Shown: positions 1 through 64,000 of the stretch, in pieces
How positions within the stretch are numbered: position 1 is the stretch's first letter
How the letters are laid out: every line of letters begins with the position of its first letter
Source of the DNA: Desulfobacteraceae bacterium Eth-SRB1
Lineage (GTDB): Bacteria > Desulfobacterota > Desulfobacteria > Desulfobacterales > ETH-SRB1
NCBI GenBank assembly: GCA_004193555.1
Contig: RPGP01000040.1
Coordinates: 749,127 to 813,126, forward strand
Direction of reading: 5' to 3'
Length of the DNA: 64,000 nt
Program-made: the position numbers and the translations under genes
Notes under the pieces: model-generated
What the model was told of the DNA's origin: nothing
Databases searched by the model: none
The model's input: only the letters and a program-made list of their open reading frames with translations

Positions 1-53
1 GGACTTATTTAACCGGGGTGGCAAAATAATTATAAAAACACTAACGACCTGAA

Positions 54-1487
54 ATGATTCAAATAAATACAAATATTCTTCCTGAAACTAAGGGCGCATA
101 TCTTGTCGGCGGTTCGATCAGAGATCTTCTTCTCGGCCGTTCTCCGGTTGATTATGACATTGCTGTTTTGGGAAATCCAGAAAAATTTGCCAAAAAAATT
201 GCAGCAAAAATATCCGGCCATATTGTTAAGCTTGGAAAGCCGGGGCAGGCAATAATCCGGGTTGTCTCGGGTAATAACATTTTTGATATATCATCCGTAA
301 TTGGCGCAACTATTGAAGATGACCTTGGCAAAAGGGATTTTACAATCAATGCTATTGCCTGCTCTCTGTCTTCAAAAAAAATTATCGACCGCCTGGGTGG
401 AATGGATGACATTGTCGCAAAAAAAGTTCGCATGGTTTCAAGAAAAGTCTTCAAGAGGGATCCGATCCGCCTGATAAGGGCTTACAGGATGGGCGCATCT
501 CTGGGTTTTGAAATCGAACCGCACACATCCTCCGCTATTAGAAATGATGCAGATCTTATACAGGATTCGGCCGGTGAAAGGATCAGGACTGAACTTTTTA
601 AGATTTTCAACACTTCGAAATCACATTGTTATATTTCACAAATGGCTGATACCGGTCTTCTTTTTTCTATCTTTCCGGAACTTTGCGAATTAAAAGGATG
701 CCTTCAAAACACATATCATTCATATGATGTCTTTGAGCATACGATGAAGGCCTTTTATCATCTTGAAGCGCTGCTGAATGATTACAGCAAGGCAATGCCG
801 GCAATCCCTGACCCAAACATTTTAGATATCGGGCATAAAGCGGCCTGGTTGAAATGCGCGATACTTCTGCATGATATAGGTAAACCTTGCGTAAAAACCG
901 TTGACAGCAAAGGCAACATTCATTTCTACGGTCATGGCCAAAAAAGCGCTGACATGGCAAAAGCAATAACTAAAAGACTGAAATTTTCAAACCGCGAAAT
1001 ACTCTATATTGATTTTATTGTCCGCAACCATATAAGGCCGCTTTTTCTCTTTACAGCCTATCAAAAAAAAACACTTACAGATAAAAGTATAACCAGTTTT
1101 TTTAATAAATGCGGAGACAATACACCTGCATTGCTGCTTCATACCATCGCAGATATTCAAGGCAAAGGAAACAAAGGTGACGCAAGGGATGAGGATTTCA
1201 TAAACTTTGCAGAAAAAATGATTCAGGATTATATATCTGTTTTTAAACCAGAGAAAAAACAGCCGCCCCTTTTAACAGGTTACGACCTTATAACTGAGTT
1301 CGGTTTAACACCTTCACCTTTATTTAAAATAATTTTAAATCATGTTGAAAAAGCAAGGCTTTGCAAAACTATCGGAAGTAAAGAAGATGCCTTAATTCTT
1401 GCGAAAAAAATTATAACTACTCAGGCATATAGACTGAAGGCTGTTAGGAAAAAGCATATTTTGAAGCCATGTTTGGTGCAAGATTAG
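54..1487 (+). CDS. cca: CCA tRNA nucleotidyltransferase / poly(A) polymerase family protein with HD domain
   Basis: Class II nucleotidyltransferase of 477 aa that would add or repair the 3' CCA of tRNAs in the cytoplasm. The head domain shows the GGSIRD motif at residues 19-24, the catalytic pair D33-Y-D35 and the family motif KRDFTINA at 93-100. A C-terminal HD phosphohydrolase domain follows, with LLHDIGKP around residue 273. Bacterial CCA enzymes with an HD domain are of similar length. The first ATG fits the usual N-terminus just before the head domain, although no strong ribosome-binding site is visible. Several tRNAs here encode their own CCA, so repair is a plausible role. It could instead be a poly(A) polymerase; the two subfamilies cannot be separated by eye. 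Confidence 0.88.
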   Translation: MIQINTNILPETKGAYLVGGSIRDLLLGRSPVDYDIAVLGNPEKFAKKIAAKISGHIVKLGKPGQAIIRVVSGNNIFDISSVIGATIEDDLGKRDFTINAIACSLSSKKIIDRLGGMDDIVAKKVRMVSRKVFKRDPIRLIRAYRMGASLGFEIEPHTSSAIRNDADLIQDSAGERIRTELFKIFNTSKSHCYISQMADTGLLFSIFPELCELKGCLQNTYHSYDVFEHTMKAFYHLEALLNDYSKAMPAIPDPNILDIGHKAAWLKCAILLHDIGKPCVKTVDSKGNIHFYGHGQKSADMAKAITKRLKFSNREILYIDFIVRNHIRPLFLFTAYQKKTLTDKSITSFFNKCGDNTPALLLHTIADIQGKGNKGDARDEDFINFAEKMIQDYISVFKPEKKQPPLLTGYDLITEFGLTPSPLFKIILNHVEKARLCKTIGSKEDALILAKKIITTQAYRLKAVRKKHILKPCLVQD

Positions 1488-1581
1488 AAATTTCCGCCAA
1501 AGTACGACAATCGTACTCTTCTGCCCCCTTCAGCCTAAACAGCCTCAGCCTGACTACTTAACACCTGATAAATTCAAATTC

Positions 1582-1608
1582 TTGACAAAACACTATCATT
1601 TTTATAGT
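1582..1608 (+). promoter_or_regulatory. weak sigma70-like promoter candidate
   Basis: TTGACA at 1582-1587 and TATAGT at 1603-1608 with a 15-nt spacer, which is shorter than ideal. It would read toward adk, but the dispersed repeat element lies between. Confidence 0.25.
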
Positions 1609-1660
1609 AAAGCGGTTAAACGATTTAATCGCATTTTGCATTTCAAACACATATCATACT

Positions 1661-1930
1661 TGATGAATTCATAAAAAATTGGAAAATACCATTTACCGTC
1701 ATTCCGGCGAAAGCCGAGCACGTAGTGAAGCTTTAGCGCTATCCAGGCCTTTCAAACAGTTGCAGATCATCTGGACTCCTCCCGGACTCGATCCGGGATC
1801 TACCGGAGTGACGACTATTTACGAAATTTACCAAGTGTTAACTGTTTGATATGACAATTAAATGTTTTATCTTAACACCTAACACTTAACACCTAACACT
1901 TGATGAATTCGACTTTTTACGAATTCATCA
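1661..1930. repeat. composite dispersed repeat, full copy 1
   Basis: A 270-bp composite of three parts: a segment beginning TGATGAATTC(A/G)TAAAAA, a palindromic module (CATTCCGGCGAAAGCC ... CCGGAGTGACGAC), and tandem heptamers of the type YTAACAC ending in CTTGATGAATTC, with a closing palindrome. The same composite recurs at 7191-7452. Pieces recur at 4427-4503, 9239-9330, 29102-29250 and 40088-40215. It fills the cca-adk gap and has no coding potential. Confidence 0.8.
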
Positions 1931-1953
1931 CATTTGAAAAAAGGAGAATTTTT

Positions 1954-2628
1954 ATGAACATTTTGTTTTTTGGGCCAAACGGCAGCGGCAAGGGAACTCA
2001 GGGGGCAATATTAAAGGACAAATACAATACTGCTCATATCGAATCAGGCGCTATTTTCCGTGAGAATATCAAAGGCGGAACAGAACTTGGCACAAAAGCC
2101 AAGGAATATATCGACCGAGGAGATCTTGTGCCGGATGAAATCACCATACCCATGATACTTGACCGCCTGCAAAAGGATGACTGTAAAAACGGATGGCTTC
2201 TTGACGGATTCCCAAGAAATAAAACTCAAGCCATAAAGCTGGATGAATCTCTTAAAAAAGCGAATATGAAACTCGATATTGTCATAGAAATTATTCTTGA
2301 CCGTGAAATCGCCAAAAACAGGATCATGGGCCGCAGGCTTTGTGCAAATGACAACAATCATCCAAACAACATTTATATCGACGCAATAAAACCGGACGGG
2401 GACAAATGCCGGGTATGCGGTGGCGAATTAAGCTCAAGGGCCGACGATCAGGATGAAGACGCCATCAACAAACGACACGGTATTTACTATGACACCGAAA
2501 CCGGCACTCTTGCGGCATCTTACTATTTCAAAGACCTTGCCGCTAAAGATACATCTATTAAATATATCACATTAGATGGCAAGCCGGGCGTAAAGGATGT
2601 TGCTGCGGAGCTTGTTTCAAAGCTTTAA
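1954..2628 (+). CDS. adk: Adenylate kinase
   Basis: Adenylate kinase (ATP + AMP to 2 ADP), 224 aa. The P-loop GPNGSGKGT is at residues 7-15, and DGFPRN marks the AMP-binding region. The start was moved from an upstream in-frame ATG to 1954 because AAGGAG lies 7-12 nt before it and the protein then begins directly at the P-loop strand. The LID domain carries a partial zinc-type site: C-x2-D, about 18 residues, then C-x2-C, instead of the four-cysteine pattern. A bound metal is possible but not shown. The gene stands alone between repeat-rich gaps. Confidence 0.93.
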   Translation: MNILFFGPNGSGKGTQGAILKDKYNTAHIESGAIFRENIKGGTELGTKAKEYIDRGDLVPDEITIPMILDRLQKDDCKNGWLLDGFPRNKTQAIKLDESLKKANMKLDIVIEIILDREIAKNRIMGRRLCANDNNHPNNIYIDAIKPDGDKCRVCGGELSSRADDQDEDAINKRHGIYYDTETGTLAASYYFKDLAAKDTSIKYITLDGKPGVKDVAAELVSKL

Positions 2629-2797
2629 AAATTGACTATGATTGGCTAATACCGTGGCCTCCAAAAATATCTCATTTTTTTCTTGCAAAAGTTTTATGAG
2701 TATATTAAATATATTTTTTTATATTTTTACATTACAATAAACAAATAACCATCGAACAAATATACTTCCTGCGGTGGAACAAAAGGAGGCGAGCAAT

Positions 2798-2995
2798 TTG
2801 AAGGAAATTCAGGTCAAGGTCTTTGATAATGACCTCGAAAAGGCTATGCGCATTTTGAAAAAAAAGATTCAAAATGACGGGCTGTTTAAACGTTTAAAAT
2901 TGAAAAAAAGCTACGAAAAGCCAAGTGAACACAAACGTAGAAAGCAGCGTGAAGCCTCAAGAAGGCGTAGAATTACCGCTTCCAGATATAGATAA
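2798..2995 (+). CDS. rpsU: 30S ribosomal protein S21
   Basis: Small basic ribosomal protein of 65 aa, needed for initiation on the 30S subunit. The family signature is clear: an N-terminal strand (KEIQVKVFDND), a helix AMRILKKKIQNDG, the block YEKPSEHKRRK and an Arg-rich tail. TTG at 2798 is the chosen start because AAGGAGG at 2783-2789 is ideally spaced. An in-frame GTG at 2774 would put the ribosome-binding site inside the gene. A strong terminator follows, before folC. Confidence 0.95.
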   Translation: MKEIQVKVFDNDLEKAMRILKKKIQNDGLFKRLKLKKSYEKPSEHKRRKQREASRRRRITASRYR

Positions 2996-3022
2996 GACCG
3001 AAAATTTAAAAACAATAATTCA

Positions 3023-3056
3023 CCCGGCACGGATAATATCTTTGCCGGGTTTTTTA
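3023..3056 (+). terminator. intrinsic terminator after rpsU
   Basis: Stem CCCGGCA (3023-3029) / TGCCGGG (3043-3049) with a 13-nt loop, followed directly by a T run. It lies between rpsU and the folC start, so folC may depend on read-through or another promoter. Confidence 0.85.
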
Positions 3057-3058
3057 CT

Positions 3059-4333
3059 ATGGCGCAAAGAAATTCTTATAACAAATGTATTAAGGCCATG
3101 TACAGCCTGAGAAGGTTCGGCATTATACTGGGTTTATCTACAATCAAAAGCATTTTGCATAACCTTGGAAATCCCCAGGATACTTACAGGTGCATACATG
3201 TCGCAGGAACAAATGGAAAGGGATCAATTGCGTCAGCCCTTGCTTCAATTCTGCACACATCCGGATACAAAATCGGTCTTTATACATCTCCGCACCTCGT
3301 AAGGTTTAACGAGAGGATCTGTATAAATAACCAACCTGTTCCCGATGCAAATATTACAGCATCTTATGAGGCTGTAAATAAGGCAAGCTGCGGCGCTCGC
3401 AAACCAACCTTCTTTGAATTAACAACCGCTATGGCTTTTTATGAATTCGGCAGGCAAAAGATTGACTGGGCTGTTATCGAAACAGGTATGGGAGGAAGGC
3501 TTGACGCAACAAACATAATAAATCCGGCCATTTGCGTTATATCTAACATATCCCTTGAACATCAAAAGTATCTTGGCGGTACTATAGGTCGTATTGCAGG
3601 AGAAAAAGGGGGGATTATAAAAAAATGTGTCCCGGTAATCACCGGTGTTAAGCAAAAAAATGGGATCTCGGTGTTGAAAAAGATAGCAAACAAACAATCC
3701 GCTCCCTTTTATCGGTTTGGAGATGCCTTCAGGGTTAGAAGAAGCAAAAACGAAACCTTTACCTATTTTGGAATAGATAACATCTGGCGGGATATGCGTT
3801 CAGGACTGCCTGGCGATCACCAGATTGATAATGCAGCGCTCGTCCTTGCAGCATGTGAAATACTCAACAAAAATAAAACAGAACTTTCCATAAAAAGCAT
3901 AAAAGATGGTCTTTCGCAAAACAGATGGCCCGGAAGACTGGAAATAGTTTCCTCCTCTCCAGTTGTCCTTCTCGATGGAGCGCATAATTTAACTGCCATC
4001 CGCTGCCTAACAAAATTTCTGTCCGAAAATCCAAATACACAGAAGATAACACTTGTCACAGGCATATTAGACGACAAACCTTATGCTGCAATGCTTGCCT
4101 GCCTTCTCCCTCTTTGCAGCAAAGCAATATTAACCCGGCCAAAAATTAACCGGGCGCTGGAGCCTAAAAAACTTTATCCGATAGCAAAAAAAATAATTCC
4201 GGACGTCTGCATTATCCCGGATGTCAGCGAAGCCGTACAGCATGCCGTTAAAACCGCATCATCTGATGATGCAATCTGCATTGCAGGTTCTCTCTACCTT
4301 GTAGGTGAAGCAAAAGAGGCGCTTGACTTATGA
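3059..4333 (+). CDS. folC: Bifunctional folylpolyglutamate synthase / dihydrofolate synthase
   Basis: Mur-ligase family enzyme of 424 aa that adds glutamate to dihydropteroate and/or tetrahydrofolates. It has the ATP loop HVAGTNGKGS at residues 47-56 and the following FolC blocks YTSPHLVRFNERI and ETGMGGRLDATN. WPGRLE and LLDGAHN are in the C-terminal domain. The start at 3059 keeps the conserved leader (short helix, then YSLRRFGIILGL), although no ribosome-binding site is obvious. It overlaps the tail of the rpsU terminator and is followed after 9 nt by a tRNA gene. Confidence 0.93.
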   Translation: MAQRNSYNKCIKAMYSLRRFGIILGLSTIKSILHNLGNPQDTYRCIHVAGTNGKGSIASALASILHTSGYKIGLYTSPHLVRFNERICINNQPVPDANITASYEAVNKASCGARKPTFFELTTAMAFYEFGRQKIDWAVIETGMGGRLDATNIINPAICVISNISLEHQKYLGGTIGRIAGEKGGIIKKCVPVITGVKQKNGISVLKKIANKQSAPFYRFGDAFRVRRSKNETFTYFGIDNIWRDMRSGLPGDHQIDNAALVLAACEILNKNKTELSIKSIKDGLSQNRWPGRLEIVSSSPVVLLDGAHNLTAIRCLTKFLSENPNTQKITLVTGILDDKPYAAMLACLLPLCSKAILTRPKINRALEPKKLYPIAKKIIPDVCIIPDVSEAVQHAVKTASSDDAICIAGSLYLVGEAKEALDL

Positions 4334-4342
4334 GCACAATGT

Positions 4343-4418
4343 GCGCCCGTAGCTCAGGGGATAGAGCGTCAGCCTCCGGAGCTGAAAGCCGCTGGTTCGA
4401 ATCCAGCCGGGCGTACCA
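4343..4418 (+). tRNA. tRNA-Arg (anticodon CCG)
   Basis: Full cloverleaf of 76 nt with an encoded CCA. The acceptor stem GCGCCCG pairs with CGGGCGT (one G-T pair). The anticodon loop CTCCGGA gives anticodon CCG, and the T arm GCTGG-TTCGAAT-CCAGC is perfect. Confidence 0.95.
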
Positions 4419-4426
4419 TTTTGTCA

Positions 4427-4503
4427 TTCCAGTCCTTTCAAGCAGTGGCAGACCATCTGGACCCCGGTTTTTACCGGAGTGACTACTTTTTACGAACGCA
4501 TCA
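4427..4503. repeat. partial dispersed palindromic repeat
   Basis: Shortened copy of the central module of the composite repeat at 1661-1930. It retains the CAAGCAGTGGCAGACCATC-type segment, CCGGAGTGAC and TTTTTACGAA. Confidence 0.7.
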
Positions 4504-4606
4504 AATATATAATAACGGCTCCTACCCCAAACATGAAAAACCATTCAAAGCTTGAAATTTGAAATTCCATGATTATTTTGAGCGCTTGATTATTAATTCA
4601 ATAAAT

Positions 4607-6460
4607 ATGGAAACTCATTCAGTGAAAAAAGAAACAAGTAACGAAAAAATTAGAAATATTGCGATCATAGCTCATGTTGATCATGGCAAAACAACCCTTG
4701 TGGATCACATGTTCAGGCAGAGCGGAATCTTCAGGCCTGGGCTGGAAGTAAATGACAGAATTATGGACACTATGGATCTGGAGAGGGAAAGAGGGATAAC
4801 AATCGCGGCGAAAAACTGTTCCGTGCAATGGAATGGGGTCAAAATTAACATAATCGACACTCCCGGACATGCTGATTTCAGCGGTGAGGTGGAACGAGCG
4901 CTTACTATGGCTGACGGCGCTGTTCTTCTTGTCGATGCATCCGAAGGGCCGCTGCCCCAGACACGTTTCGTGTTGAAAAAAACCCTTGAAAAAGGACTCA
5001 AAGTCATAGTGGTGATAAACAAAATCGACAGAAAGGACGCGCGTCCGGATGAGATTCTCGATGAAATATATGACCTTTTCATAGATCTTAATGCAAACGA
5101 TGAACAACTCGATTTTCCCTATCTTTATGCTATCGGGCGTGAAGGCATTGCAAAAAAAAGCCTGACCGAAGAAAGCGATAACCTTCATCTTTTCTTTAAT
5201 ACTATCATTGATAAAATACCTCCTCCCCGATTTGATAAGGAAGAACCGTTCCAGATGTTAGTGTCCGATCTCGGGTATTCGGATTATTTAGGAAGGCTTG
5301 CCATCGGCCGCGTTTTTAACGGAAATTCCGAATTCAATGGCAATATGGTCTGCATAAACAATAAAAATGAGCAGATTCCATTCAAAATATCGAAGCTTCA
5401 GATATATGAAGGTATAAAGCTCAAGGAAGTCGAGGCCGTAGAATCCGGTGATATTGTCGTTCTTTCAGGGATGGAGGATGTCAAGATAGGCGACACCATC
5501 TGCACGAAAGAGTTTTCGAAGCCCCTTAAAAGAATAACCGTGGACGAGCCGACTATATCTATGGAATTTACGATAAACACCTCTCCATTGAGCGGAAGAG
5601 ATGGTAAAATTGTACAATCCGGGAAGATACGCGAAAGGCTGATCAAGGAAACCCTGCAAAACGTCGCCATTAAACTCGAACAGACAGAGGACAGGGATCG
5701 TTTTATCGTTAAAGGCAGGGGAGAGTTCCAGATGGCCATTCTTATCGAAACCATGAGAAGGGAAGGATTCGAGCTGAGCGTGGGACGGCCCAAGGTGATT
5801 TACAAACATGAAAACGGGAAAATCCTGGAACCAATCGAAAAATTATACGTGGATTGCGCCGAAGATTTTTTAGGCATTGTCACCGAAAAGCTTTCCCTGC
5901 GAAAGGGGCGGCTGACAAACCTCGTGAATAACGGGCACGGTAGAGTAAGGACTGAATTTTCGATTCCTTCCCGTTCCTTGATCGGTTACAGGGATGAGTT
6001 TCTTACGGATACCAGGGGAACCGGAATCATGAACACCATTTTTTCAGGATACGAGCGGTTTCGAGGCGAATTCCCCACAAGATCCACAGGCTCGATTGTT
6101 TCTGACAGGCATGGTAAATCAGTTGCGTATGCTCTTTTTCACCTCGAACCAAGAGGACGTCTTTTTATCGTCCCCGGAGAACCTATTTATGAAGGGATGA
6201 TAATAGGAGAGCATAATAAAAGCGGTGATATAAACGTAAATCCGGGCAAGGAAAAGAAGCTTACGAACATGCGCGCTTCAGGAAAAGATGAGAGCATTGT
6301 ATGCTCGCCCGTGCAGCCCATGACGCTCGAACGGGCCATAAACTTTATAAAAGATGATGAACTGGTGGAAGTTGTTCCGCATTCCATAAGACTGCATAAG
6401 AGGATATTTTCTGCGCAGAAAAGACATATGCAAAGATCAGTTGAAAACAAGAATAAATAG
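4607..6460 (+). CDS. typA: Ribosome-associated GTPase TypA/BipA
   Basis: Translational GTPase of 617 aa related to EF-G and LepA, which binds the 70S ribosome and supports ribosome assembly and stress growth. G1 is AHVDHGKTT at residues 22-30; RGITI, DTPGHADF and NKIDR follow. The BipA-specific C-terminal block is present (KKLTNMRASGKDE). ATG 4607 was preferred to a TTG at 4559, because the upstream 16 residues are atypical and fall inside a repeat-derived spacer. The gene is convergent with the methyltransferase at 6544, with a hairpin between them. Confidence 0.95.
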   Translation: METHSVKKETSNEKIRNIAIIAHVDHGKTTLVDHMFRQSGIFRPGLEVNDRIMDTMDLERERGITIAAKNCSVQWNGVKINIIDTPGHADFSGEVERALTMADGAVLLVDASEGPLPQTRFVLKKTLEKGLKVIVVINKIDRKDARPDEILDEIYDLFIDLNANDEQLDFPYLYAIGREGIAKKSLTEESDNLHLFFNTIIDKIPPPRFDKEEPFQMLVSDLGYSDYLGRLAIGRVFNGNSEFNGNMVCINNKNEQIPFKISKLQIYEGIKLKEVEAVESGDIVVLSGMEDVKIGDTICTKEFSKPLKRITVDEPTISMEFTINTSPLSGRDGKIVQSGKIRERLIKETLQNVAIKLEQTEDRDRFIVKGRGEFQMAILIETMRREGFELSVGRPKVIYKHENGKILEPIEKLYVDCAEDFLGIVTEKLSLRKGRLTNLVNNGHGRVRTEFSIPSRSLIGYRDEFLTDTRGTGIMNTIFSGYERFRGEFPTRSTGSIVSDRHGKSVAYALFHLEPRGRLFIVPGEPIYEGMIIGEHNKSGDINVNPGKEKKLTNMRASGKDESIVCSPVQPMTLERAINFIKDDELVEVVPHSIRLHKRIFSAQKRHMQRSVENKNK

Positions 6461-6497
6461 AAGACTTGATAATCATTAATAATAACAAAAAAAGCGT

Positions 6498-6534
6498 AAC
6501 TTCTCAATAAGTTGCCAGGACTTATTGAGAAGTT
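6498..6534 (-). terminator. hairpin terminator between convergent genes
   Basis: Perfect 14-bp inverted repeat, AACTTCTCAATAAG / CTTATTGAGAAGTT, with a 9-nt loop. Read on the minus strand it is followed by ACGC and then a T run, so it would stop the methyltransferase transcript. It may also slow typA transcription. Confidence 0.7.
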
Positions 6535-6543
6535 GCAAAGGTC

Positions 6544-7101
6544 TCACTTTTTCCACAACAACACAGTATGGCTACGCCCTATCTGTGGCCTATCGCTTAT
6601 TGTAAAACCATTCTGCCCGGCAACAGAAATGCATATTTCAAAATCCTTTTCCGACACATGTCCCTTTGGCTCTGCTATCAGAAATTTCCCATCTGGTTTT
6701 ATCGATTTATATATCTCAGAAAAAAAGCCGGGAACATCAGGAATTTCATGAACAACTGCAAAAGCGACAGCAAAATCGATTTCTTCGATAAGGTCATCCA
6801 ACCCAAGTGAATTCCGATGACATATACGCGTTTCGATTCTATCCGACAGCCCTGTTTTACACGCGCGTTTTTTGAGCGACCTGATCATACTGTCCTGCAT
6901 ATCCACACATATAACTTTTCCGTTCGGACCAACCATCCCGGCAAGTGGTAAACTGAAGAATCCCATTGCACATCCCACATCCAGAACCTTCATACCTTTT
7001 TCAATATAATGGCCAAGTATCTTGTGGGGATTTTGAAATAATTTTCTAACAGGGCTGGCAAGCAAATAACCAACCCATACAGGACACACCTTTTCAGCCA
7101 T
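6544..7101 (-). CDS. Class I SAM-dependent methyltransferase
   Basis: Small methyltransferase of 185 aa. Motif I is VLDVGCAMGFFSLPLA (about residues 38-53), followed by an acidic strand end, VICVDM. The rest is a Rossmann-type fold with no accessory domain, which leaves the substrate undetermined. Resemblance to UbiE/ArsM-type enzymes is only general. It is a single gene convergent with typA; a dispersed repeat lies upstream. Confidence 0.75.
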   Translation of the reverse strand: MAEKVCPVWVGYLLASPVRKLFQNPHKILGHYIEKGMKVLDVGCAMGFFSLPLAGMVGPNGKVICVDMQDSMIRSLKKRACKTGLSDRIETRICHRNSLGLDDLIEEIDFAVAFAVVHEIPDVPGFFSEIYKSIKPDGKFLIAEPKGHVSEKDFEICISVAGQNGFTISDRPQIGRSHTVLLWKK

Positions 7102-7190
7102 TTCTTTAACCTTTCGTTGACCTTTACTAACCCGAAACCTTGAACTTCTGAACGGTTATAACTTTTGCATTATAAGAGCGGTAGTCTTGA

Positions 7191-7452
7191 TGAACTCGTA
7201 AAAAGTCAAAAAATACCGTTTTCTGTCATTCCGGCGAAAGCCGGGCACGTAGTGAAGCTTTAGCGCTATCCAGTCTTTTCAAGTAGTTACAGAGCATCTG
7301 GACTCCGGTTTTCACCGGAGTGACGACTTTTTACGAAACGTGTTAGGTGTTAGGTGTTAAGAGCTTGATATGACAGTTAAATGTTTCATCTTAGCACCTA
7401 TCACTTAACACCTAACACTTGATGAATTCGGCTTTTTACGAATTCATCAGTC
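7191..7452. repeat. composite dispersed repeat, full copy 2
   Basis: Second full copy of the composite seen at 1661-1930, in the same order: TGATGAACTCGTAAAAAG, CATTCCGGCGAAAGCC, CACCGGAGTGACGAC, TTAGGTGTTA, the CTTGATATGACA block, the YTAACAC heptamers and the TACGAATTCATCA end. It fills the gap upstream of the ClpX-like gene. Confidence 0.85.
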
Positions 7453-7489
7453 TTGATATTTATATAATATATGATTATAGTTAGCAATT

Positions 7490-9238
7490 ATGAAAGAAAA
7501 TAATGAAAGAATACCGAACCCTAAAGAACTTGAAAAGGAAATCAGCGAGTTCCTGACCAAAAAATTCGGAGATAATGTCAAAGTCGTATCTCCAATAGTT
7601 ATCCCTCAAGCAGTTGTTTCAGAAAAAGAGGCGACCCGCCCCCCAAAAAAAGAAAAGAAACTGAATTTTGATTTAAAGCCCGAAGATCTTATCTCCTATC
7701 TTGATCAATACATCGTAAAACAGGCTAATGCAAAAACAATTTTATCCACGAAAATATGCACCCACTTCAACCGGATTAAACATGCTGAGGCCTCTCCTGA
7801 TAAAATCGATGAAATAGTCGGCAGCATCAAGAACAATGTCCTCATGATCGGCCCAACCGGAGTCGGCAAGACTTATATGATTAAATTGATCGCCCAGAAA
7901 ATCGGAGTTCCGTTTGTTAAGGGTGATGCCACTAAATTCAGCGAAACAGGATATGTCGGCGGAGATGTAGAGGATCTGGTTAGGGATCTGGTCAGGGAAG
8001 CTGATGACGATATTGAACTTGCTCAATACGGTATTATATACATTGATGAACTTGATAAAATTGCATCAAGCCGCAATCTGATAGGCGCAGATGTATCAAG
8101 AACCGGTGTCCAGCGCGCCCTGCTTAAACCGATGGAAGAAACCGATGTAGAGCTGAAAGTTCCTCACGATCCTATTTCAATGCTCCAGGAAATTGAACGG
8201 TTTCGTAAAACCGGCAAACGGGACAAACGAACCGTAAACACAAAAAACATACTTTTTATTATGAGTGGGGCATTTGCCGATCTGGATCAAATTATTAACA
8301 AACGGATTTCTGAACAGGGAATAGGTTTTGGCGCACATATTATAAGTTCCCATGAACGGCTCAACATTCTTCAACAGGTATTTCCTGAAGATCTGATAAA
8401 ATTCGGATTTGAATCGGAATTTGTAGGCAGACTGCCTGTAAAAGCTGTTTTCGAAAGCCTTGCCGAAGATGACCTTTTCGAGATTCTAAAAAATCCCAAC
8501 AATCCAATCATTCTTGGGAAAAAACTCGATTTCGCCGCCTATGGCATAGACATCAAGTTTGATTACAAAGCGCTTCGTATTTTAGCAAAACGCGCCTATA
8601 AGGAAAGCACAGGTGCAAGAGGCTTGGTCAGCGCCTTTGAAACAGCGCTGCTTCTGTTTGAGAAAAAACTGCCGTCAACCGATATCAAAAAATTCTCTGT
8701 AACCGTTTCTGTTGTAGAAAATCCGGGAAAAGCGCTTGAAACTATTTTGTCTCCATCAAACGAAAATGAATTAAATGAAACCTTTGACAGGCTATTACGT
8801 GACGAAAAAGAATTTATCAAAAAATATGTTCAATCAAACAGGAAAAACTTAAGTGAAAAATATAATCTGACCCTGACGCCGGCACGCACAGCGATTGTTG
8901 CCACTTTTTACTGCAAACACATAATGGATATCGGAAAAGTTTTACAAAAAATCAAATTCTATTATGATGAAATCAAAAAGATTGAACTGTATTTTTTTAA
9001 AAATGACGACATAAATATCGTTATGGAAGAAGATGCGGTTGACTTTATTATTGAACAGTTTATAAAGTCAGGCATTAAACTCGAAGCCTTTTATAAACAG
9101 TTGATAGTCGATTTTGAATTAGGGCTAAAACTCATCCGGGGAAAAACCGGGAAAAACTATTTTAAAATTACAAAACAGGCGCTGATGGGGCCCGAGTCTT
9201 TTATAAGTAATCTTATTAAAGATGAACTTCAAAACTGA
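7490..9238 (+). CDS. ClpX-like AAA+ ATPase
   Basis: AAA+ protein of 582 aa resembling ClpX/HslU unfoldases: Walker A GPTGVGKT at residues 121-128, Walker B IIYIDELDK at 182-190, and the ClpX-type stretch SETGYVGGDVEDLVRDL between them. RTGVQRALLKPMEET is the usual post-Walker-B segment. Unlike ClpX it has no N-terminal four-cysteine zinc finger, and it has a C-terminal extension of about 200 residues after the ATPase module. A ClpX paralogue with altered adaptor or substrate recognition is the likeliest reading. No protease gene is adjacent. A long hairpin at 9341-9382 lies downstream. Confidence 0.78.
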   Translation: MKENNERIPNPKELEKEISEFLTKKFGDNVKVVSPIVIPQAVVSEKEATRPPKKEKKLNFDLKPEDLISYLDQYIVKQANAKTILSTKICTHFNRIKHAEASPDKIDEIVGSIKNNVLMIGPTGVGKTYMIKLIAQKIGVPFVKGDATKFSETGYVGGDVEDLVRDLVREADDDIELAQYGIIYIDELDKIASSRNLIGADVSRTGVQRALLKPMEETDVELKVPHDPISMLQEIERFRKTGKRDKRTVNTKNILFIMSGAFADLDQIINKRISEQGIGFGAHIISSHERLNILQQVFPEDLIKFGFESEFVGRLPVKAVFESLAEDDLFEILKNPNNPIILGKKLDFAAYGIDIKFDYKALRILAKRAYKESTGARGLVSAFETALLLFEKKLPSTDIKKFSVTVSVVENPGKALETILSPSNENELNETFDRLLRDEKEFIKKYVQSNRKNLSEKYNLTLTPARTAIVATFYCKHIMDIGKVLQKIKFYYDEIKKIELYFFKNDDINIVMEEDAVDFIIEQFIKSGIKLEAFYKQLIVDFELGLKLIRGKTGKNYFKITKQALMGPESFISNLIKDELQN

Positions 9239-9466
9239 TGGCGTCGTAAAAAGTCGAATACATCAAGCATTGATGTTAAAATAATTGTCTGTTTTATCAA
9301 GCTCTTAACACCTAACACGTTTTGTAAAAAGAGCAACAAACACTAAAACACGAAATAATTACATATTTTTCGTGTTTTAGTGATAAATATTTTTTAATTC
9401 TGTCCTGTCCACCTAACTCCGCTTGTCAGGAGGGCGGGCTTTACCATGAAAGGTTAAGGATTCTTA
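9239..9466. other. gap with partial repeat and hairpin
   Basis: Contains fragments of the composite repeat (CGTAAAAAGTCGAAT and a heptamer block CTTAACACCTAACACG). A perfect 15-bp hairpin at 9341-9382 (CACTAAAACACGAAA / TTTCGTGTTTTAGTG) could terminate the upstream gene. No coding signal. Confidence 0.6.
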
Positions 9467-10645
9467 ATGATCGGTATATCAAAATTATATTGCGGGACTG
9501 TAGAGCCCTCCGATGCACTTCGCTATGGGCGCAAGTCGTCAAAACTGCCTTCACACCTGCTTCAATTTTCCAGCGACAAACGGCCGGTTGTTGTATGGAA
9601 CATCACAAGAAAATGTAATCTAAAGTGTGTCCATTGTTATGCGCATGCCAAGAATATTTCTTTTGAAAATGAACTTTCCACCAAAGAGGGCAAGAAGCTG
9701 TTAGATGATCTTGCGCAATTCGGCGTGCCTGTAATCCTGTTTTCCGGCGGAGAACCTACGATCAGGAAGGATCTTCCCGAGCTTGCGGCACATGCTGTCG
9801 AAAAAGGGATGCGAGCCGTCATATCTACAAACGGCACCCTTATATCACAAAAAATGGCCCGGATACTTAAAGAAATCGGGCTCTCATATGTGGGCATAAG
9901 CATTGATGGAATGGAAGAAATAAACGATCGTTTCAGGGGCGTTAATGGGGCATATAAATCGGCTTTAGAAGGAATTGAAAACTGTAAGGAAGCGGGAATA
10001 AAAGTTGGGCTTCGTTTTACGATAAATAAACTCAATGCCGCTGAAATGCCGGCCATATTCAAGCTCCTTGAAGAAATGGATATTCCAAGGGCATGCTTTT
10101 ATCACCTTGTTTATGCGGGACGCGGTTCACAACTGGTAAATGATGATTTGTCTCACGAGGAAACAAGGTATTATGTCGATATGATCATGGATCTTACAAA
10201 AAAGCTCCATGATAAAGGAAAACCCAAAGAAATATTAACTGTTGATAATCATGCTGATGGTCCGTACCTTTATTTAAGGCTTTTAAAGGAAGATCCGGCG
10301 CGCGCCAAAGACGTTCTTGAACTTCTAAAAATGAACGAAGGAAACAGTTCAGGCAGAGGCATCGGGTGCATAAGCTGGGATGGCGAAGTTTATGCTGATC
10401 AGTTCTGGCGTCATCACAGTTTTGGCAATATAAAGGACAGGCCATTTTCCGAAATCTGGACAGACACATCAGAACCGTTAATGAAAAAACTGAAAGAGAA
10501 AAAAAAGTATATTAATGGAAGATGCTCAACATGCCGCTGGCTTGACGTTTGCGCCGGCAACTTCAGGGTTCGGGCTGAAGCCGTAACCGGTGATGTCTGG
10601 GCGCCTGACCCGGCATGTTATCTTACAGATGAAGAGATCTCCTGA
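9467..10645 (+). CDS. ahbC: 12,18-didecarboxysiroheme deacetylase (radical SAM, AhbC)
   Basis: Radical SAM enzyme of 392 aa in the siroheme-dependent heme pathway. It removes two acetate side chains from 12,18-didecarboxysiroheme to give Fe-coproporphyrin III. The SAM-cluster cysteines are C50, C54 and C57 (CNLKCVHC). The N-terminal block MIGISKLYCGTVEPSDALRY is as I recall it for AhbC, and a cysteine-rich C-terminal region (CSTCRWLDVC and a last Cys near residue 384) fits an auxiliary cluster. The ATG follows AAGGATT. hemB and ahbD follow on the same strand. The AhbC/AhbD assignment rests on N-terminal recall plus gene order. Confidence 0.87.
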   Translation: MIGISKLYCGTVEPSDALRYGRKSSKLPSHLLQFSSDKRPVVVWNITRKCNLKCVHCYAHAKNISFENELSTKEGKKLLDDLAQFGVPVILFSGGEPTIRKDLPELAAHAVEKGMRAVISTNGTLISQKMARILKEIGLSYVGISIDGMEEINDRFRGVNGAYKSALEGIENCKEAGIKVGLRFTINKLNAAEMPAIFKLLEEMDIPRACFYHLVYAGRGSQLVNDDLSHEETRYYVDMIMDLTKKLHDKGKPKEILTVDNHADGPYLYLRLLKEDPARAKDVLELLKMNEGNSSGRGIGCISWDGEVYADQFWRHHSFGNIKDRPFSEIWTDTSEPLMKKLKEKKKYINGRCSTCRWLDVCAGNFRVRAEAVTGDVWAPDPACYLTDEEIS

Positions 10646-10654
10646 ATAAAAAGG

Positions 10655-10803
10655 TAACCGTTTACGGTTTACAGTTATCGGTTCACGGTTGAAAAAAACA
10701 GAAGGTAGAGGAGAATTATGGAGTCCTCATCCAAAATGCTTTAATTGTTGCATAGTTCATTGAAAAAACTGTGAACTGTGAACCGACAACCGTGAACTGT
10801 TAC
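10655..10803. repeat. inverted repeats of a GTTTACGGTTTACAGTT family
   Basis: The ahbC-hemB gap holds ACCGTTTACGGTTTACAG then GGTTCACGGTTG, and further on inverted versions (GTGAACTGTGAACCG, CAACCGTGAACTGTTAC). A related piece is at 11849-11875 before ahbD. These look like dispersed palindromic repeats rather than an operator. Confidence 0.55.
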
Positions 10804-10820
10804 ATAAAAAGGAACAAGTT

Positions 10821-11798
10821 ATGTTATTTCCAGATTACAGGCCGAGGCGTCTGCGTCAGAATGAGGCTTTTCGCCGTATGATACGTGAAACGGAAATTTC
10901 CGTGAACGACCTGATTCTGCCGCTTTTTGCAATTAACGGCAAAGGGGTTAAAAACCCTATACCATCCATGCCGGGGCAGTATCAGTTATCAACAGACAAT
11001 CTAATTAAAACAGCCCAAAAGGCTTTTGATCTTGGCATTCCGGCTATTATGCTTTTCGGGATACCGGATAAAAAGGATCCTCTTGGAACAAGCGCTTATG
11101 CAAAAAACGGCATCGCACAAAAAGCAACAAGCGCTCTGAAAAATAAAATTCCTGATCTTATTGTTATAACCGATGTATGCTTGTGCCAGTATACGGATCA
11201 CGGTCACTGCGGCATTGTAAAAAACAATATAATAGATAATGATGAGTCGCTTGATCTTCTGGCCCTCACAGCCCTTTCCCACGCAAAAGCAGGCGCTGAC
11301 ATGGTAGCCCCTTCCGACATGATGGACGGCCGTGTTGCTGAAATCCGCAATATTCTGGATGAAAACAGTTTTAGCAATATTCCAATAATGTCATATTCAG
11401 CGAAGTATTGCTCGGCCTACTATGGGCCGTTTCGTGAGGCAGCAGACTCAGCCCCGAAATTCGGGGATCGCAGAACATATCAGATGGACCCTGCAAACGC
11501 TATTGAAGCAATCAGGGAAGTTACAATGGATATTGAAGAAGGAGCGGATATAATAATGATAAAACCGGCTCTGCCCTATCTCGATATTATCTGCCGTATC
11601 CGTGATGAAATTGATCTTCCTGTTGCCGCATATAATGTCAGCGGCGAATATGCGATGATCAAGGCTGCCGATAAAATGGGATGGATAGACGGCAAAAGGG
11701 TCATGATGGAAACCCTCACCTCTATAAAACGGGCCGGTGCCGACATGATACTGACATATTTTGCAATCGAAGCTGCAAAAGAGCTGAATGGACATTAG
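10821..11798 (+). CDS. hemB: Porphobilinogen synthase (delta-aminolevulinic acid dehydratase)
   Basis: Condenses two 5-aminolevulinate molecules to porphobilinogen, the first pyrrole of tetrapyrrole synthesis; 325 aa, the normal length. The Schiff-base lysine regions are visible as MSYSAKY and IMIKPALPYLD, and metal-site residues as DVCLCQYTDHGHCG. AAGGAAC precedes the ATG. It sits between ahbC and ahbD, so an early tetrapyrrole step is located with the end of the Ahb pathway, an arrangement I know from sulfate reducers. Confidence 0.96.
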   Translation: MLFPDYRPRRLRQNEAFRRMIRETEISVNDLILPLFAINGKGVKNPIPSMPGQYQLSTDNLIKTAQKAFDLGIPAIMLFGIPDKKDPLGTSAYAKNGIAQKATSALKNKIPDLIVITDVCLCQYTDHGHCGIVKNNIIDNDESLDLLALTALSHAKAGADMVAPSDMMDGRVAEIRNILDENSFSNIPIMSYSAKYCSAYYGPFREAADSAPKFGDRRTYQMDPANAIEAIREVTMDIEEGADIIMIKPALPYLDIICRIRDEIDLPVAAYNVSGEYAMIKAADKMGWIDGKRVMMETLTSIKRAGADMILTYFAIEAAKELNGH

Positions 11799-11886
11799 TC
11801 TTTGGTTAAATGAATAAATATAAAATCACCTTATAAATAAAAAATAACGTAACAGTTTACGGTTTACAGTTATAACATAACTTATT

Positions 11887-13011
11887 ATGACAAAAAAAAT
11901 AAATCATACATCGACCCCAAAGCCTCATCCACATGGTGAACATAAAGAAGCATCTTTGCGCCTTGTTGCATGGGAAACCACACGTAACTGCAATCTTTCC
12001 TGCAAGCACTGCCGCGCTTCTGCAACTAAAGGCCCTTATACCGGAGAACTTGACACTCAGGCTTCTATCCATCTTCTGGATCAGATAGCAAAGCTTGGGA
12101 AACCGATAGTTATTCTTACCGGTGGAGAACCACTCATGCGACCCGACATCTTTGACATTGCAGCTTACGGCACGGATAAGGGGCTCAGGATGGTTATGGC
12201 TCCCAATGGAACTCTGATGACAAAAGCTTATGCCAGACAGATGGCAGATTCAGGAATCAAAAGGATAAGCATCAGCATTGACGGAGCGACAAAAGAAAGT
12301 CACGACAGCTTCAGGGGAGTTGACGGAGCTTTCGAAGGTGCGCTTCGCGGCATCCGCCTGGCAAAGGAGGCTGGAATTGAATTCCAGATTAACACCACCA
12401 TCACAAAAACAAACCTTGACCAGATCCCTTTAATACAGGAATTAGCCCTAAAGTTTGGCGCGGTTGCCCACCACATTTTTCTTCTCGTCCCAACCGGCCG
12501 CGGTAAATATATTGTAGACCAGGAAATATCATCAGAAGAATATGAACGCACTTTAAACTGGTTCTATGACCAGAGAGAAAAAACCACTTTGCAGTTAAAA
12601 GCTACATGCGCTCCCCACTACTACCGCATACTCAGACAGAGGGCAAAAAAAGAAGGCAAGCAGGTTACATTCAAAACACACGGTCTGGATGCCGTTACAA
12701 GGGGATGCCTTGGAGGCACAGGCTTTTGTTTTATTTCACATACAGGTATTGTACAGCCCTGCGGGTTTCTCCAGATAAATTGCGGTGATGTCACAAAGAC
12801 ACCCTTTGCCGACATCTGGAATAATTCAGAAACCTTTTTAGCCTTACGGGATTTTAACAGATTAAAAGGAAAATGCGGGAAGTGTGAATTCAAAAAAGTA
12901 TGTGGTGGCTGCAGGGCAAGAGCTTATGAAGCAACCGGAGACTATCTGGCTGAAGAGCCTCTTTGCAGTTATCAGCCCGGCTCTAAACCGTCCGCCCAAA
13001 AACCAGTTTAA
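11887..13011 (+). CDS. ahbD: Heme b synthase (radical SAM, AhbD)
   Basis: Radical SAM enzyme of 374 aa that decarboxylates the two propionates of Fe-coproporphyrin III to vinyls, giving heme b. The SAM cluster cysteines are C35, C39 and C42 (CNLSCKHC). LRLVAWETTR precedes them, as in AhbD. The C-terminal SPASM-like region (CGKCEFKKVCGGCRARA ... C) would bind an auxiliary 4Fe-4S cluster. No clear ribosome-binding site precedes the ATG. It is last of the ahbC-hemB-ahbD group, and an inverted repeat bounding a foreign islet begins 110 nt downstream. Confidence 0.87.
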   Translation: MTKKINHTSTPKPHPHGEHKEASLRLVAWETTRNCNLSCKHCRASATKGPYTGELDTQASIHLLDQIAKLGKPIVILTGGEPLMRPDIFDIAAYGTDKGLRMVMAPNGTLMTKAYARQMADSGIKRISISIDGATKESHDSFRGVDGAFEGALRGIRLAKEAGIEFQINTTITKTNLDQIPLIQELALKFGAVAHHIFLLVPTGRGKYIVDQEISSEEYERTLNWFYDQREKTTLQLKATCAPHYYRILRQRAKKEGKQVTFKTHGLDAVTRGCLGGTGFCFISHTGIVQPCGFLQINCGDVTKTPFADIWNNSETFLALRDFNRLKGKCGKCEFKKVCGGCRARAYEATGDYLAEEPLCSYQPGSKPSAQKPV

Positions 13012-13122
13012 AAAAAGAGCACCGTATTAGGCGTTTTCCAAAAGCCGGCGCATTACGTATGATGAAGCGTACTCGGCGCATCTATTCTGGCTTGATGCGG
13101 CATGACTTCATTCCCACAAACA

Positions 13123-13163
13123 AATGAAAAGAGAAACGCCTAAATTCAACCCCGTCCCCCTTT
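13123..13163. repeat. left arm of a 40-bp inverted repeat bounding the archaeal-like islet
   Basis: AATGAAAAGAGAAACGCC followed by TAAATTCAACCCCGTCCCCC. The reverse complement is found at 15162-15201 with one mismatch and one inserted base. The enclosed segment is about 2.0 kb. Confidence 0.85.
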
Positions 13164-13190
13164 AAAATACAAATAAAATTAAATCTCTTT

Positions 13191-13475
13191 TCATATAATC
13201 CTTATTTCCTCATTTAAAATTTGTTTTTTTAATCTGGGATGAATTGTTTTATAGCTGACAAAATCTACTTTGTTTTTTAATTCATCTTCTATTTCCAATT
13301 TAATACCTGCAAAATCCAACAGGCTCATATTTTCTGTGGGCTTAATTAATATATCAATGTCGCTGTTTTCGTTTTGTTCGCCCCTTGCATAACTTCCAAA
13401 TATTCCCGCTTTAGTTACTTTATTTTTCTTCAAAATTCGGACAATTTGCTTTTTCATTTCTTCAAAATTTCTCAT
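13191..13475 (-). CDS. Minimal nucleotidyltransferase (MntA/MNT-type), archaeal-looking
   Basis: Protein of 94 aa with the polymerase-beta-type motif GIFGSYARGEQNENSDIDI (G-S-x9-D-x-D). MNT proteins are often antitoxins of HEPN/MNT pairs that AMPylate a HEPN toxin. No HEPN gene is present on either side, so it is an orphan. An AT box about 25 nt before the ATG and no ribosome-binding site suggest a leaderless archaeal promoter. It lies inside the inverted-repeat islet with two other archaeal-looking genes. Confidence 0.75.
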   Translation of the reverse strand: MRNFEEMKKQIVRILKKNKVTKAGIFGSYARGEQNENSDIDILIKPTENMSLLDFAGIKLEIEDELKNKVDFVSYKTIHPRLKKQILNEEIRII

Positions 13476-13494
13476 AATTAAATTAGTGATTGAG

Positions 13495-13505
13495 AATTTA
13501 AATAA
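13495..13505 (-). promoter_or_regulatory. TATA-like box for the MNT gene
   Basis: TTATTTAAATT on the minus strand, 20-30 nt upstream of the ATG at 13475. There is no Shine-Dalgarno sequence between box and start. The position fits an archaeal TATA element with a leaderless transcript. Confidence 0.5.
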
Positions 13506-13641
13506 TTAACTGTTTGGCAAGACATTAAAAGATTCGGATTAGCAACTATTGAATGGAAAATTAAAATAATGAACAGGTTATAAGATTCAGGTCGTCCGGG
13601 CCTTAAAGCAAACGGGCAATGTCGGGACAGGTTCGGGAAGT

Positions 13642-13648
13642 TTTATAT
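13642..13648 (+). promoter_or_regulatory. TATA-like box for the 13671 gene
   Basis: TTTATATA type box 23-29 nt before the ATG at 13671, again without a ribosome-binding site. Confidence 0.5.
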
Positions 13649-13670
13649 ACCTTATCTTGTTTTATTAAAT

Positions 13671-14144
13671 ATGAAAAAAGAGGAGCAAGAGAAACATTTC
13701 GGCTGGAAATGGTTTGTAATTTTGGGAGTGTTGGCAATTTTAATTTTGGGAATTTGGGTCATGTTTTTTAGTTATGCAAAATGCGAAACATGGAGTTGTT
13801 TTAATAATCATCTGGAGAATTGTGACAGAGTAAAATTTGTCGGCGGGACGAGTATGATTTTTGAATATGTCGTTAAAGGAATTTCCGACGGGGAGTGCGA
13901 AGTTGATGTGCAGTTGTTACAGGGCGAGTTAAACAATAAAGAATTGGCGGAGCTGGAAATGCGGAAAATGACCTGCATGCTGCCGGAGGGTGTTGTGATG
14001 ATTCCGGAAAGCGATATTGGAAACTGCCACGGGATGCTGAAAGAAGGGTTGCAGGATTTGGTAATTGAAAAGTTGCATAGTTATCTTGTTCAGAATCTGG
14101 GGCGGATTAATCTGGAAGTGCTGGGCGTGCCTGAGGCGGATTAA
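13671..14144 (+). CDS. Single-pass membrane protein, DPANN-archaea-like, unknown function
   Basis: Protein of 157 aa. After a charged N-terminus (residues 1-11) comes one strong transmembrane segment (about 12-34), then an outside or lumenal domain with six cysteines, several likely to pair. I do not recognise a named domain. The style (short charged start, one helix, acidic Cys-containing exterior) resembles small surface proteins of DPANN archaea. Codon use (frequent GGGxx and GAG, few AAA runs) differs from the neighbouring bacterial genes. A TATA-like box lies at -29 to -23. Function unknown. Confidence 0.6.
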   Translation: MKKEEQEKHFGWKWFVILGVLAILILGIWVMFFSYAKCETWSCFNNHLENCDRVKFVGGTSMIFEYVVKGISDGECEVDVQLLQGELNNKELAELEMRKMTCMLPEGVVMIPESDIGNCHGMLKEGLQDLVIEKLHSYLVQNLGRINLEVLGVPEAD

Positions 14145-14164
14145 AATTAGACATTGGGAGTAAC

Positions 14165-14170
14165 TTTAAA
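14165..14170 (+). promoter_or_regulatory. TATA-like box for the 14196 gene
   Basis: TTTAAA within CTTTAAAAG, 26-31 nt before the ATG at 14196. There is no ribosome-binding site. Confidence 0.4.
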
Positions 14171-14195
14171 AGTTTCATGTTCTTATTAATTACAG

Positions 14196-15230
14196 ATGAA
14201 AAATAAAAAAGCAGGCAGAGAGGTGTCTTCGCGTTTTTCCCGCGGGGTCGGGAAGAGAGGGTGGATGCTGATTATGGAGGCGACGATTGCGATGATAATT
14301 ATAAGCGGGGCATTGATTGCGGTTTATTCGCAACAGACAGACAGGGGAGTTGATCCGGTTGAATATTATGACAGTTTACAGGGGCAGATTTTGGCGGATG
14401 TTTCGGGAAGAAGTGATTTACGGCTGAATGTTTTAAATGTTGAAGAAGAGGATTTCGGGGACGGGAATTTTACTGCACTGAATGATTTTATCGGGGGGAA
14501 AATTCCGGAGGGGTTTGGCTATTCAATCAGGGTGTGCAGACTTGGCGACGATGCAGACCATTGCAATATGAGGGCACCGGTTTTTATTGCGACGATGGAC
14601 GAGGATATTTACGTTGAGGAAATTATAGTTTCTGCCGAAGTGGGCGAGGGGACAGACGCGATTTATAATCCGAAGAAGCTGAGACTATTTGTCTGGGAGG
14701 GGAAAAGTGTTGATATGGATTGCGAGAATAATTGTTCAGTTGAGGGGATGATTTTCAGCTGTTCAGAGGACAGGACGCAGGTTTTAGAGGGAGAGTGTGT
14801 AGGTTCTGATGATAGTTTTTGTTTAGAATGGGAAGAAGGTGATACTGAGGTAATTGAAACATGTGAGGATGGTTATGAGTGCGTTGACGGGTTGGGGATA
14901 TGCGGGGAGGTTTCTAATACTTTTAATCTGACTTGTGAGAAAGAGGAGCCTACTTATATGGGATGCGTGGATGATGATGATGATGCAACTGTGTGTGCTG
15001 GAGGTCGGAGACAAGAGACTGGGGGATGTGATCCTGGTTTGTTTGGTTATAATGGAGATTATACGACTTGTTGGTATATGGTGGAAGAGATTGTAGAGTG
15101 TTCCGAGAATCCTGAATGTCCGTCGTCGGAATGGACGATAAAAAAGAAAGAAAGGAAGACAAAAGGGGACGGGGTTGAATTTAGGCGTTTCTTTTTTCAT
15201 TGTTTGGGGAATCTATGGGACATTCCTTAG
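14196..15230 (+). CDS. Pilin-like / surface Cys-rich protein, DPANN-archaea-like, 3' end replaced
   Basis: Protein of 344 aa. A basic leader precedes a hydrophobic helix (LIMEATIAMIIISGALIAVY, about residues 25-44) in the style of archaeal type IV pilin-like proteins. An extracellular domain follows with many cysteines (C-x3-C, C-E, C-V-D-G patterns, about residues 170-300). The last 23 or so residues are translated from the right arm of the bounding inverted repeat (15162-15201), so the native C-terminus is lost and the stop comes from flanking DNA. No assigned function. Base use is unlike its bacterial neighbours. Confidence 0.6.
   Translation: MKNKKAGREVSSRFSRGVGKRGWMLIMEATIAMIIISGALIAVYSQQTDRGVDPVEYYDSLQGQILADVSGRSDLRLNVLNVEEEDFGDGNFTALNDFIGGKIPEGFGYSIRVCRLGDDADHCNMRAPVFIATMDEDIYVEEIIVSAEVGEGTDAIYNPKKLRLFVWEGKSVDMDCENNCSVEGMIFSCSEDRTQVLEGECVGSDDSFCLEWEEGDTEVIETCEDGYECVDGLGICGEVSNTFNLTCEKEEPTYMGCVDDDDDATVCAGGRRQETGGCDPGLFGYNGDYTTCWYMVEEIVECSENPECPSSEWTIKKKERKTKGDGVEFRRFFFHCLGNLWDIP
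15162..15201. repeat. right arm of the inverted repeat bounding the archaeal-like islet
   Basis: AAAGGGGACGGGGTTGAA followed by TTTAGGCGTTTCTTTTTTCATT, the reverse complement of 13123-13163. The GGGGACGGGGTTGAATTTAGG type of sequence is one I associate with RAYT-linked palindromes. No transposase gene lies inside the pair. Confidence 0.8.
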
Positions 15231-15459
15231 TTTATAAGTTCATATCGTCAAGAAATGAATATTGATTTTCTTTTGCAATTTTCTTCCTAATCTTTACACA
15301 AACTCCGAAAAAAACAGGTGGAGGGGAGATTTAGGGGGATTCAAGGAAAGATTGTTGGGTTACAATAGTTTTTCGGGCATATTGTTGACAGAATGGCATA
15401 TTCGGGGCATATTCTGCAGTTCCCGAAAGTTCCCTAATGATATTTGTGACGAAATCTTA

Positions 15460-15487
15460 TTGACAAAACGTGTTTTAATGGCATAAG
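15460..15487 (+). promoter_or_regulatory. sigma70-like promoter upstream of the DUF4143 ATPase
   Basis: TTGACA at 15460-15465, a 16-nt spacer and CATAAG at 15482-15487, about 70 nt before the start codon. Apart from this, 15231-15554 shows no gene. Confidence 0.4.
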
Positions 15488-15554
15488 TTTAGTCATAAAT
15501 AGGTCAGTTATGGCTAATTTTTAGTCTAAATATATTGAAAAGAGGGGTAAACGG

Positions 15555-16862
15555 ATGTTTGAGCAGGAAATTGAACGAAAAATCGGAGACTTCAGAGAGC
15601 TGGGCTTTCCGGAGTTTATCCCGCGCGAGAGCCGTCTTCAGATGGCTGACAATATGGTATCTACTGTTATTGGTGCGCGACGAGCCGGAAAGAGCTATCG
15701 TACGATTCAGGCAGCATCTGAGCTGATAAAGCGCAAAGCGATTAAATCTATCAATCATATATGCCTTTTGGACTTTGACAATCCTGTTCTTTCATCCATA
15801 AAGGCTGCCGATCTTAAAATCATCCAAAATACATTTTTAAAACTAAGCCCTGATGTTGAGCTCAAAACGCCTTTGCTTTTTGTTCTTGACGAAATACACA
15901 AAATTTCCGGATGGGAGGAATATGTGATTGATCTGTCACGAAATCCCAACTGGAAGGTGATAGTTACAGGATCATCTTCAAAACTGCTAAAATACGATAT
16001 TGCCACCGAGCTTCGCGGCAAAGCTGTTTCTTCGACCTTGTATCCATTGAGTTTCTCCGAGTTTCTTAGATTTAAGAATTTCAAGCATGATTATAAATCG
16101 ACAAAAGGACAGGCTGAGGCAAGGCGGATGTTTGACGAATTCATGAAATGGGGAGGCTATCCTGCTATTGTTAATACCGAAGAATATACAAAGGAAGTAC
16201 TGCTAAGAGAATACTTCGACACAATGATTCTTAAAGATATCATACAGCGATATAACGTAAGCAAACCAAAACAGTGCATTTATCTTTATAATTATTTGAT
16301 GTCTAATATCGGCAAAGCGCACACGCTCCAGAGCAGTTACCGCTATTTAAAGCAGGCAGGATTTAAAACAAGTCGGGATACTATCAGGGAATATATAAAT
16401 TGGGCCAAAGATTCCTGGCTGTTGTTTACCGTGCCGATTTTTTCAGACTCCCTTAAAGATCAGGAAAGAAACTATAAAAAAGTTTATGCAATTGACTGGG
16501 CGCTTGCAAATAAAAACAGCCTTATCTGGGATGGTTCTTATTCCAAGGCGCTTGAAAATATGGTTTTTATCCATCTGTATCAATGGTGGCCAAGGGTCCA
16601 TTACTATTTAACCCGCACTAAACGGCAGGAAGTAGATTTCATTGCGATAGACAGCAAAGGGCATCCCGCCATGGCAGTACAGGTTTGTATGGATATCAGC
16701 CATGAAGAAACCATAAAAAGAGAACTGGATGCAATTATTGCAACCGCGAAATATTTTAAAATCAAGGAAAATTTAATACTGACCTACAATCAGGAAAAAG
16801 ACTTTCAGGCAGAAGGCATTACAGTCAGGGCAAAGCCGGTATGGAAATGGCTGCTGGAGTAA
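15555..16862 (+). CDS. AAA_14 ATPase with DUF4143 domain
   Basis: Predicted ATPase of 435 aa: an N-terminal AAA_14 module with Walker A-type GARRAGKSY (about residues 39-47), a Walker B-like LLFVLDEIHK (about 107-116) and the GSSSKLL segment, then a C-terminal DUF4143 domain ending in a nuclease-like QEVDFIAID region. Such proteins are common, often single, and lack an agreed function; links to DNA and mobile elements are frequently suggested. A remnant of a second DUF4143 protein lies just downstream on the opposite strand. Confidence 0.85.
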   Translation: MFEQEIERKIGDFRELGFPEFIPRESRLQMADNMVSTVIGARRAGKSYRTIQAASELIKRKAIKSINHICLLDFDNPVLSSIKAADLKIIQNTFLKLSPDVELKTPLLFVLDEIHKISGWEEYVIDLSRNPNWKVIVTGSSSKLLKYDIATELRGKAVSSTLYPLSFSEFLRFKNFKHDYKSTKGQAEARRMFDEFMKWGGYPAIVNTEEYTKEVLLREYFDTMILKDIIQRYNVSKPKQCIYLYNYLMSNIGKAHTLQSSYRYLKQAGFKTSRDTIREYINWAKDSWLLFTVPIFSDSLKDQERNYKKVYAIDWALANKNSLIWDGSYSKALENMVFIHLYQWWPRVHYYLTRTKRQEVDFIAIDSKGHPAMAVQVCMDISHEETIKRELDAIIATAKYFKIKENLILTYNQEKDFQAEGITVRAKPVWKWLLE

Positions 16863-16882
16863 ATGATCATACACGCAAATGG

Positions 16883-17107
16883 TTATGCAAAAAATCTTGA
16901 AGCGGACATATGGTAAAGGCAGTCCTCTCTTTTTTCGGCAATATTCTCCTGTCTGACAACCTGAACAAAAGAAATGCCTCCCAATGTATTCCTGTTTTTG
17001 CGATGATGATAATCTATGACTGAACGGAAAAGTTTAGCTTCAACCATTAACCATGGCTTTTTGTTTCGCAGTATCAGGAAAAAAAACAAGGCTTTTTTTG
17101 ATAACAC
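16883..17107 (-). pseudogene. C-terminal remnant of a DUF4143-type ATPase
   Basis: The minus strand reads KPWLMVEAKL ... FVQVVRQEN ... MSASRFF, which matches the usual end of DUF4143 proteins (a nuclease-like EVKL strand followed by FQVV). No ATPase portion remains upstream, and the first 15 or so residues of the open frame are probably not native. It is a decayed second copy, convergent with the intact gene at 15555. Confidence 0.55.
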
Positions 17108-17206
17108 TTTAAATTTGCCATGGCAAATTTAAGTACATATAAAATATTGTCTGCCCTTGTCTTGGTAAATTCAATATTGCTTGGCAGCCCTGATTTCATA
17201 GCATTT

Positions 17207-17336
17207 ATTATTAATCACCACGAAACACGAAGAATTCTTTTCATTATCTTCGATTACTTCGTGCTCTTCATGGTAAAAACAGTGCTGTGTACTCCTCCGA
17301 GTTTTCTCGTTCCCATGCTCCAGCGTGGGAATGCAT
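17207..17336. repeat. dispersed palindromes: CCACGAA-type repeat and REP
   Basis: 17207-17280 (AATCACCACGAA ... CTTCGTGCTCTTCATGGT) is an inverted copy of the repeat at 31588-31655. 17307-17336 is a REP-like palindrome (CTCGTTCCCATGCTCC / AGCGTGGGAATGCAT). Both lie in the gap downstream of recC. Confidence 0.7.
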
Positions 17337-17354
17337 AAAATCTTGTATATCCTG

Positions 17355-20300
17355 TTATCCTGTCAGATTAATATGGTTGAAAAAGATCTGAAAACGCTGC
17401 CTTGCCTTGTCAAAGGCGTTTGATGGAATTTTTGGTTTAACAAGTTTGATTAGAGCAGCGTCATCATTTGAAAGGGCGTCTGCAAGCTGAACCTGAAAAT
17501 TTGCCTTGTCTTCTTCTGTGATTTTATCTTCTGCAATTTTATGAGGCTTGACATCTCCTGAAGTTGCGGCTTTAAAAGGCAGCCATTGCAGCTCTTTTCG
17601 GCTAAAATAATCTGCCAGCAATTGCTCGAGGTAATTTAACGAATTCTCTTTGCTGATTTTATATGACCATGTTTTGACATCTTCTTTATACAGGATGTGA
17701 AAGGTTATACTGCTGCCTATCCACTCGGAGCTTTCATCGCCTGCAAGACACGACATATAAAATAAAAGCGGTGGCAAAACATATTTGTCCGGATTTTTTT
17801 TCGGCCTGTTTTCCGCGCCTGTCAATATCAGAACATGCCGGCTGTCATCCATGTCTTTCCACATCCATGGAATTTGGCCGTGAAGCTCAACTGTGCCTGC
17901 AACAATCTCACCTGTTGTGTCTGTGCTGTTAACAGTTAAGGTCAAAGGTTTAAAATGCTTAACACAAAGTTTTCCTGCACAAGGAATATAACCATCACCC
18001 TGGTCTCCGACAATAACAGCCCTGTAAAGCTTCTTTGCTGACCGCATTTGCTCAAGAACCGGTGACAGGGTTGTGCATCTTATTGATACGTTATTTTCAA
18101 GCTCGCTTTTATCTATCAGCGCAAATATCCCTTCCGGTGTTTTGCTCTGGCGCTGGAAATTATCATAAACATTTTTAAAAAGATCTTCTGGTTCCTGTGT
18201 CCTGACTTTCGAGTGTTGAAAAGAAAATATTGAATCCAGCCACAGGGTTAACGGCTTAATTTTTAAATTATAATCTACCGGAAAATCGGAATAAAAAGGT
18301 TCATCTTCACTGAGAACAATCTCCTCAATGCTTTCCTTTTCATCATAGAGACCTAAATTATGTTTTATGCTTTGCAAAACAGGATCTTCCAGAAACTTTT
18401 TCAACTGATTTAAGGTAATTTTTTCTTTTGTCTGCATTGCCTCATCGTCAGGTTTAAGCTCTTTTGTAAAATCAGGGAAAAATTTTTCCGCCTTTTTAAT
18501 CTCTTTTTGCGGGGCTGTTTCATTTACCTGCGCCCATAAATGTTGTTCGCGAAAAAACATAATTCTGTCTGCAAGAGAATAATTCACCAGAACATCGGAA
18601 AAATCATTTACAGCATCTTTATCAAGATATTTATCACTGCTCCCTTTCAAGGGAATATCAACGACCTTAAACAAAATTTCTCTGGGGAAAATTGCCTGCT
18701 CAATATACCTTCGCAACTGATTCACCAGCGAACACGGCTGAAGAAAGCGGTCCTTTTGCAGATCTTTTGCAAGGTAGCTGATATAAAGTTTGTCTCGCGT
18801 TGACAGCAGCATTTCGAGGAAGATATAACAATTCCGTTCAGGCGGGCTGATATCGCCGATCCTTCTTTTCAGCAGCCTTAAATCCAATGACGATCTATCC
18901 GCTTTCCCGGGGAATGTCCCTTCTTCCATGCCAAGCAGATAAACGATTTTAAAAGGTATGGGCCGCATCGGCTGCAGGGAGGAAATAGTGACTCCGCCGG
19001 TTAAATAATTGCCGTAACCGCCTGATATCGAGGTCAGGCTTGATTTAACAAACTCTTTTATCAGCTCAATATCAAGTCTTGGCTTACTTTTATCTTCACA
19101 AATAGCATCATAAAATTTCAGATTGTCAAAAGCATTAATCAAAGCGTGTTGAATAGCTGTTTCTCCCCTTAAATCCGGTGGTATTTTTAGAAGATCATCA
19201 CAAACCTTCAGAAAAGTCTGCTTCCATTTTTCTCCTGATGATTGCATCTTCTTTAAAGTGGTTGCTGCAAGATGCAGTTTTTCTGCGATCAGACAAAACT
19301 TTTCCATTAGTTTAGCATCGCCGGTCTTTAAATCATAATATGGAACAGCCCCCTTAAAATGCCTGGCAATGCCTTCGGCCGATTCATCAGGAGCAGAGAA
19401 AATCCTTGACAGGCGCAGTCTTTGAAGCCCCTGTTTCCATGTATAATAATTGCTTCCGAAATATCCATTTTCCTGTTTTGACTGTCTGTCGAACGTATGA
19501 AATATATTTAATGATTCAGCCCAGTCAGCCCATGCTTCTATTTCATCCTGCCCTGTCTTCCATTTATGCATGAAGCAGGGATTTAAGATAAGATCAAAAA
19601 CCTCTTTTCGTGAAAATCGCCCTGTGGCAAGCTCCAGAATCCCCAACACAGCCTGTCCGTATATGCTTTCGATCTCAGCGTGGGAATCTACAAGGTTATA
19701 CGAAATAACTTCCGGCCTGCGATTGAAAACAGAGTCAAAAACAGGCTTGTATTTTGATATGTCCGGCACAAGAATAGCGATGTCGGTTAGCTGAAGAGAG
19801 TTGTCCTGATTAAGATTGTATAAAATGCTATTATATACTGTTTCAACCTCTCTATATATGCCGGGGCAGGCAACAATTTGCAAAGACCAATCTTGCTTAG
19901 ATTGGTCTTGATTAAGATGTTTTGGCCCAAAATATTCCGGCCCGGCTTTTTCGGACGGAAGGGTCAGGATGTCCCTTTGGATTTTTTGCAGTACTGTTGC
20001 CGGGGTTTTTTCTTTTGCAAAGCAGGCATGAAAATCATAATCTGTCAGTTCACACAAAAGGCGGATGCTTTCCCTCCCAGGCTTGCCCCATAAGGATAAA
20101 AGCTCATTATCATTTGTAACAAAAAGTTCTCCCTGATCTTTTTCTTCAGGTTTTATAGCAAGTTTTGTTAGGTTTTTTCTTAAAATCCATCTTTTTTCCT
20201 GAGGGGTTTTAATATCTTCCCAGAATTCACGGGATGGATTAAACGCATATATGAAAATTTCATAATAATCCTTCAATCGCCCGATAAGCTGCAAGTGAAA

Positions 20301-21008
20301 AGGGGAAATCTGAGACAGGCCGAAGAAATGCACAAAATTATTTCCATTAACGGCAATTTTCTTTTTTTTGCTTTTTCCGCTAAGAAGCCTGTCTGCATAT
20401 TCCATCATTGAAAGATAGAAAGCGCCTGTATTATGGAAAAGTTTGTCCCGCAATTCATTTACCAGCAGATACAGCTTTTGCTGGCACAATTCCATGACTT
20501 TTAAAATAGCTTTGTTTTCACGCCATTTCTGAATCATGTCGCAGCGATGGAATTCATATTCTTGAAACAAATGGGCAAATTTTTCTGAAAGCTGCCAGAG
20601 CCTGACAACATAATCCGGCCTTTTATCGCCGTCAGGATTGAGGAGGTAATGATTTATCGGTTCAAATTCAATTCTATTTTCATCGAGGTTTTGCAGAGCA
20701 TAAAGCAGCAGCATCTGCAAACAGTCATTATCAAGCAGTTTGGGCGGCTTGGGGTTTAATTTTTCAGTATCCAGGTTTGTCAGCAAAGCCCACAAGCCGG
20801 TCTCTAAAAACTGAAAGTCCATATTCATGCAAATAGACCGTTTTCGCGCCAGTATAAGCTGCAACCACTTGACAAGGTTGGCATTAGGGACGATTACAAG
20901 CGGGGCTTTAAATATGTTTTCTTTGCGCCTGTTTTCCAAATCAACTATTGACGCAAATTGCTCTGTCAGCTCCTCCAGCCTGTTACTGAAATATAGCTGA
21001 ATAGACAT
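17355..21008 (-). CDS. recC: Exodeoxyribonuclease V subunit gamma (RecC)
   Basis: RecC protein of 1217 aa, the Chi-recognition subunit of the RecBCD helicase-nuclease that processes double-strand ends. The start region (LYFSNRLEELTEQFA ... LVIVPNANLVKWLQL) and the later blocks (FFGLSQISPFHLQLI, LLGMEEGTFPG, DRSSLDLRL) are typical. Length is normal for the family. recB and recD are not adjacent: downstream is a DUF4143 remnant and upstream are tRNA genes, so the complex must be completed from elsewhere or this is a relic. No frameshift is visible. Confidence 0.92.
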   Translation of the reverse strand: MSIQLYFSNRLEELTEQFASIVDLENRRKENIFKAPLVIVPNANLVKWLQLILARKRSICMNMDFQFLETGLWALLTNLDTEKLNPKPPKLLDNDCLQMLLLYALQNLDENRIEFEPINHYLLNPDGDKRPDYVVRLWQLSEKFAHLFQEYEFHRCDMIQKWRENKAILKVMELCQQKLYLLVNELRDKLFHNTGAFYLSMMEYADRLLSGKSKKKKIAVNGNNFVHFFGLSQISPFHLQLIGRLKDYYEIFIYAFNPSREFWEDIKTPQEKRWILRKNLTKLAIKPEEKDQGELFVTNDNELLSLWGKPGRESIRLLCELTDYDFHACFAKEKTPATVLQKIQRDILTLPSEKAGPEYFGPKHLNQDQSKQDWSLQIVACPGIYREVETVYNSILYNLNQDNSLQLTDIAILVPDISKYKPVFDSVFNRRPEVISYNLVDSHAEIESIYGQAVLGILELATGRFSRKEVFDLILNPCFMHKWKTGQDEIEAWADWAESLNIFHTFDRQSKQENGYFGSNYYTWKQGLQRLRLSRIFSAPDESAEGIARHFKGAVPYYDLKTGDAKLMEKFCLIAEKLHLAATTLKKMQSSGEKWKQTFLKVCDDLLKIPPDLRGETAIQHALINAFDNLKFYDAICEDKSKPRLDIELIKEFVKSSLTSISGGYGNYLTGGVTISSLQPMRPIPFKIVYLLGMEEGTFPGKADRSSLDLRLLKRRIGDISPPERNCYIFLEMLLSTRDKLYISYLAKDLQKDRFLQPCSLVNQLRRYIEQAIFPREILFKVVDIPLKGSSDKYLDKDAVNDFSDVLVNYSLADRIMFFREQHLWAQVNETAPQKEIKKAEKFFPDFTKELKPDDEAMQTKEKITLNQLKKFLEDPVLQSIKHNLGLYDEKESIEEIVLSEDEPFYSDFPVDYNLKIKPLTLWLDSIFSFQHSKVRTQEPEDLFKNVYDNFQRQSKTPEGIFALIDKSELENNVSIRCTTLSPVLEQMRSAKKLYRAVIVGDQGDGYIPCAGKLCVKHFKPLTLTVNSTDTTGEIVAGTVELHGQIPWMWKDMDDSRHVLILTGAENRPKKNPDKYVLPPLLFYMSCLAGDESSEWIGSSITFHILYKEDVKTWSYKISKENSLNYLEQLLADYFSRKELQWLPFKAATSGDVKPHKIAEDKITEEDKANFQVQLADALSNDDAALIKLVKPKIPSNAFDKARQRFQIFFNHINLTG

Positions 21009-21268
21009 TATATATGCTCCGGATTCAAGTTGCGCGTCTTTTTTACATGGTTTTTACACATATAACGATCCCGTAAAGTCGAATTTTTGTTTGCCTGTCA
21101 TTCACGTCTCGCATGTCATTCCTGTAAAACAAATTTCACCCCCTGAAAATGGAACAGAATTTGTAACAAAGTCAAGGCATTTAGCTGACAAGGTAGCGCT
21201 GATTTTGAAGTCACTAATGGATCGAAAGGCTGGGGAATGTTTTTCAACGGGTGAAATTTATAATATTT

Positions 21269-21345
<77 letters not shown>

Positions 21346-21409
21346 AAAATGAATGATACCTTTTCAAAGGTCTCTCAAAATTGAACATTTTGAAAAGGCA
21401 TCATAAAAA

Positions 21410-21487
<78 letters not shown>

Positions 21488-21619
21488 TATTTTTATATTT
21501 TTATCATGTCAGACAATTCATTTCAAGTTGTTTTATTGTTTTAATCCTGAATATCCTGTTAATCCTGTCAAATATAACAGGTTTGTCTCGATATATACTT
21601 CACGTTGTTTCGCGGGATG

Positions 21620-22048
21620 TTACGACCGCATCCGTCTGATATTATAAATAGCTCTTCCCTCGGCAACAATAGTCTCTTTATCACTTGCAGCATAAACCTG
21701 CGTATGGACCACGCTTACGCGGTTGCCCATACGCTGGACTTTTGATTCGGCGATGATGTCATCATCAGGCCCGGGCCTCAGGTAGTCAACCCTTATATCT
21801 ACAGTGGAAATTCGGTCCGCTTTTGTGCAGTGAGCCCATGTCGCCGCGCCGCCGCAGGTGTCAATGAGTGTGGAAATGATACCCCCATGAAGGGCGGGGC
21901 GGCGTTTGTCTCCTATAAATTCCTTCCGAAAAGGCACGACGAGTCTCGCAAACCCTTCTCTCAACTCATCAACTCTAACACCAAGATATTTGTTGAAAGG
22001 GACTTCCTCCTCCATGAACATAATTATTTCTTTAAAGTTTTTTTTCAT
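21620..22048 (-). CDS. PaaI-family hotdog thioesterase
   Basis: Protein of 142 aa with the hotdog-fold active segment ALHGGIISTLIDTCGGAA (about residues 53-70), typical of PaaI/YdiI-like acyl-CoA thioesterases acting in the cytoplasm. The N-terminal helix (FNKYLGVRVDEL) and the strand VDIRVDYLRPG are also standard. The acyl substrate is not evident. It follows the ABC importer operon in the same direction after a 159-nt gap, probably as a separate unit. Confidence 0.82.
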   Translation of the reverse strand: MKKNFKEIIMFMEEEVPFNKYLGVRVDELREGFARLVVPFRKEFIGDKRRPALHGGIISTLIDTCGGAATWAHCTKADRISTVDIRVDYLRPGPDDDIIAESKVQRMGNRVSVVHTQVYAASDKETIVAEGRAIYNIRRMRS

Positions 22049-22207
22049 TTTTTTCCGGTAAAGATGTTTTCCATATTATTTTTTTGAGTGTCGCTTCATA
22101 CTGCCTTTTCCGATATGAGTGCCTTATATGCCTTTGTATTCACCAGGTCAAGAAAGGATTGGCGCCGGTGTTTTCCCTGAAATCAATAGTCCGGAGATAA
22201 CTGGTCG

Positions 22208-24145
22208 TTAATATAACGGGAAATGGCATCTTACCCGGCAGTGATTTATTTCCATTATTTCAGGCTTTTTCTCCAGGCATATATCCTTTGGGCGGGGACA
22301 TCTGGAAGCAAAGGGGCAGCCCTTGCCGCCAACGACATTAGATATCGGTTTAAGAGAAGAACCGGCCTTGCCGCTTACACTGTCAATTAATAACCGGGTG
22401 TAAGGATGGATAGGCGAAGACAAAACCATGCTTGCCGGACCAACTTCAACCAGGCAGCCGGCAAGCATTACTCCTATCCGATCTCCAATTTTTCGGGCCA
22501 ACCCTATGTTGTGTGTAATAAAAAGCACGGACAGCCCCAATTCTATCTGGAGATCCAGAATTAGTTTTAACACCTTTGCCTGGACGCTCGGATCCAGCGA
22601 ACTGGTAGGCTCATCAGCTACAAGAAGAGATGGGTTGAGTATCAGGGCACGAGCCATGCAGACCCGCTGAATTGCTCCCATGTTCAGCTCGTGGGGATAG
22701 CGTTCTAAGAATGAATGATCAGTAGAGAGACGAACTTTGGCCAGAATCTCTGATACACGCTCGTAAACCTCTTTGGTTGTATTATCCTTATTGTGGATTT
22801 TAAGCGGTTCCGCCACAGCCTCTAAAACAGAAAACCGCGGGCTGATCGACTCGGCAGGGTTCTGGTATATCACACCGATGCGACGCGCAAGAGATTGATA
22901 CTCCTGTCTGGCCCATTTATCCATATCTCGTCCGTCAAAGGTTCTTTTGCCGCTTTCAGGTTTTAGCATACCTGCAGCAATCATTGCCAGAGTGGTTTTG
23001 CCTGATCCGGTTTCGCCGACAAGACAAAATATTTCACCACATTTGAGAGAAAGATCTGTGGGATGAAGGGCGATCAGCTCATTGTATTTTTTGCTAACCC
23101 CGTTTAATTTCAGGAGGCTGGCAATGCCCTGGCGAAGACAGCGAACCTGGTGGCCGTCAATATTTTCCAGGGTTAGCGGTTCTGTCAGGCACCTGTCGAT
23201 TGCCTGAGCACACCGTTTTTGGAAAAGGCATCCAGCAGGCGGAGCATGGCCGTTTTTGTGGCTTGAACCGGCTACCTGGATGTGGGTATGTTTATACTTT
23301 TCCTGATCAAGGCGTCCGTGCTGATGAACCAGCCTGTAGAATGCATCTCCTTTTATACCCCCAAGGTCCCTGGCCGTAGTCATGGTCGGGTAAGATCGGC
23401 CAAGGGCCAGGGTGTATGGATGAAGAGGTTTTGATAAAAGATCCTTTGCCGGCAGGATCTCCATGATCTGGCCGAGGTAGAGTATCGACACACTTTCGGC
23501 AAGGCTGACGGCAATTTCCAGATCATGAGTAATCAAAATGACTGACATCTTGTTTGACTTGAGCCTAATGATTACATCTGAGATAAAAATCTTGCTTAAA
23601 GGATCCAGGGAGGAGGTTGGTTCATCCAGGATAATCACCTCAGGCTCAAGAATCATGGCCATGGCCAGCAAAACCCGCTGAATCTGCCCGCCGCTCAGTT
23701 GATGAGGATAGAAATAGTGATGCTCATCAAAGACCCCCATTTGTTCCAGCGCCTCACATGCCTTTGCATTCGCATCTCTGCGGCTTAACAATCCGCGTTG
23801 AATCAACGGCTCGGCCACCTGATCTACAATGCGATACGCTGGATTAAGATTAGCAGCGCCATTTTGAAAAACCATGGCTATCCTGTTCCAGCGAATTTCA
23901 TTCAAAGCAGATTCGTCGAGATTATCGATTCGCCGTCCGTTCAAGCTTATTTTTCCTTCCATTAAAGCGTTTGAAGGGAGCAACCCCATACATGCATTGC
24001 CTAAGGTTGTTTTGCCTGAACCGGACTCTCCGACAAGGGCAAGACACTCTCCCGGAACAAGTGTAAGGCTTACCTCTTCAAGAGCTTGAATGCTGTGTGA
24101 TCCGTCCCTGTAAATTATACTCAACTGTTTGATGTTTAAGCTCAT
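22208..24145 (-). CDS. Oligopeptide/nickel-type ABC transporter, fused double ATPase
   Basis: A single 645-aa chain with two ABC ATPase modules, equivalent to DppD and DppF joined. Module 1 has Walker A GESGSGKTT (about residues 38-46), the signature LSGGQIQR and Walker B VIILDEPTSSLDP. Module 2 has GETGSGKTT (about 385), an altered signature ELNMGAIQR in place of LSGGQ, and LLVADEPTSSLDP. Each ends in the Cys-rich oligopeptide-transporter C-tail (LFQKRCAQ ... C; CPFASRCPR ... C). It is the last gene of the importer operon and gives energy to the two permeases. The substrate cannot be read from the ATPase. Confidence 0.9.
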   Translation of the reverse strand: MSLNIKQLSIIYRDGSHSIQALEEVSLTLVPGECLALVGESGSGKTTLGNACMGLLPSNALMEGKISLNGRRIDNLDESALNEIRWNRIAMVFQNGAANLNPAYRIVDQVAEPLIQRGLLSRRDANAKACEALEQMGVFDEHHYFYPHQLSGGQIQRVLLAMAMILEPEVIILDEPTSSLDPLSKIFISDVIIRLKSNKMSVILITHDLEIAVSLAESVSILYLGQIMEILPAKDLLSKPLHPYTLALGRSYPTMTTARDLGGIKGDAFYRLVHQHGRLDQEKYKHTHIQVAGSSHKNGHAPPAGCLFQKRCAQAIDRCLTEPLTLENIDGHQVRCLRQGIASLLKLNGVSKKYNELIALHPTDLSLKCGEIFCLVGETGSGKTTLAMIAAGMLKPESGKRTFDGRDMDKWARQEYQSLARRIGVIYQNPAESISPRFSVLEAVAEPLKIHNKDNTTKEVYERVSEILAKVRLSTDHSFLERYPHELNMGAIQRVCMARALILNPSLLVADEPTSSLDPSVQAKVLKLILDLQIELGLSVLFITHNIGLARKIGDRIGVMLAGCLVEVGPASMVLSSPIHPYTRLLIDSVSGKAGSSLKPISNVVGGKGCPFASRCPRPKDICLEKKPEIMEINHCRVRCHFPLY

Positions 24146-24151
24146 AAGATT

Positions 24152-24994
24152 TTAACCCAGAGAATTTTTCAGGCGCGGGTCAAGCACCTTCTCAAGACTG
24201 ATGGCCAGGAACGTAACGCTCATGATCAATAAGGACAGGCACACAATGGGCGGCAGAAGCCAGTTCCACCAGATATTCAGGTAATAATATTTGACGGCAT
24301 AGCCGATCATCATGCCCAGTGATTTGCGGCTGGGGTCGAAAAGCCCCAGGAAAGCCAGAGACGCTTCCATAAACATGGCCATCCTTGCTTTGGCGGCAAA
24401 ACCGATTAGATAAAGAGGAAACATCCCGGGCAGGAGATGGCGACGGATGATATACAGATTGCCGCCACCGATCTGCGCGGCAGCCTTTACATGAAGACTC
24501 TCATGCAGACTGAGTGTTTGTGCCCTTACGGCCTTGCTTATAGTGGGCCACATCATTCCTGCCAGGATTAAGGCCAGTATCCACGGCGATGGACGGAAAA
24601 GGGCTGCTGTGAGAATAAGTATCATAATGGCCGGAATGGCTAACAGGATGTCGGCCACGCGCATCAATATCATGTCAACAAAGCCGCCATACCACCCTGC
24701 AATTAGACCAACAGCAACACCCACACACAGGGCAATAATACCGCTTGTTAAACCAAATACAACCGTGTTGCGTACTGCAAACAGGAGTTCTGAAAAAATG
24801 TCCTGTCCGCCGTCATTGATTCCTAAAAAGTGCTTTGCAGATGGCGGTGAAATCGGCGCAAATGACATATCCCAGGGATCAAAAGGGGCCAGCGCCGGTC
24901 CAAGGACAACCACGACAGTAAACATCACCGCCAGGACAAATCCGGCTGCGAACCATGGGTCATGGAAAAGATATCGGCGGAGATCAGCGCACAT
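24152..24994 (-). CDS. ABC transporter permease (DppC-like)
   Basis: Inner-membrane permease of about 280 aa with several transmembrane segments and the EAA-type loop region (QTLSLHESLHVKAAAQIGGGNLYIIRRHLLP). ATG 24994 was chosen because AGGATTGACT precedes it and it overlaps the DppB stop by only 11 nt; an earlier start at 25033 would overlap by 50 nt. The pairing with DppB-like and double-ATPase genes defines an oligopeptide/nickel (PepT) importer. Confidence 0.88.
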   Translation of the reverse strand: MCADLRRYLFHDPWFAAGFVLAVMFTVVVVLGPALAPFDPWDMSFAPISPPSAKHFLGINDGGQDIFSELLFAVRNTVVFGLTSGIIALCVGVAVGLIAGWYGGFVDMILMRVADILLAIPAIMILILTAALFRPSPWILALILAGMMWPTISKAVRAQTLSLHESLHVKAAAQIGGGNLYIIRRHLLPGMFPLYLIGFAAKARMAMFMEASLAFLGLFDPSRKSLGMMIGYAVKYYYLNIWWNWLLPPIVCLSLLIMSVTFLAISLEKVLDPRLKNSLG

Positions 24995-25967
24995 AGTCAA
25001 TCCTGGGGTCGATGATACGGTAAAGCATTTCAAGGATTAAAATAATAGTCAGAACCATAAGAGATGAGATCAATACAACGGCCTGAATAACCGGAAGGTC
25101 TCGCGCCTGGATTGCATTAAAAAGAAGAGTCCCCAGACCCGGATAGGAGTGAATCCTTTCTACCACAAGAACACCTGTTATCATAAAAGCAAGCCGCAAA
25201 CCAAATCGTGTCACAAGCGGCAGCAAAGCGTTTCTTGCCGCATGGGAGTACCTTATTCTCAAGGCCGGCAGGCCTTTTGCGCGGGCTGTTGTAACAAAGG
25301 GTTCTCTTATAACCATGATCATGCTGTTTCGCGTCAGCAGGAAGTTGCCTGGAAGATATGCCAGAACCAGTGTGGCAAGCGGCAGGGTCAGGTGAAGGCC
25401 TATATCTGCCAGCCTGGTCAGTAACGAAACTTCAGCATAGGCCGTTTCAGCTCCGACAGCAGGGAACCATTGTAAATTCAGGGCAAAAAGGAGAAGGAGA
25501 ATAATACCGGTGCTGATTTCCGGAATACCCTCCAGAAATGTCATGCCGCCAACCATCCCTTTTTCTATCCGGCTTCCGTGTCTCCAGGAAGCCTCCACCC
25601 CTGTTATAAAGCCTAAAGACATGGAGATAATATGGGCGGCGCCGAGGAGAAGCATTGTCCATGGCAGCGCCTCGAGAAACAGAACAGACACGGGGGTTAA
25701 AAAGGCATAAGAATATCCCCAGTCAAGCGTGAACAGCCTGAGCAGGTAGCTGCAAAAGCCCGGTTCTTCTGTGTAGTAAGCCCTGAGTTCTGCTTCCTGC
25801 TCTGCCGTAAGTGTAACTTGAGAACTGGCATACATGGCTGTAACAAAATCGCCCGGCAGGAGTCGGGGCAGAGAATAACTCAAGTATAGCATGGCCAGGG
25901 CGGTCAGGCCGAAAGTGATGACCAGGCCCAGCCGCCTTGAGCTGAAATGAGTTGAATTGTTAGTCAC
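24984..25967 (-). CDS. ABC transporter permease (DppB-like)
   Basis: Permease of 327 aa: an N-terminal membrane anchor, a periplasmic stretch and a C-terminal permease core with the EAA loop (TTARAKGLPALRIRYSHAARNALLP). The start is GTG at 25967, eight nt after the substrate-binding-protein stop, which indicates translational coupling. It pairs with the DppC-like protein to form the pore. Confidence 0.88.
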   Translation of the reverse strand: MTNNSTHFSSRRLGLVITFGLTALAMLYLSYSLPRLLPGDFVTAMYASSQVTLTAEQEAELRAYYTEEPGFCSYLLRLFTLDWGYSYAFLTPVSVLFLEALPWTMLLLGAAHIISMSLGFITGVEASWRHGSRIEKGMVGGMTFLEGIPEISTGIILLLLFALNLQWFPAVGAETAYAEVSLLTRLADIGLHLTLPLATLVLAYLPGNFLLTRNSMIMVIREPFVTTARAKGLPALRIRYSHAARNALLPLVTRFGLRLAFMITGVLVVERIHSYPGLGTLLFNAIQARDLPVIQAVVLISSLMVLTIILILEMLYRIIDPRIDYVR

Positions 25968-25975
25968 AGCAAACC

Positions 25976-27568
25976 TTACTTAATAAGAGACATCTTATTC
26001 TGGGCAATCGGGATTCCTAAGCCGATGCCTCCTTTGGTATAGTACCACTTGATTCCCTTTTTTGGGCTATAGGCAGCCATGGAGGCCGGGTAGTAAAGCG
26101 AAATGGCCGGCACTTCATCGGCATATATCTCCTGAATCTTGTAAACCAGGGCCTTGCGCCTGACAACATCCATCTCGGCAACCTGGTCTTTCAGCAGCTT
26201 AAGCAGTTTCTTGTTTGCTCCAAAGCGTGCAGAGTTAACCGAACCTGTTGCCTTTGGGTTGATCATCCTGTTAAGAATTCTCGCATCACCCAGCAGCCCT
26301 CCGTGCCCGGAGATTGCAAGATCAAAATCCCATTTCTTGACTTTTGCGTCCGTAGTTGCCTGCTCCATATTGACGAGGTCAATATGGATGCCCGCCGCCT
26401 CAAGCTGATGTTTGATTACTTCGCCGTCACGGTCGGCCATTGATTCACCGGCCACAGTGATGTTTGAAGACAGAAGCCTGATCTTGAGTGGCCGGCCATC
26501 CTTTGAGTAATAACCCCGGCCGTCCTTTTTATATCCCAGCGACTCCAGAATTCGGCGCGCTTTAGCCTGGTCCGGCGCATAGGTTGGAGTGTCTGGATTG
26601 TAAAATTCGTGGTCAGGTGAAAGCAGTCCAAAAGAAGCCGGACAGCCAAAGCCGCGGTGGGCCTTGTCGATAATTTCCTGCTGGTTTATAGCATGAGCAA
26701 GGGCCTGCCGGAAGCGTTTGTCGTTAAAAGGAGCTTTTGTGTGATTTATCATAAGTTTTTTATTCCAGCCTCTGGCATTTATAAGAATGACCATTCCATT
26801 TTTCTTCAGGGCATCTGCCATATCAGGCTTTATGTTTGCCATATCAGCCTTGCCGGTGGAAAGAGTCATGAGCGGCTTGCCGGCTTTTATATATATCAAA
26901 CGATCAGCCTTTGGGCGCCCCTGGTAATAGTCCTTAAAGGCTTCGTAGAGATAAGTCCCCTTGGCCTTGTTAAAATCAATAAATTTGTAAGGCCCGCAAC
27001 CAATAAAAGACCCGGGATCGTTGAATTTTTTCGGATCTGTCACATTTTGCCATATATGTTTGGGAAGAATCGGCATGACTCCGCCCACATAGGCCAGAAA
27101 GGGTGCATAGGGCTTTTTCAGCCTGATTACCACCTTTTTGGGCCCAAAAGCCTCGGCGCCTGAAACATCGCCAATCGGCACCCATCTGTATGGATGCTTT
27201 TTAAAGTACTCAATGGTAAAGACAACGTCTGCTGCACTGAAGGGCTTGCCATCGTGCCACTTCACTCCTTCCTGGAGTTCAAATGTAAAACTCAGTGTGT
27301 CCGGATTGTAAGTCCACGACCTGGCCAGGGCCGGTATATAGCCGTTCTCGTCTTTCCAGATCAGCGTATCAAATACCCAGCTCATGCGCACATAGCCCGG
27401 ACCTCTCGGATAATGGCGATAGGGGTTGGGATAGCCCCAGTCTCCCTTGCTGTCCGCAATACGGATTTCATCAGCTTGAGCATTGACCAATACACCGGCT
27501 GATCCCATAAGGCCTATTGTCAGGATTAAAACGGTTATTCCTCTAAATATTGTTGACAGTCTTTTCAT
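25976..27568 (-). CDS. ABC transporter substrate-binding protein, family 5
   Basis: Periplasmic SBP_bac_5 protein of 530 aa. A signal peptide covers about residues 1-32 (MKRLSTIFRG ... VNAQA). ATG 27568 was chosen because GGAGGAGAAA lies just before it and the signal peptide then starts directly. Family features include WVFDTLIWKD, ALARSWTYNPD, LQEGVKWHDGKPFSAADV and the later LAHAINQQEI. First gene of the importer operon. The ligand could be a peptide, nickel chelate or sugar; nothing in the sequence decides. Confidence 0.9.
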   Translation of the reverse strand: MKRLSTIFRGITVLILTIGLMGSAGVLVNAQADEIRIADSKGDWGYPNPYRHYPRGPGYVRMSWVFDTLIWKDENGYIPALARSWTYNPDTLSFTFELQEGVKWHDGKPFSAADVVFTIEYFKKHPYRWVPIGDVSGAEAFGPKKVVIRLKKPYAPFLAYVGGVMPILPKHIWQNVTDPKKFNDPGSFIGCGPYKFIDFNKAKGTYLYEAFKDYYQGRPKADRLIYIKAGKPLMTLSTGKADMANIKPDMADALKKNGMVILINARGWNKKLMINHTKAPFNDKRFRQALAHAINQQEIIDKAHRGFGCPASFGLLSPDHEFYNPDTPTYAPDQAKARRILESLGYKKDGRGYYSKDGRPLKIRLLSSNITVAGESMADRDGEVIKHQLEAAGIHIDLVNMEQATTDAKVKKWDFDLAISGHGGLLGDARILNRMINPKATGSVNSARFGANKKLLKLLKDQVAEMDVVRRKALVYKIQEIYADEVPAISLYYPASMAAYSPKKGIKWYYTKGGIGLGIPIAQNKMSLIK

Positions 27569-27697
27569 TTTCTCCTCCACAAAAACAATAAAAACCACGA
27601 GTGCTCAAGTCTGCTGACTTTAGAGAGCCTTCGTGGCTTTTGTTATATCGTGGCGCTTTTAATTATAGCTGTCTTTGATGCCAGGCCTTCATGGCCT

Positions 27698-27840
27698 AGG
27701 AGCCTGTCCGAGAATAGCAATTTTTTCCAAAATCAAGGCTTGCGAAAAAAATTACCGCAGGCATATAGTTGATATTCCGAGGATAATTTTTTTCGCATAA
27801 CGCAGAGTTTGGGGAAAAGGGCATTCTCGGACAGCCTCCT
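27698..27840. repeat. long-hairpin element E1 with conserved 30-nt centre
   Basis: 143-bp inverted-repeat element; the ends AGGAGCCTGTCCGAGAAT / ATTCTCGGACAGCCTCCT match in 17 of 18 positions. The centre at 27755-27784 reads CCGCAGGCATATAG ... ATTCCGAGGAT, flanked by complementary AT-rich arms (GCGAAAAAAATT / AATTTTTTTCGC). Its centre is shared with elements at 33843 and 36469. Confidence 0.75.
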
Positions 27841-27924
27841 AGCATTAATTGTGGAAAATAGTCTGACTGTGGTTAGAAGTCAACCTGTTTTTCCTGAAAA
27901 CCTCGATGGCCGAACCCTAAGCAC

Positions 27925-28206
27925 TTATTCGCTACGACCGGTTATTTCAATAAGATGAAATCCAAATTGTGTTTGAACAGGACCATGAACCTTTTCTATA
28001 TCTTCGTTAAACACAACATGATCAAATTCTTTGACCATTTGGCCAGGAGAGAACTCGCCTAAATTTCCTCCTTTTTGCCCGGAAGGACATTGAGAGTGAG
28101 CCCTGGCCAATTCAGCAAAATCGGATCCATTTTCAATTTGTTTTTTAATGTCTTCACATTTTTCCTTAGTATCAACCAGAATGTGACGCGCTTTAGCTTT
28201 TGTCAT
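27925..28206 (-). CDS. Parvulin-type peptidyl-prolyl cis-trans isomerase
   Basis: Single-domain parvulin (PpiC type) of 93 aa. It shows KARHILV at the start, the loop GSDFAELARAHSQCPSG, GGNLGEFSPGQMVKEFD and the end FGFHLIEI. There is no signal peptide, so it acts in the cytoplasm, catalysing prolyl isomerisation during folding. ATG 28206 is preceded by GGAGG, and an upstream in-frame start adds only four residues. It is transcribed away from the importer. Confidence 0.9.
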   Translation of the reverse strand: MTKAKARHILVDTKEKCEDIKKQIENGSDFAELARAHSQCPSGQKGGNLGEFSPGQMVKEFDHVVFNEDIEKVHGPVQTQFGFHLIEITGRSE

Positions 28207-28324
28207 GATTTCCTCCATTTTTTATGGTTATTGTCTAATAATCGTAAACGTTTACATAATGTTGAAAATAGAAATTGGAAATTTGGCCTTCATGCTTTTG
28301 TCCAGTTCTTCCCAATTTCCAATT

Positions 28325-29065
28325 TCAAGGTTCAAGCCGTGAACGCCTACTTCTTTTCTTATGCCCTACATATAAAACCGCTATTCCAAATGTCAATTTT
28401 TCCCACGCTACATCTTGAAAACCAGCAAGGCGCATTGTTGCGGCAAAATTATCAGGATCGGGGAAATTTGCGACCGATGAAGGAAGGTACTGATATGCCA
28501 TTGAATTCTTTGAGAATAACCGTCCAACAAAAGGAAGGATCGTCTTAGAATAAAACCGGTATATTGATAAAAACAGGCCCCGGTCCGGTGTTGCCAGTTC
28601 GAGCACAAGAAGCATCCCGTCTGTTTTCAGCCCAGCATGAAATTCCTTCATGACCGACAGTTTATCATTTATATTCCGAATTCCAAATGCAATGGTTATG
28701 GCATCAAAGGTTTTCCCTCTGAATGGGAGATTGAATGCATTTCCTGCAAGCAGATGAATATTTGCAGAGGCATTCTTTGTATCGATTTTATCCCTGGCCA
28801 GCGTGAGCATGCCTGTTGAAAAATCAATGCCAAAAACATTATTGCCGGATCCTTTTTGCTGTATAATTTCAAGGGCAACATCGCCGGTCCCGCAGGCTAC
28901 ATCCAGCAATACTCCGCTATCAGGCGTTTTTATTGCCGACACCATCTTTCTTCTCCAGTAAACATCCTGCCTTAAACTTAATAAACGGTTCAACAAATCA
29001 TACCTGGGCGCTATGTTCTCAAACATGTTCCTTATAAAGGGGATCTCTATATTCTTCATTGACAT
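28325..29065 (-). CDS. ubiE: Demethylmenaquinone / ubiquinone methyltransferase (UbiE/MenG)
   Basis: SAM-dependent C-methyltransferase of 246 aa for the last step of menaquinone synthesis. UbiE-specific signatures are visible: the N-terminal FENIAPRYDLLNRLLSL, SAM motif LLDVACGTGDVA, the FDAITIAFGIRNI block and the AYQYLPSSVANFPD segment near the C-terminus. In an anaerobic sulfate reducer the quinone would be menaquinone, so MenG is the likelier role. Repeat DNA lies upstream. Confidence 0.92.
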   Translation of the reverse strand: MSMKNIEIPFIRNMFENIAPRYDLLNRLLSLRQDVYWRRKMVSAIKTPDSGVLLDVACGTGDVALEIIQQKGSGNNVFGIDFSTGMLTLARDKIDTKNASANIHLLAGNAFNLPFRGKTFDAITIAFGIRNINDKLSVMKEFHAGLKTDGMLLVLELATPDRGLFLSIYRFYSKTILPFVGRLFSKNSMAYQYLPSSVANFPDPDNFAATMRLAGFQDVAWEKLTFGIAVLYVGHKKRSRRSRLEP

Positions 29066-29101
29066 TTATACTTTCTGCATTAATTTATTAAGTTATATTT
29101 G

Positions 29102-29250
29102 ATGGTATCATAAAAAGTCCAAAAATTGCTATTTGCGAAATGTGCTAAGTGTTAAGTATTTGATATGACAACTAAATATTTTATCTTAACACCTAACACT
29201 TAACACCTAACACTTGATGAATTCGACTTTTTACGAATTCATCATATTTA
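29102..29250. repeat. dispersed repeat, copy lacking the central module
   Basis: GATGGTATCATAAAAAGTCC, then the TAAGTATTTGATATGACA block, the YTAACAC heptamers and the TTTTTACGAATTCATCA end. It is a copy of the composite at 1661 without the CATTCCGGCG module. Confidence 0.75.
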
Positions 29251-29323
29251 TGAAAATAATCTTTTTGTTACCATAACAAAGGCTCCATTACAATAGACAC
29301 ATATTATAATTTCAGGCACCTAA

Positions 29324-30427
29324 ATGACCACCAAACGTGATTATTATGATATTTTGGGCACAAACCGTGATGCCTCGAACGATGAATTAAAGGCAGCCTA
29401 CCGGAAGCTTGCCCTGAAATTTCATCCAGATAGAAACCCGGACGATAAAAGCGCTGAAGAAAAGTTCAAGGAGGCCGCAGAAGCATATGGTGTGCTTCAA
29501 GATCCTCAGAAGCGCGACATATATGATCAGTATGGCCATCAAGGTCTTGACAGGTCAGGTTTTTCAGGGTTCGGCGGATTTGATGATATATTTTCAAGTT
29601 TTGGCGATATATTCGAAGATTTTTTCGGATTCAAAACAGGAAGAGAGACCAGAAGCAGAAGCATGAGAGGGGCTGACCTTCGATACAACCTGTCTCTCAG
29701 CTTCATGAAGGCGGCCTTTGGCACGGAAACCGAGATAGATATTGAAAAACTGGAACCATGCACTGTTTGCAATGGCAGCGGATGCGAGCCTGGCACACAG
29801 CCTGAAACCTGCACCCATTGTCATGGCACAGGCCAGGTTACCCGGTCCCAGGGTTTCTTTACAGTAAGAACAGTCTGTCCTGCATGTCAGGGAAATGGCC
29901 AGATGATATCTCATCCATGTTCTAATTGCAGAGGATCGGGGCAGGTTATGGCGCGTAAAAATGTTTCTGTTAAAATACCTGCCGGAGTAAGTTCCGGCTC
30001 CAGGCTTCGTCTGTCAGGAGAAGGGGAGGCAGGAATTTACGGTGGCCCCCCCGGAGATCTATATGTTTTTATCAATGTCGAGCCTCATGAGTTTTTTGAA
30101 CGTAACGACACAGATGTAATATGCCGTGTGCCGATTTCCTTTGTTCAGGCAACGCTTAGCGACAAGATAACGGTTCCCACCCTAAACGGTGACAAGACAA
30201 TTGAAATCCCGAAGGGAACGCAGCCTGGTGATATATTCCGGCTTCGCGGTGAAGGTATCCCTTCTCTCAGAAACGGCAGACGGGGTGACCAGATAATTCA
30301 ATTTGTAATAAAAACACCCACGAATCTTAACAAGAAACAGGAAGAGCTGCTCATGGAATTTGCTAAGGTAGAATCAGGCAAGCTGTCGACCAAATTCAAA
30401 AAGATGTTCAAAGGGAGTCATGTTTGA
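29324..30427 (+). CDS. dnaJ: Chaperone protein DnaJ
   Basis: Hsp40 co-chaperone of 367 aa that stimulates DnaK. It has an N-terminal J domain with HPD at residues 34-36, a Gly/Phe-rich linker (about 72-100), four CxxCxGxG-type zinc repeats ([32 protein letters not shown]; about 143-210) and C-terminal substrate-binding domains. Length is normal. It overlaps queD by 8 nt. dnaK and grpE are not in the window. Confidence 0.96.
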
Positions 30428-30797
30428 ATTAAAAGTAATATCCCATTTTGCAGCAGCCCATCAGCTAAAGATGGTTGCAAAAAAGTGTGAAAATATGCAT
30501 GGGCACAACTGGAAGATTGAAGTCCGCGTGGCAGGGGAAGACTTGAATAATGCCGGAGTGATCATGGATTTTGGCAAAATCAAGGAACATGTGTCCGGAA
30601 TTCTGTCAAAACTGGATCACAAGGTGCTTAATGAAATCGATTGCTTTCACGACATCAACCCGTCGTCAGAAAATATCGCTTTGTACATCGCTAAAGAACT
30701 TCAGGTAAAAATCGACAATCCTGATATTAATGTTGCCAGTGTGACAGCCTGGGAATCAGAAGATGTCTGTGCAACTTATAGACTTCCAGATAAATAA
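30420..30797 (+). CDS. queD: 6-carboxy-5,6,7,8-tetrahydropterin synthase (QueD)
   Basis: 125 aa, acting in queuosine precursor (preQ0) synthesis from dihydroneopterin triphosphate. The zinc-binding and catalytic features are visible: [20 protein letters not shown] (Cys plus His-x-His), [16 protein letters not shown], and AWESEDVCA near the end. It overlaps the dnaJ stop, so it is probably co-transcribed and coupled. Confidence 0.93.
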
Positions 30798-30799
30798 TT

Positions 30800-31375
30800 T
30801 CACTGCGTTATCGGTCGGACAAGTTCCTTGGCCTGTTTGATCAGATCATCACTTGAAACAATTGCTGTGACATTCTCCACATGCCTGCGGATATTTTCAA
30901 GTCCGCCTTCCTGGCGATCAACAAGAATTACAACCTTTACAACATCCAGACCTTCCAGACGCGCCCGTTCTACAGCCTTTATCGTAGAACCCCCGGTAGT
31001 GACAACGTCGTCTATGATCGCAACACGTTCACCCGGTTTTATATCCCCCTCAATCCATTTGACAATGCCGTGATCTTTTTGGGTCTTGCGGATTGAAAAG
31101 GCATCGATCCGGTGTTGTTTTAATTCTGAGGCAAAAGCTGTTGCAACAGCAATAGGATCTGCTCCAAATGTAAGCCCGCCGACTCCAGCCACATTTTGAT
31201 CTTTTATGGCTTCAAATACAAGATGACCAGCTAAATACATGCCTCTTGCGCTCAGCGTGGTGGGCTTGCAATTAACATAGAAACAGCTCATTGTGCCTGA
31301 AACAAGCTTATAAATCGGCTTGCGGCTGTATTTAAAAGATTTTTTACAAAGCATTTCTATTAGTTCCTGTTTCAT
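30800..31375 (-). CDS. pyrE: Orotate phosphoribosyltransferase
   Basis: Pyrimidine pathway enzyme (orotate + PRPP to OMP), 191 aa. The PRPP-binding motif is [14 protein letters not shown] (about residues 114-127), and the N-terminal region has [25 protein letters not shown] 31375 was chosen because GAGG is 8 nt upstream; the ATG at 31393 would lie before it. It is convergent with queD, with only 2 nt between stops. Confidence 0.9.
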
Positions 31376-31434
31376 TACATATATCCTCATCAATTAAGTA
31401 GTTGTTGATTTTAGGGTAATTATAAGATAAAAAA

Positions 31435-31655
31435 CCTCCACCGAACTGGAAGAAGCCTGTTAATGGGATTCAGTGGAGGCTTTGAGTAGGGAAAACCTGT
31501 GAGGCACTCCCTAAGCTCTTATATATCATAGCAATAATGCTGATGGTGGTCAATATAAAACAAGTAATCGTTCACAGTAATATTTTTTACCACGAAGATC
31601 ACGAAGGAAGCGAAGATAAAGAAAAATTCTTCGTACTCTTCGTGGTGATTAATAA
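31435..31655. repeat. gap repeats upstream of the tolC-like gene
   Basis: 31435-31479 is an imperfect hairpin (CCTCCACCGAA / TTCAGTGGAGG). 31588-31655 is a palindromic CCACGAAGATCACGAAGG ... CTTCGTACTCTTCGTGG repeat, inverted relative to 17207-17280. No gene in 31376-31720. Confidence 0.65.
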
Positions 31656-31720
31656 AATTGCCTAACTTAACGATATTGACATAAAACTTATAAATTCAAA
31701 AAAAGGAGCTAATAGTCATA

Positions 31721-33085
31721 GTGGGACTTTATAAGCGACCTGACACAAAAATAAAAAACTATCTGCTCTATATATTCTTTATTATGATTGGATATCTCGC
31801 TGTTTTTCCATGGTTTTCTGAAGCTGGTGAGCCTGCTGAAATTTTTACTCTTCAGCAGACAATTGAAGACGCGATAAAGGCAAATATAGGGCTGAAATCA
31901 TCACAAGAAGAAATAAAGGCCGCAGTTTCAACCAAAAAATATCAAAGAACGAATTTCTTCCCGACATTGAGCGCGACTTATCAATACAAGCACAACTATG
32001 AAGAACGGAGTAACAAATACTTTGGGATAACAACTCCCAGAAACGAATACACCCTGGTCACTTCATTCAACCAGCCTTTATTTACAGGGTTTTCATTGCT
32101 CAACCAGTATAAAATCGCAATCGCCGGTCTAAACGCAGCTAAAATCAATGAAAAGCTTATCCGTCAGGCTGTGGTTTTTGAAGCAAAAAAGGTATATTTT
32201 TCTCTTTTAAAAGCGCAAAAACTCATGGGAATTTCCAGTGAAGCAGTCACACAGCTTGAAGCTCACGAAAGAGTGGCAAAAAATTTCTATGAAGTGGGGA
32301 TGACGCCCTTAAATGATCTGTTAAAAGCACAGGTTGAACTGGCAAATGTCAGGCAGGATCTTATAATTGCTCAAAACAATCTGGAAATAATAAAATCAAA
32401 TTTTAACCTCCTTCTCCGCAGACATATTAATGCAACAATAGAACTACAAGATATCCTTGACTATACCTCTTTTAAAAAAGGGATCGATTACTGCCTTGAA
32501 ACAGCCATGCAAAACCGTTTGGAAAAAAAGGCCGCTGATTTAGAAACGGAAATATCGGAAAAAGAATTAAAACTGAGCAAAAAGGACTATTATCCGTCAA
32601 TAAGCCTTCAGGGTAATTATTATAACAGAGGCACAGAGGCGGATTTGAATGGGGATAATGGGATAAGCGATCCTGACAGCTGGGATGTTTTAGCTGTGGC
32701 GACTTGGAATTTCTGGGAATGGGGCAAAACCGGCTATGGAGTAAAGGAAAAAATGAGCCGTCTTGCTCAAAAGCAGTATCATAAAACAGAAATAAGCGAT
32801 AACATCCGTCTCGAAGTCAAACAGGCATACCTCAAAACAAATGAAGCTGAAAAAAATATTATTACTGTTAAAAAGGCCGTTGAACAGGCAAAAGAAAACT
32901 TCAGGATAAGCGAGGAACGTTATAAAGAGCAAATGGCTACTTCAACAGATGTTCTTGACGCACAAACACTTCTTTCCAGAACAATGACAAACTATTACAG
33001 CGCTTTGTATGACTTCAAAATCTCAAAAGCCTATCTGTATTGGGCAATGGGCCAGGCCGAAAAGATTGAAACAGGTATACAATGA
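31721..33085 (+). CDS. TolC-family outer membrane efflux protein
   Basis: Outer membrane factor of 454 aa: an N-terminal hydrophobic signal segment (about residues 15-35), then two OEP repeats rich in alternating helix (LQQTIEDAIKANIGLKSSQEEI ... and LETAMQNRLEKKAADLETEI ...) with the typical barrel strands. It would form the exit channel for an export or secretion system. No adaptor or pump is adjacent. Instead it precedes ftsEX. GTG 31721 is the start given; AAGGAG lies about 12 nt upstream, a little far. Confidence 0.85.
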   Translation: MGLYKRPDTKIKNYLLYIFFIMIGYLAVFPWFSEAGEPAEIFTLQQTIEDAIKANIGLKSSQEEIKAAVSTKKYQRTNFFPTLSATYQYKHNYEERSNKYFGITTPRNEYTLVTSFNQPLFTGFSLLNQYKIAIAGLNAAKINEKLIRQAVVFEAKKVYFSLLKAQKLMGISSEAVTQLEAHERVAKNFYEVGMTPLNDLLKAQVELANVRQDLIIAQNNLEIIKSNFNLLLRRHINATIELQDILDYTSFKKGIDYCLETAMQNRLEKKAADLETEISEKELKLSKKDYYPSISLQGNYYNRGTEADLNGDNGISDPDSWDVLAVATWNFWEWGKTGYGVKEKMSRLAQKQYHKTEISDNIRLEVKQAYLKTNEAEKNIITVKKAVEQAKENFRISEERYKEQMATSTDVLDAQTLLSRTMTNYYSALYDFKISKAYLYWAMGQAEKIETGIQ

Positions 33086-33165
33086 TTATAACAGGTTAGC
33101 TTTTAAAAATATTACCGTGAAGCTCCTTTGAAGTCGATTTATTTCAAAAGGCTAAATTAATACAA

Positions 33166-33843
33166 ATGATTGACGGGAATGACAAAAATTCAATAATACG
33201 GATGTTTCATGTCCATAAGCAATATGGCGCAAAAAAAGCTCTTATCGACATTAATTTTGATGTATCCAAAAACGAATTCCTTTTTATCACCGGCCCCAGC
33301 GGCGCTGGTAAATCCACTCTGCTGAAACTTCTTTATTTTGGAGAACCGGTATCCGAAGGACAGATATTAATTGACGGAATGAATCTCTCCAGGATTTCCC
33401 GTAACCGGACACCTTTTTTAAGACGAAAATTCGGGATAATATTCCAGGATTATAAACTTATACCTACAAAAACCGTTTTTGATAATGTAGCGCTTGTTCT
33501 TGAAGCAATGGGCAAAAAAAGGCAGTTAATCCAGAAAAAGGTAAATAGCGTGCTGAGGATGGTTGGAATGGAGGAAAGATCCAAATCGTTTCCTCAAAGC
33601 TTATCAGGCGGCGAACAGCAAAGAGTGGCTGTTGCCAGAGCAGTTGTTGGAGTTCCCAGGATAATATTAGCAGACGAACCAACCGGCAGCCTTGATTCTG
33701 AATCGGCCAATGTTATTGTTGATCTTCTTAAAGGATTCCACACCCGGGGAGGCACTGTAATTGTAGCCACACATGACAAAGAACTATTACGCAAAACAGG
33801 CAGCCGGATAATACACCTAAAAGAAGGGCGGCAAATCAAATAG
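33166..33843 (+). CDS. ftsE: Cell division ATP-binding protein FtsE
   Basis: ABC ATPase of 225 aa that couples to FtsX at the septum to activate peptidoglycan hydrolases. Walker A is GPSGAGKST (about residues 43-51), the signature is LSGGEQQR, and Walker B is RIILADEPTGSLD. FtsE-type features are KLIPTKTVFDNVAL and the short length. An inverted-repeat element (33843-33985) begins at the last base of the stop codon and separates it from ftsX. Confidence 0.92.
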   Translation: MIDGNDKNSIIRMFHVHKQYGAKKALIDINFDVSKNEFLFITGPSGAGKSTLLKLLYFGEPVSEGQILIDGMNLSRISRNRTPFLRRKFGIIFQDYKLIPTKTVFDNVALVLEAMGKKRQLIQKKVNSVLRMVGMEERSKSFPQSLSGGEQQRVAVARAVVGVPRIILADEPTGSLDSESANVIVDLLKGFHTRGGTVIVATHDKELLRKTGSRIIHLKEGRQIK

Positions 33844-33985
33844 TGTCCATCCACAAATGGCATCTTTCGGCCCCTCGCGGCGTTCTCGCTTTTTTGCAAT
33901 CCTCGGAATAGTCGTACTATGCCTGCGGTTGCAAAAACGCTCGAGCCTTGCCAGGAACCAAAATCTACCACTTGTGGATGGACAC
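33843..33985. repeat. long-hairpin element E2 between ftsE and ftsX
   Basis: 143-bp inverted repeat with ends GTGTCCATCCACAAATGG / CCACTTGTGGATGGACAC (17 of 18). Its centre at 33899-33928, read on the minus strand, is CCGCAGGCATAG-TACGAC and TATTCCGAGGAT, the same 30-nt core as E1 and E3. It separates two genes that are normally adjacent. Confidence 0.75.
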
Positions 33986-34023
33986 GAAATAAAAATTAAA
34001 CAAACTTCTTAACATGGTTTAAT

Positions 34024-34911
34024 ATGATCCTCTTTTATAAAAAGGCAATACAGGACATACGGGACAACGGGTTCCTGAATGCAGTTACAATTATTACAAT
34101 CTCTCTATCAGTTCTTATAGTCAGCGCTTTAGCCCTTTTTTTTGTTAATGCGAACGACATAATGAGTTCCTGGAAAAAAGGTATAAGTATAATGGCGTAC
34201 CTTAAGACTGATATTGGTGAAACGGCTCTTCCTGAAATAAAAAACAAAATCCAGGGAATGTACGGAGTCGCCGAAGTTGAATTCATATCAAAAGAAGAAG
34301 CCATGAAGCGGCTTAAAGAGCAGATGAAAGGACACTCCTCACTGCTTGCGGATTTGCAGGAAAATCCTCTGCCGGATGCTTTTGAAGTCCGCCTGCTAAC
34401 ATCATCTGCCGACAGTAAAAAAGTTGAGAATCTCGCTGTTCAGATCGAAGCCATGCCATCGGTTGAGAAAGCTGAATATGGCCGGCGCTGGCTTGGACGG
34501 TTTACAAATGTTTTTGATCTATTCAAGTTTACCGGATACGCAATGGTAGGTATTTTTTTTATGGCCGCTGTTTTTATCGTTGCTAATACGATCCGCCTTG
34601 TAATTTACTCAAGACAAGACGAGATTGAAATCATGCGTCTCGTCGGAGCCACCGACCGGTTTATTAAGACCCCTTTCTATATTGAAGGCCTTATCCAGGG
34701 CGCCATTGGAGGAATTATCGGGCTTGCAGCGCTTTTTGTTGCTTTTATGCTTATAGCTTTAAATGTTGAACAGGTTTCCTCATCCGGCATTTTCCAGATA
34801 AGATTTCTCTCCCCTGGCGTCTTGTGCGGGATAATGCTATGTAGTATATTTGTTGGATGGCTTGGATGCTATATCTCTCTAAAGCAATTTTTAAAGTATA
34901 AAACCGGATAG
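34024..34911 (+). CDS. ftsX: Cell division protein FtsX
   Basis: Membrane protein of 295 aa with four transmembrane segments (about residues 20-44, 170-192, 222-248, 262-285) and a periplasmic loop after the first. MacB/FtsX-type residues include SRQDEIEIMRLVGATDRFI. It works with FtsE and the EnvC-like protein downstream to switch on septal amidases. Confidence 0.92.
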   Translation: MILFYKKAIQDIRDNGFLNAVTIITISLSVLIVSALALFFVNANDIMSSWKKGISIMAYLKTDIGETALPEIKNKIQGMYGVAEVEFISKEEAMKRLKEQMKGHSSLLADLQENPLPDAFEVRLLTSSADSKKVENLAVQIEAMPSVEKAEYGRRWLGRFTNVFDLFKFTGYAMVGIFFMAAVFIVANTIRLVIYSRQDEIEIMRLVGATDRFIKTPFYIEGLIQGAIGGIIGLAALFVAFMLIALNVEQVSSSGIFQIRFLSPGVLCGIMLCSIFVGWLGCYISLKQFLKYKTG

Positions 34912-35031
34912 AATTAAATAAGGATCATCTTTCGATTAATTGTAGTCAATTAACGCAAAATAAGTGGTTTATCTCCAGTTTAGCAGGCGTGATTCCAGAG
35001 GATACAAGGGGTCAAGGATTCAAGGGTTCGA

Positions 35032-36456
35032 GTGAGAAGATCTGTCGTGTCTATTTTTTTGAAAAAAATATTTATAGTTACTGTTGCCGCTATCATTTTG
35101 ATCCTGCACTCCAATATTGTTTCAGGAGCCGAAAAGCAGGAAATCGGAGTTGTAGTTACGAAAAGACTTAATATACGATCTGAACCCAGCATTGATAAAC
35201 CTCCTGAAAAAACAGTTAAAAAAGGAACAAAGGTTATAATTCTAAAACATGGTGACAAATGGCTCAAAATATTACATGAGGGAAAAGTCGGTTATATTAG
35301 AAACAGAAAGCGCTATATAAATATAATTAAAGAAAAGGGAATCAATAAAGGGTATGCCTTAGACAGTAAAATAATACATATTTCAAAAAAAGCCGAAGAT
35401 ATCGGCCACGAAATTGAAAAACAAAAGACCAGGGCGCTGACCTTTGACAAAAAGGAACTCGCTGTTATTGACAGTTTTAACGAAACTGATCTGGCCTTAA
35501 ACAATACAGGAAAGCGTGTTTTAGCTCTTAGATCCGAGCTTGCCGTTCTGGGAAAAAGAATAAAAGAAACTCTAAATACATATAATGATCTATCCGTAAG
35601 AATTAAAATAATTGAGGAGTATGCATCCAAACGTCTCGTTGCTTTTTATAAACTAAACGCGCTTGGCAGCATGCATATACTTGCTTCGGCCGAATCTATC
35701 AACGATCTGTTTCACAGAAAGGCAAGTATAGAAAAGATTCTGACTTATGACGAAACCATCTGGGAAAAGCTTGTGAAAAACAAGTCTGAACTTCTCGAGC
35801 TTTTAGACAGCATGAATGCCCGGAAAACGAAAACGCTCTGTCTTGAAACCGATTTAAAAAAACAGATAGATATCAAGTCTCGTGAAAATGCAAAACGCTC
35901 AAAACTTATAGAAGATATACGCGGCAAAAAATCCCTGGCATTAGCCGCTATCGAGTCATTAAGGCAGACGGCAACCGATCTGGACCAAACAATAAAATCT
36001 TTAGGTTCGGAATATAATCGAACAAAACAGGCAAAGTATATTCCCCCAAAAACCTTTACAACACTTAAAGGATTGCTTAATATGCCTGTCAAGGGCAAAA
36101 TAATTACCACTTTCGGATCATATACAAATAAAAAATGCAATGTGGCTAATTTCAGAAGCGGTGTTGATATTAAGGCTGACAGAGGTGAACCAATATGTTC
36201 TGTATTTGACGGGAAAGTGCTTTTTTCAAACTGGTTTAAAGGTTATGGAAACATGATCATCGTAGATCATGGAAATCATTATTACACAGTTTACGCTCAT
36301 GCTGAAGAACTCTTCAAGGTAAAGGGTAATCATGTAGAAGCAGGTGAAGTTATTGCCACAGTGGGTGATACCGGCTCAATGATTGGCCCTGCGCTCTATT
36401 TTGAAGTGCGACATCACGGGAAACCTGTCAATCCACTTGACTGGTTGAGAAGTTGA
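35032..36456 (+). CDS. EnvC-like murein hydrolase activator with SH3b domain
   Basis: Exported protein of 474 aa: an N-terminal signal segment (about residues 10-30), a bacterial SH3 domain (about 37-95), a long coiled coil (about 115-340) and a C-terminal LytM/M23 domain (about 360-470). The zinc ligands look broken: FRSGVDI has no His where HxxxD is expected, and ALYFEV lacks the final His. YAHAEE keeps one His. That is the pattern of a non-catalytic amidase activator. The position after ftsEX and before ctpA supports an EnvC role. GTG 35032 or GTG 35047 could be the start. Confidence 0.87.
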   Translation: MRRSVVSIFLKKIFIVTVAAIILILHSNIVSGAEKQEIGVVVTKRLNIRSEPSIDKPPEKTVKKGTKVIILKHGDKWLKILHEGKVGYIRNRKRYINIIKEKGINKGYALDSKIIHISKKAEDIGHEIEKQKTRALTFDKKELAVIDSFNETDLALNNTGKRVLALRSELAVLGKRIKETLNTYNDLSVRIKIIEEYASKRLVAFYKLNALGSMHILASAESINDLFHRKASIEKILTYDETIWEKLVKNKSELLELLDSMNARKTKTLCLETDLKKQIDIKSRENAKRSKLIEDIRGKKSLALAAIESLRQTATDLDQTIKSLGSEYNRTKQAKYIPPKTFTTLKGLLNMPVKGKIITTFGSYTNKKCNVANFRSGVDIKADRGEPICSVFDGKVLFSNWFKGYGNMIIVDHGNHYYTVYAHAEELFKVKGNHVEAGEVIATVGDTGSMIGPALYFEVRHHGKPVNPLDWLRS

Positions 36457-36468
36457 TTTGACAAATCA

Positions 36469-36625
36469 TGAGAGCTTTGAAAAATGTTCAATTTTGCTCA
36501 AGTTCAAGGAAGGCGACCAAATTTTAAATCAGGTTCAACCGGAGGAATATATTGAATATTTCGAGGATTAAAATTTGAGCCTGACGCTGAAATTGGGCAA
36601 AAGGGGGCGTTTTGCAAAGCTCTCA
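36469..36625. repeat. long-hairpin element E3 between envC-like and ctpA
   Basis: 157-bp inverted repeat with ends TGAGAGCTTTG / CAAAGCTCTCA. The centre at 36539-36568 (CCGGAGGAATATATTG ... AATATTTCGAGGAT) aligns with the 30-nt core of E1 and E2. Confidence 0.72.
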
Positions 36626-36646
36626 CCATAGTAAGGGAGCAACTAC

Positions 36647-38008
36647 ATGGCCATGAAAAAACAACATATAAAGCTGTGGGTGGTAATAGTAATCGCCGTA
36701 GTATTCTGGACAATAGGAACCGGTTTTTACCGCGATCTTGCAGCCGACAGTGAAGAGACATACAAGGGGCTTAAATTATTTTCCGATGTGATTGAACTGA
36801 TCGAAAGAAATTATGTTGATCCGGTTGACTCAAAGAAATTAATACAAAAGGCTGTTCAGGGAATGGTACACAGCCTTGATCCCCATTCTTCATTGCTGCC
36901 GCCTGAAGCATTTGAAGAGTTGCAGATAGATACCCATGGCGAATTCGGCGGTATCGGAATTGTAATAACCATGCAAAAGGGTATAATTACAGTCATCTCT
37001 CCAATTGAAGGAACACCCGCTTACAAAGCCGGAATAATAGCAGGGGATAAAATAATCAAGGTTGATGGTGAATCAACCAAAGATATGATGTTATGGGAAG
37101 CTGTAAGAAAGATGCGCGGCCCAAAAGGTGAGCAGGTTGTTATAACTATAATAAGGGAAGGTTCCCCGAAACCGATAGATTTTAACCTGATTCGAGACAT
37201 TATTCCGGTTAAAAGTGTAAGGTCTCTTGTATTAAAACCCGGATATGGATACATCTGGATTACCAACTTTCAGGATAACACAACCCGTGATCTTAAAATT
37301 GCTTTAAAAGAGCTTGAATCAACCGATGTCCCGCTAAAAGGGCTTGTTCTGGATCTTCGCAACAATCCTGGCGGACTTCTTAACCAGTCAATCAAGGTTG
37401 CGGACATGTTTCTTGAAAAGGGTAAAATTGTTTCCATCAAGGGAAGACTGAAACAACATACACAGATATTCAGGGCTCATTCCAACGAAGAAAAGCGTGA
37501 TTATCCTATTGTTGTTCTGATAAACGGTGGAAGCGCAAGCGCATCGGAGATAGTTGCCGGAGCCCTCCAAGACCATAAAAGGGCTATTATTTTAGGGACA
37601 ACCTCTTTTGGCAAAGGATCGGTACAGACTGTAGAAGCTTTAAGAGAAGGATATGGCCTTAAATATACGATTGCCAGATATTACACGCCAAACGGACGCT
37701 CAATCCAGGCACAGGGGATCATTCCGGATATAGAGGTTAAAAAAAGGTTCATAGACGGAAAAGATTCTGATGAGGGGTTGCTGAAGGAGAAAGATTTAAA
37801 AAATCATCTTGATGCAGAGCCGGGCAAAGAATCAAAAAGTAAAAAGAGATTGATTGAGAAAGAGGATAAAGAGAAAAAAATTGATCATCATAAAATCAGA
37901 ACCAGATATACTCCTCTTACGCTTGAAAACATCCATGATGATAACCAGGTCAGGCGAGCCCTTGAAATCCTGATAGGTTATGATATTTTAAAAAACAGGC
38001 GGGGTTAA
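36647..38008 (+). CDS. ctpA: S41 family carboxy-terminal processing protease
   Basis: CtpA/Prc-like periplasmic serine protease of 453 aa. A signal anchor covers residues 10-26, the PDZ domain is about 95-170 (GEFGGIGIVI ... GTPAYKAGI), and the Ser/Lys dyad is S298 in GGSASASEI and K323 in FGKGSVQT. The tail (about 375-425) is rich in charged residues. AGGGAG precedes the ATG. Sitting between the EnvC-like and YibQ-like genes, it is part of a cell-wall remodelling cluster. Confidence 0.92.
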   Translation: MAMKKQHIKLWVVIVIAVVFWTIGTGFYRDLAADSEETYKGLKLFSDVIELIERNYVDPVDSKKLIQKAVQGMVHSLDPHSSLLPPEAFEELQIDTHGEFGGIGIVITMQKGIITVISPIEGTPAYKAGIIAGDKIIKVDGESTKDMMLWEAVRKMRGPKGEQVVITIIREGSPKPIDFNLIRDIIPVKSVRSLVLKPGYGYIWITNFQDNTTRDLKIALKELESTDVPLKGLVLDLRNNPGGLLNQSIKVADMFLEKGKIVSIKGRLKQHTQIFRAHSNEEKRDYPIVVLINGGSASASEIVAGALQDHKRAIILGTTSFGKGSVQTVEALREGYGLKYTIARYYTPNGRSIQAQGIIPDIEVKKRFIDGKDSDEGLLKEKDLKNHLDAEPGKESKSKKRLIEKEDKEKKIDHHKIRTRYTPLTLENIHDDNQVRRALEILIGYDILKNRRG

Positions 38009-38018
38009 ACAACCGGTA

Positions 38019-38954
38019 ATGGTTAAAAAAAAAAGAGCCCCCAGGAAAAAAAGCAGTCAAAAAACGGATTATAAAAAGGCTGTTGCCGGGCTATTGCTGC
38101 TGGCGCTTCTGGTTATCGTTGCAGCATTTTTCGCTCACCATTTAATACAGGGCGGGCAGCCTGTTAAAAAAACTTCGATTCATAAAAAGACTGTTTCTAA
38201 AATGCCTGTTTTCGAAATATATCCTAAAAAGGATAAACCTGCCCGAAAACCAATATCTAAACCAAAACCTCTGTTGCCGGCTCAATTGCCCAAGGTATCG
38301 ATTATTATCGATGACATAGGGTATGAAAAAATTATAGCGGACAAATTTTTAAATCTTGATGCTGCCCTCACATTTTCTGTGTTTCCTCACAGCCCTTTTC
38401 AGAAGTCATTTGTCAAAAAAGCTGCTGCAAAAGGGTATGAAATAATGCTTCATCTGCCAATGGAGCCGAATGAATTCCCCAAAGTCAATCCAGGGCCGGA
38501 TGCGCTGCTTACCTCCATGTCTCCTGATGAGCTTATCAGCCAGCTCAATGAAAACCTGAATGCCATACCATCAATTAAAGGCGTCAACAATCATATGGGA
38601 TCTAAAATGACTGCTGTCTCCGCCCAGATGTATCAGATCTTTTCTGTCCTGAAAAAAAGAAAACTCTTTTTTATTGACAGCCGCACAACAGCCGCAACTC
38701 TCTGCAAACCGTCGGCTCGCCTGCTGCAGATTCCTTTTGCGCAACGGGATGTCTTTCTGGATCATATACAGGAACGTGACTTTATCCGAAAACAGATAAA
38801 AGAATTAATCCATATTGCCATTTCCCATGGTGAAGCAATAGGAATTGCTCATCCGCATTCAGTAACATATGAGGTGCTTCGTGAAGAACTCCCCGAACTT
38901 CAAAAAAAGGTCCGCCTTGTTCCTGCCTCGAGTCTTGTACATATAATCGGCTAA
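38019..38954 (+). CDS. Divergent polysaccharide deacetylase (YibQ-like)
   Basis: Protein of 311 aa with an N-terminal transmembrane helix (about residues 24-46) after a very basic start and a Pro/Lys-rich linker. A divergent polysaccharide deacetylase domain (about 90-305) has VSIIIDDIGY and NNHMGSKMT. The envC-ctpA-yibQ order is widespread in proteobacteria and supports a cell-envelope role. It starts 10 nt after the ctpA stop. Substrate not established. Confidence 0.85.
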   Translation: MVKKKRAPRKKSSQKTDYKKAVAGLLLLALLVIVAAFFAHHLIQGGQPVKKTSIHKKTVSKMPVFEIYPKKDKPARKPISKPKPLLPAQLPKVSIIIDDIGYEKIIADKFLNLDAALTFSVFPHSPFQKSFVKKAAAKGYEIMLHLPMEPNEFPKVNPGPDALLTSMSPDELISQLNENLNAIPSIKGVNNHMGSKMTAVSAQMYQIFSVLKKRKLFFIDSRTTAATLCKPSARLLQIPFAQRDVFLDHIQERDFIRKQIKELIHIAISHGEAIGIAHPHSVTYEVLREELPELQKKVRLVPASSLVHIIG

Positions 38955-38965
38955 CAACGGACTCG

Positions 38966-39769
38966 CTACTTGCCTGTAAACACAGGCTTCCCTTTTGCGA
39001 ACATGGCGGCTAATGCTTCCTGGTGATCTTCGGTACTGTGGCACAGGGCCTGAAAAGCGGCCGACTGCTCAAGAAGGTGAGGAAGGACGGCATTCTGACC
39101 CATATATAAAAGCCTTTTGGCCATTCTCAGAGCCTCAGGCGGTTTGGATGCTATCTTGGATGCCAGCCCATACGTCTTTGTCATAAGCTGCTTGTGCTCT
39201 ACAACATAATTGACAAGCCCTATTTCATACGCCCTGTCTGCATCAATTACATCACCGGTAAATGTCAGCTCACATGCCATTGCCATTCCTACTGCTCTGG
39301 GCAGGAAATAAGCTCCTCCATCTCCGGGTATCAGCCCCACATTAAGAAAAGTCTCTCCAAACTGCGCTTTCTGTGACGCTATTCTCATGTCGCACATAAG
39401 GGCAAGATCGCAGCCCGCCCCAATAGCATGGCCGTTTACGGCCGCAATAGTAGGAACCTCCACAGCGTGGAGAGCAAGGGGTATCCTCTGGATATTTTTC
39501 CTGTAGTTTTCCATAATCCCGGCAGGGGTGCCGCTGAACATCCCTTTTTTTGCCGCCATATCTTTAATATTTCCTCCCGAAGAAAAAGCCGGGTCAGCGC
39601 CTGTTAAAATGAGCGCCTTTATCCCGAAGTCTTCGTTTACAAGCTTGCATGCTTTCTCCACCTCTGCGATCATGTCGGCGCCGGTTATGGCATTACGGAT
39701 GTCAGGCCGGTTGAGCGTGATGGTGGCAATGCCCTGATCAATCTGAAATAAAATTTCATTATACTGCAT
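38966..39769 (-). CDS. Enoyl-CoA hydratase / isomerase family protein
   Basis: Crotonase-fold protein of 267 aa. CoA and oxyanion-hole segments are ATITLNRPDIRNAIT, ALILTGADPAFSSGG and AAVNGHAIGAGCDLALMCD. GETFLNVGLIPGDGGA keeps the first acidic residue, but the second position usually held by Glu reads Asp, so hydratase or isomerase chemistry is uncertain. It is a single gene convergent with the deacetylase. Fatty-acid or aromatic degradation is the usual setting. Confidence 0.85.
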   Translation of the reverse strand: MQYNEILFQIDQGIATITLNRPDIRNAITGADMIAEVEKACKLVNEDFGIKALILTGADPAFSSGGNIKDMAAKKGMFSGTPAGIMENYRKNIQRIPLALHAVEVPTIAAVNGHAIGAGCDLALMCDMRIASQKAQFGETFLNVGLIPGDGGAYFLPRAVGMAMACELTFTGDVIDADRAYEIGLVNYVVEHKQLMTKTYGLASKIASKPPEALRMAKRLLYMGQNAVLPHLLEQSAAFQALCHSTEDHQEALAAMFAKGKPVFTGK

Positions 39770-40266
39770 GATTATTTCCCGACTTATTAAGGTTTCGTAA
39801 AATAATTATTTTACGGTTTGATATCATATAACATCATATCTTGCCAGAAAATAAACTTTCCCATCTACTACCGAAATAACAATATTTGTGTTATGTTATC
39901 TATATAGTGCCTGGACGAAAGCTCAGGATATCTGAAATTACAGTCAGTTGGATGCAATTCTCAAATCGAAGATTTTTGGCAGTTAGCCTTCACCTCGTTT
40001 GCACGCAGGAGCGTGAGAACGAAAAAATAATTTGAAGAGCGGAGCGACATCATTATTCGATGTTGGACGTTCATCTTTTTTTATGGGTTCATCAATATTG
40101 ATGAATTCGTAAAAAGTCGAATTCATCAGGTGTTAAGTGTTAAGATTAAACATTTAACTGTCATATCAAGATCTTAACACTTAACACCTGACACTTAACA
40201 CTGTTCGTAAAAAGTGGTTTTTGGACTTTTTATGAGTTTGTCAAATATTGATATAGAGGTTTGATA
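39770..40266. other. repeat-filled gap upstream of the YchF-like gene
   Basis: Contains a REP-like palindrome at 39993-40022 (CTCGTTTGCACGCAGG / AGCGTGAGAACG), a GATGTTGGACGTTC fragment related to 44403-44515, and an inverted copy of the heptamer repeat (40088-40215). No coding signal. Confidence 0.6.
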
Positions 40267-41301
40267 ATGAAAATAGGAATTATCGGTCTCCCCGGATCAG
40301 GGGAAAAAACGGTATTTGAGGCGCTGACTCATAATGTTATCGCTGAAGGACAAAAGTTAGAAAACCGGATAGGTACAATACATGTGCCTGATAAGCGTGT
40401 AGATGTTTTAAGCGATATGTATAAACCCAAAAAAACTATTTATGCCCAGGTGGTGTACTTCCTTCCGGGTCTTCAAGGACACGGCAAAGAAACACCAAAG
40501 GATTATAATATCTGGAGTGCAGTAAGGGATTGTGACGCTTTGATACATGTTGTGCGTAATTTCGGGGGATACGGCTTTGAAACTCCGGACCCATATAAGG
40601 ATTTTTTTAATCTTGAGCAGGAAATGATTCTTGCCGATCTTGTTGTTGTGGAAAAGCGTCTTGAACGAATTGAATTAGAAAAACAAAAGCACAGAAAAAT
40701 CGATCAGGAAGAGTTTGCCCTTTTAATCGAATGCCGGAAAAATCTTGAAAACGAAATCCCTCTTAGAAAAAACCCGGATTTTGCATGTGCGCATTCTCTT
40801 AAAGGTTTTGCGTTTGTTTCAGCCAAACCGGCGCTCGTTTTATTTAACAACGAAGACGATGACGACAGCCTGCCCGATGTAACAGATATAACATCAAAAG
40901 AAAGCTGCATGGTAATAAGGGGCAAACTTGAACAGGAGCTTGCTCAGATGTCTGATGAAGATGCAGAGGATTTTCTTTCCGAATTTAATATTACTGCATC
41001 TGCCATGGACAGGGTTATCAGCCGGTCATATGATCTCCAGGGTCTTATATCCTTTTTTACAGTGGGCGACGATGAGGTGAGGGCATGGACAATAAAAAAG
41101 GGAACTCATGCTGTTGATGCTGCCGAAGTCATCCATACAGACATTAAAAAAGGGTTTATTCGTGCAGAGGTAGTTTTGTACGAGGATTTGATAAATGCCG
41201 GCACATATCATGAAGCAAGGAAAAAGGGCACTGTAAGACTTGAAGGAAAAACATACGAGGTGCAGGATGGAGATATAATTAACTTCCGTTTTAATGTTTG
41301 A
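40267..41301 (+). CDS. YchF/Obg-like GTPase (DUF933/TGS-type C-terminus)
   Basis: Protein of 344 aa with an N-terminal GTPase-like domain, an inserted helical region (about residues 125-165) and a C-terminal DUF933/TGS-like domain (about 260-344; IKKGTHAVDAAEVIH ... FIRAEVV ... YEVQDGDIINFRF). YchF proteins are ATP-preferring and ribosome-associated. The Walker A segment reads GLPGSGEKT rather than GxxxxGK[ST]; the lysine is displaced by one, so nucleotide binding may be altered. ATG 40267 was chosen over a TTG two codons earlier. Confidence 0.82.
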   Translation: MKIGIIGLPGSGEKTVFEALTHNVIAEGQKLENRIGTIHVPDKRVDVLSDMYKPKKTIYAQVVYFLPGLQGHGKETPKDYNIWSAVRDCDALIHVVRNFGGYGFETPDPYKDFFNLEQEMILADLVVVEKRLERIELEKQKHRKIDQEEFALLIECRKNLENEIPLRKNPDFACAHSLKGFAFVSAKPALVLFNNEDDDDSLPDVTDITSKESCMVIRGKLEQELAQMSDEDAEDFLSEFNITASAMDRVISRSYDLQGLISFFTVGDDEVRAWTIKKGTHAVDAAEVIHTDIKKGFIRAEVVLYEDLINAGTYHEARKKGTVRLEGKTYEVQDGDIINFRFNV

Positions 41302-41359
41302 CGTTCAAAACTTCCTTTTATTAGAAAGTATCAGCCAGGCCATGGCTGGTCGTTGTGCG

Positions 41360-41505
41360 GGCCGCACCGGATATCCCGAATCCGAGGAAACCAAAGATAC
41401 TCATTATGATATCGAACAGAACCGGATCGGACATACTGACTGTGACAATAATAATACATGACGCCATTATGACAAAAATCATAATCGTACAGGGTATTAT
41501 AATAA
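41360..41505 (+). pseudogene. remnant of the secreted [TS]HYD-NRTGY repeat protein
   Basis: Reads RTGY-type and THYDIEQNRIGHTD-type units on the plus strand, nearly the same as repeats 2-4 of the intact protein at 48156. It has a stop in the middle (ACA-TGA) and no signal peptide or start. Third trace of that gene in the window. Confidence 0.7.
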
Positions 41506-41508
41506 TTT

Positions 41509-41827
41509 AAGTTTCGCACCCTTGATTTCTATCAATATCAAGACGGTAAGGGTTGAAAATAACATTTTTACAGCGAAATCATTTGCTTATATTGTTTAAA
41601 TAACATCTAAGCGCAACATAGATTATGATCAGGCCTGCCTGTGCGTAACCGCACGCAGACAGGCGCAAAGGAGATATAACTTATTGAATTTAATAAAGCG
41701 CCAGGCATCAATCTTATATTTATTGATTGGCGCCGTTGTAAAAACCACAGGCAGTATATTTCGCTTTAAAAATTATTTTTAGCCCTTACCGTCTAACGCT
41801 TTGGCTAAATTAAAGGGTGCGAAACTT
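41509..41827. mobile_element. MITE-like element with about 60-bp terminal inverted repeats
   Basis: 319 bp with ends AAGTTTCGCACCCTT ... AGACGGTAAGGG and the inverted form CCCTTACCGTCT ... GGGTGCGAAACTT. Nested hairpins inside include GCCTGTGCGTAACCGCACGCAG and GCGCCAGGCATCAATC / GATTGGCGC. No gene inside. TAATAAT on both sides may be a target duplication. Confidence 0.7.
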
Positions 41828-41952
41828 GAGTAATAATAAGTCCGCTTTGCTGAATATATTCTTTACGTTTTTTCTGATTTCTGACATAATTTTTAATTTT
41901 ATGGGCATGCCCCCTTTTTGTCAGGGTTGATTTATTTTTTAGGAGGAAATAG

Positions 41953-44034
41953 ATGTCTATTAGGCACGATTTATTACTTGAAATAGGAACAGAAGAACTT
42001 CCTGCAAATTATATAAAACCAGCCCTGAATGCGCTCTCAACGCTGCTTTTAAAAAGATTGACAGAAGCTCGAATCAAGCATGGCGATGCTAAAATTTTTG
42101 GGACTCCGAGAAGGCTTGCGGTTAAAGTAGCAGATGTTGAAGGCAGACAAAAGCCGTTAACAACAGATGTTACAGGGCCTCCCGTAAAGGTGGGTTTTGA
42201 TGAAAATGGAATGCCGACGATAGCGGCAAAAAGATTTGCCGAAAAAATAAAAGTTGCTGTAAACAGCCTGACAACCATTGAGACTGAAAAAGGTTCATAT
42301 TTATGCGCACAAAGAATAGAGCGGGGCAATGATACCCGGAGCATTTTAAAAGGGATTCTGCCGGATCTGTTATTGTCGATTCCTTTTCCTAAAAAAATGA
42401 AATGGGCGGATCTAAACATTGAATTTGCAAGGCCGATACATTCGATTCTTGCTCTTTGGGGAGATAAAGTTATCCCGTTTGTTCTGGGAAATGTAAAAAG
42501 CGGCAGATATATTTTTGGGCACAGCTTTATGAATCCTGGCAGGATCAGGCTTTCTAAACCTGATGAATACGTTGAGACCTTGCGCCTGGCCCATGTGCTG
42601 GTTGATACGGAAGAAAGGAAAAGACAGATTGTCAGCGCTATTGATAAAGCCGCCGGGGAGCTGGGGGGCAGAGTTTTGCAAGATGATGACCTTGTCGATA
42701 TTGTAAACAACCTTGTTGAATATCCCGCAATTGCAGCGGGCAGTTTTGACAAAGCGTTCCTTGGCCTTCCGCCGGAAGTATTGATTACAGCTATGCGCGA
42801 ACATCAGAAATATTTTACTGTAATAGATGAAAAGAATAATCTGATGCCCTTTTTTATTGCTGTGAATAATACTCCTGCAAAGGATATGGCGCTGGTTGCC
42901 AGGGGTCATGAAAGGGTGCTCAGGGCAAGGCTTGAAGATGCTCAATTCTTTTACAGGAGCGATCTGGAAAAACCCCTTGAAGATTTGGCGGAAAAATTGA
43001 AAAGGGTCCTTTTCCAGGCCCGGCTGGGGTCGGTGTATGAAAAAGCAATCAGGGTTCGGAAACTCGCTGAATTTCTAACAGGCGCCGTTGATTTTTCCCC
43101 GGATGTCAAAAAAGATGTGTCAAGAGCAGCATTTTTGTGCAAGGCTGATCTTGTAAGCCAGATCGTGATTGAATTTCCCAAGCTTCAGGGAGTTATGGGA
43201 AGGGTTTATGCCGCTGCTGCGGGAGAATCGGATACAGTAGCATCTGCAATAGAAGAACATTATCGTCCGGCATATTCCGGCGGGCCTCTTCCAAAAACAG
43301 ATGCAGGCGCTGTCTTAAGTATTACCGACAAGATTGATACTATTTGCGGATGTTTCAGCATAGATCTGATTCCAACAGGAACCGCGGATCCATATGCGCT
43401 TCGACGCCAGGGGATTGGTGTTATTCAGATAATGCTTGATAAGGGTTTTTCGTTTTCATTGAGCGGGATGATTGCAAAGAGCCTGGAGCTTTTTGAAGAC
43501 GGAAGCGCTTGCGATATAAAAGAAAAAAAGGAACTGATATCCATTTTTTTGCAGAGCAGGATTGCCAATCTTCTTTCTGAAGAAGGGTTTTCAAAGGATG
43601 TAATAGCAGCAGTAATCGCTGTTTCAGCAGATCATATCCCAAATGTCTGGAACAGGGTGCGAGCCCTGGAACAACTAAAAACCGAACCCGGTTTTGAACA
43701 GTTGGCAGTTGTTTTCAAGCGTGTTGTCAACATAATAAAAAAGGCTGGCCGTTTTGAAACAAAAGAGGTGGATGAAGATCTGTTTCAGGATGAATGTGAG
43801 CATGTTCTCTTTTCAGCTTATAATGAAGTTAGAAAGAAGGTGACAGACAGTCTTGAAAAAGGTTTTTTTGATCAGGCTATGCTTTACATAGCTTCATTAC
43901 GTGATTCTGTCGACGCTTTTTTTGACGGTGTCCTGGTAATGGCGGAAGATGTAAGGATACGCAACAACAGGCTTGCACTGCTGAAACACATAGCGGATTT
44001 GTTCGGCCTGTTTGCCGACTTTTCAAAAATTTGA
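41953..44034 (+). CDS. glyS: Glycyl-tRNA synthetase beta subunit
   Basis: Beta chain (693 aa) of the tetrameric bacterial-type GlyRS, charging tRNA-Gly. LLLEIGTEELPANYIKPAL opens it, and the HRNA-binding blocks (GTPRRLAV, MKW, FVGRPIH-like FARPIHSI) and DPYALRRQ are typical. AGGAGG precedes the ATG. The alpha chain gene glyQ, usually directly upstream, is not there; instead there is a MITE and a pseudogene. glyQ must be elsewhere. Confidence 0.95.
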   Translation: MSIRHDLLLEIGTEELPANYIKPALNALSTLLLKRLTEARIKHGDAKIFGTPRRLAVKVADVEGRQKPLTTDVTGPPVKVGFDENGMPTIAAKRFAEKIKVAVNSLTTIETEKGSYLCAQRIERGNDTRSILKGILPDLLLSIPFPKKMKWADLNIEFARPIHSILALWGDKVIPFVLGNVKSGRYIFGHSFMNPGRIRLSKPDEYVETLRLAHVLVDTEERKRQIVSAIDKAAGELGGRVLQDDDLVDIVNNLVEYPAIAAGSFDKAFLGLPPEVLITAMREHQKYFTVIDEKNNLMPFFIAVNNTPAKDMALVARGHERVLRARLEDAQFFYRSDLEKPLEDLAEKLKRVLFQARLGSVYEKAIRVRKLAEFLTGAVDFSPDVKKDVSRAAFLCKADLVSQIVIEFPKLQGVMGRVYAAAAGESDTVASAIEEHYRPAYSGGPLPKTDAGAVLSITDKIDTICGCFSIDLIPTGTADPYALRRQGIGVIQIMLDKGFSFSLSGMIAKSLELFEDGSACDIKEKKELISIFLQSRIANLLSEEGFSKDVIAAVIAVSADHIPNVWNRVRALEQLKTEPGFEQLAVVFKRVVNIIKKAGRFETKEVDEDLFQDECEHVLFSAYNEVRKKVTDSLEKGFFDQAMLYIASLRDSVDAFFDGVLVMAEDVRIRNNRLALLKHIADLFGLFADFSKI

Positions 44035-44065
44035 CAATGCTACAATTTTTATAAAGGAGAATATT

Positions 44066-44320
44066 ATGGCTTTTGACCCAGAAAAGGATAAGGTGCTTAA
44101 AAAGTGGAAATGTGAAGAAACAGGACTGCTTGTTTCTATTAACCGGTATGATAAAGCTCAGCCGAAACTCCAGATAGGACCAAGAATACTGAAGAAACAG
44201 GATGGTTCGGACAGAGCGCCTGTAAAGGCGGGCCGTCTGACAATAGAGGACTTGAGCTGGTTTTACGAGATTATCGACGAAGTAAAAGATGAGCTTTCGA
44301 GCCTGGCAAAGCCTGAATGA
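44066..44320 (+). CDS. Small conserved-looking protein, possibly PC4-like
   Basis: Protein of 84 aa starting at an ATG preceded by AAAGGAG, 31 nt after glyS. It has VSINRYDKAQPKLQIG, RILKKQDGSDRAPVKAGRLT and IEDLSWFYEIIDEV. The pattern of an N-terminal beta sheet and a C-terminal helix resembles PC4-type ssDNA-binding proteins, but the match is weak. Possibly co-transcribed with glyS. Function unknown. Confidence 0.6.
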   Translation: MAFDPEKDKVLKKWKCEETGLLVSINRYDKAQPKLQIGPRILKKQDGSDRAPVKAGRLTIEDLSWFYEIIDEVKDELSSLAKPE

Positions 44321-44402
44321 CTGTAAGTTTAATTTTATTTTCGTCAACTATATATCATTAAGTAGTATACAAGTTAGCGCCCTTCGGGCGGGCTTAAAAG
44401 AT

Positions 44403-44515
44403 GAACGTCGAACATCGAACATCGAACATCCAACATCGAATTTTGAATAAGGTATTCTGCCAACTTATAAACCGGCAGAGCGAAGCGATTTCATCATTCG
44501 ATGTTCGACGTTCAA
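44403..44515. repeat. GAACATC tandem and inverted repeat
   Basis: AACGTCGAACATCGAACATC with further 7-mer units (CGAACAT / CCAACAT), then at the right end GATGTTCGACGTTC in inverse orientation. A dispersed palindrome; a fragment occurs near 40060. Confidence 0.65.
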
Positions 44516-44598
44516 AAAAATCCACCTATATCCTATCATACCGAATTTATTAGGCATAAAATGGAAATTCTATACTATAAATTTAAAGGTTTGAAGCT

Positions 44599-45213
44599 AT
44601 GAGACTGCTATCGTCATCTGTATCTATTACAAGATACAAGGTAAAAGGTAAAATTCAAGATCCTCTTATCAACACAATCATGGAGGGTCTTAACAAAAAC
44701 TCCATTATAGAGATTGATAATGAACCAATGGAAAAAACATCAGGATGGACTTCTTTTGATAACCCGTATCTGCCTGATTTTGGGACTTCTTCCTGTGTTA
44801 TAGGCGCTCATTTTGTCTTTTCACTGAGGATTGACAAAAAAAACGTTCCTTCAAAAATCATTAAAAAATATTATACCATTGAGGTTGCCAAAAAACTGGC
44901 TGAAAGCGGGAGAGAACACCTGTCGCGAAATGAAAAAAAAGACATAAAGGAACATGTAACCAATGCTCTTATCCTTCGCATTCCGGCAACCCCTAACATT
45001 TACGATATTATCTGGAATTATGAGGGATCTTCTTTATGGTTTTTTTCCAATCAAAAAGCTGCCAATGAAGATCTTGAAACACTTTTTTCAAAATCTTTTG
45101 GACTAACACTAATAAGGCTTTTCCCTTATACAATGGCCAACCTTGCGTCGGACCTTACAGATAAGGAGCGCGACCTTTTATCAACTATTTCACGAACAAA
45201 ATTCATGGATTAA
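44599..45213 (+). CDS. RdgC-like protein, N-terminal half
   Basis: Protein of 204 aa resembling the first part of recombination-associated protein RdgC (a DNA-binding ring around duplex that antagonises RecA). Similar segments are SRNEKKDIKEHVTNALILRIP and the WFFSNQKAANEDLETLF block. The second half is in the next gene, starting 3 nt downstream, so RdgC is split here into two chains. No frameshift is needed to read the first gene and both have their own start codons. Confidence 0.68.
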   Translation: MRLLSSSVSITRYKVKGKIQDPLINTIMEGLNKNSIIEIDNEPMEKTSGWTSFDNPYLPDFGTSSCVIGAHFVFSLRIDKKNVPSKIIKKYYTIEVAKKLAESGREHLSRNEKKDIKEHVTNALILRIPATPNIYDIIWNYEGSSLWFFSNQKAANEDLETLFSKSFGLTLIRLFPYTMANLASDLTDKERDLLSTISRTKFMD

Positions 45214-45216
45214 ATT

Positions 45217-45741
45217 ATGTTAGATGTTTCAATTGCATACAACAGGTATAAATTTTTAGGGCATGAGTTTTTAACATGGCTCTGGTTTATTATGGATGCA
45301 GATCAGGCCCGCATACTTAAAGCACAAGGCGATATGCTTTCACTTGAAATGGACAACCGCATTGTTCTTGAAAACAGTCTCGACAACAGGATCGAAAATA
45401 TCACAATAAAAGGGGATGATGCCGGTCTTGAGGAAGCAAAGCTTTCTCTTCAAAAGGGCGGAGTTGTCACTGAACTGAATTTTTCTTTAAAAATCGGGGA
45501 TCACGAATGGAAATTTAACATTAAAGGTGAAAGCCTTAATATCTCGTCATTAAAATCGCCTGAAACCGGAAAGATTGAAAAAAAGGAAGATGTTGAAGGG
45601 GCTGTTCTTGAAAAGATATACCTTTATGAAAAAGTGGTTTCACTAATTGAAAATCTTTATAAACAGTTTGTTCAAATAAGGATTTCAAACAAATGGAACA
45701 GTGAAACCGTTCCACGAATCAAAAAATGGATTACATCCTGA
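45217..45741 (+). CDS. RdgC-like protein, C-terminal half
   Basis: Protein of 174 aa beginning just after the previous stop. GHEFLTWLWFIMDADQ and a run of beta strands (LSLEMDNRIVLEN, ITIKGDD, VVTELNFSLKIGDHEWKF) fit the C-terminal part of RdgC-like proteins. An N-terminal HTH or other DNA-binding motif is not visible. It probably forms a heteromer with the upstream product. Confidence 0.6.
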   Translation: MLDVSIAYNRYKFLGHEFLTWLWFIMDADQARILKAQGDMLSLEMDNRIVLENSLDNRIENITIKGDDAGLEEAKLSLQKGGVVTELNFSLKIGDHEWKFNIKGESLNISSLKSPETGKIEKKEDVEGAVLEKIYLYEKVVSLIENLYKQFVQIRISNKWNSETVPRIKKWITS

Positions 45742-45745
45742 TTTT

Positions 45746-46393
45746 TTAATTTTTATGCCTTTGTTCTATGTCTCTTGCAATGCCAAGCGCCGTATATACA
45801 GCAAAACTCCCGGCATATACGATATCTTCGGTAGAAAGATGGGAACTTATCGTGGTGTCGAAATAAATATTTCCTTCGGCCGGAAATTCCTCATCCTCTT
45901 CCCAAATAGAAAGAATCACCGGAATTCGCGGGAGTATAACAATCTTGAGAGCCCTGTCCGCAGAAAAAGGAACGATCTCACCAATAATATCCGCCACCCG
46001 ATCAAGCAACGAAGGGTGCGAACCAAAGCCCTTTGCAAGGGGGACAATGGCCCGTTTGAAAAATGCCTGATAGTAAAAAGCCCCTGATGGGACCTCGCGA
46101 AAAGTAATCATTTCACCGGAAAACGGGATTGCTTTTGCTTTAAGAAGATAGTGCAGCATCAGAACCTGTTCAGGCAGGCTCGGCCGGCCGGCATCCTCTT
46201 CAAATGAGATCGTCCTGCCATCGATATTGAGTATATAGCGCTGGTTAATATAAGGAAAGATGACCTGCCGCTCCCCTGTGCTCTTATTTTTCGTTTCAAG
46301 CTTTGCCCTTACACAACACTGTTCTATATCACAAGTTTTTAATTCCTCGATAGATAGTGCACGCGCAGCCCTGTAGTCGTCTTCTCTGGACAT
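45746..46393 (-). CDS. DUF3786 domain-containing protein
   Basis: Protein of 215 aa with the family features as I recall them: LLKAKAIPFSGEMITFREVPSG, YYQAFFKRAIVPLAKGFG, RIPVILSIWEEDEEFPAEG. DUF3786 proteins are known from anaerobes, often near corrinoid or iron-sulfur enzymes, without an assigned activity. It lies convergent with the RdgC-like pair, four nt apart. No partner is visible in the window. Confidence 0.75.
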   Translation of the reverse strand: MSREDDYRAARALSIEELKTCDIEQCCVRAKLETKNKSTGERQVIFPYINQRYILNIDGRTISFEEDAGRPSLPEQVLMLHYLLKAKAIPFSGEMITFREVPSGAFYYQAFFKRAIVPLAKGFGSHPSLLDRVADIIGEIVPFSADRALKIVILPRIPVILSIWEEDEEFPAEGNIYFDTTISSHLSTEDIVYAGSFAVYTALGIARDIEQRHKN

Positions 46394-46654
46394 ATAAATC
46401 TCTTGGAGTAATTAAATTAATTGTCAAAAAGATTTATACCAATTTTTTTCTTTCTGGTCAATGTGTAGTTTATCAGGAAAAGCGGGGTTCTGGGGGGCGT
46501 TGTTACCTTCTGAACTTATTGCGGATATTCGCTTTCCAAGTATCATTATAGTTACTGGGGGTGTGGCCACTGTAAGTTTACAAAGTTGCCTACGTCCCAA
46601 TTCCAATTTCTTGGGAGGAGCAAGATGATGTGGACGAAGAAGCGGGAAAGGGAG
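46394..46654. other. gap upstream of the toxin-antitoxin operon
   Basis: I see no gene, repeat or RNA in this stretch. It contains a GC-poor start and a GGGGGGCG run. The first bases of the accessory island probably lie here. Confidence 0.4.
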
Positions 46655-46682
46655 TTGACAATATACTAATAAATAGTATATT
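46655..46682 (+). promoter_or_regulatory. TA promoter with palindromic operator
   Basis: TTGACA at 46655-46660, a 16-nt spacer and TATATT at 46677-46682. The predicted start would be around 46689, almost at the ATG at 46691, so the toxin transcript may be leaderless. Between the boxes lies a perfect inverted repeat TATACTA-N5-TAGTATA (46662-46680), a likely antitoxin operator. Confidence 0.7.
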
Positions 46683-46690
46683 TTGTAAAT

Positions 46691-46972
46691 ATGGAATGGC
46701 GGGTTACATTAAGACGGGAGGTAATAAGGCTGCTTAAGCGCTTGCCCGACCATGTGCGGAATAGATTAATAGCGTTGATGAAGGATATTGAGTGTTTTAG
46801 TCCGATTAGAGGCGACTGGCCAAACTATGGACAGTTATCAAACAATCGGTATCATTGCAATCTCAAAAAGGGTCACCCTACATATGTAGCAGTTTGGAAG
46901 GTCGCAGACAAAGAAATACGATTGGTGGAGGAGGTAACTTATGCAGGCACACACGAAAAAGCTTCGTACTGA
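46691..46972 (+). CDS. RelE/HigB-type toxin
   Basis: Protein of 93 aa with the RelE-family fold: RREVIRLLKRLPDHVRNRLIALMKDIE, WPNYGQLSNNRYHCNLKKGHPTYVAVWKV and VEEVTYAGTHEKA. Such toxins are ribosome-dependent mRNA endonucleases. The start is ATG 46691, at the predicted transcription start. The antitoxin gene overlaps the end by 32 nt. Confidence 0.85.
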   Translation: MEWRVTLRREVIRLLKRLPDHVRNRLIALMKDIECFSPIRGDWPNYGQLSNNRYHCNLKKGHPTYVAVWKVADKEIRLVEEVTYAGTHEKASY

Positions 46973-47297
46973 TGATATTATCAGTCTTACAGTTGTAGGC
47001 CCTACTACGAATAAAGACAGGGTGTTAAGAGCAGTTAAAATTTTTGGTTTCACAGACATGTCTGATTCTATTGCATGGAGAGACGCTTTTCCTGAATATA
47101 GTGAAGATGAATTGTGCGGCAAGGTTCTGGCTGGCATGAGATGCAGGGAGGAGATGACCCAAAAGGAGCTTTCGGAATCTACCGGAATACCACAGAGGCA
47201 CATTTCAGAGATGGAAAACGGGAAAAGGCCGATCGGAAAGAAAAATGCGCAAAAACTGGCAAAGGCGTTGAATGCCGATTATAAGGTATTTTTATAA
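46941..47297 (+). CDS. HigA-type XRE-family antitoxin
   Basis: Protein of 118 aa: an N-terminal extension of about 65 residues (LRAVKIFGFTDMSDSIAWRDAFPEYS), then an HTH_3 domain (GMRCREEMTQKELSESTGIPQRHISEMENGKRPIG). AGGAGG at 46928-46934, inside the toxin, is well spaced for ATG 46941, so the antitoxin can be made efficiently. It is likely to bind the palindrome at 46662-46680 and repress the pair. Toxin first is the HigBA order. Confidence 0.87.
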   Translation: MQAHTKKLRTDDIISLTVVGPTTNKDRVLRAVKIFGFTDMSDSIAWRDAFPEYSEDELCGKVLAGMRCREEMTQKELSESTGIPQRHISEMENGKRPIGKKNAQKLAKALNADYKVFL

Positions 47298-47444
47298 CGG
47301 CCTTTGTTTTATCTCCTTCTGGTCTGTCGAAAATGCTGGATGAAATTGCCACAAGATTTGAAAAGCTCTCCTATTCATCAGGAAGCAAAGAATTTGTACA
47401 GGGAACTCAACACGGCCATGGGCCTTCAAAAACAGAGTCAGCCC

Positions 47445-47491
47445 TCGTTCCCAGGCTCTGCCTGGGAATGCATGCCTCAAGGCTCTGCCTT
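47445..47491. repeat. REP palindrome downstream of the RAYT
   Basis: CTCGTTCCCAGGCTCTGCC and TGGGAATGCAT, followed by a second half TCAAGGCTCTGCCT. It is the same palindrome as at 48071-48119 and 50961-51008 and borders the transposase gene. The TA-to-RAYT gap (47298-47444) also has an open stretch with SKMLDEIATRFEKLSYSSG, which I do not recognise. Confidence 0.8.
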
Positions 47492-47493
47492 TT

Positions 47494-48027
47494 TTAGACC
47501 AGCGGTTTTACTGTCACCAGTCCTTTTAACCCGATATAGTCACGGCCGCTGGAATATCTCCAATGCTCAGGCTTGTCAACATATCCTCGTTTAACAGGAT
47601 TATAGTGGATATACTCTATAGTTCCGGTCAGCATTTTTTCATCCAGGATGAGCTTTGGATGAAGACCTTCCTGCCAGACCTGATAGATTTGATCATTTTT
47701 ATGCTTTTTTTTATAAAACTTTAACTGCTCCAGCAAAAATTCCGGTCCATTGGCTTTCAGGTAATCGACAATACACCTTGCGGTATATGATTTCATTTTT
47801 CTCATTTCACTGGATATATTTGCAGATGTTGCAACAAGATGAAAATGAGTCTCCATTAAAACCCATGCATGAATTTTAACTCTTTGCTGTTGTTGCAGAA
47901 AATTCAACGAATCAACGACAATTCCGGCCAGCGCCGGCAGGGCAAACAGGGAAAGCCAGTTTATAACACTGCTTGTTATGAAATATGTTTTGCCGCTCTC
48001 TATGATTTTATATCTGCTTCTTCCCAT
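47494..48027 (-). CDS. REP-associated tyrosine transposase (RAYT, Y1 family)
   Basis: Protein of 177 aa of the IS200-like Y1 transposase clan. The HUH motif is METHFHLV (about residues 58-65) and the catalytic Tyr is probably in KSYTARCIVDYL (about 79-90). YIHYNPVKRGYV is the signature late block. RAYTs cut and rejoin single-stranded REP hairpins, and REP palindromes lie on both sides. Intact, unlike the copies at 50870 and 54245. The secreted repeat-protein gene is directly upstream. Confidence 0.88.
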   Translation of the reverse strand: MGRSRYKIIESGKTYFITSSVINWLSLFALPALAGIVVDSLNFLQQQQRVKIHAWVLMETHFHLVATSANISSEMRKMKSYTARCIVDYLKANGPEFLLEQLKFYKKKHKNDQIYQVWQEGLHPKLILDEKMLTGTIEYIHYNPVKRGYVDKPEHWRYSSGRDYIGLKGLVTVKPLV

Positions 48028-48070
48028 AAGAAGTTCGGTTTTTTATTATATTTTAGTGAGTTTGCTGCGT

Positions 48071-48119
48071 AAGGCAGAGCCTTTGGATATGCATTCCAAG
48101 GCAGAGCCTGGGAACGAGA
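48071..48119. repeat. REP palindrome upstream of the RAYT
   Basis: AAGGCAGAGCCTTTGGATAT then GCATTCCAAGGCAGAGCCTG and GGAACGAG, an inverted double palindrome. It lies between the RAYT and the repeat-protein gene. Confidence 0.8.
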
Positions 48120-48155
48120 AAAAAGTCCATTTTGCTGTCCCGACTGGATTTGTTA

Positions 48156-48521
48156 TCATTTTTTATACCCTTTCCGGTTCCAGGAATTGTCAAATATGAC
48201 CTCTTTGTTTTTATATTTCTTGGAATATCCGGTTCTATTATACTCTTTGTCATAATGGCTGCCGGTATCATCATTATCCCAGTCAGTATGCCCGATCCGG
48301 TTCTGTTCGATATCATAATGAGTGTCTTTGTTTTTCTCAGATGTGGTATATCCGGTGCGGTTCCACGAACTGTCATAATGGGTCTGCCTGTTGCCGTCTA
48401 TCACAGTATATCCGGTTATGTTATGATGCTTATCATAATATTTTACAATATCACCAGCTATGGCTACAGGCACGGCAGTAAAGCACAATATAACAATAAT
48501 TATAACATATAATCTGTTCAT
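48156..48521 (-). CDS. Secreted short-repeat protein ([TS]HYD-NRTGY repeats)
   Basis: Protein of 121 aa: a signal peptide (about residues 1-23), then five imperfect units of about 20 residues at 27-46, 47-66, 67-87, 88-107 and 108-121. Consensus: [ST]HYD-x3-NR[TI]G[YH]. The repeats suggest a small beta-solenoid or beta-hairpin stack. I know no named family. A decayed copy of the same gene plus the same transposase occurs at 53752-54680, and a remnant at 41360-41505, so it travels with the RAYT. The native role is unknown. Confidence 0.72.
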   Translation of the reverse strand: MNRLYVIIIVILCFTAVPVAIAGDIVKYYDKHHNITGYTVIDGNRQTHYDSSWNRTGYTTSEKNKDTHYDIEQNRIGHTDWDNDDTGSHYDKEYNRTGYSKKYKNKEVIFDNSWNRKGYKK

Positions 48522-48639
48522 GTCTGCCTTAATGCTGTTAGGACTTAAAAGGAAAATAAATTTATTGCAAAGTAATTAACCAACACGGACATATCAATGA
48601 GCGCAAGCCTTTATGTGCGGTCATTATTATTGTTGGGTT

Positions 48640-48820
48640 TCGTTCCTCAACCCAACCTACCAACTGAAGTTTCTGCCCGGCAGATTTGGGAACAATGTCA
48701 AGAATGAAACTCCTCTGTTCTTCTATCTTTAAACTCAATTCTCCATGTCCTTGACATATTTTTTCAATGTATCTGCGTAAACAGATGTCAGCTAATGCGC
48801 TAATCAAGACGCGACACCGA
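48640..48820. repeat. duplicated segment ending in the 29-bp boundary repeat
   Basis: GGTTTCGTTCCTCAACCCAAC, TTAAACTCAATTCTCCATG and AACAGATGTCAGCTAATG match 51390-51512 with an 80-bp insertion. The segment ends with the 29-bp repeat (CTAATGCGCTAATCAAGAC, GCGACACCGA at 48792-48820). The open frame on the minus strand (48562-48834) is a by-product and not called as a gene. Confidence 0.7.
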
Positions 48821-48946
48821 AGCCTTCTCCTCACTCAAAATGTTCGGAAACACTCGCTACCACCAAATGTCACGGATCAAACAATAAACATAACTATTTA
48901 ATATTAACCAACTTTCTTTGATCTTCGAATCTGTCTTATTGTTTTT

Positions 48947-50665
48947 TTATTGTTTTTTATTGTTTTTTAGTCGTACCTGCTCATATCGACTATTTTTTCC
49001 ACTCAACACCCACTCAGGATACCTTCGTGAGCCGATATTATGAATCACGCATAAGGAGCGTGAGAGCTCAGAAATCAAGTTATGTATTTTTGCCTTTTTC
49101 TGCCCATCTGTTAAGATCTCCGGCAGTTTATTCATGAGCAGTTTATCAATATCTTCTCTTCCGGCTGGACCGTATTCTCGAATTAACTCCAAGATCATGT
49201 CTTGATAATACTTTTTGTCCAATCCTCTGTTGAGGATGTGCCCGGCCTTGTCTCCTGTGGCAGCGGCAATTCTGGAAGAAACAAACAGGTTCGGGTACCG
49301 GCCTTCAACTACCCTCAATTTTTTGAGAATTTTATGCTCACTTTGAGAGATACGTACCCGCTTCTGAACCTTGTCGAGAAGAATCACTGACCAGAGGTCA
49401 AGATCAGTTCTTTCCATGAGAAGACGGGTGTATCTTTCATCAAGAACTTCCCCCCGGATTTTTACGATCACACGGTTAGACCTGGTCAAGTCATAGTCAG
49501 GCAAAGGGAAATAGCGTTTCATCTGAGTTTGGAACATTTTTTTAATGCCGCCCCCCTGGGTATCAATCATATTGAGATTAACCATGGCTTCAGCCAGATA
49601 CGGATTGCGGTAAACTTCGGGCGGCGCATCCTGCCTGATCACTGTTTCGACGTTGCCCGGAAGGAAGCTTCCTGCGTTCGTAAGAATCAGCGCTGACGGG
49701 GTTTCCACCAGATTTATCCGCCCATGAAGGCTGTAATCCTGATGAGCAATGCAATTGTGTAATGCTTCACGGATCACCCAATGATCATATTGAGATATTT
49801 CCATTGGGAAAAGCGTGCCGCTGGGCAAATGTCGATAGGTAAGATTGCGCACTTTATTAAACGCTTGATCCACGTTCACAAGGAAGGGAGGGCCAAAATG
49901 TTCGTAGCCCTTCTCCTGGTTCTTGTCGTCTTTCAATATCCAGGAAATTTTCGCCACAGCCGGTGTAATTAAAGATGCTGACTCAGGTTTTCCCAGCAAG
50001 AGAATAGCAGCATTGGTAATCCTTCCCTGAATGGATAGTTTCACCTTGTTCATGAACTGTATGTCATTCCAACTATCCATTTCTTCTGCTTTGTCCGGAA
50101 GCTTCGCTTTATACTCCGTTCGTGCTTTTTGGAGAGCTTTGGTGTCTAAATCATCTATAGAGGCTCTTTCACAAATTTGGGCGGACCAGTCATGTCTATT
50201 TCTTCGACTCCATATCTCTCTTTCCTTTTCAGGGTGTTTAAAAAGCTCGGTCTTGCTCGAACCAATGCGGATATAGGCCGTTCCGTAAAACGCAACTGGC
50301 CTATCAATTGCCGCATTGACTTCGAAAACTACAACATACTTGTCACTGTATGGAAATCGATACACATCAAAACCGACATTCGGCTGTAATCCTGTCGCAA
50401 GCCAAATTTGCAAAGCCTGGTTTCCTTTGCCTTTTTTCTTTGCCGGGTTAAACCGTGTTCCCTTGACTTCGTGCGTCTTATCCTCAATGCCGAAAACAAG
50501 GTACCCCTTTGGTTTACAGTGTAAACACGCTGAGTTGGCCAAGGCTGAAAGATATTCCCCTAACAACTGAGGTTCGTAGTGGTTTTCCTTGAATTCCAAC
50601 CATTCTGTTTCGTGTGTTTCATCCCGAAGTTGGTTCACAAGAGAGACAAGTTGTGTATGTTCCAT
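48947..50665 (-). CDS. AlbA_2/Schlafen-type ATP-binding protein
   Basis: Protein of 572 aa. The N-terminal AlbA_2 domain (TEWLEFKENHYEPQLLGEYLSALANSAC ... GYLVFGIED) is followed by a HATPase-related central domain (REALHNCIAHQDYSLHGRINLVE, TNAGSFLPGNVETVI, TQGGGIKKMF) and a C-terminal winged-helix-like region (about 480-550). Members are annotated as putative transcriptional regulators or as parts of defense systems. It is a single gene in the accessory island. Confidence 0.8.
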   Translation of the reverse strand: MEHTQLVSLVNQLRDETHETEWLEFKENHYEPQLLGEYLSALANSACLHCKPKGYLVFGIEDKTHEVKGTRFNPAKKKGKGNQALQIWLATGLQPNVGFDVYRFPYSDKYVVVFEVNAAIDRPVAFYGTAYIRIGSSKTELFKHPEKEREIWSRRNRHDWSAQICERASIDDLDTKALQKARTEYKAKLPDKAEEMDSWNDIQFMNKVKLSIQGRITNAAILLLGKPESASLITPAVAKISWILKDDKNQEKGYEHFGPPFLVNVDQAFNKVRNLTYRHLPSGTLFPMEISQYDHWVIREALHNCIAHQDYSLHGRINLVETPSALILTNAGSFLPGNVETVIRQDAPPEVYRNPYLAEAMVNLNMIDTQGGGIKKMFQTQMKRYFPLPDYDLTRSNRVIVKIRGEVLDERYTRLLMERTDLDLWSVILLDKVQKRVRISQSEHKILKKLRVVEGRYPNLFVSSRIAAATGDKAGHILNRGLDKKYYQDMILELIREYGPAGREDIDKLLMNKLPEILTDGQKKAKIHNLISELSRSLCVIHNIGSRRYPEWVLSGKNSRYEQVRLKNNKKQ

Positions 50666-50869
50666 TTCCTACGCAATCTCCTTTTCTATGATGCGCTATT
50701 TTATAAGCTCCCATTCTCCCGGTAGACGCTTCCTTGGAAATTTCGCATCAGACTTATTCAACGTAGTCAACTACGTTCTTCAGTTTAATTACCACGTCAA
50801 CTTATAAACTGATGCACCGCAAGTCCGTCCATCCTTTATTGTCAAGAGTGTAGACGCGACCCTTTTTAT

Positions 50870-51008
50870 TTTCTTTTGCCGTTCTCTATGATTTTATATC
50901 TGCTTCTTCCCATAAAAAGTTCGGTTTTTGCATTATATTTTAGTGAGTTTGTGGTGCATAAGACAGAGCCTTTGGGTATGCATTCCCAGGCAGAGCCTGG
51001 GAACGAGA
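50870..51008 (-). pseudogene. 5' stub of a second RAYT with REP palindrome
   Basis: Minus-strand codons near 50870-50913 give MGRSRYKIIENGK, matching the start of the RAYT at 47494. The rest of the gene is absent. A REP palindrome (GACAGAGCCTTTGGGTATG, CATTCCCAGGCAGAGCCTGG) lies at 50961-51008. Confidence 0.7.
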
Positions 51009-51010
51009 AA

Positions 51011-51280
51011 AAGCATCCGGTCCCCGCTGCTCTGATTGGCAGACTGGCGGTCAGTAAAAATGCCCGGGGATGCGGCATCGGCAAAATGTTGCTGGCAGAT
51101 GCTATTAAGCGAACCCTGTCGGTCAGTGACCAGATCGCAATCTATGCCATAGTTGTGGATGCCATTAACGACAACGTCAAAGGCTTTTATGAGCAATTCG
51201 GGTTTGCCCCTTTAAGCGATGACAGCCCAAGGCTGTTTTTGCCTTTAAAATCTTTTGAAGACAACCACAGTACCCATTAA
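51011..51280 (+). pseudogene. GNAT acetyltransferase, 5'-truncated duplicate
   Basis: Encodes only the last 85 or so residues of a GNAT enzyme (ALIGRLAVSKNARGCGIGKMLL, with the acetyl-CoA Q/RxxGxG/A-type site, and FYEQFGFAPLSDDSPRLFLPL). A 344-bp stretch, 51011-51354, is almost identical to 56017-56360 without a length change. The left edge joins directly to the REP/RAYT stub. The open frame continues backward through REP sequence and is not the native start. Confidence 0.75.
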
Positions 51281-51323
51281 CCCAAGGCCCAGTACCTATT
51301 AATCCAATTACAATTACATACTT

Positions 51324-51512
51324 AATGCGCTAATCAAGATGTGACACCAGAGTTCCATGACACCAGAGTTCCACTGAAAAGAGGTGTTGAGGTTTCGTTC
51401 CTCAACCCAACCTACCAACTTTAAACTCAATTCTCCATGTCCTTGACATATTTTTCCAATGTATCTGCGTAAACAGATGTCAGCTAATGCGCTAATCAAG
51501 ACGCGACACCGA
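51324..51512. repeat. two copies of the 29-bp boundary repeat
   Basis: CTTAATGCGCTAATCAAGAT, GTGACACCAG at 51321-51350, and CTAATGCGCTAATCAAGAC, GCGACACCGA at 51484-51512, with the Desulfobacterota-type GGTTTCGTTCCTCAACCCAAC segment between. No gene in 51513-51744. Confidence 0.7.
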
Positions 51513-51744
51513 ACCCTCCCACAAACAAAATTGATAGCTGCCAATTCTGCACCGGAAAATGGGTATTGTTTCACTCATAACCACGGCAAGTCTGTCCAGC
51601 TACAACGTAATTGGGGCTGGCGATATCAAACTGATATCATAGCACTTTCTGAGTCACCACAAACCAACGATATATAGCAGTAATATAGATTTTTCGGCCA
51701 GATGATTCGTATGTAATGTTATCGAGCTTCTCCATGCCGACCTA

Positions 51745-53211
51745 CTATTGGGATCTTAATCCTGAAACAACCTGCAAAGCATGAATTGCTTCTTCTAAAC
51801 CTATTTTGCCGTCGCCATTTGCATCCCATTTTAGCCTTTCATTTGCAACTGCTTGGTCCAACTGTTGTTGTGTGAACATAGTTGCAATAGTTGCATTTAG
51901 TTCAGAGATGGCCTGATCCTTCTGGGCTATGATTGCATCTTTAGCAACTTCAGCATCAGCCACGGCTTGATTTACCTGCTCCTGCGTGTACATGGAAGCA
52001 ATGGTTATATTTAGTTCTGATATCGTCTGATCTTTTGAAGCTATGATAATATCCTTTGCAGTTTCAGCATCAGCTACTGCTTGATTTAGTTGTTCTTGGG
52101 TGTACATGGTGGCTATTGTTGTATTTAAATCAGAGATAGTTTGATCCTTCTGAAGTATGATTTGATCTTTGGCAGCCTCAGCATCGGTTACTGCCTGATT
52201 TAGCTTCTCCTGGCTGAACCAGCCACTTCTAATATCATCAACAATGTTTTGGGAAATACCAACAAGAGACACTTGAGTTATCTCATTCACATTAACCGTA
52301 ACACTACAAGGAATCCTTCGATATGAATCACTAATCAAATCAATCGTGTAATCACCATAAGTGATGTCACCAAAGGTAAAATTGCCGTTTGTGTCAGAAT
52401 TTACAGAGGACGTGTAAGTACCATTTGATATTTGAACTGTGACATTTTCAATAGGCGTCAATCCTTCAGCACTTACAGCTTGGCCAGCAACCGTTCCAGT
52501 TGTTTTGGGGTCAAGAGATACATCTTGAGTTGTGGTTTCTCCAGCAGTAATAGTTACATTTTCAACAGTTGAAGAATGATATAATGGGGCCGTAACAGTC
52601 AGGGTGTAATCACCCAGCGAGATGTTTTCAAATAAGTAATCACCTGAATTGTCTGTTGTGGTTTGTACTCCTATATTTATTGAAATAATAGCACCAATTA
52701 TTGGTTGACCTGTTGAGCTGTTTGCAACATTACCGGAGATAGAACCACCAGAGAAATCGTATGGTTGAAAGGCTATTGGTTCATAAATAACTTTGCCTTT
52801 TGTTATATCGTCATAATAATCATAGATTTGTTGATCAATTATTGAAGTATCTGTAGTTTCCCAATAATTATTTTCTGCTTCAACCTCATTATCAGTGTCG
52901 TTATGAATACTTAGAAGGTCGCCCTGTTCAAAAGAAAGATTGTTAATTATATTATTGTGTTGAATGACAAAAGGTTCTGAATAAGAGGTTTGTGCTTGAT
53001 GTATCCAGATTCCTCCGCCTATGTTATTCTCAATATTGTTTTCTTCAATAATTGATGTTGCACGACTTGTATAAATGCCGCCACCTTGATTGGAAGTATT
53101 GTTGAAGATAGTATTGTTTAAAAGGGCATTGTTTTTTCCGGCATTGAATATACCCCCTCCTGCCCATACACTATTATTTGTGATGAGATTATTCCTTATT
53201 TGTGTATACAT
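51745..53211 (-). CDS. Surface protein: beta-helix, carboxypeptidase-regulatory-like repeats, dockerin-like end; 5' truncated
   Basis: Open frame of 488 aa (the frame continues upstream to the IS edge at 53279). In order: parallel beta-helix repeats (NNSVWAGGGIFNAG, NTSNQGGGIYTS), two carboxypeptidase-regulatory-like domains (GSISGNVANSSTGQPI and GTVAGQAVSAEGL), a segment with three near-identical coiled-coil units of about 38 residues (TQEQLNQAVADAETAKD...), and an EF-hand/dockerin-like end (DANGDGKIGLEEAIHALQVV). That end is common in exported Desulfobacterales proteins. The N-terminal beta-helix and signal peptide are missing because of the IS at 53280. The internal start at 53211 is not the native one. 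Confidence 0.8.
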   Translation of the reverse strand: MYTQIRNNLITNNSVWAGGGIFNAGKNNALLNNTIFNNTSNQGGGIYTSRATSIIEENNIENNIGGGIWIHQAQTSYSEPFVIQHNNIINNLSFEQGDLLSIHNDTDNEVEAENNYWETTDTSIIDQQIYDYYDDITKGKVIYEPIAFQPYDFSGGSISGNVANSSTGQPIIGAIISINIGVQTTTDNSGDYLFENISLGDYTLTVTAPLYHSSTVENVTITAGETTTQDVSLDPKTTGTVAGQAVSAEGLTPIENVTVQISNGTYTSSVNSDTNGNFTFGDITYGDYTIDLISDSYRRIPCSVTVNVNEITQVSLVGISQNIVDDIRSGWFSQEKLNQAVTDAEAAKDQIILQKDQTISDLNTTIATMYTQEQLNQAVADAETAKDIIIASKDQTISELNITIASMYTQEQVNQAVADAEVAKDAIIAQKDQAISELNATIATMFTQQQLDQAVANERLKWDANGDGKIGLEEAIHALQVVSGLRSQ

Positions 53212-53300
53212 GCTATTATCATATATCCCACCACCATAGCGACCTATATCAGAGCCAGCTCGGAATGTGTCAATGAAAATGAGACACCTCCATCAGTAAT

Positions 53301-53702
53301 TTAGTGTATCACCGAATCACTTTCATTCGGTGATGGTTTATTAATCCAGGCTGCCTTTGGTAATGCCATCGGTTTTGGAACCTTTCCCTTGAACCGGTTT
53401 GGATGTTTTTCAAAGGCTATTTTCAATACCTTTTCACGCTCTTTGATAATTTGTTCAGCCCGTCCATAATGTACATCTTCCGGTGTGACAAAACCAATAC
53501 CTGAATGGTAGTGTCCTGTATTGTACCAAAGGAAGAAGCCATGACAAAAGAATCTGGCATCTTCAATAGCGCCAAACCGCTCTGGAAACTCAGGCCGATA
53601 TTTCATGGTCTTGAACTGCGATTCTGAATAAGGGTTGTCATTGCTGACGTAGGGTCTTGAATGACTTTTGGTAATCCCTAAATCAGCCAATAACAATGCC
53701 AC
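53301..53702 (-). pseudogene. IS3-family transposase (orfB) C-terminal fragment
   Basis: 133 residues with THSRPYVSNDNPYSESQFKT-type DDE core (here SHSRPYVSNDNPYSESQF), FLWYNTGHYHSGIGFVTPEDV and PMALPKAAWINKP, the end of a rve-domain transposase. The first two acidic catalytic residues are missing with the lost N-terminal part. Confidence 0.85.
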
Positions 53703-53751
53703 CGGTTTGAATTTATTTTCCTTTTAAGTCCTAACAACATTAAAGACGAAC

Positions 53752-54119
53752 ATGAAGACGAGATTATATGTTATAATTATTTGGTATATTGTGCTACTGC
53801 CATTGCTTATGTAACCCTTAGCTGGTGATATTGTAAAATATTACCGATGGCATCCTTAACATAACTTGGATATACTGTGATAGACATGACAACAAGACAT
53901 GAATATGACAGTTCATTAAGACCGCACCGGATATACCACGGCTAGAAAAACAAAGAACACTCATTATGATGTATCGAACAAGAACCGGATCCGAGGGCAT
54001 ACTGACTGGGATATGATACCGGCAGCCATTATGACAAAGTATAATAGAACCAGATGTTAAGAAATATAAAAACAAAGAGGTCATATTTGACAATTCCTGG
54101 GCAGAAGGGTATAAAATGA
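53752..54119 (+). pseudogene. decayed copy of the secreted repeat protein
   Basis: Base-by-base similar to the reverse strand of 48156-48521, starting ATG at 53752. Many 1-3 nt insertions and deletions break the frame (for example at the HYD units). The flanking sequence upstream (ATTTATTTTCCTTTTAAGTC) also matches, so the whole module was duplicated before decay. Confidence 0.8.
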
Positions 54120-54244
54120 TATATTAACAAATCCAGTCGGGACAATAAAATGGACTTTCTCGTTTAGGCTCTGCGCTTGGAATATCAAAGGCTCTACACC
54201 TTACCAGCAAAAACTCACTAAAATATAATAAAACCGAACTTCTT

Positions 54245-54680
54245 ATGGGAAGCGAGATATAAAATCATAGAGGCGGTACAAGGCTTATGTATTTCGCAAC
54301 AAGCGGTGTTATAAGAAACTGGCTTTCCCTGTTTGCCTGCCGGCGCTGGCCGGGATTGTCGTTGATTCGTTGAATTTTCTGCAACAACAACAAAGGTTAA
54401 AATTCATGCATGGGTTTTAATGGAGACTCATTCATCTTGTTGCAACATCTGCAAATATATCAGTCAGAAATGAAGAAAATGAAATCATATACCGCAAAGG
54501 TGTATTATTAGATTACACCTGACCAATGGATTTGGGGATTTTTGTAGACAGTTAAAGTTTTTATAAAAGCATAAAATGATCAAAATCCTATCCAGGTCCA
54601 CCAAGCGGGAAGGGTCTTACGAAATCCCAAAGCTCATCCCTGGATGAAAAATGTAGGCTTGGAACTATAGAGTATATTTG
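54245..54680 (+). pseudogene. decayed RAYT transposase copy
   Basis: Starts ATGGGAAGCGAGATATAAA like the intact RAYT and follows it to the block before the YIHYN codons (ACTATAGAGTATAT). Frame is broken by many short indels. Order relative to the repeat protein is as in the intact module. Confidence 0.8.
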
Positions 54681-54784
54681 TTGCTTTGCTAACATGGGTT
54701 GCTATTGATGCATTCTTTAACATTTTATTTCTCCTTCCCGCCCTCTATAATATACACTAAATTATAGGTTGGGAAGTGTCTCAC

Positions 54785-55412
54785 TTATATTGGCACAGAG
54801 GGGTTTAGCCCGTTAACGGTTGAGTTGAACGTCATGCTGCTTCCTTTTGGATTTTCAGCAAGGTCCATTAGTTGTGACAGAACAGCATACAGCTCATAGG
54901 TCTTTTGATATTTAATTTTGTCATACGCCGAAATGTTGACCTTAATTTGTTCCTTTAATGAATCAATCTTAGAAAACACACCTATCCTTTCATATTCTTT
55001 TTTTGTAATAGCAAGAGCTGTAGAAAAAATCAACACTGGAATACTCGTAATGGACGTGGTCATGAATGGCCTCGGACCAAACTTTACTGTAATTGGCCAA
55101 GTGGGAAAAAAGCACATCTTTTACGAGCTTCATGTTGGAGACGATTGGCGTACTTGACTCTTCCTTGCTCGCAGTTTTGAGCGCTAAATCATACTGAACA
55201 GCCAGTAATTTACCCTCGAGAATTGCACGATACGCCCAGTATGCTTCATCTCTTGTGGTTTCTGCGTACTGACTCCTGAGGTAGTCTGCATGCTTGGCCA
55301 ATGACTGATTACTCGCCAATTCATTAGCGTAGCGTTCGCTACATGGAACTATTGGAGCACACGCGGAAACAAGCAAAGCAAGTAAAATACCGACAACAGC
55401 TACGTCTTTCAT
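54785..55412 (-). pseudogene. Lipoprotein, frameshifted
   Basis: Start at 55412: a signal sequence with lipobox (LLVSAC at about residues 12-17), then a soluble helical domain (ANELASNQSLAKHADYLRSQYAETTRDEAYWAY). Near 55048 the frame shifts: the first frame ends in a non-native tail, and a second frame (54785-55117) continues in register (PVLIFSTALAITKKEYERIGVFSKIDSL ... SSMTFNSTVNGLNP). The stop at 54785 lies two nt outside the IS. Function unknown. Confidence 0.65.
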
Positions 55413-55448
55413 GTATCTTTCTCCTTTCGGCACTAACCAGTTGGTATA

Positions 55449-55640
55449 GCTTCTGTCTAATATCAAATTTAAAACCATTTGACGAGTAAATGTTAATTTT
55501 CTTGTAATTTTTGAATGTATTTTTTAAAACAACTTTATCTGTTCTGATGCATCGGCTTTTTGTTTCTTTTTGGTTTTTCCTTTTGCATGAAGACCGGCTT
55601 TTACTTCCTGTTCGTGAATTTCGTGGTTTAGTTTTAACAG
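55449..55640. repeat. left copy of the direct duplication flanking the ABC-3C segment
   Basis: TTTCTGTCTAATATCAAATT-type block at about 55449-55500, followed by the 3' end of a restriction-modification gene (about 55516-55640). The same two parts in the same order and orientation are at 59927-60204. The 4.5 kb between them contain the GNAT, IS30 and ABC-3C genes. Confidence 0.75.
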
Positions 55641-55757
55641 GCGCTTTAGGACTTCTTTCCTGGCATCTGGTGAAATTGTATATCGTACACGGTCGTTTTC
55701 CGGCAGATAATCCACTTCGTAAAAATCGTGGGCCAGATCTATATCCTCAGATTATTT
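55524..55757 (-). pseudogene. 3' fragment of an Eco57I-type restriction-modification gene
   Basis: Reads LAHDFYEVDYLPENDRVRYT, then LKLNHEIHEQEVKAGLHAKGK and a KLF end. This is, as I recall it, the C-terminus of large Eco57I-type restriction-modification methylases. The upstream part is absent. The last 40 or so residues also end the 60087 remnant. Confidence 0.65.
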
Positions 55758-55794
55758 CAAAACTATAAAAGTAAAAAACGTTCTCCTGCTTCCA

Positions 55795-56357
55795 CTAATG
55801 TGCTAATCAAGACTCGACACCGAACTCTCTTGTAATGTAGAAGCACTGGATCAGTATATTCATAAGCAGGCAGGGCAGGATATCAGACGCCGCATCAGTC
55901 GTATTTTCGTTGCAGTGCTGCCGGACAACCCCAAAGAGGTGATGGGTTATTACAGCCTCAGCACATTATCCATTGAACTGAGCCAATTGCCGGAAAAGCT
56001 GGTCAGGAAGTTGCCGAAGCATCCGGTCCCCGCTGCTCTGATTGGCAGACTGGCGGTCAGTAAAAATGCCCGGGGATGCGGCATCGGCAAAATGTTGCTG
56101 GCAGATGCCATTAAGCGAACCCTGTCGGTCAGTGACGAGATCGCAATCTATGCCATAGTTGTGGATGCCATTAACGACAACGTCAAAGGCTTTTATGAGC
56201 AATTCGGGTTTGCCCCTTTAAGCAATGACAGCCCAAGACTGTTTTTGCCTTTAAAATCTTTTGAAGACAACCACAGTACCCATTAACCCAAGACCCAGTA
56301 CCTATTAATCCAATTACAATTACATACTTAATGCGCTAATCAAGATGTGACACCAGA
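55795..56357. repeat. two further copies of the 29-bp boundary repeat
   Basis: CTAATGTGCTAATCAAGACTC and GACACCGA at 55795-55823, and CTTAATGCGCTAATCAAGAT and GTGACACC at 56328-56357. They bracket the GNAT module on both sides. Confidence 0.7.
55823..56286 (+). CDS. GNAT acetyltransferase (TacT-like), fuller copy
   Basis: An open frame running from the boundary repeat through SCNVEALDQYIHKQAGQD, RRRISRIFVAV, VMGYYSLSTLSIEL and ALIGRLAVSKNARGCGIGKMLL to the stop. The acetyl-CoA site (R-x2-G-x-G) is intact. TacT-type GNATs are often toxins paired with a ribbon-helix-helix antitoxin; none is visible next door. The native start is cut by the repeat at 55795 (no ATG at the expected place; a GTG at 55915 is too late), so activity is doubtful. 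A truncated duplicate is at 51011. Confidence 0.7.
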
Positions 56358-56360
56358 GTT

Positions 56361-56736
56361 GAAGCTTTCCGATAAAACAGCCCACACAATGACCACTGCT
56401 TCTATCAAGGCCTTCCGGCGTATTCCAAAAGTAATGCGCAAGACGTTTACGCTTGATAACGGTAAGGAATTTTCACAGTTCAAACAGCTTGAAGAAAAAA
56501 CCGGTTTTTGTGTTTATTTTGCTGATCCTTATTCGGCTTGGCAGCGTGGTTCCAACGAAAACACCAACGGTTTAATAAGACAATATTTCCCCAAAGGGAC
56601 AAACTTTAGAAATATAACCAGCAAAGATCTTGCATTTGTAGTAAAAAAGTTAAATCATAGGCCAAAAAAATGCCTCAATTATCAGACGCCTCATGAAATC
56701 ATTTATGGTGCTATTCATGGTGCACTTGCAATTTGA
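56361..56736 (+). pseudogene. IS30-family transposase, C-terminal fragment
   Basis: About 125 residues: TLDNGKEFSQFKQLEE, FADPYSAWQRGSNENTNGLI, RQYFPKGTNFRNIT and LNHRPKKCLNYQTPHEI, the end of an IS30 DDE transposase. The first part is missing. The fragment starts exactly where the duplicated GNAT flank ends. Confidence 0.85.
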
Positions 56737-56957
56737 ATTCACCTACTTTGGCTTTCTGAGGATATGTCCGAAAAAAGAATTTAATAAACCAGAGAAAATA
56801 TATGTCTGCGATCTCCGCAAAAGACCAAAAATAAAATGAGAAACGCATAAAATCATGAACGTCCAGCTTCTCCTATATTGTTCTTCGCTGCGCATAACCG
56901 GCTGGCAATGGAGTACAGCATAATTGCCAGTCCGCGTTGATGCGGTTAGGCGTCAAC

Positions 56958-58676
56958 TCACCTTTCAATCCTGAAAAGTTTATCCTTCTGTGATAATTTC
57001 ACCACTATATACTCATCTTTATTCAACTCATTTGGCAGCTTGTCTTTTAAAATTGATGCAACAAACTGTATACCATTTGCACTGACAAGATTAGCAATCC
57101 TCAGGAGTTGATTATCATGCATCAGTTCTTTTTTGTCATTGAGGAGAAAGTGCATGCAGGGGATATTCTCTTCATCAGCAAAGAGGGTGTAGGCGATATC
57201 AAAACACGATATTTCACCTTGTTTTTTTCCAGAACTGAAATTGGTGTTAAATGCTGTGAATTCGTAGAGGCGGCGTCCCTTTACTATTTTTGTATCGACC
57301 TTCAACGCATACTTTTCACCATACAACTCATATGACACAGATGAGAAAAGCCTGTTGAATTTGTTGACCTGTTCTTTGATTTTCAGGGCAAATTCATCAG
57401 AGAATAGGTCATTGTCGATTGCTGAGAGTTCTTTATTGAGTTCCGTCAGTTTTGACTCTACATCGCTCAATTGACGCAGGGTGTTTTCATATTCCCCCTT
57501 TGTTTGGTATTTAGCATTAAGTTCTACAATCAATTGCTCAAGCACTTCAAAGGAATCACTTTGGGTGATAGCGGCACTTAATTCGGCTTCTTCAACCAAG
57601 AGGCGGTTTAAATGCTCAAGTTGTACGGTAAGCTTCGCGTCAATCTTCGGTAAATCCTGCGTAATAAACCGAATTTTGGACCCCACCATTCGGTTGTGAA
57701 AATCATAAAGCTCCTGAAAGGTCTTTTGAATTCCGCTCACCAGAGATGTTGCCTGCTGATAGATTTGCTGCAACTGCTGCAGATCTATGGTGGATTCACC
57801 CGATTGTATCTCCCTCTGGGCTTCTGAAATCAAATCTTTCCGCAGTTCAAGTCTGCCAATTTCAGATGAAGTAAGATTTATCTGATATTTAACTCTGTTC
57901 AGCTTGTCCAAATCCGATTCAAAATTTGGATTAAGGTTGAGTGACGCCTTTCGACGCTCAAGTTCTTCTATCTCTAATTGAAGAAGATCCAACGCGGTCT
58001 CGTATGCCGATTTTGTCTGTTGAGACTCAAGGCGTTTCTTGAATTTTTCCTCAGCACCAATTTGAGAGCGCAACTCCTGTTTGGTATCTCCTTGCTCGAA
58101 ATCACAGCCGAAAAGAAAGAGATAGAGCGTCTCGTACTCATCATCACGAGTAAAACGGTCTAGATTTTTGAGGGTGTTGTTAATGCTTAGATCTTTGTAG
58201 CGGATATTGTGAGAAATTATCTGTCGGAATGTCGGTTTATTCCCGTAATGTCCGGGAAACAGAAGATCTGTTAGTGTTTCTTCAAACTCGTCATCAGTTT
58301 TATTGTTGCCGTCTACGCGTTGAATTTTGTCTTTGCGGGTCAAAAAGTTTCGTTCAATAAGCACTTCTCGAGACTCTTCCTGCAAAAGGTCATTTTTGAG
58401 AACCAGCAAAACAAGCACTTTGTTGTCAACAAGGAAATCTTTAACAAGCTTGTACTCGTTCCGTTTGTTTTCGTGGTCAGAGTATATCCCTTTCGCCTTA
58501 GCACCAAGGCAGAAATCAACCAGCTTCAGAACCGTTGTCTTGCCGACGTTGTTCCCGGTCTCTTTACCGCTTAAAACGGGTGTTTCGTCAACAATCAGGT
58601 TAAAACCCGGGTTAAATCGTATGTCTCGGATTATGGCGCCATCCCCACGGGTAATGGTCAGTGACTTCAAGAACAT
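56958..58676 (-). CDS. ABC-three component system ATPase (DUF2326-type, SMC-like)
   Basis: ATPase of 572 aa: Walker A at about residues 42-49 (GNNVGKTT, with VLKLVDFCLG after it), a long coiled coil of heptad-rich helices (about 205-435), then a DUF2326-type C-terminal half with KQGEISCFDIAYTLFADEENIP and MHFLLNDKK as the signature and Walker B area. In the ABC-3C systems defined by Aravind and colleagues such an ATPase works with a small middle component and an effector-like protein; both are encoded just upstream here. The start overlaps the end of the middle component. A DNA-sensing motor in defense is the inferred role. Confidence 0.85.
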   Translation of the reverse strand: MFLKSLTITRGDGAIIRDIRFNPGFNLIVDETPVLSGKETGNNVGKTTVLKLVDFCLGAKAKGIYSDHENKRNEYKLVKDFLVDNKVLVLLVLKNDLLQEESREVLIERNFLTRKDKIQRVDGNNKTDDEFEETLTDLLFPGHYGNKPTFRQIISHNIRYKDLSINNTLKNLDRFTRDDEYETLYLFLFGCDFEQGDTKQELRSQIGAEEKFKKRLESQQTKSAYETALDLLQLEIEELERRKASLNLNPNFESDLDKLNRVKYQINLTSSEIGRLELRKDLISEAQREIQSGESTIDLQQLQQIYQQATSLVSGIQKTFQELYDFHNRMVGSKIRFITQDLPKIDAKLTVQLEHLNRLLVEEAELSAAITQSDSFEVLEQLIVELNAKYQTKGEYENTLRQLSDVESKLTELNKELSAIDNDLFSDEFALKIKEQVNKFNRLFSSVSYELYGEKYALKVDTKIVKGRRLYEFTAFNTNFSSGKKQGEISCFDIAYTLFADEENIPCMHFLLNDKKELMHDNQLLRIANLVSANGIQFVASILKDKLPNELNKDEYIVVKLSQKDKLFRIER

Positions 58677-58894
58677 AGTTCCACCTTGCCGCAGTCATTC
58701 AATGTGACCAGATTGAGGAGAAAAAGCCAGTCGAGACACAGTACAAAAACCGGCATGCTCATTTCTCGCTCAGATGTTATCTGTATGTATAAATCAAGCA
58801 TATCCATCACACGATTCTCTTGAATCGCCTTCAGTACAAAAGCACCATTGAAGTAAATGGTCTGCTCTGGATGAATGTTGTCAGGAACGAGCAT
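58667..58894 (-). CDS. ABC-three component system middle component (MC6-like)
   Basis: Small protein of 75 aa: MLVPDNIHPEQTIYFNGAFV, then helices (VMDMLDLYIQITSERE, PVFVLCLDWLFLLNLVTL) in the style of ABC-3C middle component 6. It overlaps the upstream SMEK gene by 14 nt and the ATPase by 10 nt, so translation is coupled. It is thought to link the ATPase to the effector protein. Alone, the sequence is short; the context decides the call. Confidence 0.78.
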   Translation of the reverse strand: MLVPDNIHPEQTIYFNGAFVLKAIQENRVMDMLDLYIQITSEREMSMPVFVLCLDWLFLLNLVTLNDCGKVELCS

Positions 58895-59846
58895 CGTTAT
58901 TTCCTAAAGGGTTTTTGAAAATTTTGCAACGAATGAAGGCATCCACAACGAGAATCTGAGCACACAACGTAAGTTCTTCTTCAGGTATAGGTGTGTAATT
59001 GGCACTTGCCCGAATCTTCTGGACAACCTCTTCGATAATCAAAAAAAAACACTGGTCAGGAGAACCAACTGGGCCTAAAGTGACGTACTCCGTGCGGATA
59101 CCATTAAGAATTGAAAGGCTTTTGTTAACGCCCTGTCTGTCAAAATCCGAATAGATCTTTTCGATACGATGATAATGGATTTTATAGTCGTCGATAAGAA
59201 CTCTGGCGGTGTCCAATTGATTGTACGAAATCTTTGCTTCAATATCGTACGGTACTGTTTCAAAGCCCGATACCCCCTGACTCCAATTTTCTTTGGAAAG
59301 AATTTTGATGATTGTCGTCAGGTTTGACTCTACTTTCTCTGGATCAGGTTCATTTTTGAGTTCCTTTTTCAGAAAATCATAGACATCTTTCTGCCGGTCT
59401 ATGTCCATTGTACCAATTAACACTAAAAGAGAGGGGATATCAAGAATATCATCGGCGGGCGAAAATGTCAGATCATAAGGATTTGAAAATGTTTTGGTTC
59501 GTAAGTCTTTTGTGTCTTTGGAGATGGATATAAATTTAAAGGAATAGCCCTTGAAGATGGAAAGGTCTTTAGCGAGGGCGGATTCAATCTTATGACGCGT
59601 TGCAGTAGAAGAAACCTGCGCAACGATGTTATTCGTCGTATCTACTAAATCAATACCAGCCACATTATGTTGCTCTTTATTATAGTTTCTGAGATCCCAA
59701 CCAAAGAGCAGATTTAAGAAATGTGAATAAAAGTTCTCTGAATGCAGATGCAGGTCCAGAATATTTAAGCCCCCACGCATCTCTATGCGAGTAGCAAGAA
59801 TACTGAGTTTTTCTTCAATGAAGTTGAAATATTTTTGACGATTCAT
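58881..59846 (-). CDS. SMEK-domain ABC-three component system protein
   Basis: Protein of 321 aa. The N-terminal SMEK domain (MNRQKYFNFIEEKLSILATRIEM start, LHSENFYSHFLNLLFGW, DLVDTTNNIVAQVSSTATRHKIESAL) has the spacing of restriction-endonuclease-like folds: a conserved acidic residue and VAQVSS where (Q/E)xK-type residues would be. The C-terminal part (about 175-321) fits the ABC-3C C-terminal domain. First gene of the operon. A nuclease or sensor role is inferred; no catalytic residues are proven. Confidence 0.8.
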   Translation of the reverse strand: MNRQKYFNFIEEKLSILATRIEMRGGLNILDLHLHSENFYSHFLNLLFGWDLRNYNKEQHNVAGIDLVDTTNNIVAQVSSTATRHKIESALAKDLSIFKGYSFKFISISKDTKDLRTKTFSNPYDLTFSPADDILDIPSLLVLIGTMDIDRQKDVYDFLKKELKNEPDPEKVESNLTTIIKILSKENWSQGVSGFETVPYDIEAKISYNQLDTARVLIDDYKIHYHRIEKIYSDFDRQGVNKSLSILNGIRTEYVTLGPVGSPDQCFFLIIEEVVQKIRASANYTPIPEEELTLCAQILVVDAFIRCKIFKNPLGNNDARS

Positions 59847-59926
59847 AATCGCTTTTCACTTTCTGGTCAGCATCATTCATGGTCTCGAAAAAATCGCTCT
59901 CTCCTGTCCATCCAGTTAGTATATAG

Positions 59927-60204
59927 TTTCTGTCTAATATCAAATTTAAAACCATTTGACGAGTAAATGTTGATTTTTTTATAAGCTTTTAGCTGAATAA
60001 CTATAATTTTGCAATGATATGCAGGGGTTGAATAACATCATATGATAAAGATACCTTAGAACCCTATCCCAACTTTTATGTCTTTTTTAAAACAACTTCA
60101 TCTGTCCTGGCGCATCGGCTTTCTGTCTGTATTTGGTTTTTCCTTTTGTGTGCAGGCCGGCTTTGACTTCCTGTTCGTGGATTTCGTGGTTTAGTTTTAA
60201 CAGG
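59927..60204. repeat. right copy of the direct duplication
   Basis: TTTCTGTCTAATATCAAATT-type block then the restriction-modification gene 3' end, matching 55449-55640. An extra 80 nt separate the two parts here. Confidence 0.75.
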
Positions 60205-60764
60205 CTTTCGAGATCAAACTCGATAAATGACAGCCTGATAAGCCTGCTGCTGTTTCGCAAAAGCCTTAAATGAATGCCATTTGTAATAATTGCATAAAGG
60301 TGTTCGGTAAGATTTATATATTCCTGCAAAAGGGCATGGGGTGACATGCGGGGTCCACTGTCTGTCCTTTTTTTATCAAGGCTGTCATTAAATCCGACAA
60401 TATGAATTGGGAATCTGTCAAGATTGGCTGTGCGGTGGCTGACTGCATACGATTTTCCATGAACGGTTTCCGCCTTTGAGAGCTGGGCATCATATCCGAA
60501 TAATCCAAGCAAAGGGATTATCCAGAATTTTCTTGTTTCTGTGGTTCCATATTCCTGTTTGGCAACTCTTTCTTTCTGCCTTTTGAATATCCGCCACAAA
60601 TCCTGGGCATCTGCCCATGCTCTTGCGATTTCATCCTTGACCTTTATTTTTGTGTCAAAGCCGAAATTTTTGGCAAGCTGGCCGCCAATATCCCCCTGCT
60701 CGATCTTATCTAAAATATCCGCAGAAAGTATGGCACCTTCTATGCGTATAGTGGTGTATTTCAT
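60087..60764 (-). pseudogene. Internally deleted Eco57I-type restriction-modification gene
   Basis: 225 aa. An N-terminal 180 residues (MKYTTIRIEGAILSADILD, QDLWRIFKRQKERVA, FGYDAQLSKAETVHGKSYAV) belong to the start of large restriction-modification methylases of about 1000 or more residues. They are fused directly to the C-terminal tail (LKLNHEIHEQEVKAGLHTKGK ... KLF). The helicase and methyltransferase middle is gone. The frame is intact, so a small product may still be made. Confidence 0.7.
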
Positions 60765-60979
60765 TGTTTATGGTTCAAAGTTCAGGGTTCAGGGAATGCT
60801 ACCATTTTATATATTCCTTTTTTTGACAGGATATACATAATAATCAGGATATTAGAAAAAGAACAAATCGTTACTTTTCAACAGGTTAGCAGGCATAGAC
60901 CTTTAAAACTCTTTTAAAACTCTTTTAAATAATTGACCATTTCGAGTAACCGCTGTTCTGTATTTTTCCTGTTCTTGTA

Positions 60980-61513
60980 TTATTTTTTCTTACCATACTT
61001 ACTGGTCTTTTCTTTTACTATATACCCGATTTTCTTTTTCGGTTTATTTTCAACAGCTAATATTTGATCTAAAGTTTCAAATACAATTCTAAACCGTTCT
61101 TCAGTTATCTGTTTAAGTCCTTCCAATTCCCTTCTGATATCTTTGTTATCAAGAAGCGCTTCACGGAGCTTGGTAAATGTCCGCATAATCTGAATATTAA
61201 CATGAATCGCACGTTCGCTTTTTAGAACACTGGAGAGCATGGCCACTCCTTGTTCAGTAAAGACCATGGGTAAATATCTGGCTCCACCCCAACTTGAGGT
61301 CACAATTTGTGACCTCAAGTTTTTAAATTCATCCATGGTTAGTTCAAACATGAAATCAGCAGGAAATCTATCGGAATTCCTCTTAACCGCCTGTTTTAAA
61401 ACTTTAGTTTCAACAGCGTAAAGCTCTGCCAGATCCCTGTCCAGCATTACTTTCAGATTGCGTATGAGGTAAATTTTGCTCGCAATTCTTTCTATAGGTA
61501 TCATTTTGTTCAT
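60980..61513 (-). CDS. ORF6N domain protein (phage antirepressor-like)
   Basis: Protein of 177 aa with the ORF6N/KilA-type DNA-binding domain: RIASKIYLIRNLKVMLDRDLAELYAVETKVLKQAVKRNSDRFPADFMFELT and WGGARYLPMVFTEQGVAML. A C-terminal helix-rich tail ends in lysines. These proteins occur in prophages and in islands, frequently as single genes. No prophage genes are near. Confidence 0.88.
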   Translation of the reverse strand: MNKMIPIERIASKIYLIRNLKVMLDRDLAELYAVETKVLKQAVKRNSDRFPADFMFELTMDEFKNLRSQIVTSSWGGARYLPMVFTEQGVAMLSSVLKSERAIHVNIQIMRTFTKLREALLDNKDIRRELEGLKQITEERFRIVFETLDQILAVENKPKKKIGYIVKEKTSKYGKKK

Positions 61514-61524
61514 TATGCACCTTT

Positions 61525-61671
61525 TTAATTCCCTCTGTCCGGCAATAAAATATATACTCCCATCAGATCCATTGGGATAACCGGCTCAACGACCGCTTCA
61601 ATTACTTCTTTAATTTTTTCATCTTTAATATTTATAAAGCTGCTGACAAAATGCTTGTAATCATCCTTCTC
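61525..61671 (-). pseudogene. C-terminal remnant, family not recognised
   Basis: A frame of 48 codons reading AEKDDYKHFVSSFINIKDE, KIKEVIEAVVEPV and LMGVYILLPDRGN then stop, with an in-frame TAA upstream and no start. It resembles the tail of a larger protein. The gap 61914-62093 likewise holds an open tail (KENIELLTSEIRVTDLDIDM) ending before the Fic remnant. Confidence 0.4.
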
Positions 61672-61761
61672 TGCTTAATAATTTTAAATCGATTATACCT
61701 TTATTCGCTTTTAAAGCAATTACTTTGACAAAAAAAGGGTCTGCTTTTTTTCATTGCAGTT

Positions 61762-61910
61762 AATTAGTGCCTCTCCGAAAACCTATCAATCGATTTGTTG
61801 GGTTTCGCCCACTGAAACCATATTTTGGTAATTGCTTGATATTCGTAGGTTGTGAAGCCTGCGCTCAACCCAAGCTGCCAAAAACCGGACTTTTCGGACA
61901 GGCACTAATT
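61762..61910. repeat. long-hairpin element E4 (related to E1)
   Basis: 149 bp with ends AATTAGTGCCTCTCCGAAAA / TTTTCGGACAGGCACTAATT (19 of 20). The ends share GCCTGTCCGARAA with E1. The exact centre (61821-61850) has TTGATATTCGTAGG, similar to the right half of the E1 core. Inner arms contain GTTGGGTTTCGCCCACTG. Confidence 0.55.
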
Positions 61911-62093
61911 AAACCACGGGCTTCGCCAATGCGACCCTAAAAGGGTTGACCGTTCCGGCGAAAATACATATACCCAATAGTATCAAAAAGAGAATATTGA
62001 ATTGCTGACCAGTGAGATTCGGGTAACAGATCTGGATATTGATATGGCAGATGTCAAGCATTGATGAATTGTTTGCGGGGGAAGGATAACGGT

Positions 62094-62467
62094 ATGTCAC
62101 AATATTATACTGTAAAAAAAACAGGTGTGCTTGAATCGCTGACTCAGGAGATTAATAATCTGCAAGTCAGGATTGATGAAAAGAACTCTTTGCGGCCGGA
62201 ACGCTGGGAAACGGTTATGGAAAAGTTGAAAATGGAATGGACTTATGACTCCAATGCAATTGAGGGCAGCACGCTGACATGGGGAGCCCGGCTGCTTATG
62301 AATCTGATTTTCATAAAAAAAGGTTGCCGCCTGCGGTTATCAGAAACGAAAGGCGCAGGCTTTATCTAAATACACTTGCCAAAGCGGATAAAGGAAATCT
62401 GGAACCTTTTGTGCGCTTTGTGGGAGAATCGCTTGTGAGTACGCAGAAAGTAATTGTTGAGGCGTGA
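62094..62467 (+). pseudogene. Fic-family protein remnant with catalytic centre deleted
   Basis: The start (ATG 62094, GGGGAAGGA upstream) reads ESLTQEINNLQVRIDEKNSL then WTYDSNAIEGSTLTWG, which holds an S-x3-E-G inhibitory-helix motif. The frame then shifts into RLPPAVIRNERRRLYLNTLA and LEPFVRFVGESLVSTQKVIV, the end of a Fic protein. The catalytic HPFxxGNGR segment is absent, so it cannot AMPylate. Frames on either side overlap at 62279-62369. Confidence 0.75.
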
Positions 62468-62586
62468 TAAAATTACGTAACAGTTCAGCCACGAATTGGC
62501 ACAAATGGACTCAAATAAAGAAAAAATGTAACTGTTCAGCCACAGATTTACGCAGATAGGTTTAAAAGAAATCACGGAGAAGGAAC

Positions 62587-63381
62587 TTGAAAAGAAGTCA
62601 ACAACAATTGCAGAAAACTGGTCATCTGAAACAGGATTCTTTACTTATGAAGAAACATGATGCAATTGTAAATCCCGCAAAAGGGAAAGGCTCTTTGAGT
62701 TTAGGTCCAAATGCCGTTATGGTGAGCAGCGAGAGCGATCTGCAAATTCTTTGCAATATGATGAATCTGAAAAAGGATGGATTCAAAAAACTTCTGATGA
62801 GCGAGTTATATACCGGCGATAAAAATAATACCGATGTTACGTTGACAGGGCCATTTATCGGAGCTCCATATACTGTCATGCTTCTTGAGACTCTAATTGC
62901 ATGGGGTGCAAAAAAAATTTTGTTTTTAGGATGGTGCGGAGCGGTTTCCCCTTATGTCAAGATAGGAGATATTATAATCCCGGATGGCGCAGTTATTGAT
63001 GAAGGCACATCAAAGCATTACGGAAAGGTTAATGGCAGTCTGGCGCAACCATCCGGCAACATATCTGAAAGTATAAAAGAGGCATTAAAAAAGAAAGGGC
63101 TTTCTTTTCATGAAGGGGTTATATGGTCTACTGACGGCATTTACAGGGAGACCCGTGAAAAGGTCGAGCATTTTCAAAAAAAGGATGCATTAGCTGTTGA
63201 AATGGAACTTTCAGCCCTTTTTAGTGTGGGAAGATTTCGGGAAGTTGAAGTAGGCGGAATCCTGATTGTTTCTGATGAAATATCTACATTCAGGCACCTG
63301 GCCGGCTTTCACAAAAAAGTCTTCAGAAAAAGCCGCGAGGCTGTGTGCGAAGTGATTACGGATCTGTTTGCAAAACCGTAA
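62587..63381 (+). CDS. Nucleoside phosphorylase (PNP/UDP family)
   Basis: Protein of 264 aa. GWCGAVSPYVKIGDIIIPDGAV is the phosphate and nucleoside region, and ALAVEMELSALFSVG the ME-type substrate segment, both typical of the PNP/UDP phosphorylase clan. It would cleave a purine or uridine nucleoside or methylthioadenosine. Start TTG 62587 has GGAGAAGGA upstream; ATG 62647 (20 residues later) has none. Repeats (GTAACTGTTCAGCCAC) lie before it. The ligase gene follows at 63400. Confidence 0.82.
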   Translation: MKRSQQQLQKTGHLKQDSLLMKKHDAIVNPAKGKGSLSLGPNAVMVSSESDLQILCNMMNLKKDGFKKLLMSELYTGDKNNTDVTLTGPFIGAPYTVMLLETLIAWGAKKILFLGWCGAVSPYVKIGDIIIPDGAVIDEGTSKHYGKVNGSLAQPSGNISESIKEALKKKGLSFHEGVIWSTDGIYRETREKVEHFQKKDALAVEMELSALFSVGRFREVEVGGILIVSDEISTFRHLAGFHKKVFRKSREAVCEVITDLFAKP

Positions 63382-63399
63382 ATTTTTTAAGCAGGCAAA

Positions 63400-64000
63400 A
63401 TGATGGAAGAAATAGAGCGTTTAGTCGAAACTCTAAAAAGATATAACGAGGCATATAGAAACGGGAAGCCGCTGGTAAGCGATCATGAATACGACAGCCT
63501 TGTACAAAAGCTCCGGGAACTTGACCCGGCTCATCCCTTCCTTCATATTGTGGAACCTGAAAAGTTTGAAGCCAGGAAAGAAGTAAGACATCCTGTTCCA
63601 ATGCTTTCAACTGAAAAAGCCTACACAAAGGAGGCCCTTGCAAGATTTGTAATCAGGGTGAAGAAAGATGCCGCTGAGATCGGAATAACAGATATTTTGT
63701 TTAAGGTTACTCCAAAGCTTGACGGGCTTGCCGCACGAGATGATGGGAATATCTTTGCAACGAGAGGAAATGGTGAAGTCGGATACGAGATAAGCAGTGC
63801 TTTTAAGAAAGGAGTAATTCCGGTTGGCGGCAGAGGCTTGGGCCTTGGAGAGGTTGTGATTGTCAAATCCTATTTTGATGAGCATTTGTCAGGTGAATTT
63901 GAGCACCCGAGAAACATGGTTGTCGGAATCGTTACCTCCGATACTCTAAATGTTTTTGCTGAAAAGGCTCTTCAGGATGAGGTCGTATATTTTGTTCCAT
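63400..64000 (+). CDS. NAD-dependent DNA ligase (LigA-like), cut by the window end
   Basis: 200 residues are visible, so this is the N-terminal third only. LVSDHEYDSLVQKLRELDP is the Ia-type NAD-binding segment (YDxL), PMLSTEKAYTK the adenylation approach, and KVTPKLDGLA carries the AMP-accepting Lys (K-L-D-G). GEVVI follows as in motif III. The sequence is more divergent than a typical LigA, for example STEKAY instead of SLDNAF. It may be a second ligase or a ligase-related protein. ATG 63400 or 63403. Confidence 0.82.
   Translation, partial: MMEEIERLVETLKRYNEAYRNGKPLVSDHEYDSLVQKLRELDPAHPFLHIVEPEKFEARKEVRHPVPMLSTEKAYTKEALARFVIRVKKDAAEIGITDILFKVTPKLDGLAARDDGNIFATRGNGEVGYEISSAFKKGVIPVGGRGLGLGEVVIVKSYFDEHLSGEFEHPRNMVVGIVTSDTLNVFAEKALQDEVVYFVP

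Follow-up and report, generated by a model that had tools for sequence, protein, structure and literature searches.

Within the window, a stretch of 64,000 nucleotides from a Desulfobacteraceae bacterium, three small genes of archaeal appearance stand between the arms of an inverted repeat. How did they come to be there? The earlier note had placed the three genes within this segment, where the open reading frames are indeed as it described them, and had proposed either an archaeon-to-bacterium transfer carried by the repeat pair or an assembly chimera. The reading that we prefer, and that we regard as reasonably probable, is that the segment between the arms (Table 1) is DNA of a DPANN archaeon, that it entered the bacterium recently, and that it now forms part of the bacterial chromosome. 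Judged from sequence relationships, the donor would be best explained as an unsequenced relative of the clade with genomes G303, G500, G394 and G490, in an archaeal phylum that we label Nanoarchaeota after the titles of records L038 and L046.

Table 1. Coordinates of the islet, its genes and its borders in the window, and of the related islet on a second contig (G000 is the bacterium's own genome)
Feature	Position	Strand	Basis or remark
Left flank, radical SAM heme b synthase (AhbD)	11887..13011	+	NCBIfam TIGR04545, 577 bits (cut-off 500)
Left arm, internally deleted TIRYT/RAYT-type element	13028..13163	-	13058-13163 aligned to copies; 13028-13057 by eye
Islet, probably archaeal	13164..15160	.	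edges set by repeat ends; MNT part not proven archaeal
MNT-type nucleotidyltransferase (Polbeta domain), 94 aa	13191..13475	-	Pfam PF18765, E 1.4e-19
TATA-type promoter box TTTTATATACC of P157	13641..13651	+	20-30 nt before the ATG
P157, one-helix cysteine protein of DPANN archaea, 157 aa	13671..14144	+	archaeal homologue counts
Pilin-like cysteine-rich protein	14196..15160, ORF continuing into the repeat to 15230	+	3' part lost at right arm
Right arm, 5' end of a further degraded member of the left arm's family	15161..15319	+	alignment
Right flank, AAA_14/DUF4143 ATPase	15555..16862	+	Pfam
Second islet region	L027:5460-9406 = G000:C1:1189459-1193405		beside an AbiEii gene
Second pilin copy	G000:C1:1190811-1191737		867/927 nt identical (93.5%) to the window copy

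The near-perfect inverted repeat of about 40 bp is real. A repeat search of the window measured arms of 41 nt (13123-13163 and 15161-15201) that are 95% complementary, with 1997 nt between them, and an exact 16-nt inverted repeat appeared in 1 of 200 mononucleotide shuffles of the same 3.5 kb, which makes a chance origin of the arms unlikely. The left repeat exceeds 40 bp, since other copies align along 13058-13163, and the arms are not confined to this segment: the search for them elsewhere in the genome, which the earlier note had suggested, returned 11 matches, two being the window arms and nine lying further off. The right arm has 148 of 162 aligned positions in common with the copy at G000:C1:395863. 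The 5' terminus of the left arm (AAAGGGGGACGGGG...) points toward the islet, so that both arm termini face inward. The aligned copies have AAAGGGGGACGGGGTTGAATTTAGGCGTTTC in common, and several run on into the start of a RAYT-like protein (MPRQARIDAPGALHH...). One copy, read through, encodes a 139-aa deletion derivative in which a RAYT-like start is followed by a C-terminal HTH that matches Bac_DnaA_C below the cut-off; Y1_Tnp has no match in this derivative, and elsewhere in the genome it has 14 matches, 13 of them over the cut-off.

Passages of two papers (PMC3733652; PMC6006769) describe the ends of TIRYT and RAYT subclass 2.1 elements as often carrying GGGGWSAS. The arm family resembles these elements, as they are set out there, in its GGGG-rich end motif (GGGGACGG, one mismatch) and in the RAYT-like protein start just inside the end; it differs from TIRYT/TIRtron elements in that all of the copies that were read are deletion derivatives. 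Of an inverted repeat, no more than the inner part is left, by eye, at the far end of the left copy. Nine family members of the bacterium contain parts of the left element (G001-G004, G008, G009, G011, G012 and G014), with a similar remnant about 100 nt after the same heme gene in G014. None of 200 archaeal genomes from G303's order gave a match to the arm sequence, in a search that had no archaeal positive control; among bacterial relatives, a query that overlaps this element did give matches. From the nine further genome matches, the pieces in family members and the archaeal count, the arms belong to the bacterium, and by sequence comparison they are native ends of its degraded tyrosine-transposase (TIRYT/RAYT-like) repeat family. 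At L031:7800-7864, the terminus of the element occurs in nested copies (GAACAAAGGGGGACG repeated) that look as if an element had inserted into its own end after GAAC.

Could two such ends have acted together as a composite mobile unit, transposing the archaeal cargo between them? We consider this improbable. The cargo is bracketed by inverted ends with both termini inward, and by eye 7 of the 11 copies keeping their 5' end are preceded by ..AC, a pattern that the right-arm junction fits (AGAC). However, the left-arm junction does not fit it, the 150 nt following each arm-family end show no intact transposase gene, and the one copy followed further is the 139-aa derivative. The genome also has no second copy of the whole unit, and the second islet has borders of another kind, a RAYT fragment on the left and a palindromic repeat on the right. 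The claim that the segment was carried by a repeat pair therefore falls away: the arms are transposon-end repeats of the host, as far as their relatives indicate, and as a dedicated carrier they are rejected by their nine further matches and by the different bounds of the second islet.

We now turn to the genes between the arms, beginning with P157. Homologues of this protein occur in 82 of 371 genomes of the phylum of G058, which holds a Nanoarchaeota-titled record, and, with the cut-off at E<=1e-10, in 84 of the 180 genomes searched in G303's order, within that Nanoarchaeota-titled phylum; the best identities are 69% (G303) and 68% (G500). The earlier note had named best hits to Desulfobacterota as the result that would speak against an archaeal origin. 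Run against 395 genomes of the bacterium's own phylum, P157 was found in nine, namely the bacterium's own genome and eight with weak matches (E 6e-4 to 0.01) that cover 31-69 N-terminal residues in the helix region, which leaves the archaeal origin standing. In a tree, the islet copy stands beside G500 with support 85/86. The trees of P157 and of the pilin, many of whose forks are weak, hold archaeal and islet rows only, there being no bacterial rows to include, and consequently they show nearest neighbours rather than domain.

The promoter of P157 points the same way. Its TATATA lies 21+2 nt ahead of the ATG, and the box and its distance are identical in the orthologues of G303 and G394; by a loose count, 21 of 33 orthologues have TTTATA or TATATA at any position in the stretch that precedes the hit. 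The other two genes were likewise said to have TATA-like boxes without a Shine-Dalgarno sequence, and this was borne out, with conservation in orthologues shown for P157 only: alongside the P157 box TTTTATATACC, the box AACTTTAAAAG precedes the pilin ATG and TTATTTAAATTC the MNT ATG, and no Shine-Dalgarno sequence was seen by eye before the three islet ATGs. The gene dnaG stands directly upstream of P157 in 25 of 33 archaeal loci, and in the other eight none was found in a short locus; this pairing is conserved in most archaeal loci examined (L083, L170, L061 and others). The ORF list of the window has no dnaG in the islet. With the dnaG-P157 pairing and a pilus-type pilin cluster in archaea, the order MNT-P157-pilin is not the one seen there, which counts against the reading that we prefer.

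The pilin-like protein has a similar distribution. At E<=0.01, homologues were found in 162 of 200 genomes of G303's order, many of them weak and confined to the N-terminal 160 residues, and among 58 bacterial relatives it was found in one, the bacterium's own genome. Identities reach 48% with G303 (154 aa), 54% with G394 (149 aa) and 43% with G490 (324 aa), and in the pilin tree both islet pilins group together (100/99). The islet protein shares with the pilin-like proteins of DPANN ArlJ-type clusters (G303, G490) an N-terminal hydrophobic stretch, GW..I.EAT.A. In G303, the gene stands between ArlJ-like membrane proteins upstream and a HerA-like ATPase downstream, all of these being weak family matches below cut-offs, and by eye the neighbourhood in G490 resembles it; in archaea, this protein probably serves an ArlJ-type system as a minor pilin. 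Unlike these clusters with their ArlJ-like and HerA-like partners, the islet copies have no such neighbours among the ORFs listed. The DPANN cluster, as observed at L122:2913-7530 and L120:6246-12686, comprises ArlJ-like proteins, two pilin-like proteins and the HerA-like ATPase, for which CedD, a DNA-translocating ATPase, scored best, though weakly (43 bits against a cut-off of 600); the cluster is perhaps a pilus for DNA exchange.

The nucleotidyltransferase does not decide the origin. A pattern scan of genome_contigs gave 61% identity to a Nanoarchaeota-titled record (L038) and 56% to Aequorivita, of the Bacteroidota (L037). Like the MntA-type antitoxins, it is a minimal nucleotidyltransferase, but its 53.2 bits to NF047752 fall below the curated cut-off of 60, with its Pfam Polbeta match above threshold; Pfam found no HEPN match in the other two islet proteins. 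The DPANN-type origin that had been proposed for all three genes thus holds for P157 and the pilin, by the distribution of their homologues and, for P157, by its promoter as well, and stays undecided for the nucleotidyltransferase. It is hardly credible that these are native bacterial genes that merely look archaeal, or that they went from bacterium to archaeon: MNT genes occur in many bacteria, with the one bacterial match at 56%, whereas P157 and the pilin are widespread in an archaeal order and the other bacteria searched gave weak helix-region matches only, and the P157 TATA box is conserved in its orthologues. Other collections yielded nothing useful, whether for pilin alignment patterns in genome_contigs and viral_contigs, the pilin in phages, P157 in viral_contigs and plasmids, or the exact arm pattern in viral_contigs. 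Because these look-ups relied on a handful of exact peptide or DNA patterns, or on collections with few archaea, their null results carry little weight.

The composition of the islet, which the earlier note had wished to see compared, sets it apart from the other parts of the genome that were read by GC skew, and by an archaeal Markov score only when combined with skew. We read 1.01 Mb of the bacterium's own genome (about 30%) as 54 stretches, 14 of them being the window or stretches picked around repeats and homologues, and 40 (800 kb) roughly evenly spaced on contigs C40 and C1. Between about 13.5 and 15.5 kb the GC skew is +0.43 to +0.49, whereas |skew| averages 0.09 (sd 0.07) in the 1.01 Mb. 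The Markov score alone does not separate the islets, other windows scoring equally high; among 3894 1-kb windows, a positive score together with |skew| >0.35 is found in the two islets only, and L150:1001-2500 comes near this profile with a positive score and a |skew| of 0.33. At the DNA level, the islet shows only patches of 64-84% identity to nine archaeal loci.

The second islet lies on contig C1 (1.25 Mb), a different contig from that of the window (C40, 1.33 Mb). Its pilin copy is 5'-truncated against the RAYT fragment and complete at the 3' end; the window copy is the reverse case, complete at the 5' end and cut at the 3' end by the right arm. That the right arm truncates the last gene was a sound observation, for the second copy (in L027) continues about 160 codons further to a stop. 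The two copies differ at 13, 13 and 34 sites by codon position, with 24 amino-acid changes in 308 codons (NG86 dN 0.040, dS 0.186, dN/dS 0.21). Because dN/dS is 0.21, these alignments suggest that most of the divergence took place while the gene was functional, with archaea as the simplest setting for it. Either two archaeal alleles came in, or a single fragment brought a tandem pair of paralogues that was later split. A later copy made inside the bacterium was also considered as the source of the second islet and is doubted on the same ratio, though gene conversion may have played a part. Gene 4 of the second islet, on the opposite strand from the pilin and preceded by a TATAAAA box, had no match in the archaeal loci compared; by eye it is apparently frameshifted at two places, which seems to be decay, or else sequencing error. 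Also by eye, the edges of this islet, at about 6.80 and 8.90 kb of L027, are a mid-gene RAYT fragment on the left and, on the right, a palindromic repeat of about 160 bp (CCTAAATTGAGCAATTTTTGG..., L027 ~8893-9060). An inverted copy of the palindrome lies 2 kb off (L027 ~11131-11230), with relatives in G001.

Do these islets reflect transfer, or an assembly chimera in which DNA of a co-occurring DPANN archaeon was misjoined at repeats into two bacterial contigs? Transfer in one form or another we hold to be likely and a chimera unlikely, although it is the strongest rival; transfer is favoured on the sequence features of the junctions. The assembly consists of 52 contigs and is probably a MAG. 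A 10-N gap at L161:14780-14789 (G000:C1:732780-732789) has the same 46-nt sequence on both sides and looks like a scaffold join that duplicated sequence, so the contigs seem to be scaffolded. By eye, each of the four junctions falls at or inside a repeat element; the islet genes of the window and the promoter of P157 show little decay, and their composition is not ameliorated; pilin versions at 93.5% identity would fit two archaeal strains in the sample, and the pilin is absent from the 57 other bacterial relatives. Each of these points would suit a chimera. However, if a De Bruijn assembler was used, a false join would need shared k-mers, and the usual final k-mers are longer than 28-46 nt. 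Within the 1.01 Mb, the longest exact repeats at the junctions are 32 and 37 nt in the window and 28 and 46 nt at the second islet. With the arms in none of the 200 archaeal genomes, there is no known shared sequence for misjoining. No N lies at either islet or at the junctions, four false joins would be needed in two megabase contigs, and gene 4 has its apparent decay-like frameshifts, if these are not sequencing errors. By a rough estimate, two pieces of about 2 kb from a genome of about 1 Mb would have one gene in common by chance in about 0.4% of cases, a coincidence explained by neither simple transfer nor simple chimera. If the islets were chimeric after all, they would warn that interdomain inserts can sit even in megabase contigs.

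The bacterial flanks bear on how the islet's ends arose. On the left, the window is syntenic with the same-genus genome G001 at 89% DNA identity up to 13018, where synteny ends, just before the left element; the left junction thus coincides with a rearrangement breakpoint. Downstream of the heme gene come sppA and rpsA (names by eye), immediately next to it in G001 and beyond other genes in G014; in the bacterium these two genes stand at C1:915350-918168. The arm query had no match at that sppA side, so a simple recombination between two repeat copies is not shown. On the right, the ATPase gene had no match in the syntenic stretch of G001 (L088).

On the transfer reading that we prefer, the bacterium may have acquired fragments of archaeal DNA and built them in by illegitimate repair, while breaks and rearrangements associated with repeats may have given the islet its present ends. 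The divergence of the two pilin copies under purifying selection would mean that two archaeal versions went in. In the bacterium, the cargo is probably inert, because its promoters are archaeal, its pilin is truncated and no partner genes for a pilus were noticed by eye among the ORFs listed around both islets. Its function there is most likely none, the islet amounting to an archaeal promoter, a truncated secreted pilin-like protein and a lone nucleotidyltransferase. As in other interdomain transfers from archaea to bacteria, archaeal genes stand in bacterial sequence with atypical composition and patchy presence; here they differ in being DPANN genes outside metabolism, for one of which an archaeal promoter of its own is shown, and in forming two fragments that overlap in one gene and are seemingly functionless in the host.

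A bolder version, which we think doubtful, holds that DNA flows recurrently from a DPANN archaeon in contact with the bacterium: a surface-pilin locus would have entered twice from different alleles and been captured at breaks in TIRYT/RAYT ends, marking the bacterium as the archaeon's partner (on DPANN-bacterium contact see the 2024 paper PMC11291902). If true, DPANN DNA that twice came fresh into a bacterial chromosome would be physical evidence of close contact and a testable lead to host range, and worn-out RAYT-family repeats would mark points where foreign DNA stays.

Other features were seen around the islet and in the wider genome. Genes of the alternative heme pathway stand in a row at 9467-13011 of the window (ahbC - hemB - ahbD, by NCBIfam), and an Rfam scan of the window found three tRNAs only. 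On contig C29, a CRISPR-like array with the repeat CGGTTCATCCCCACGCCTGTGGGGAACAT runs in L013 from ~1890 to ~2500 (G000:C29 from ~317.2 kb; far end unread), directly after a cut-off IS200-type transposase gene.
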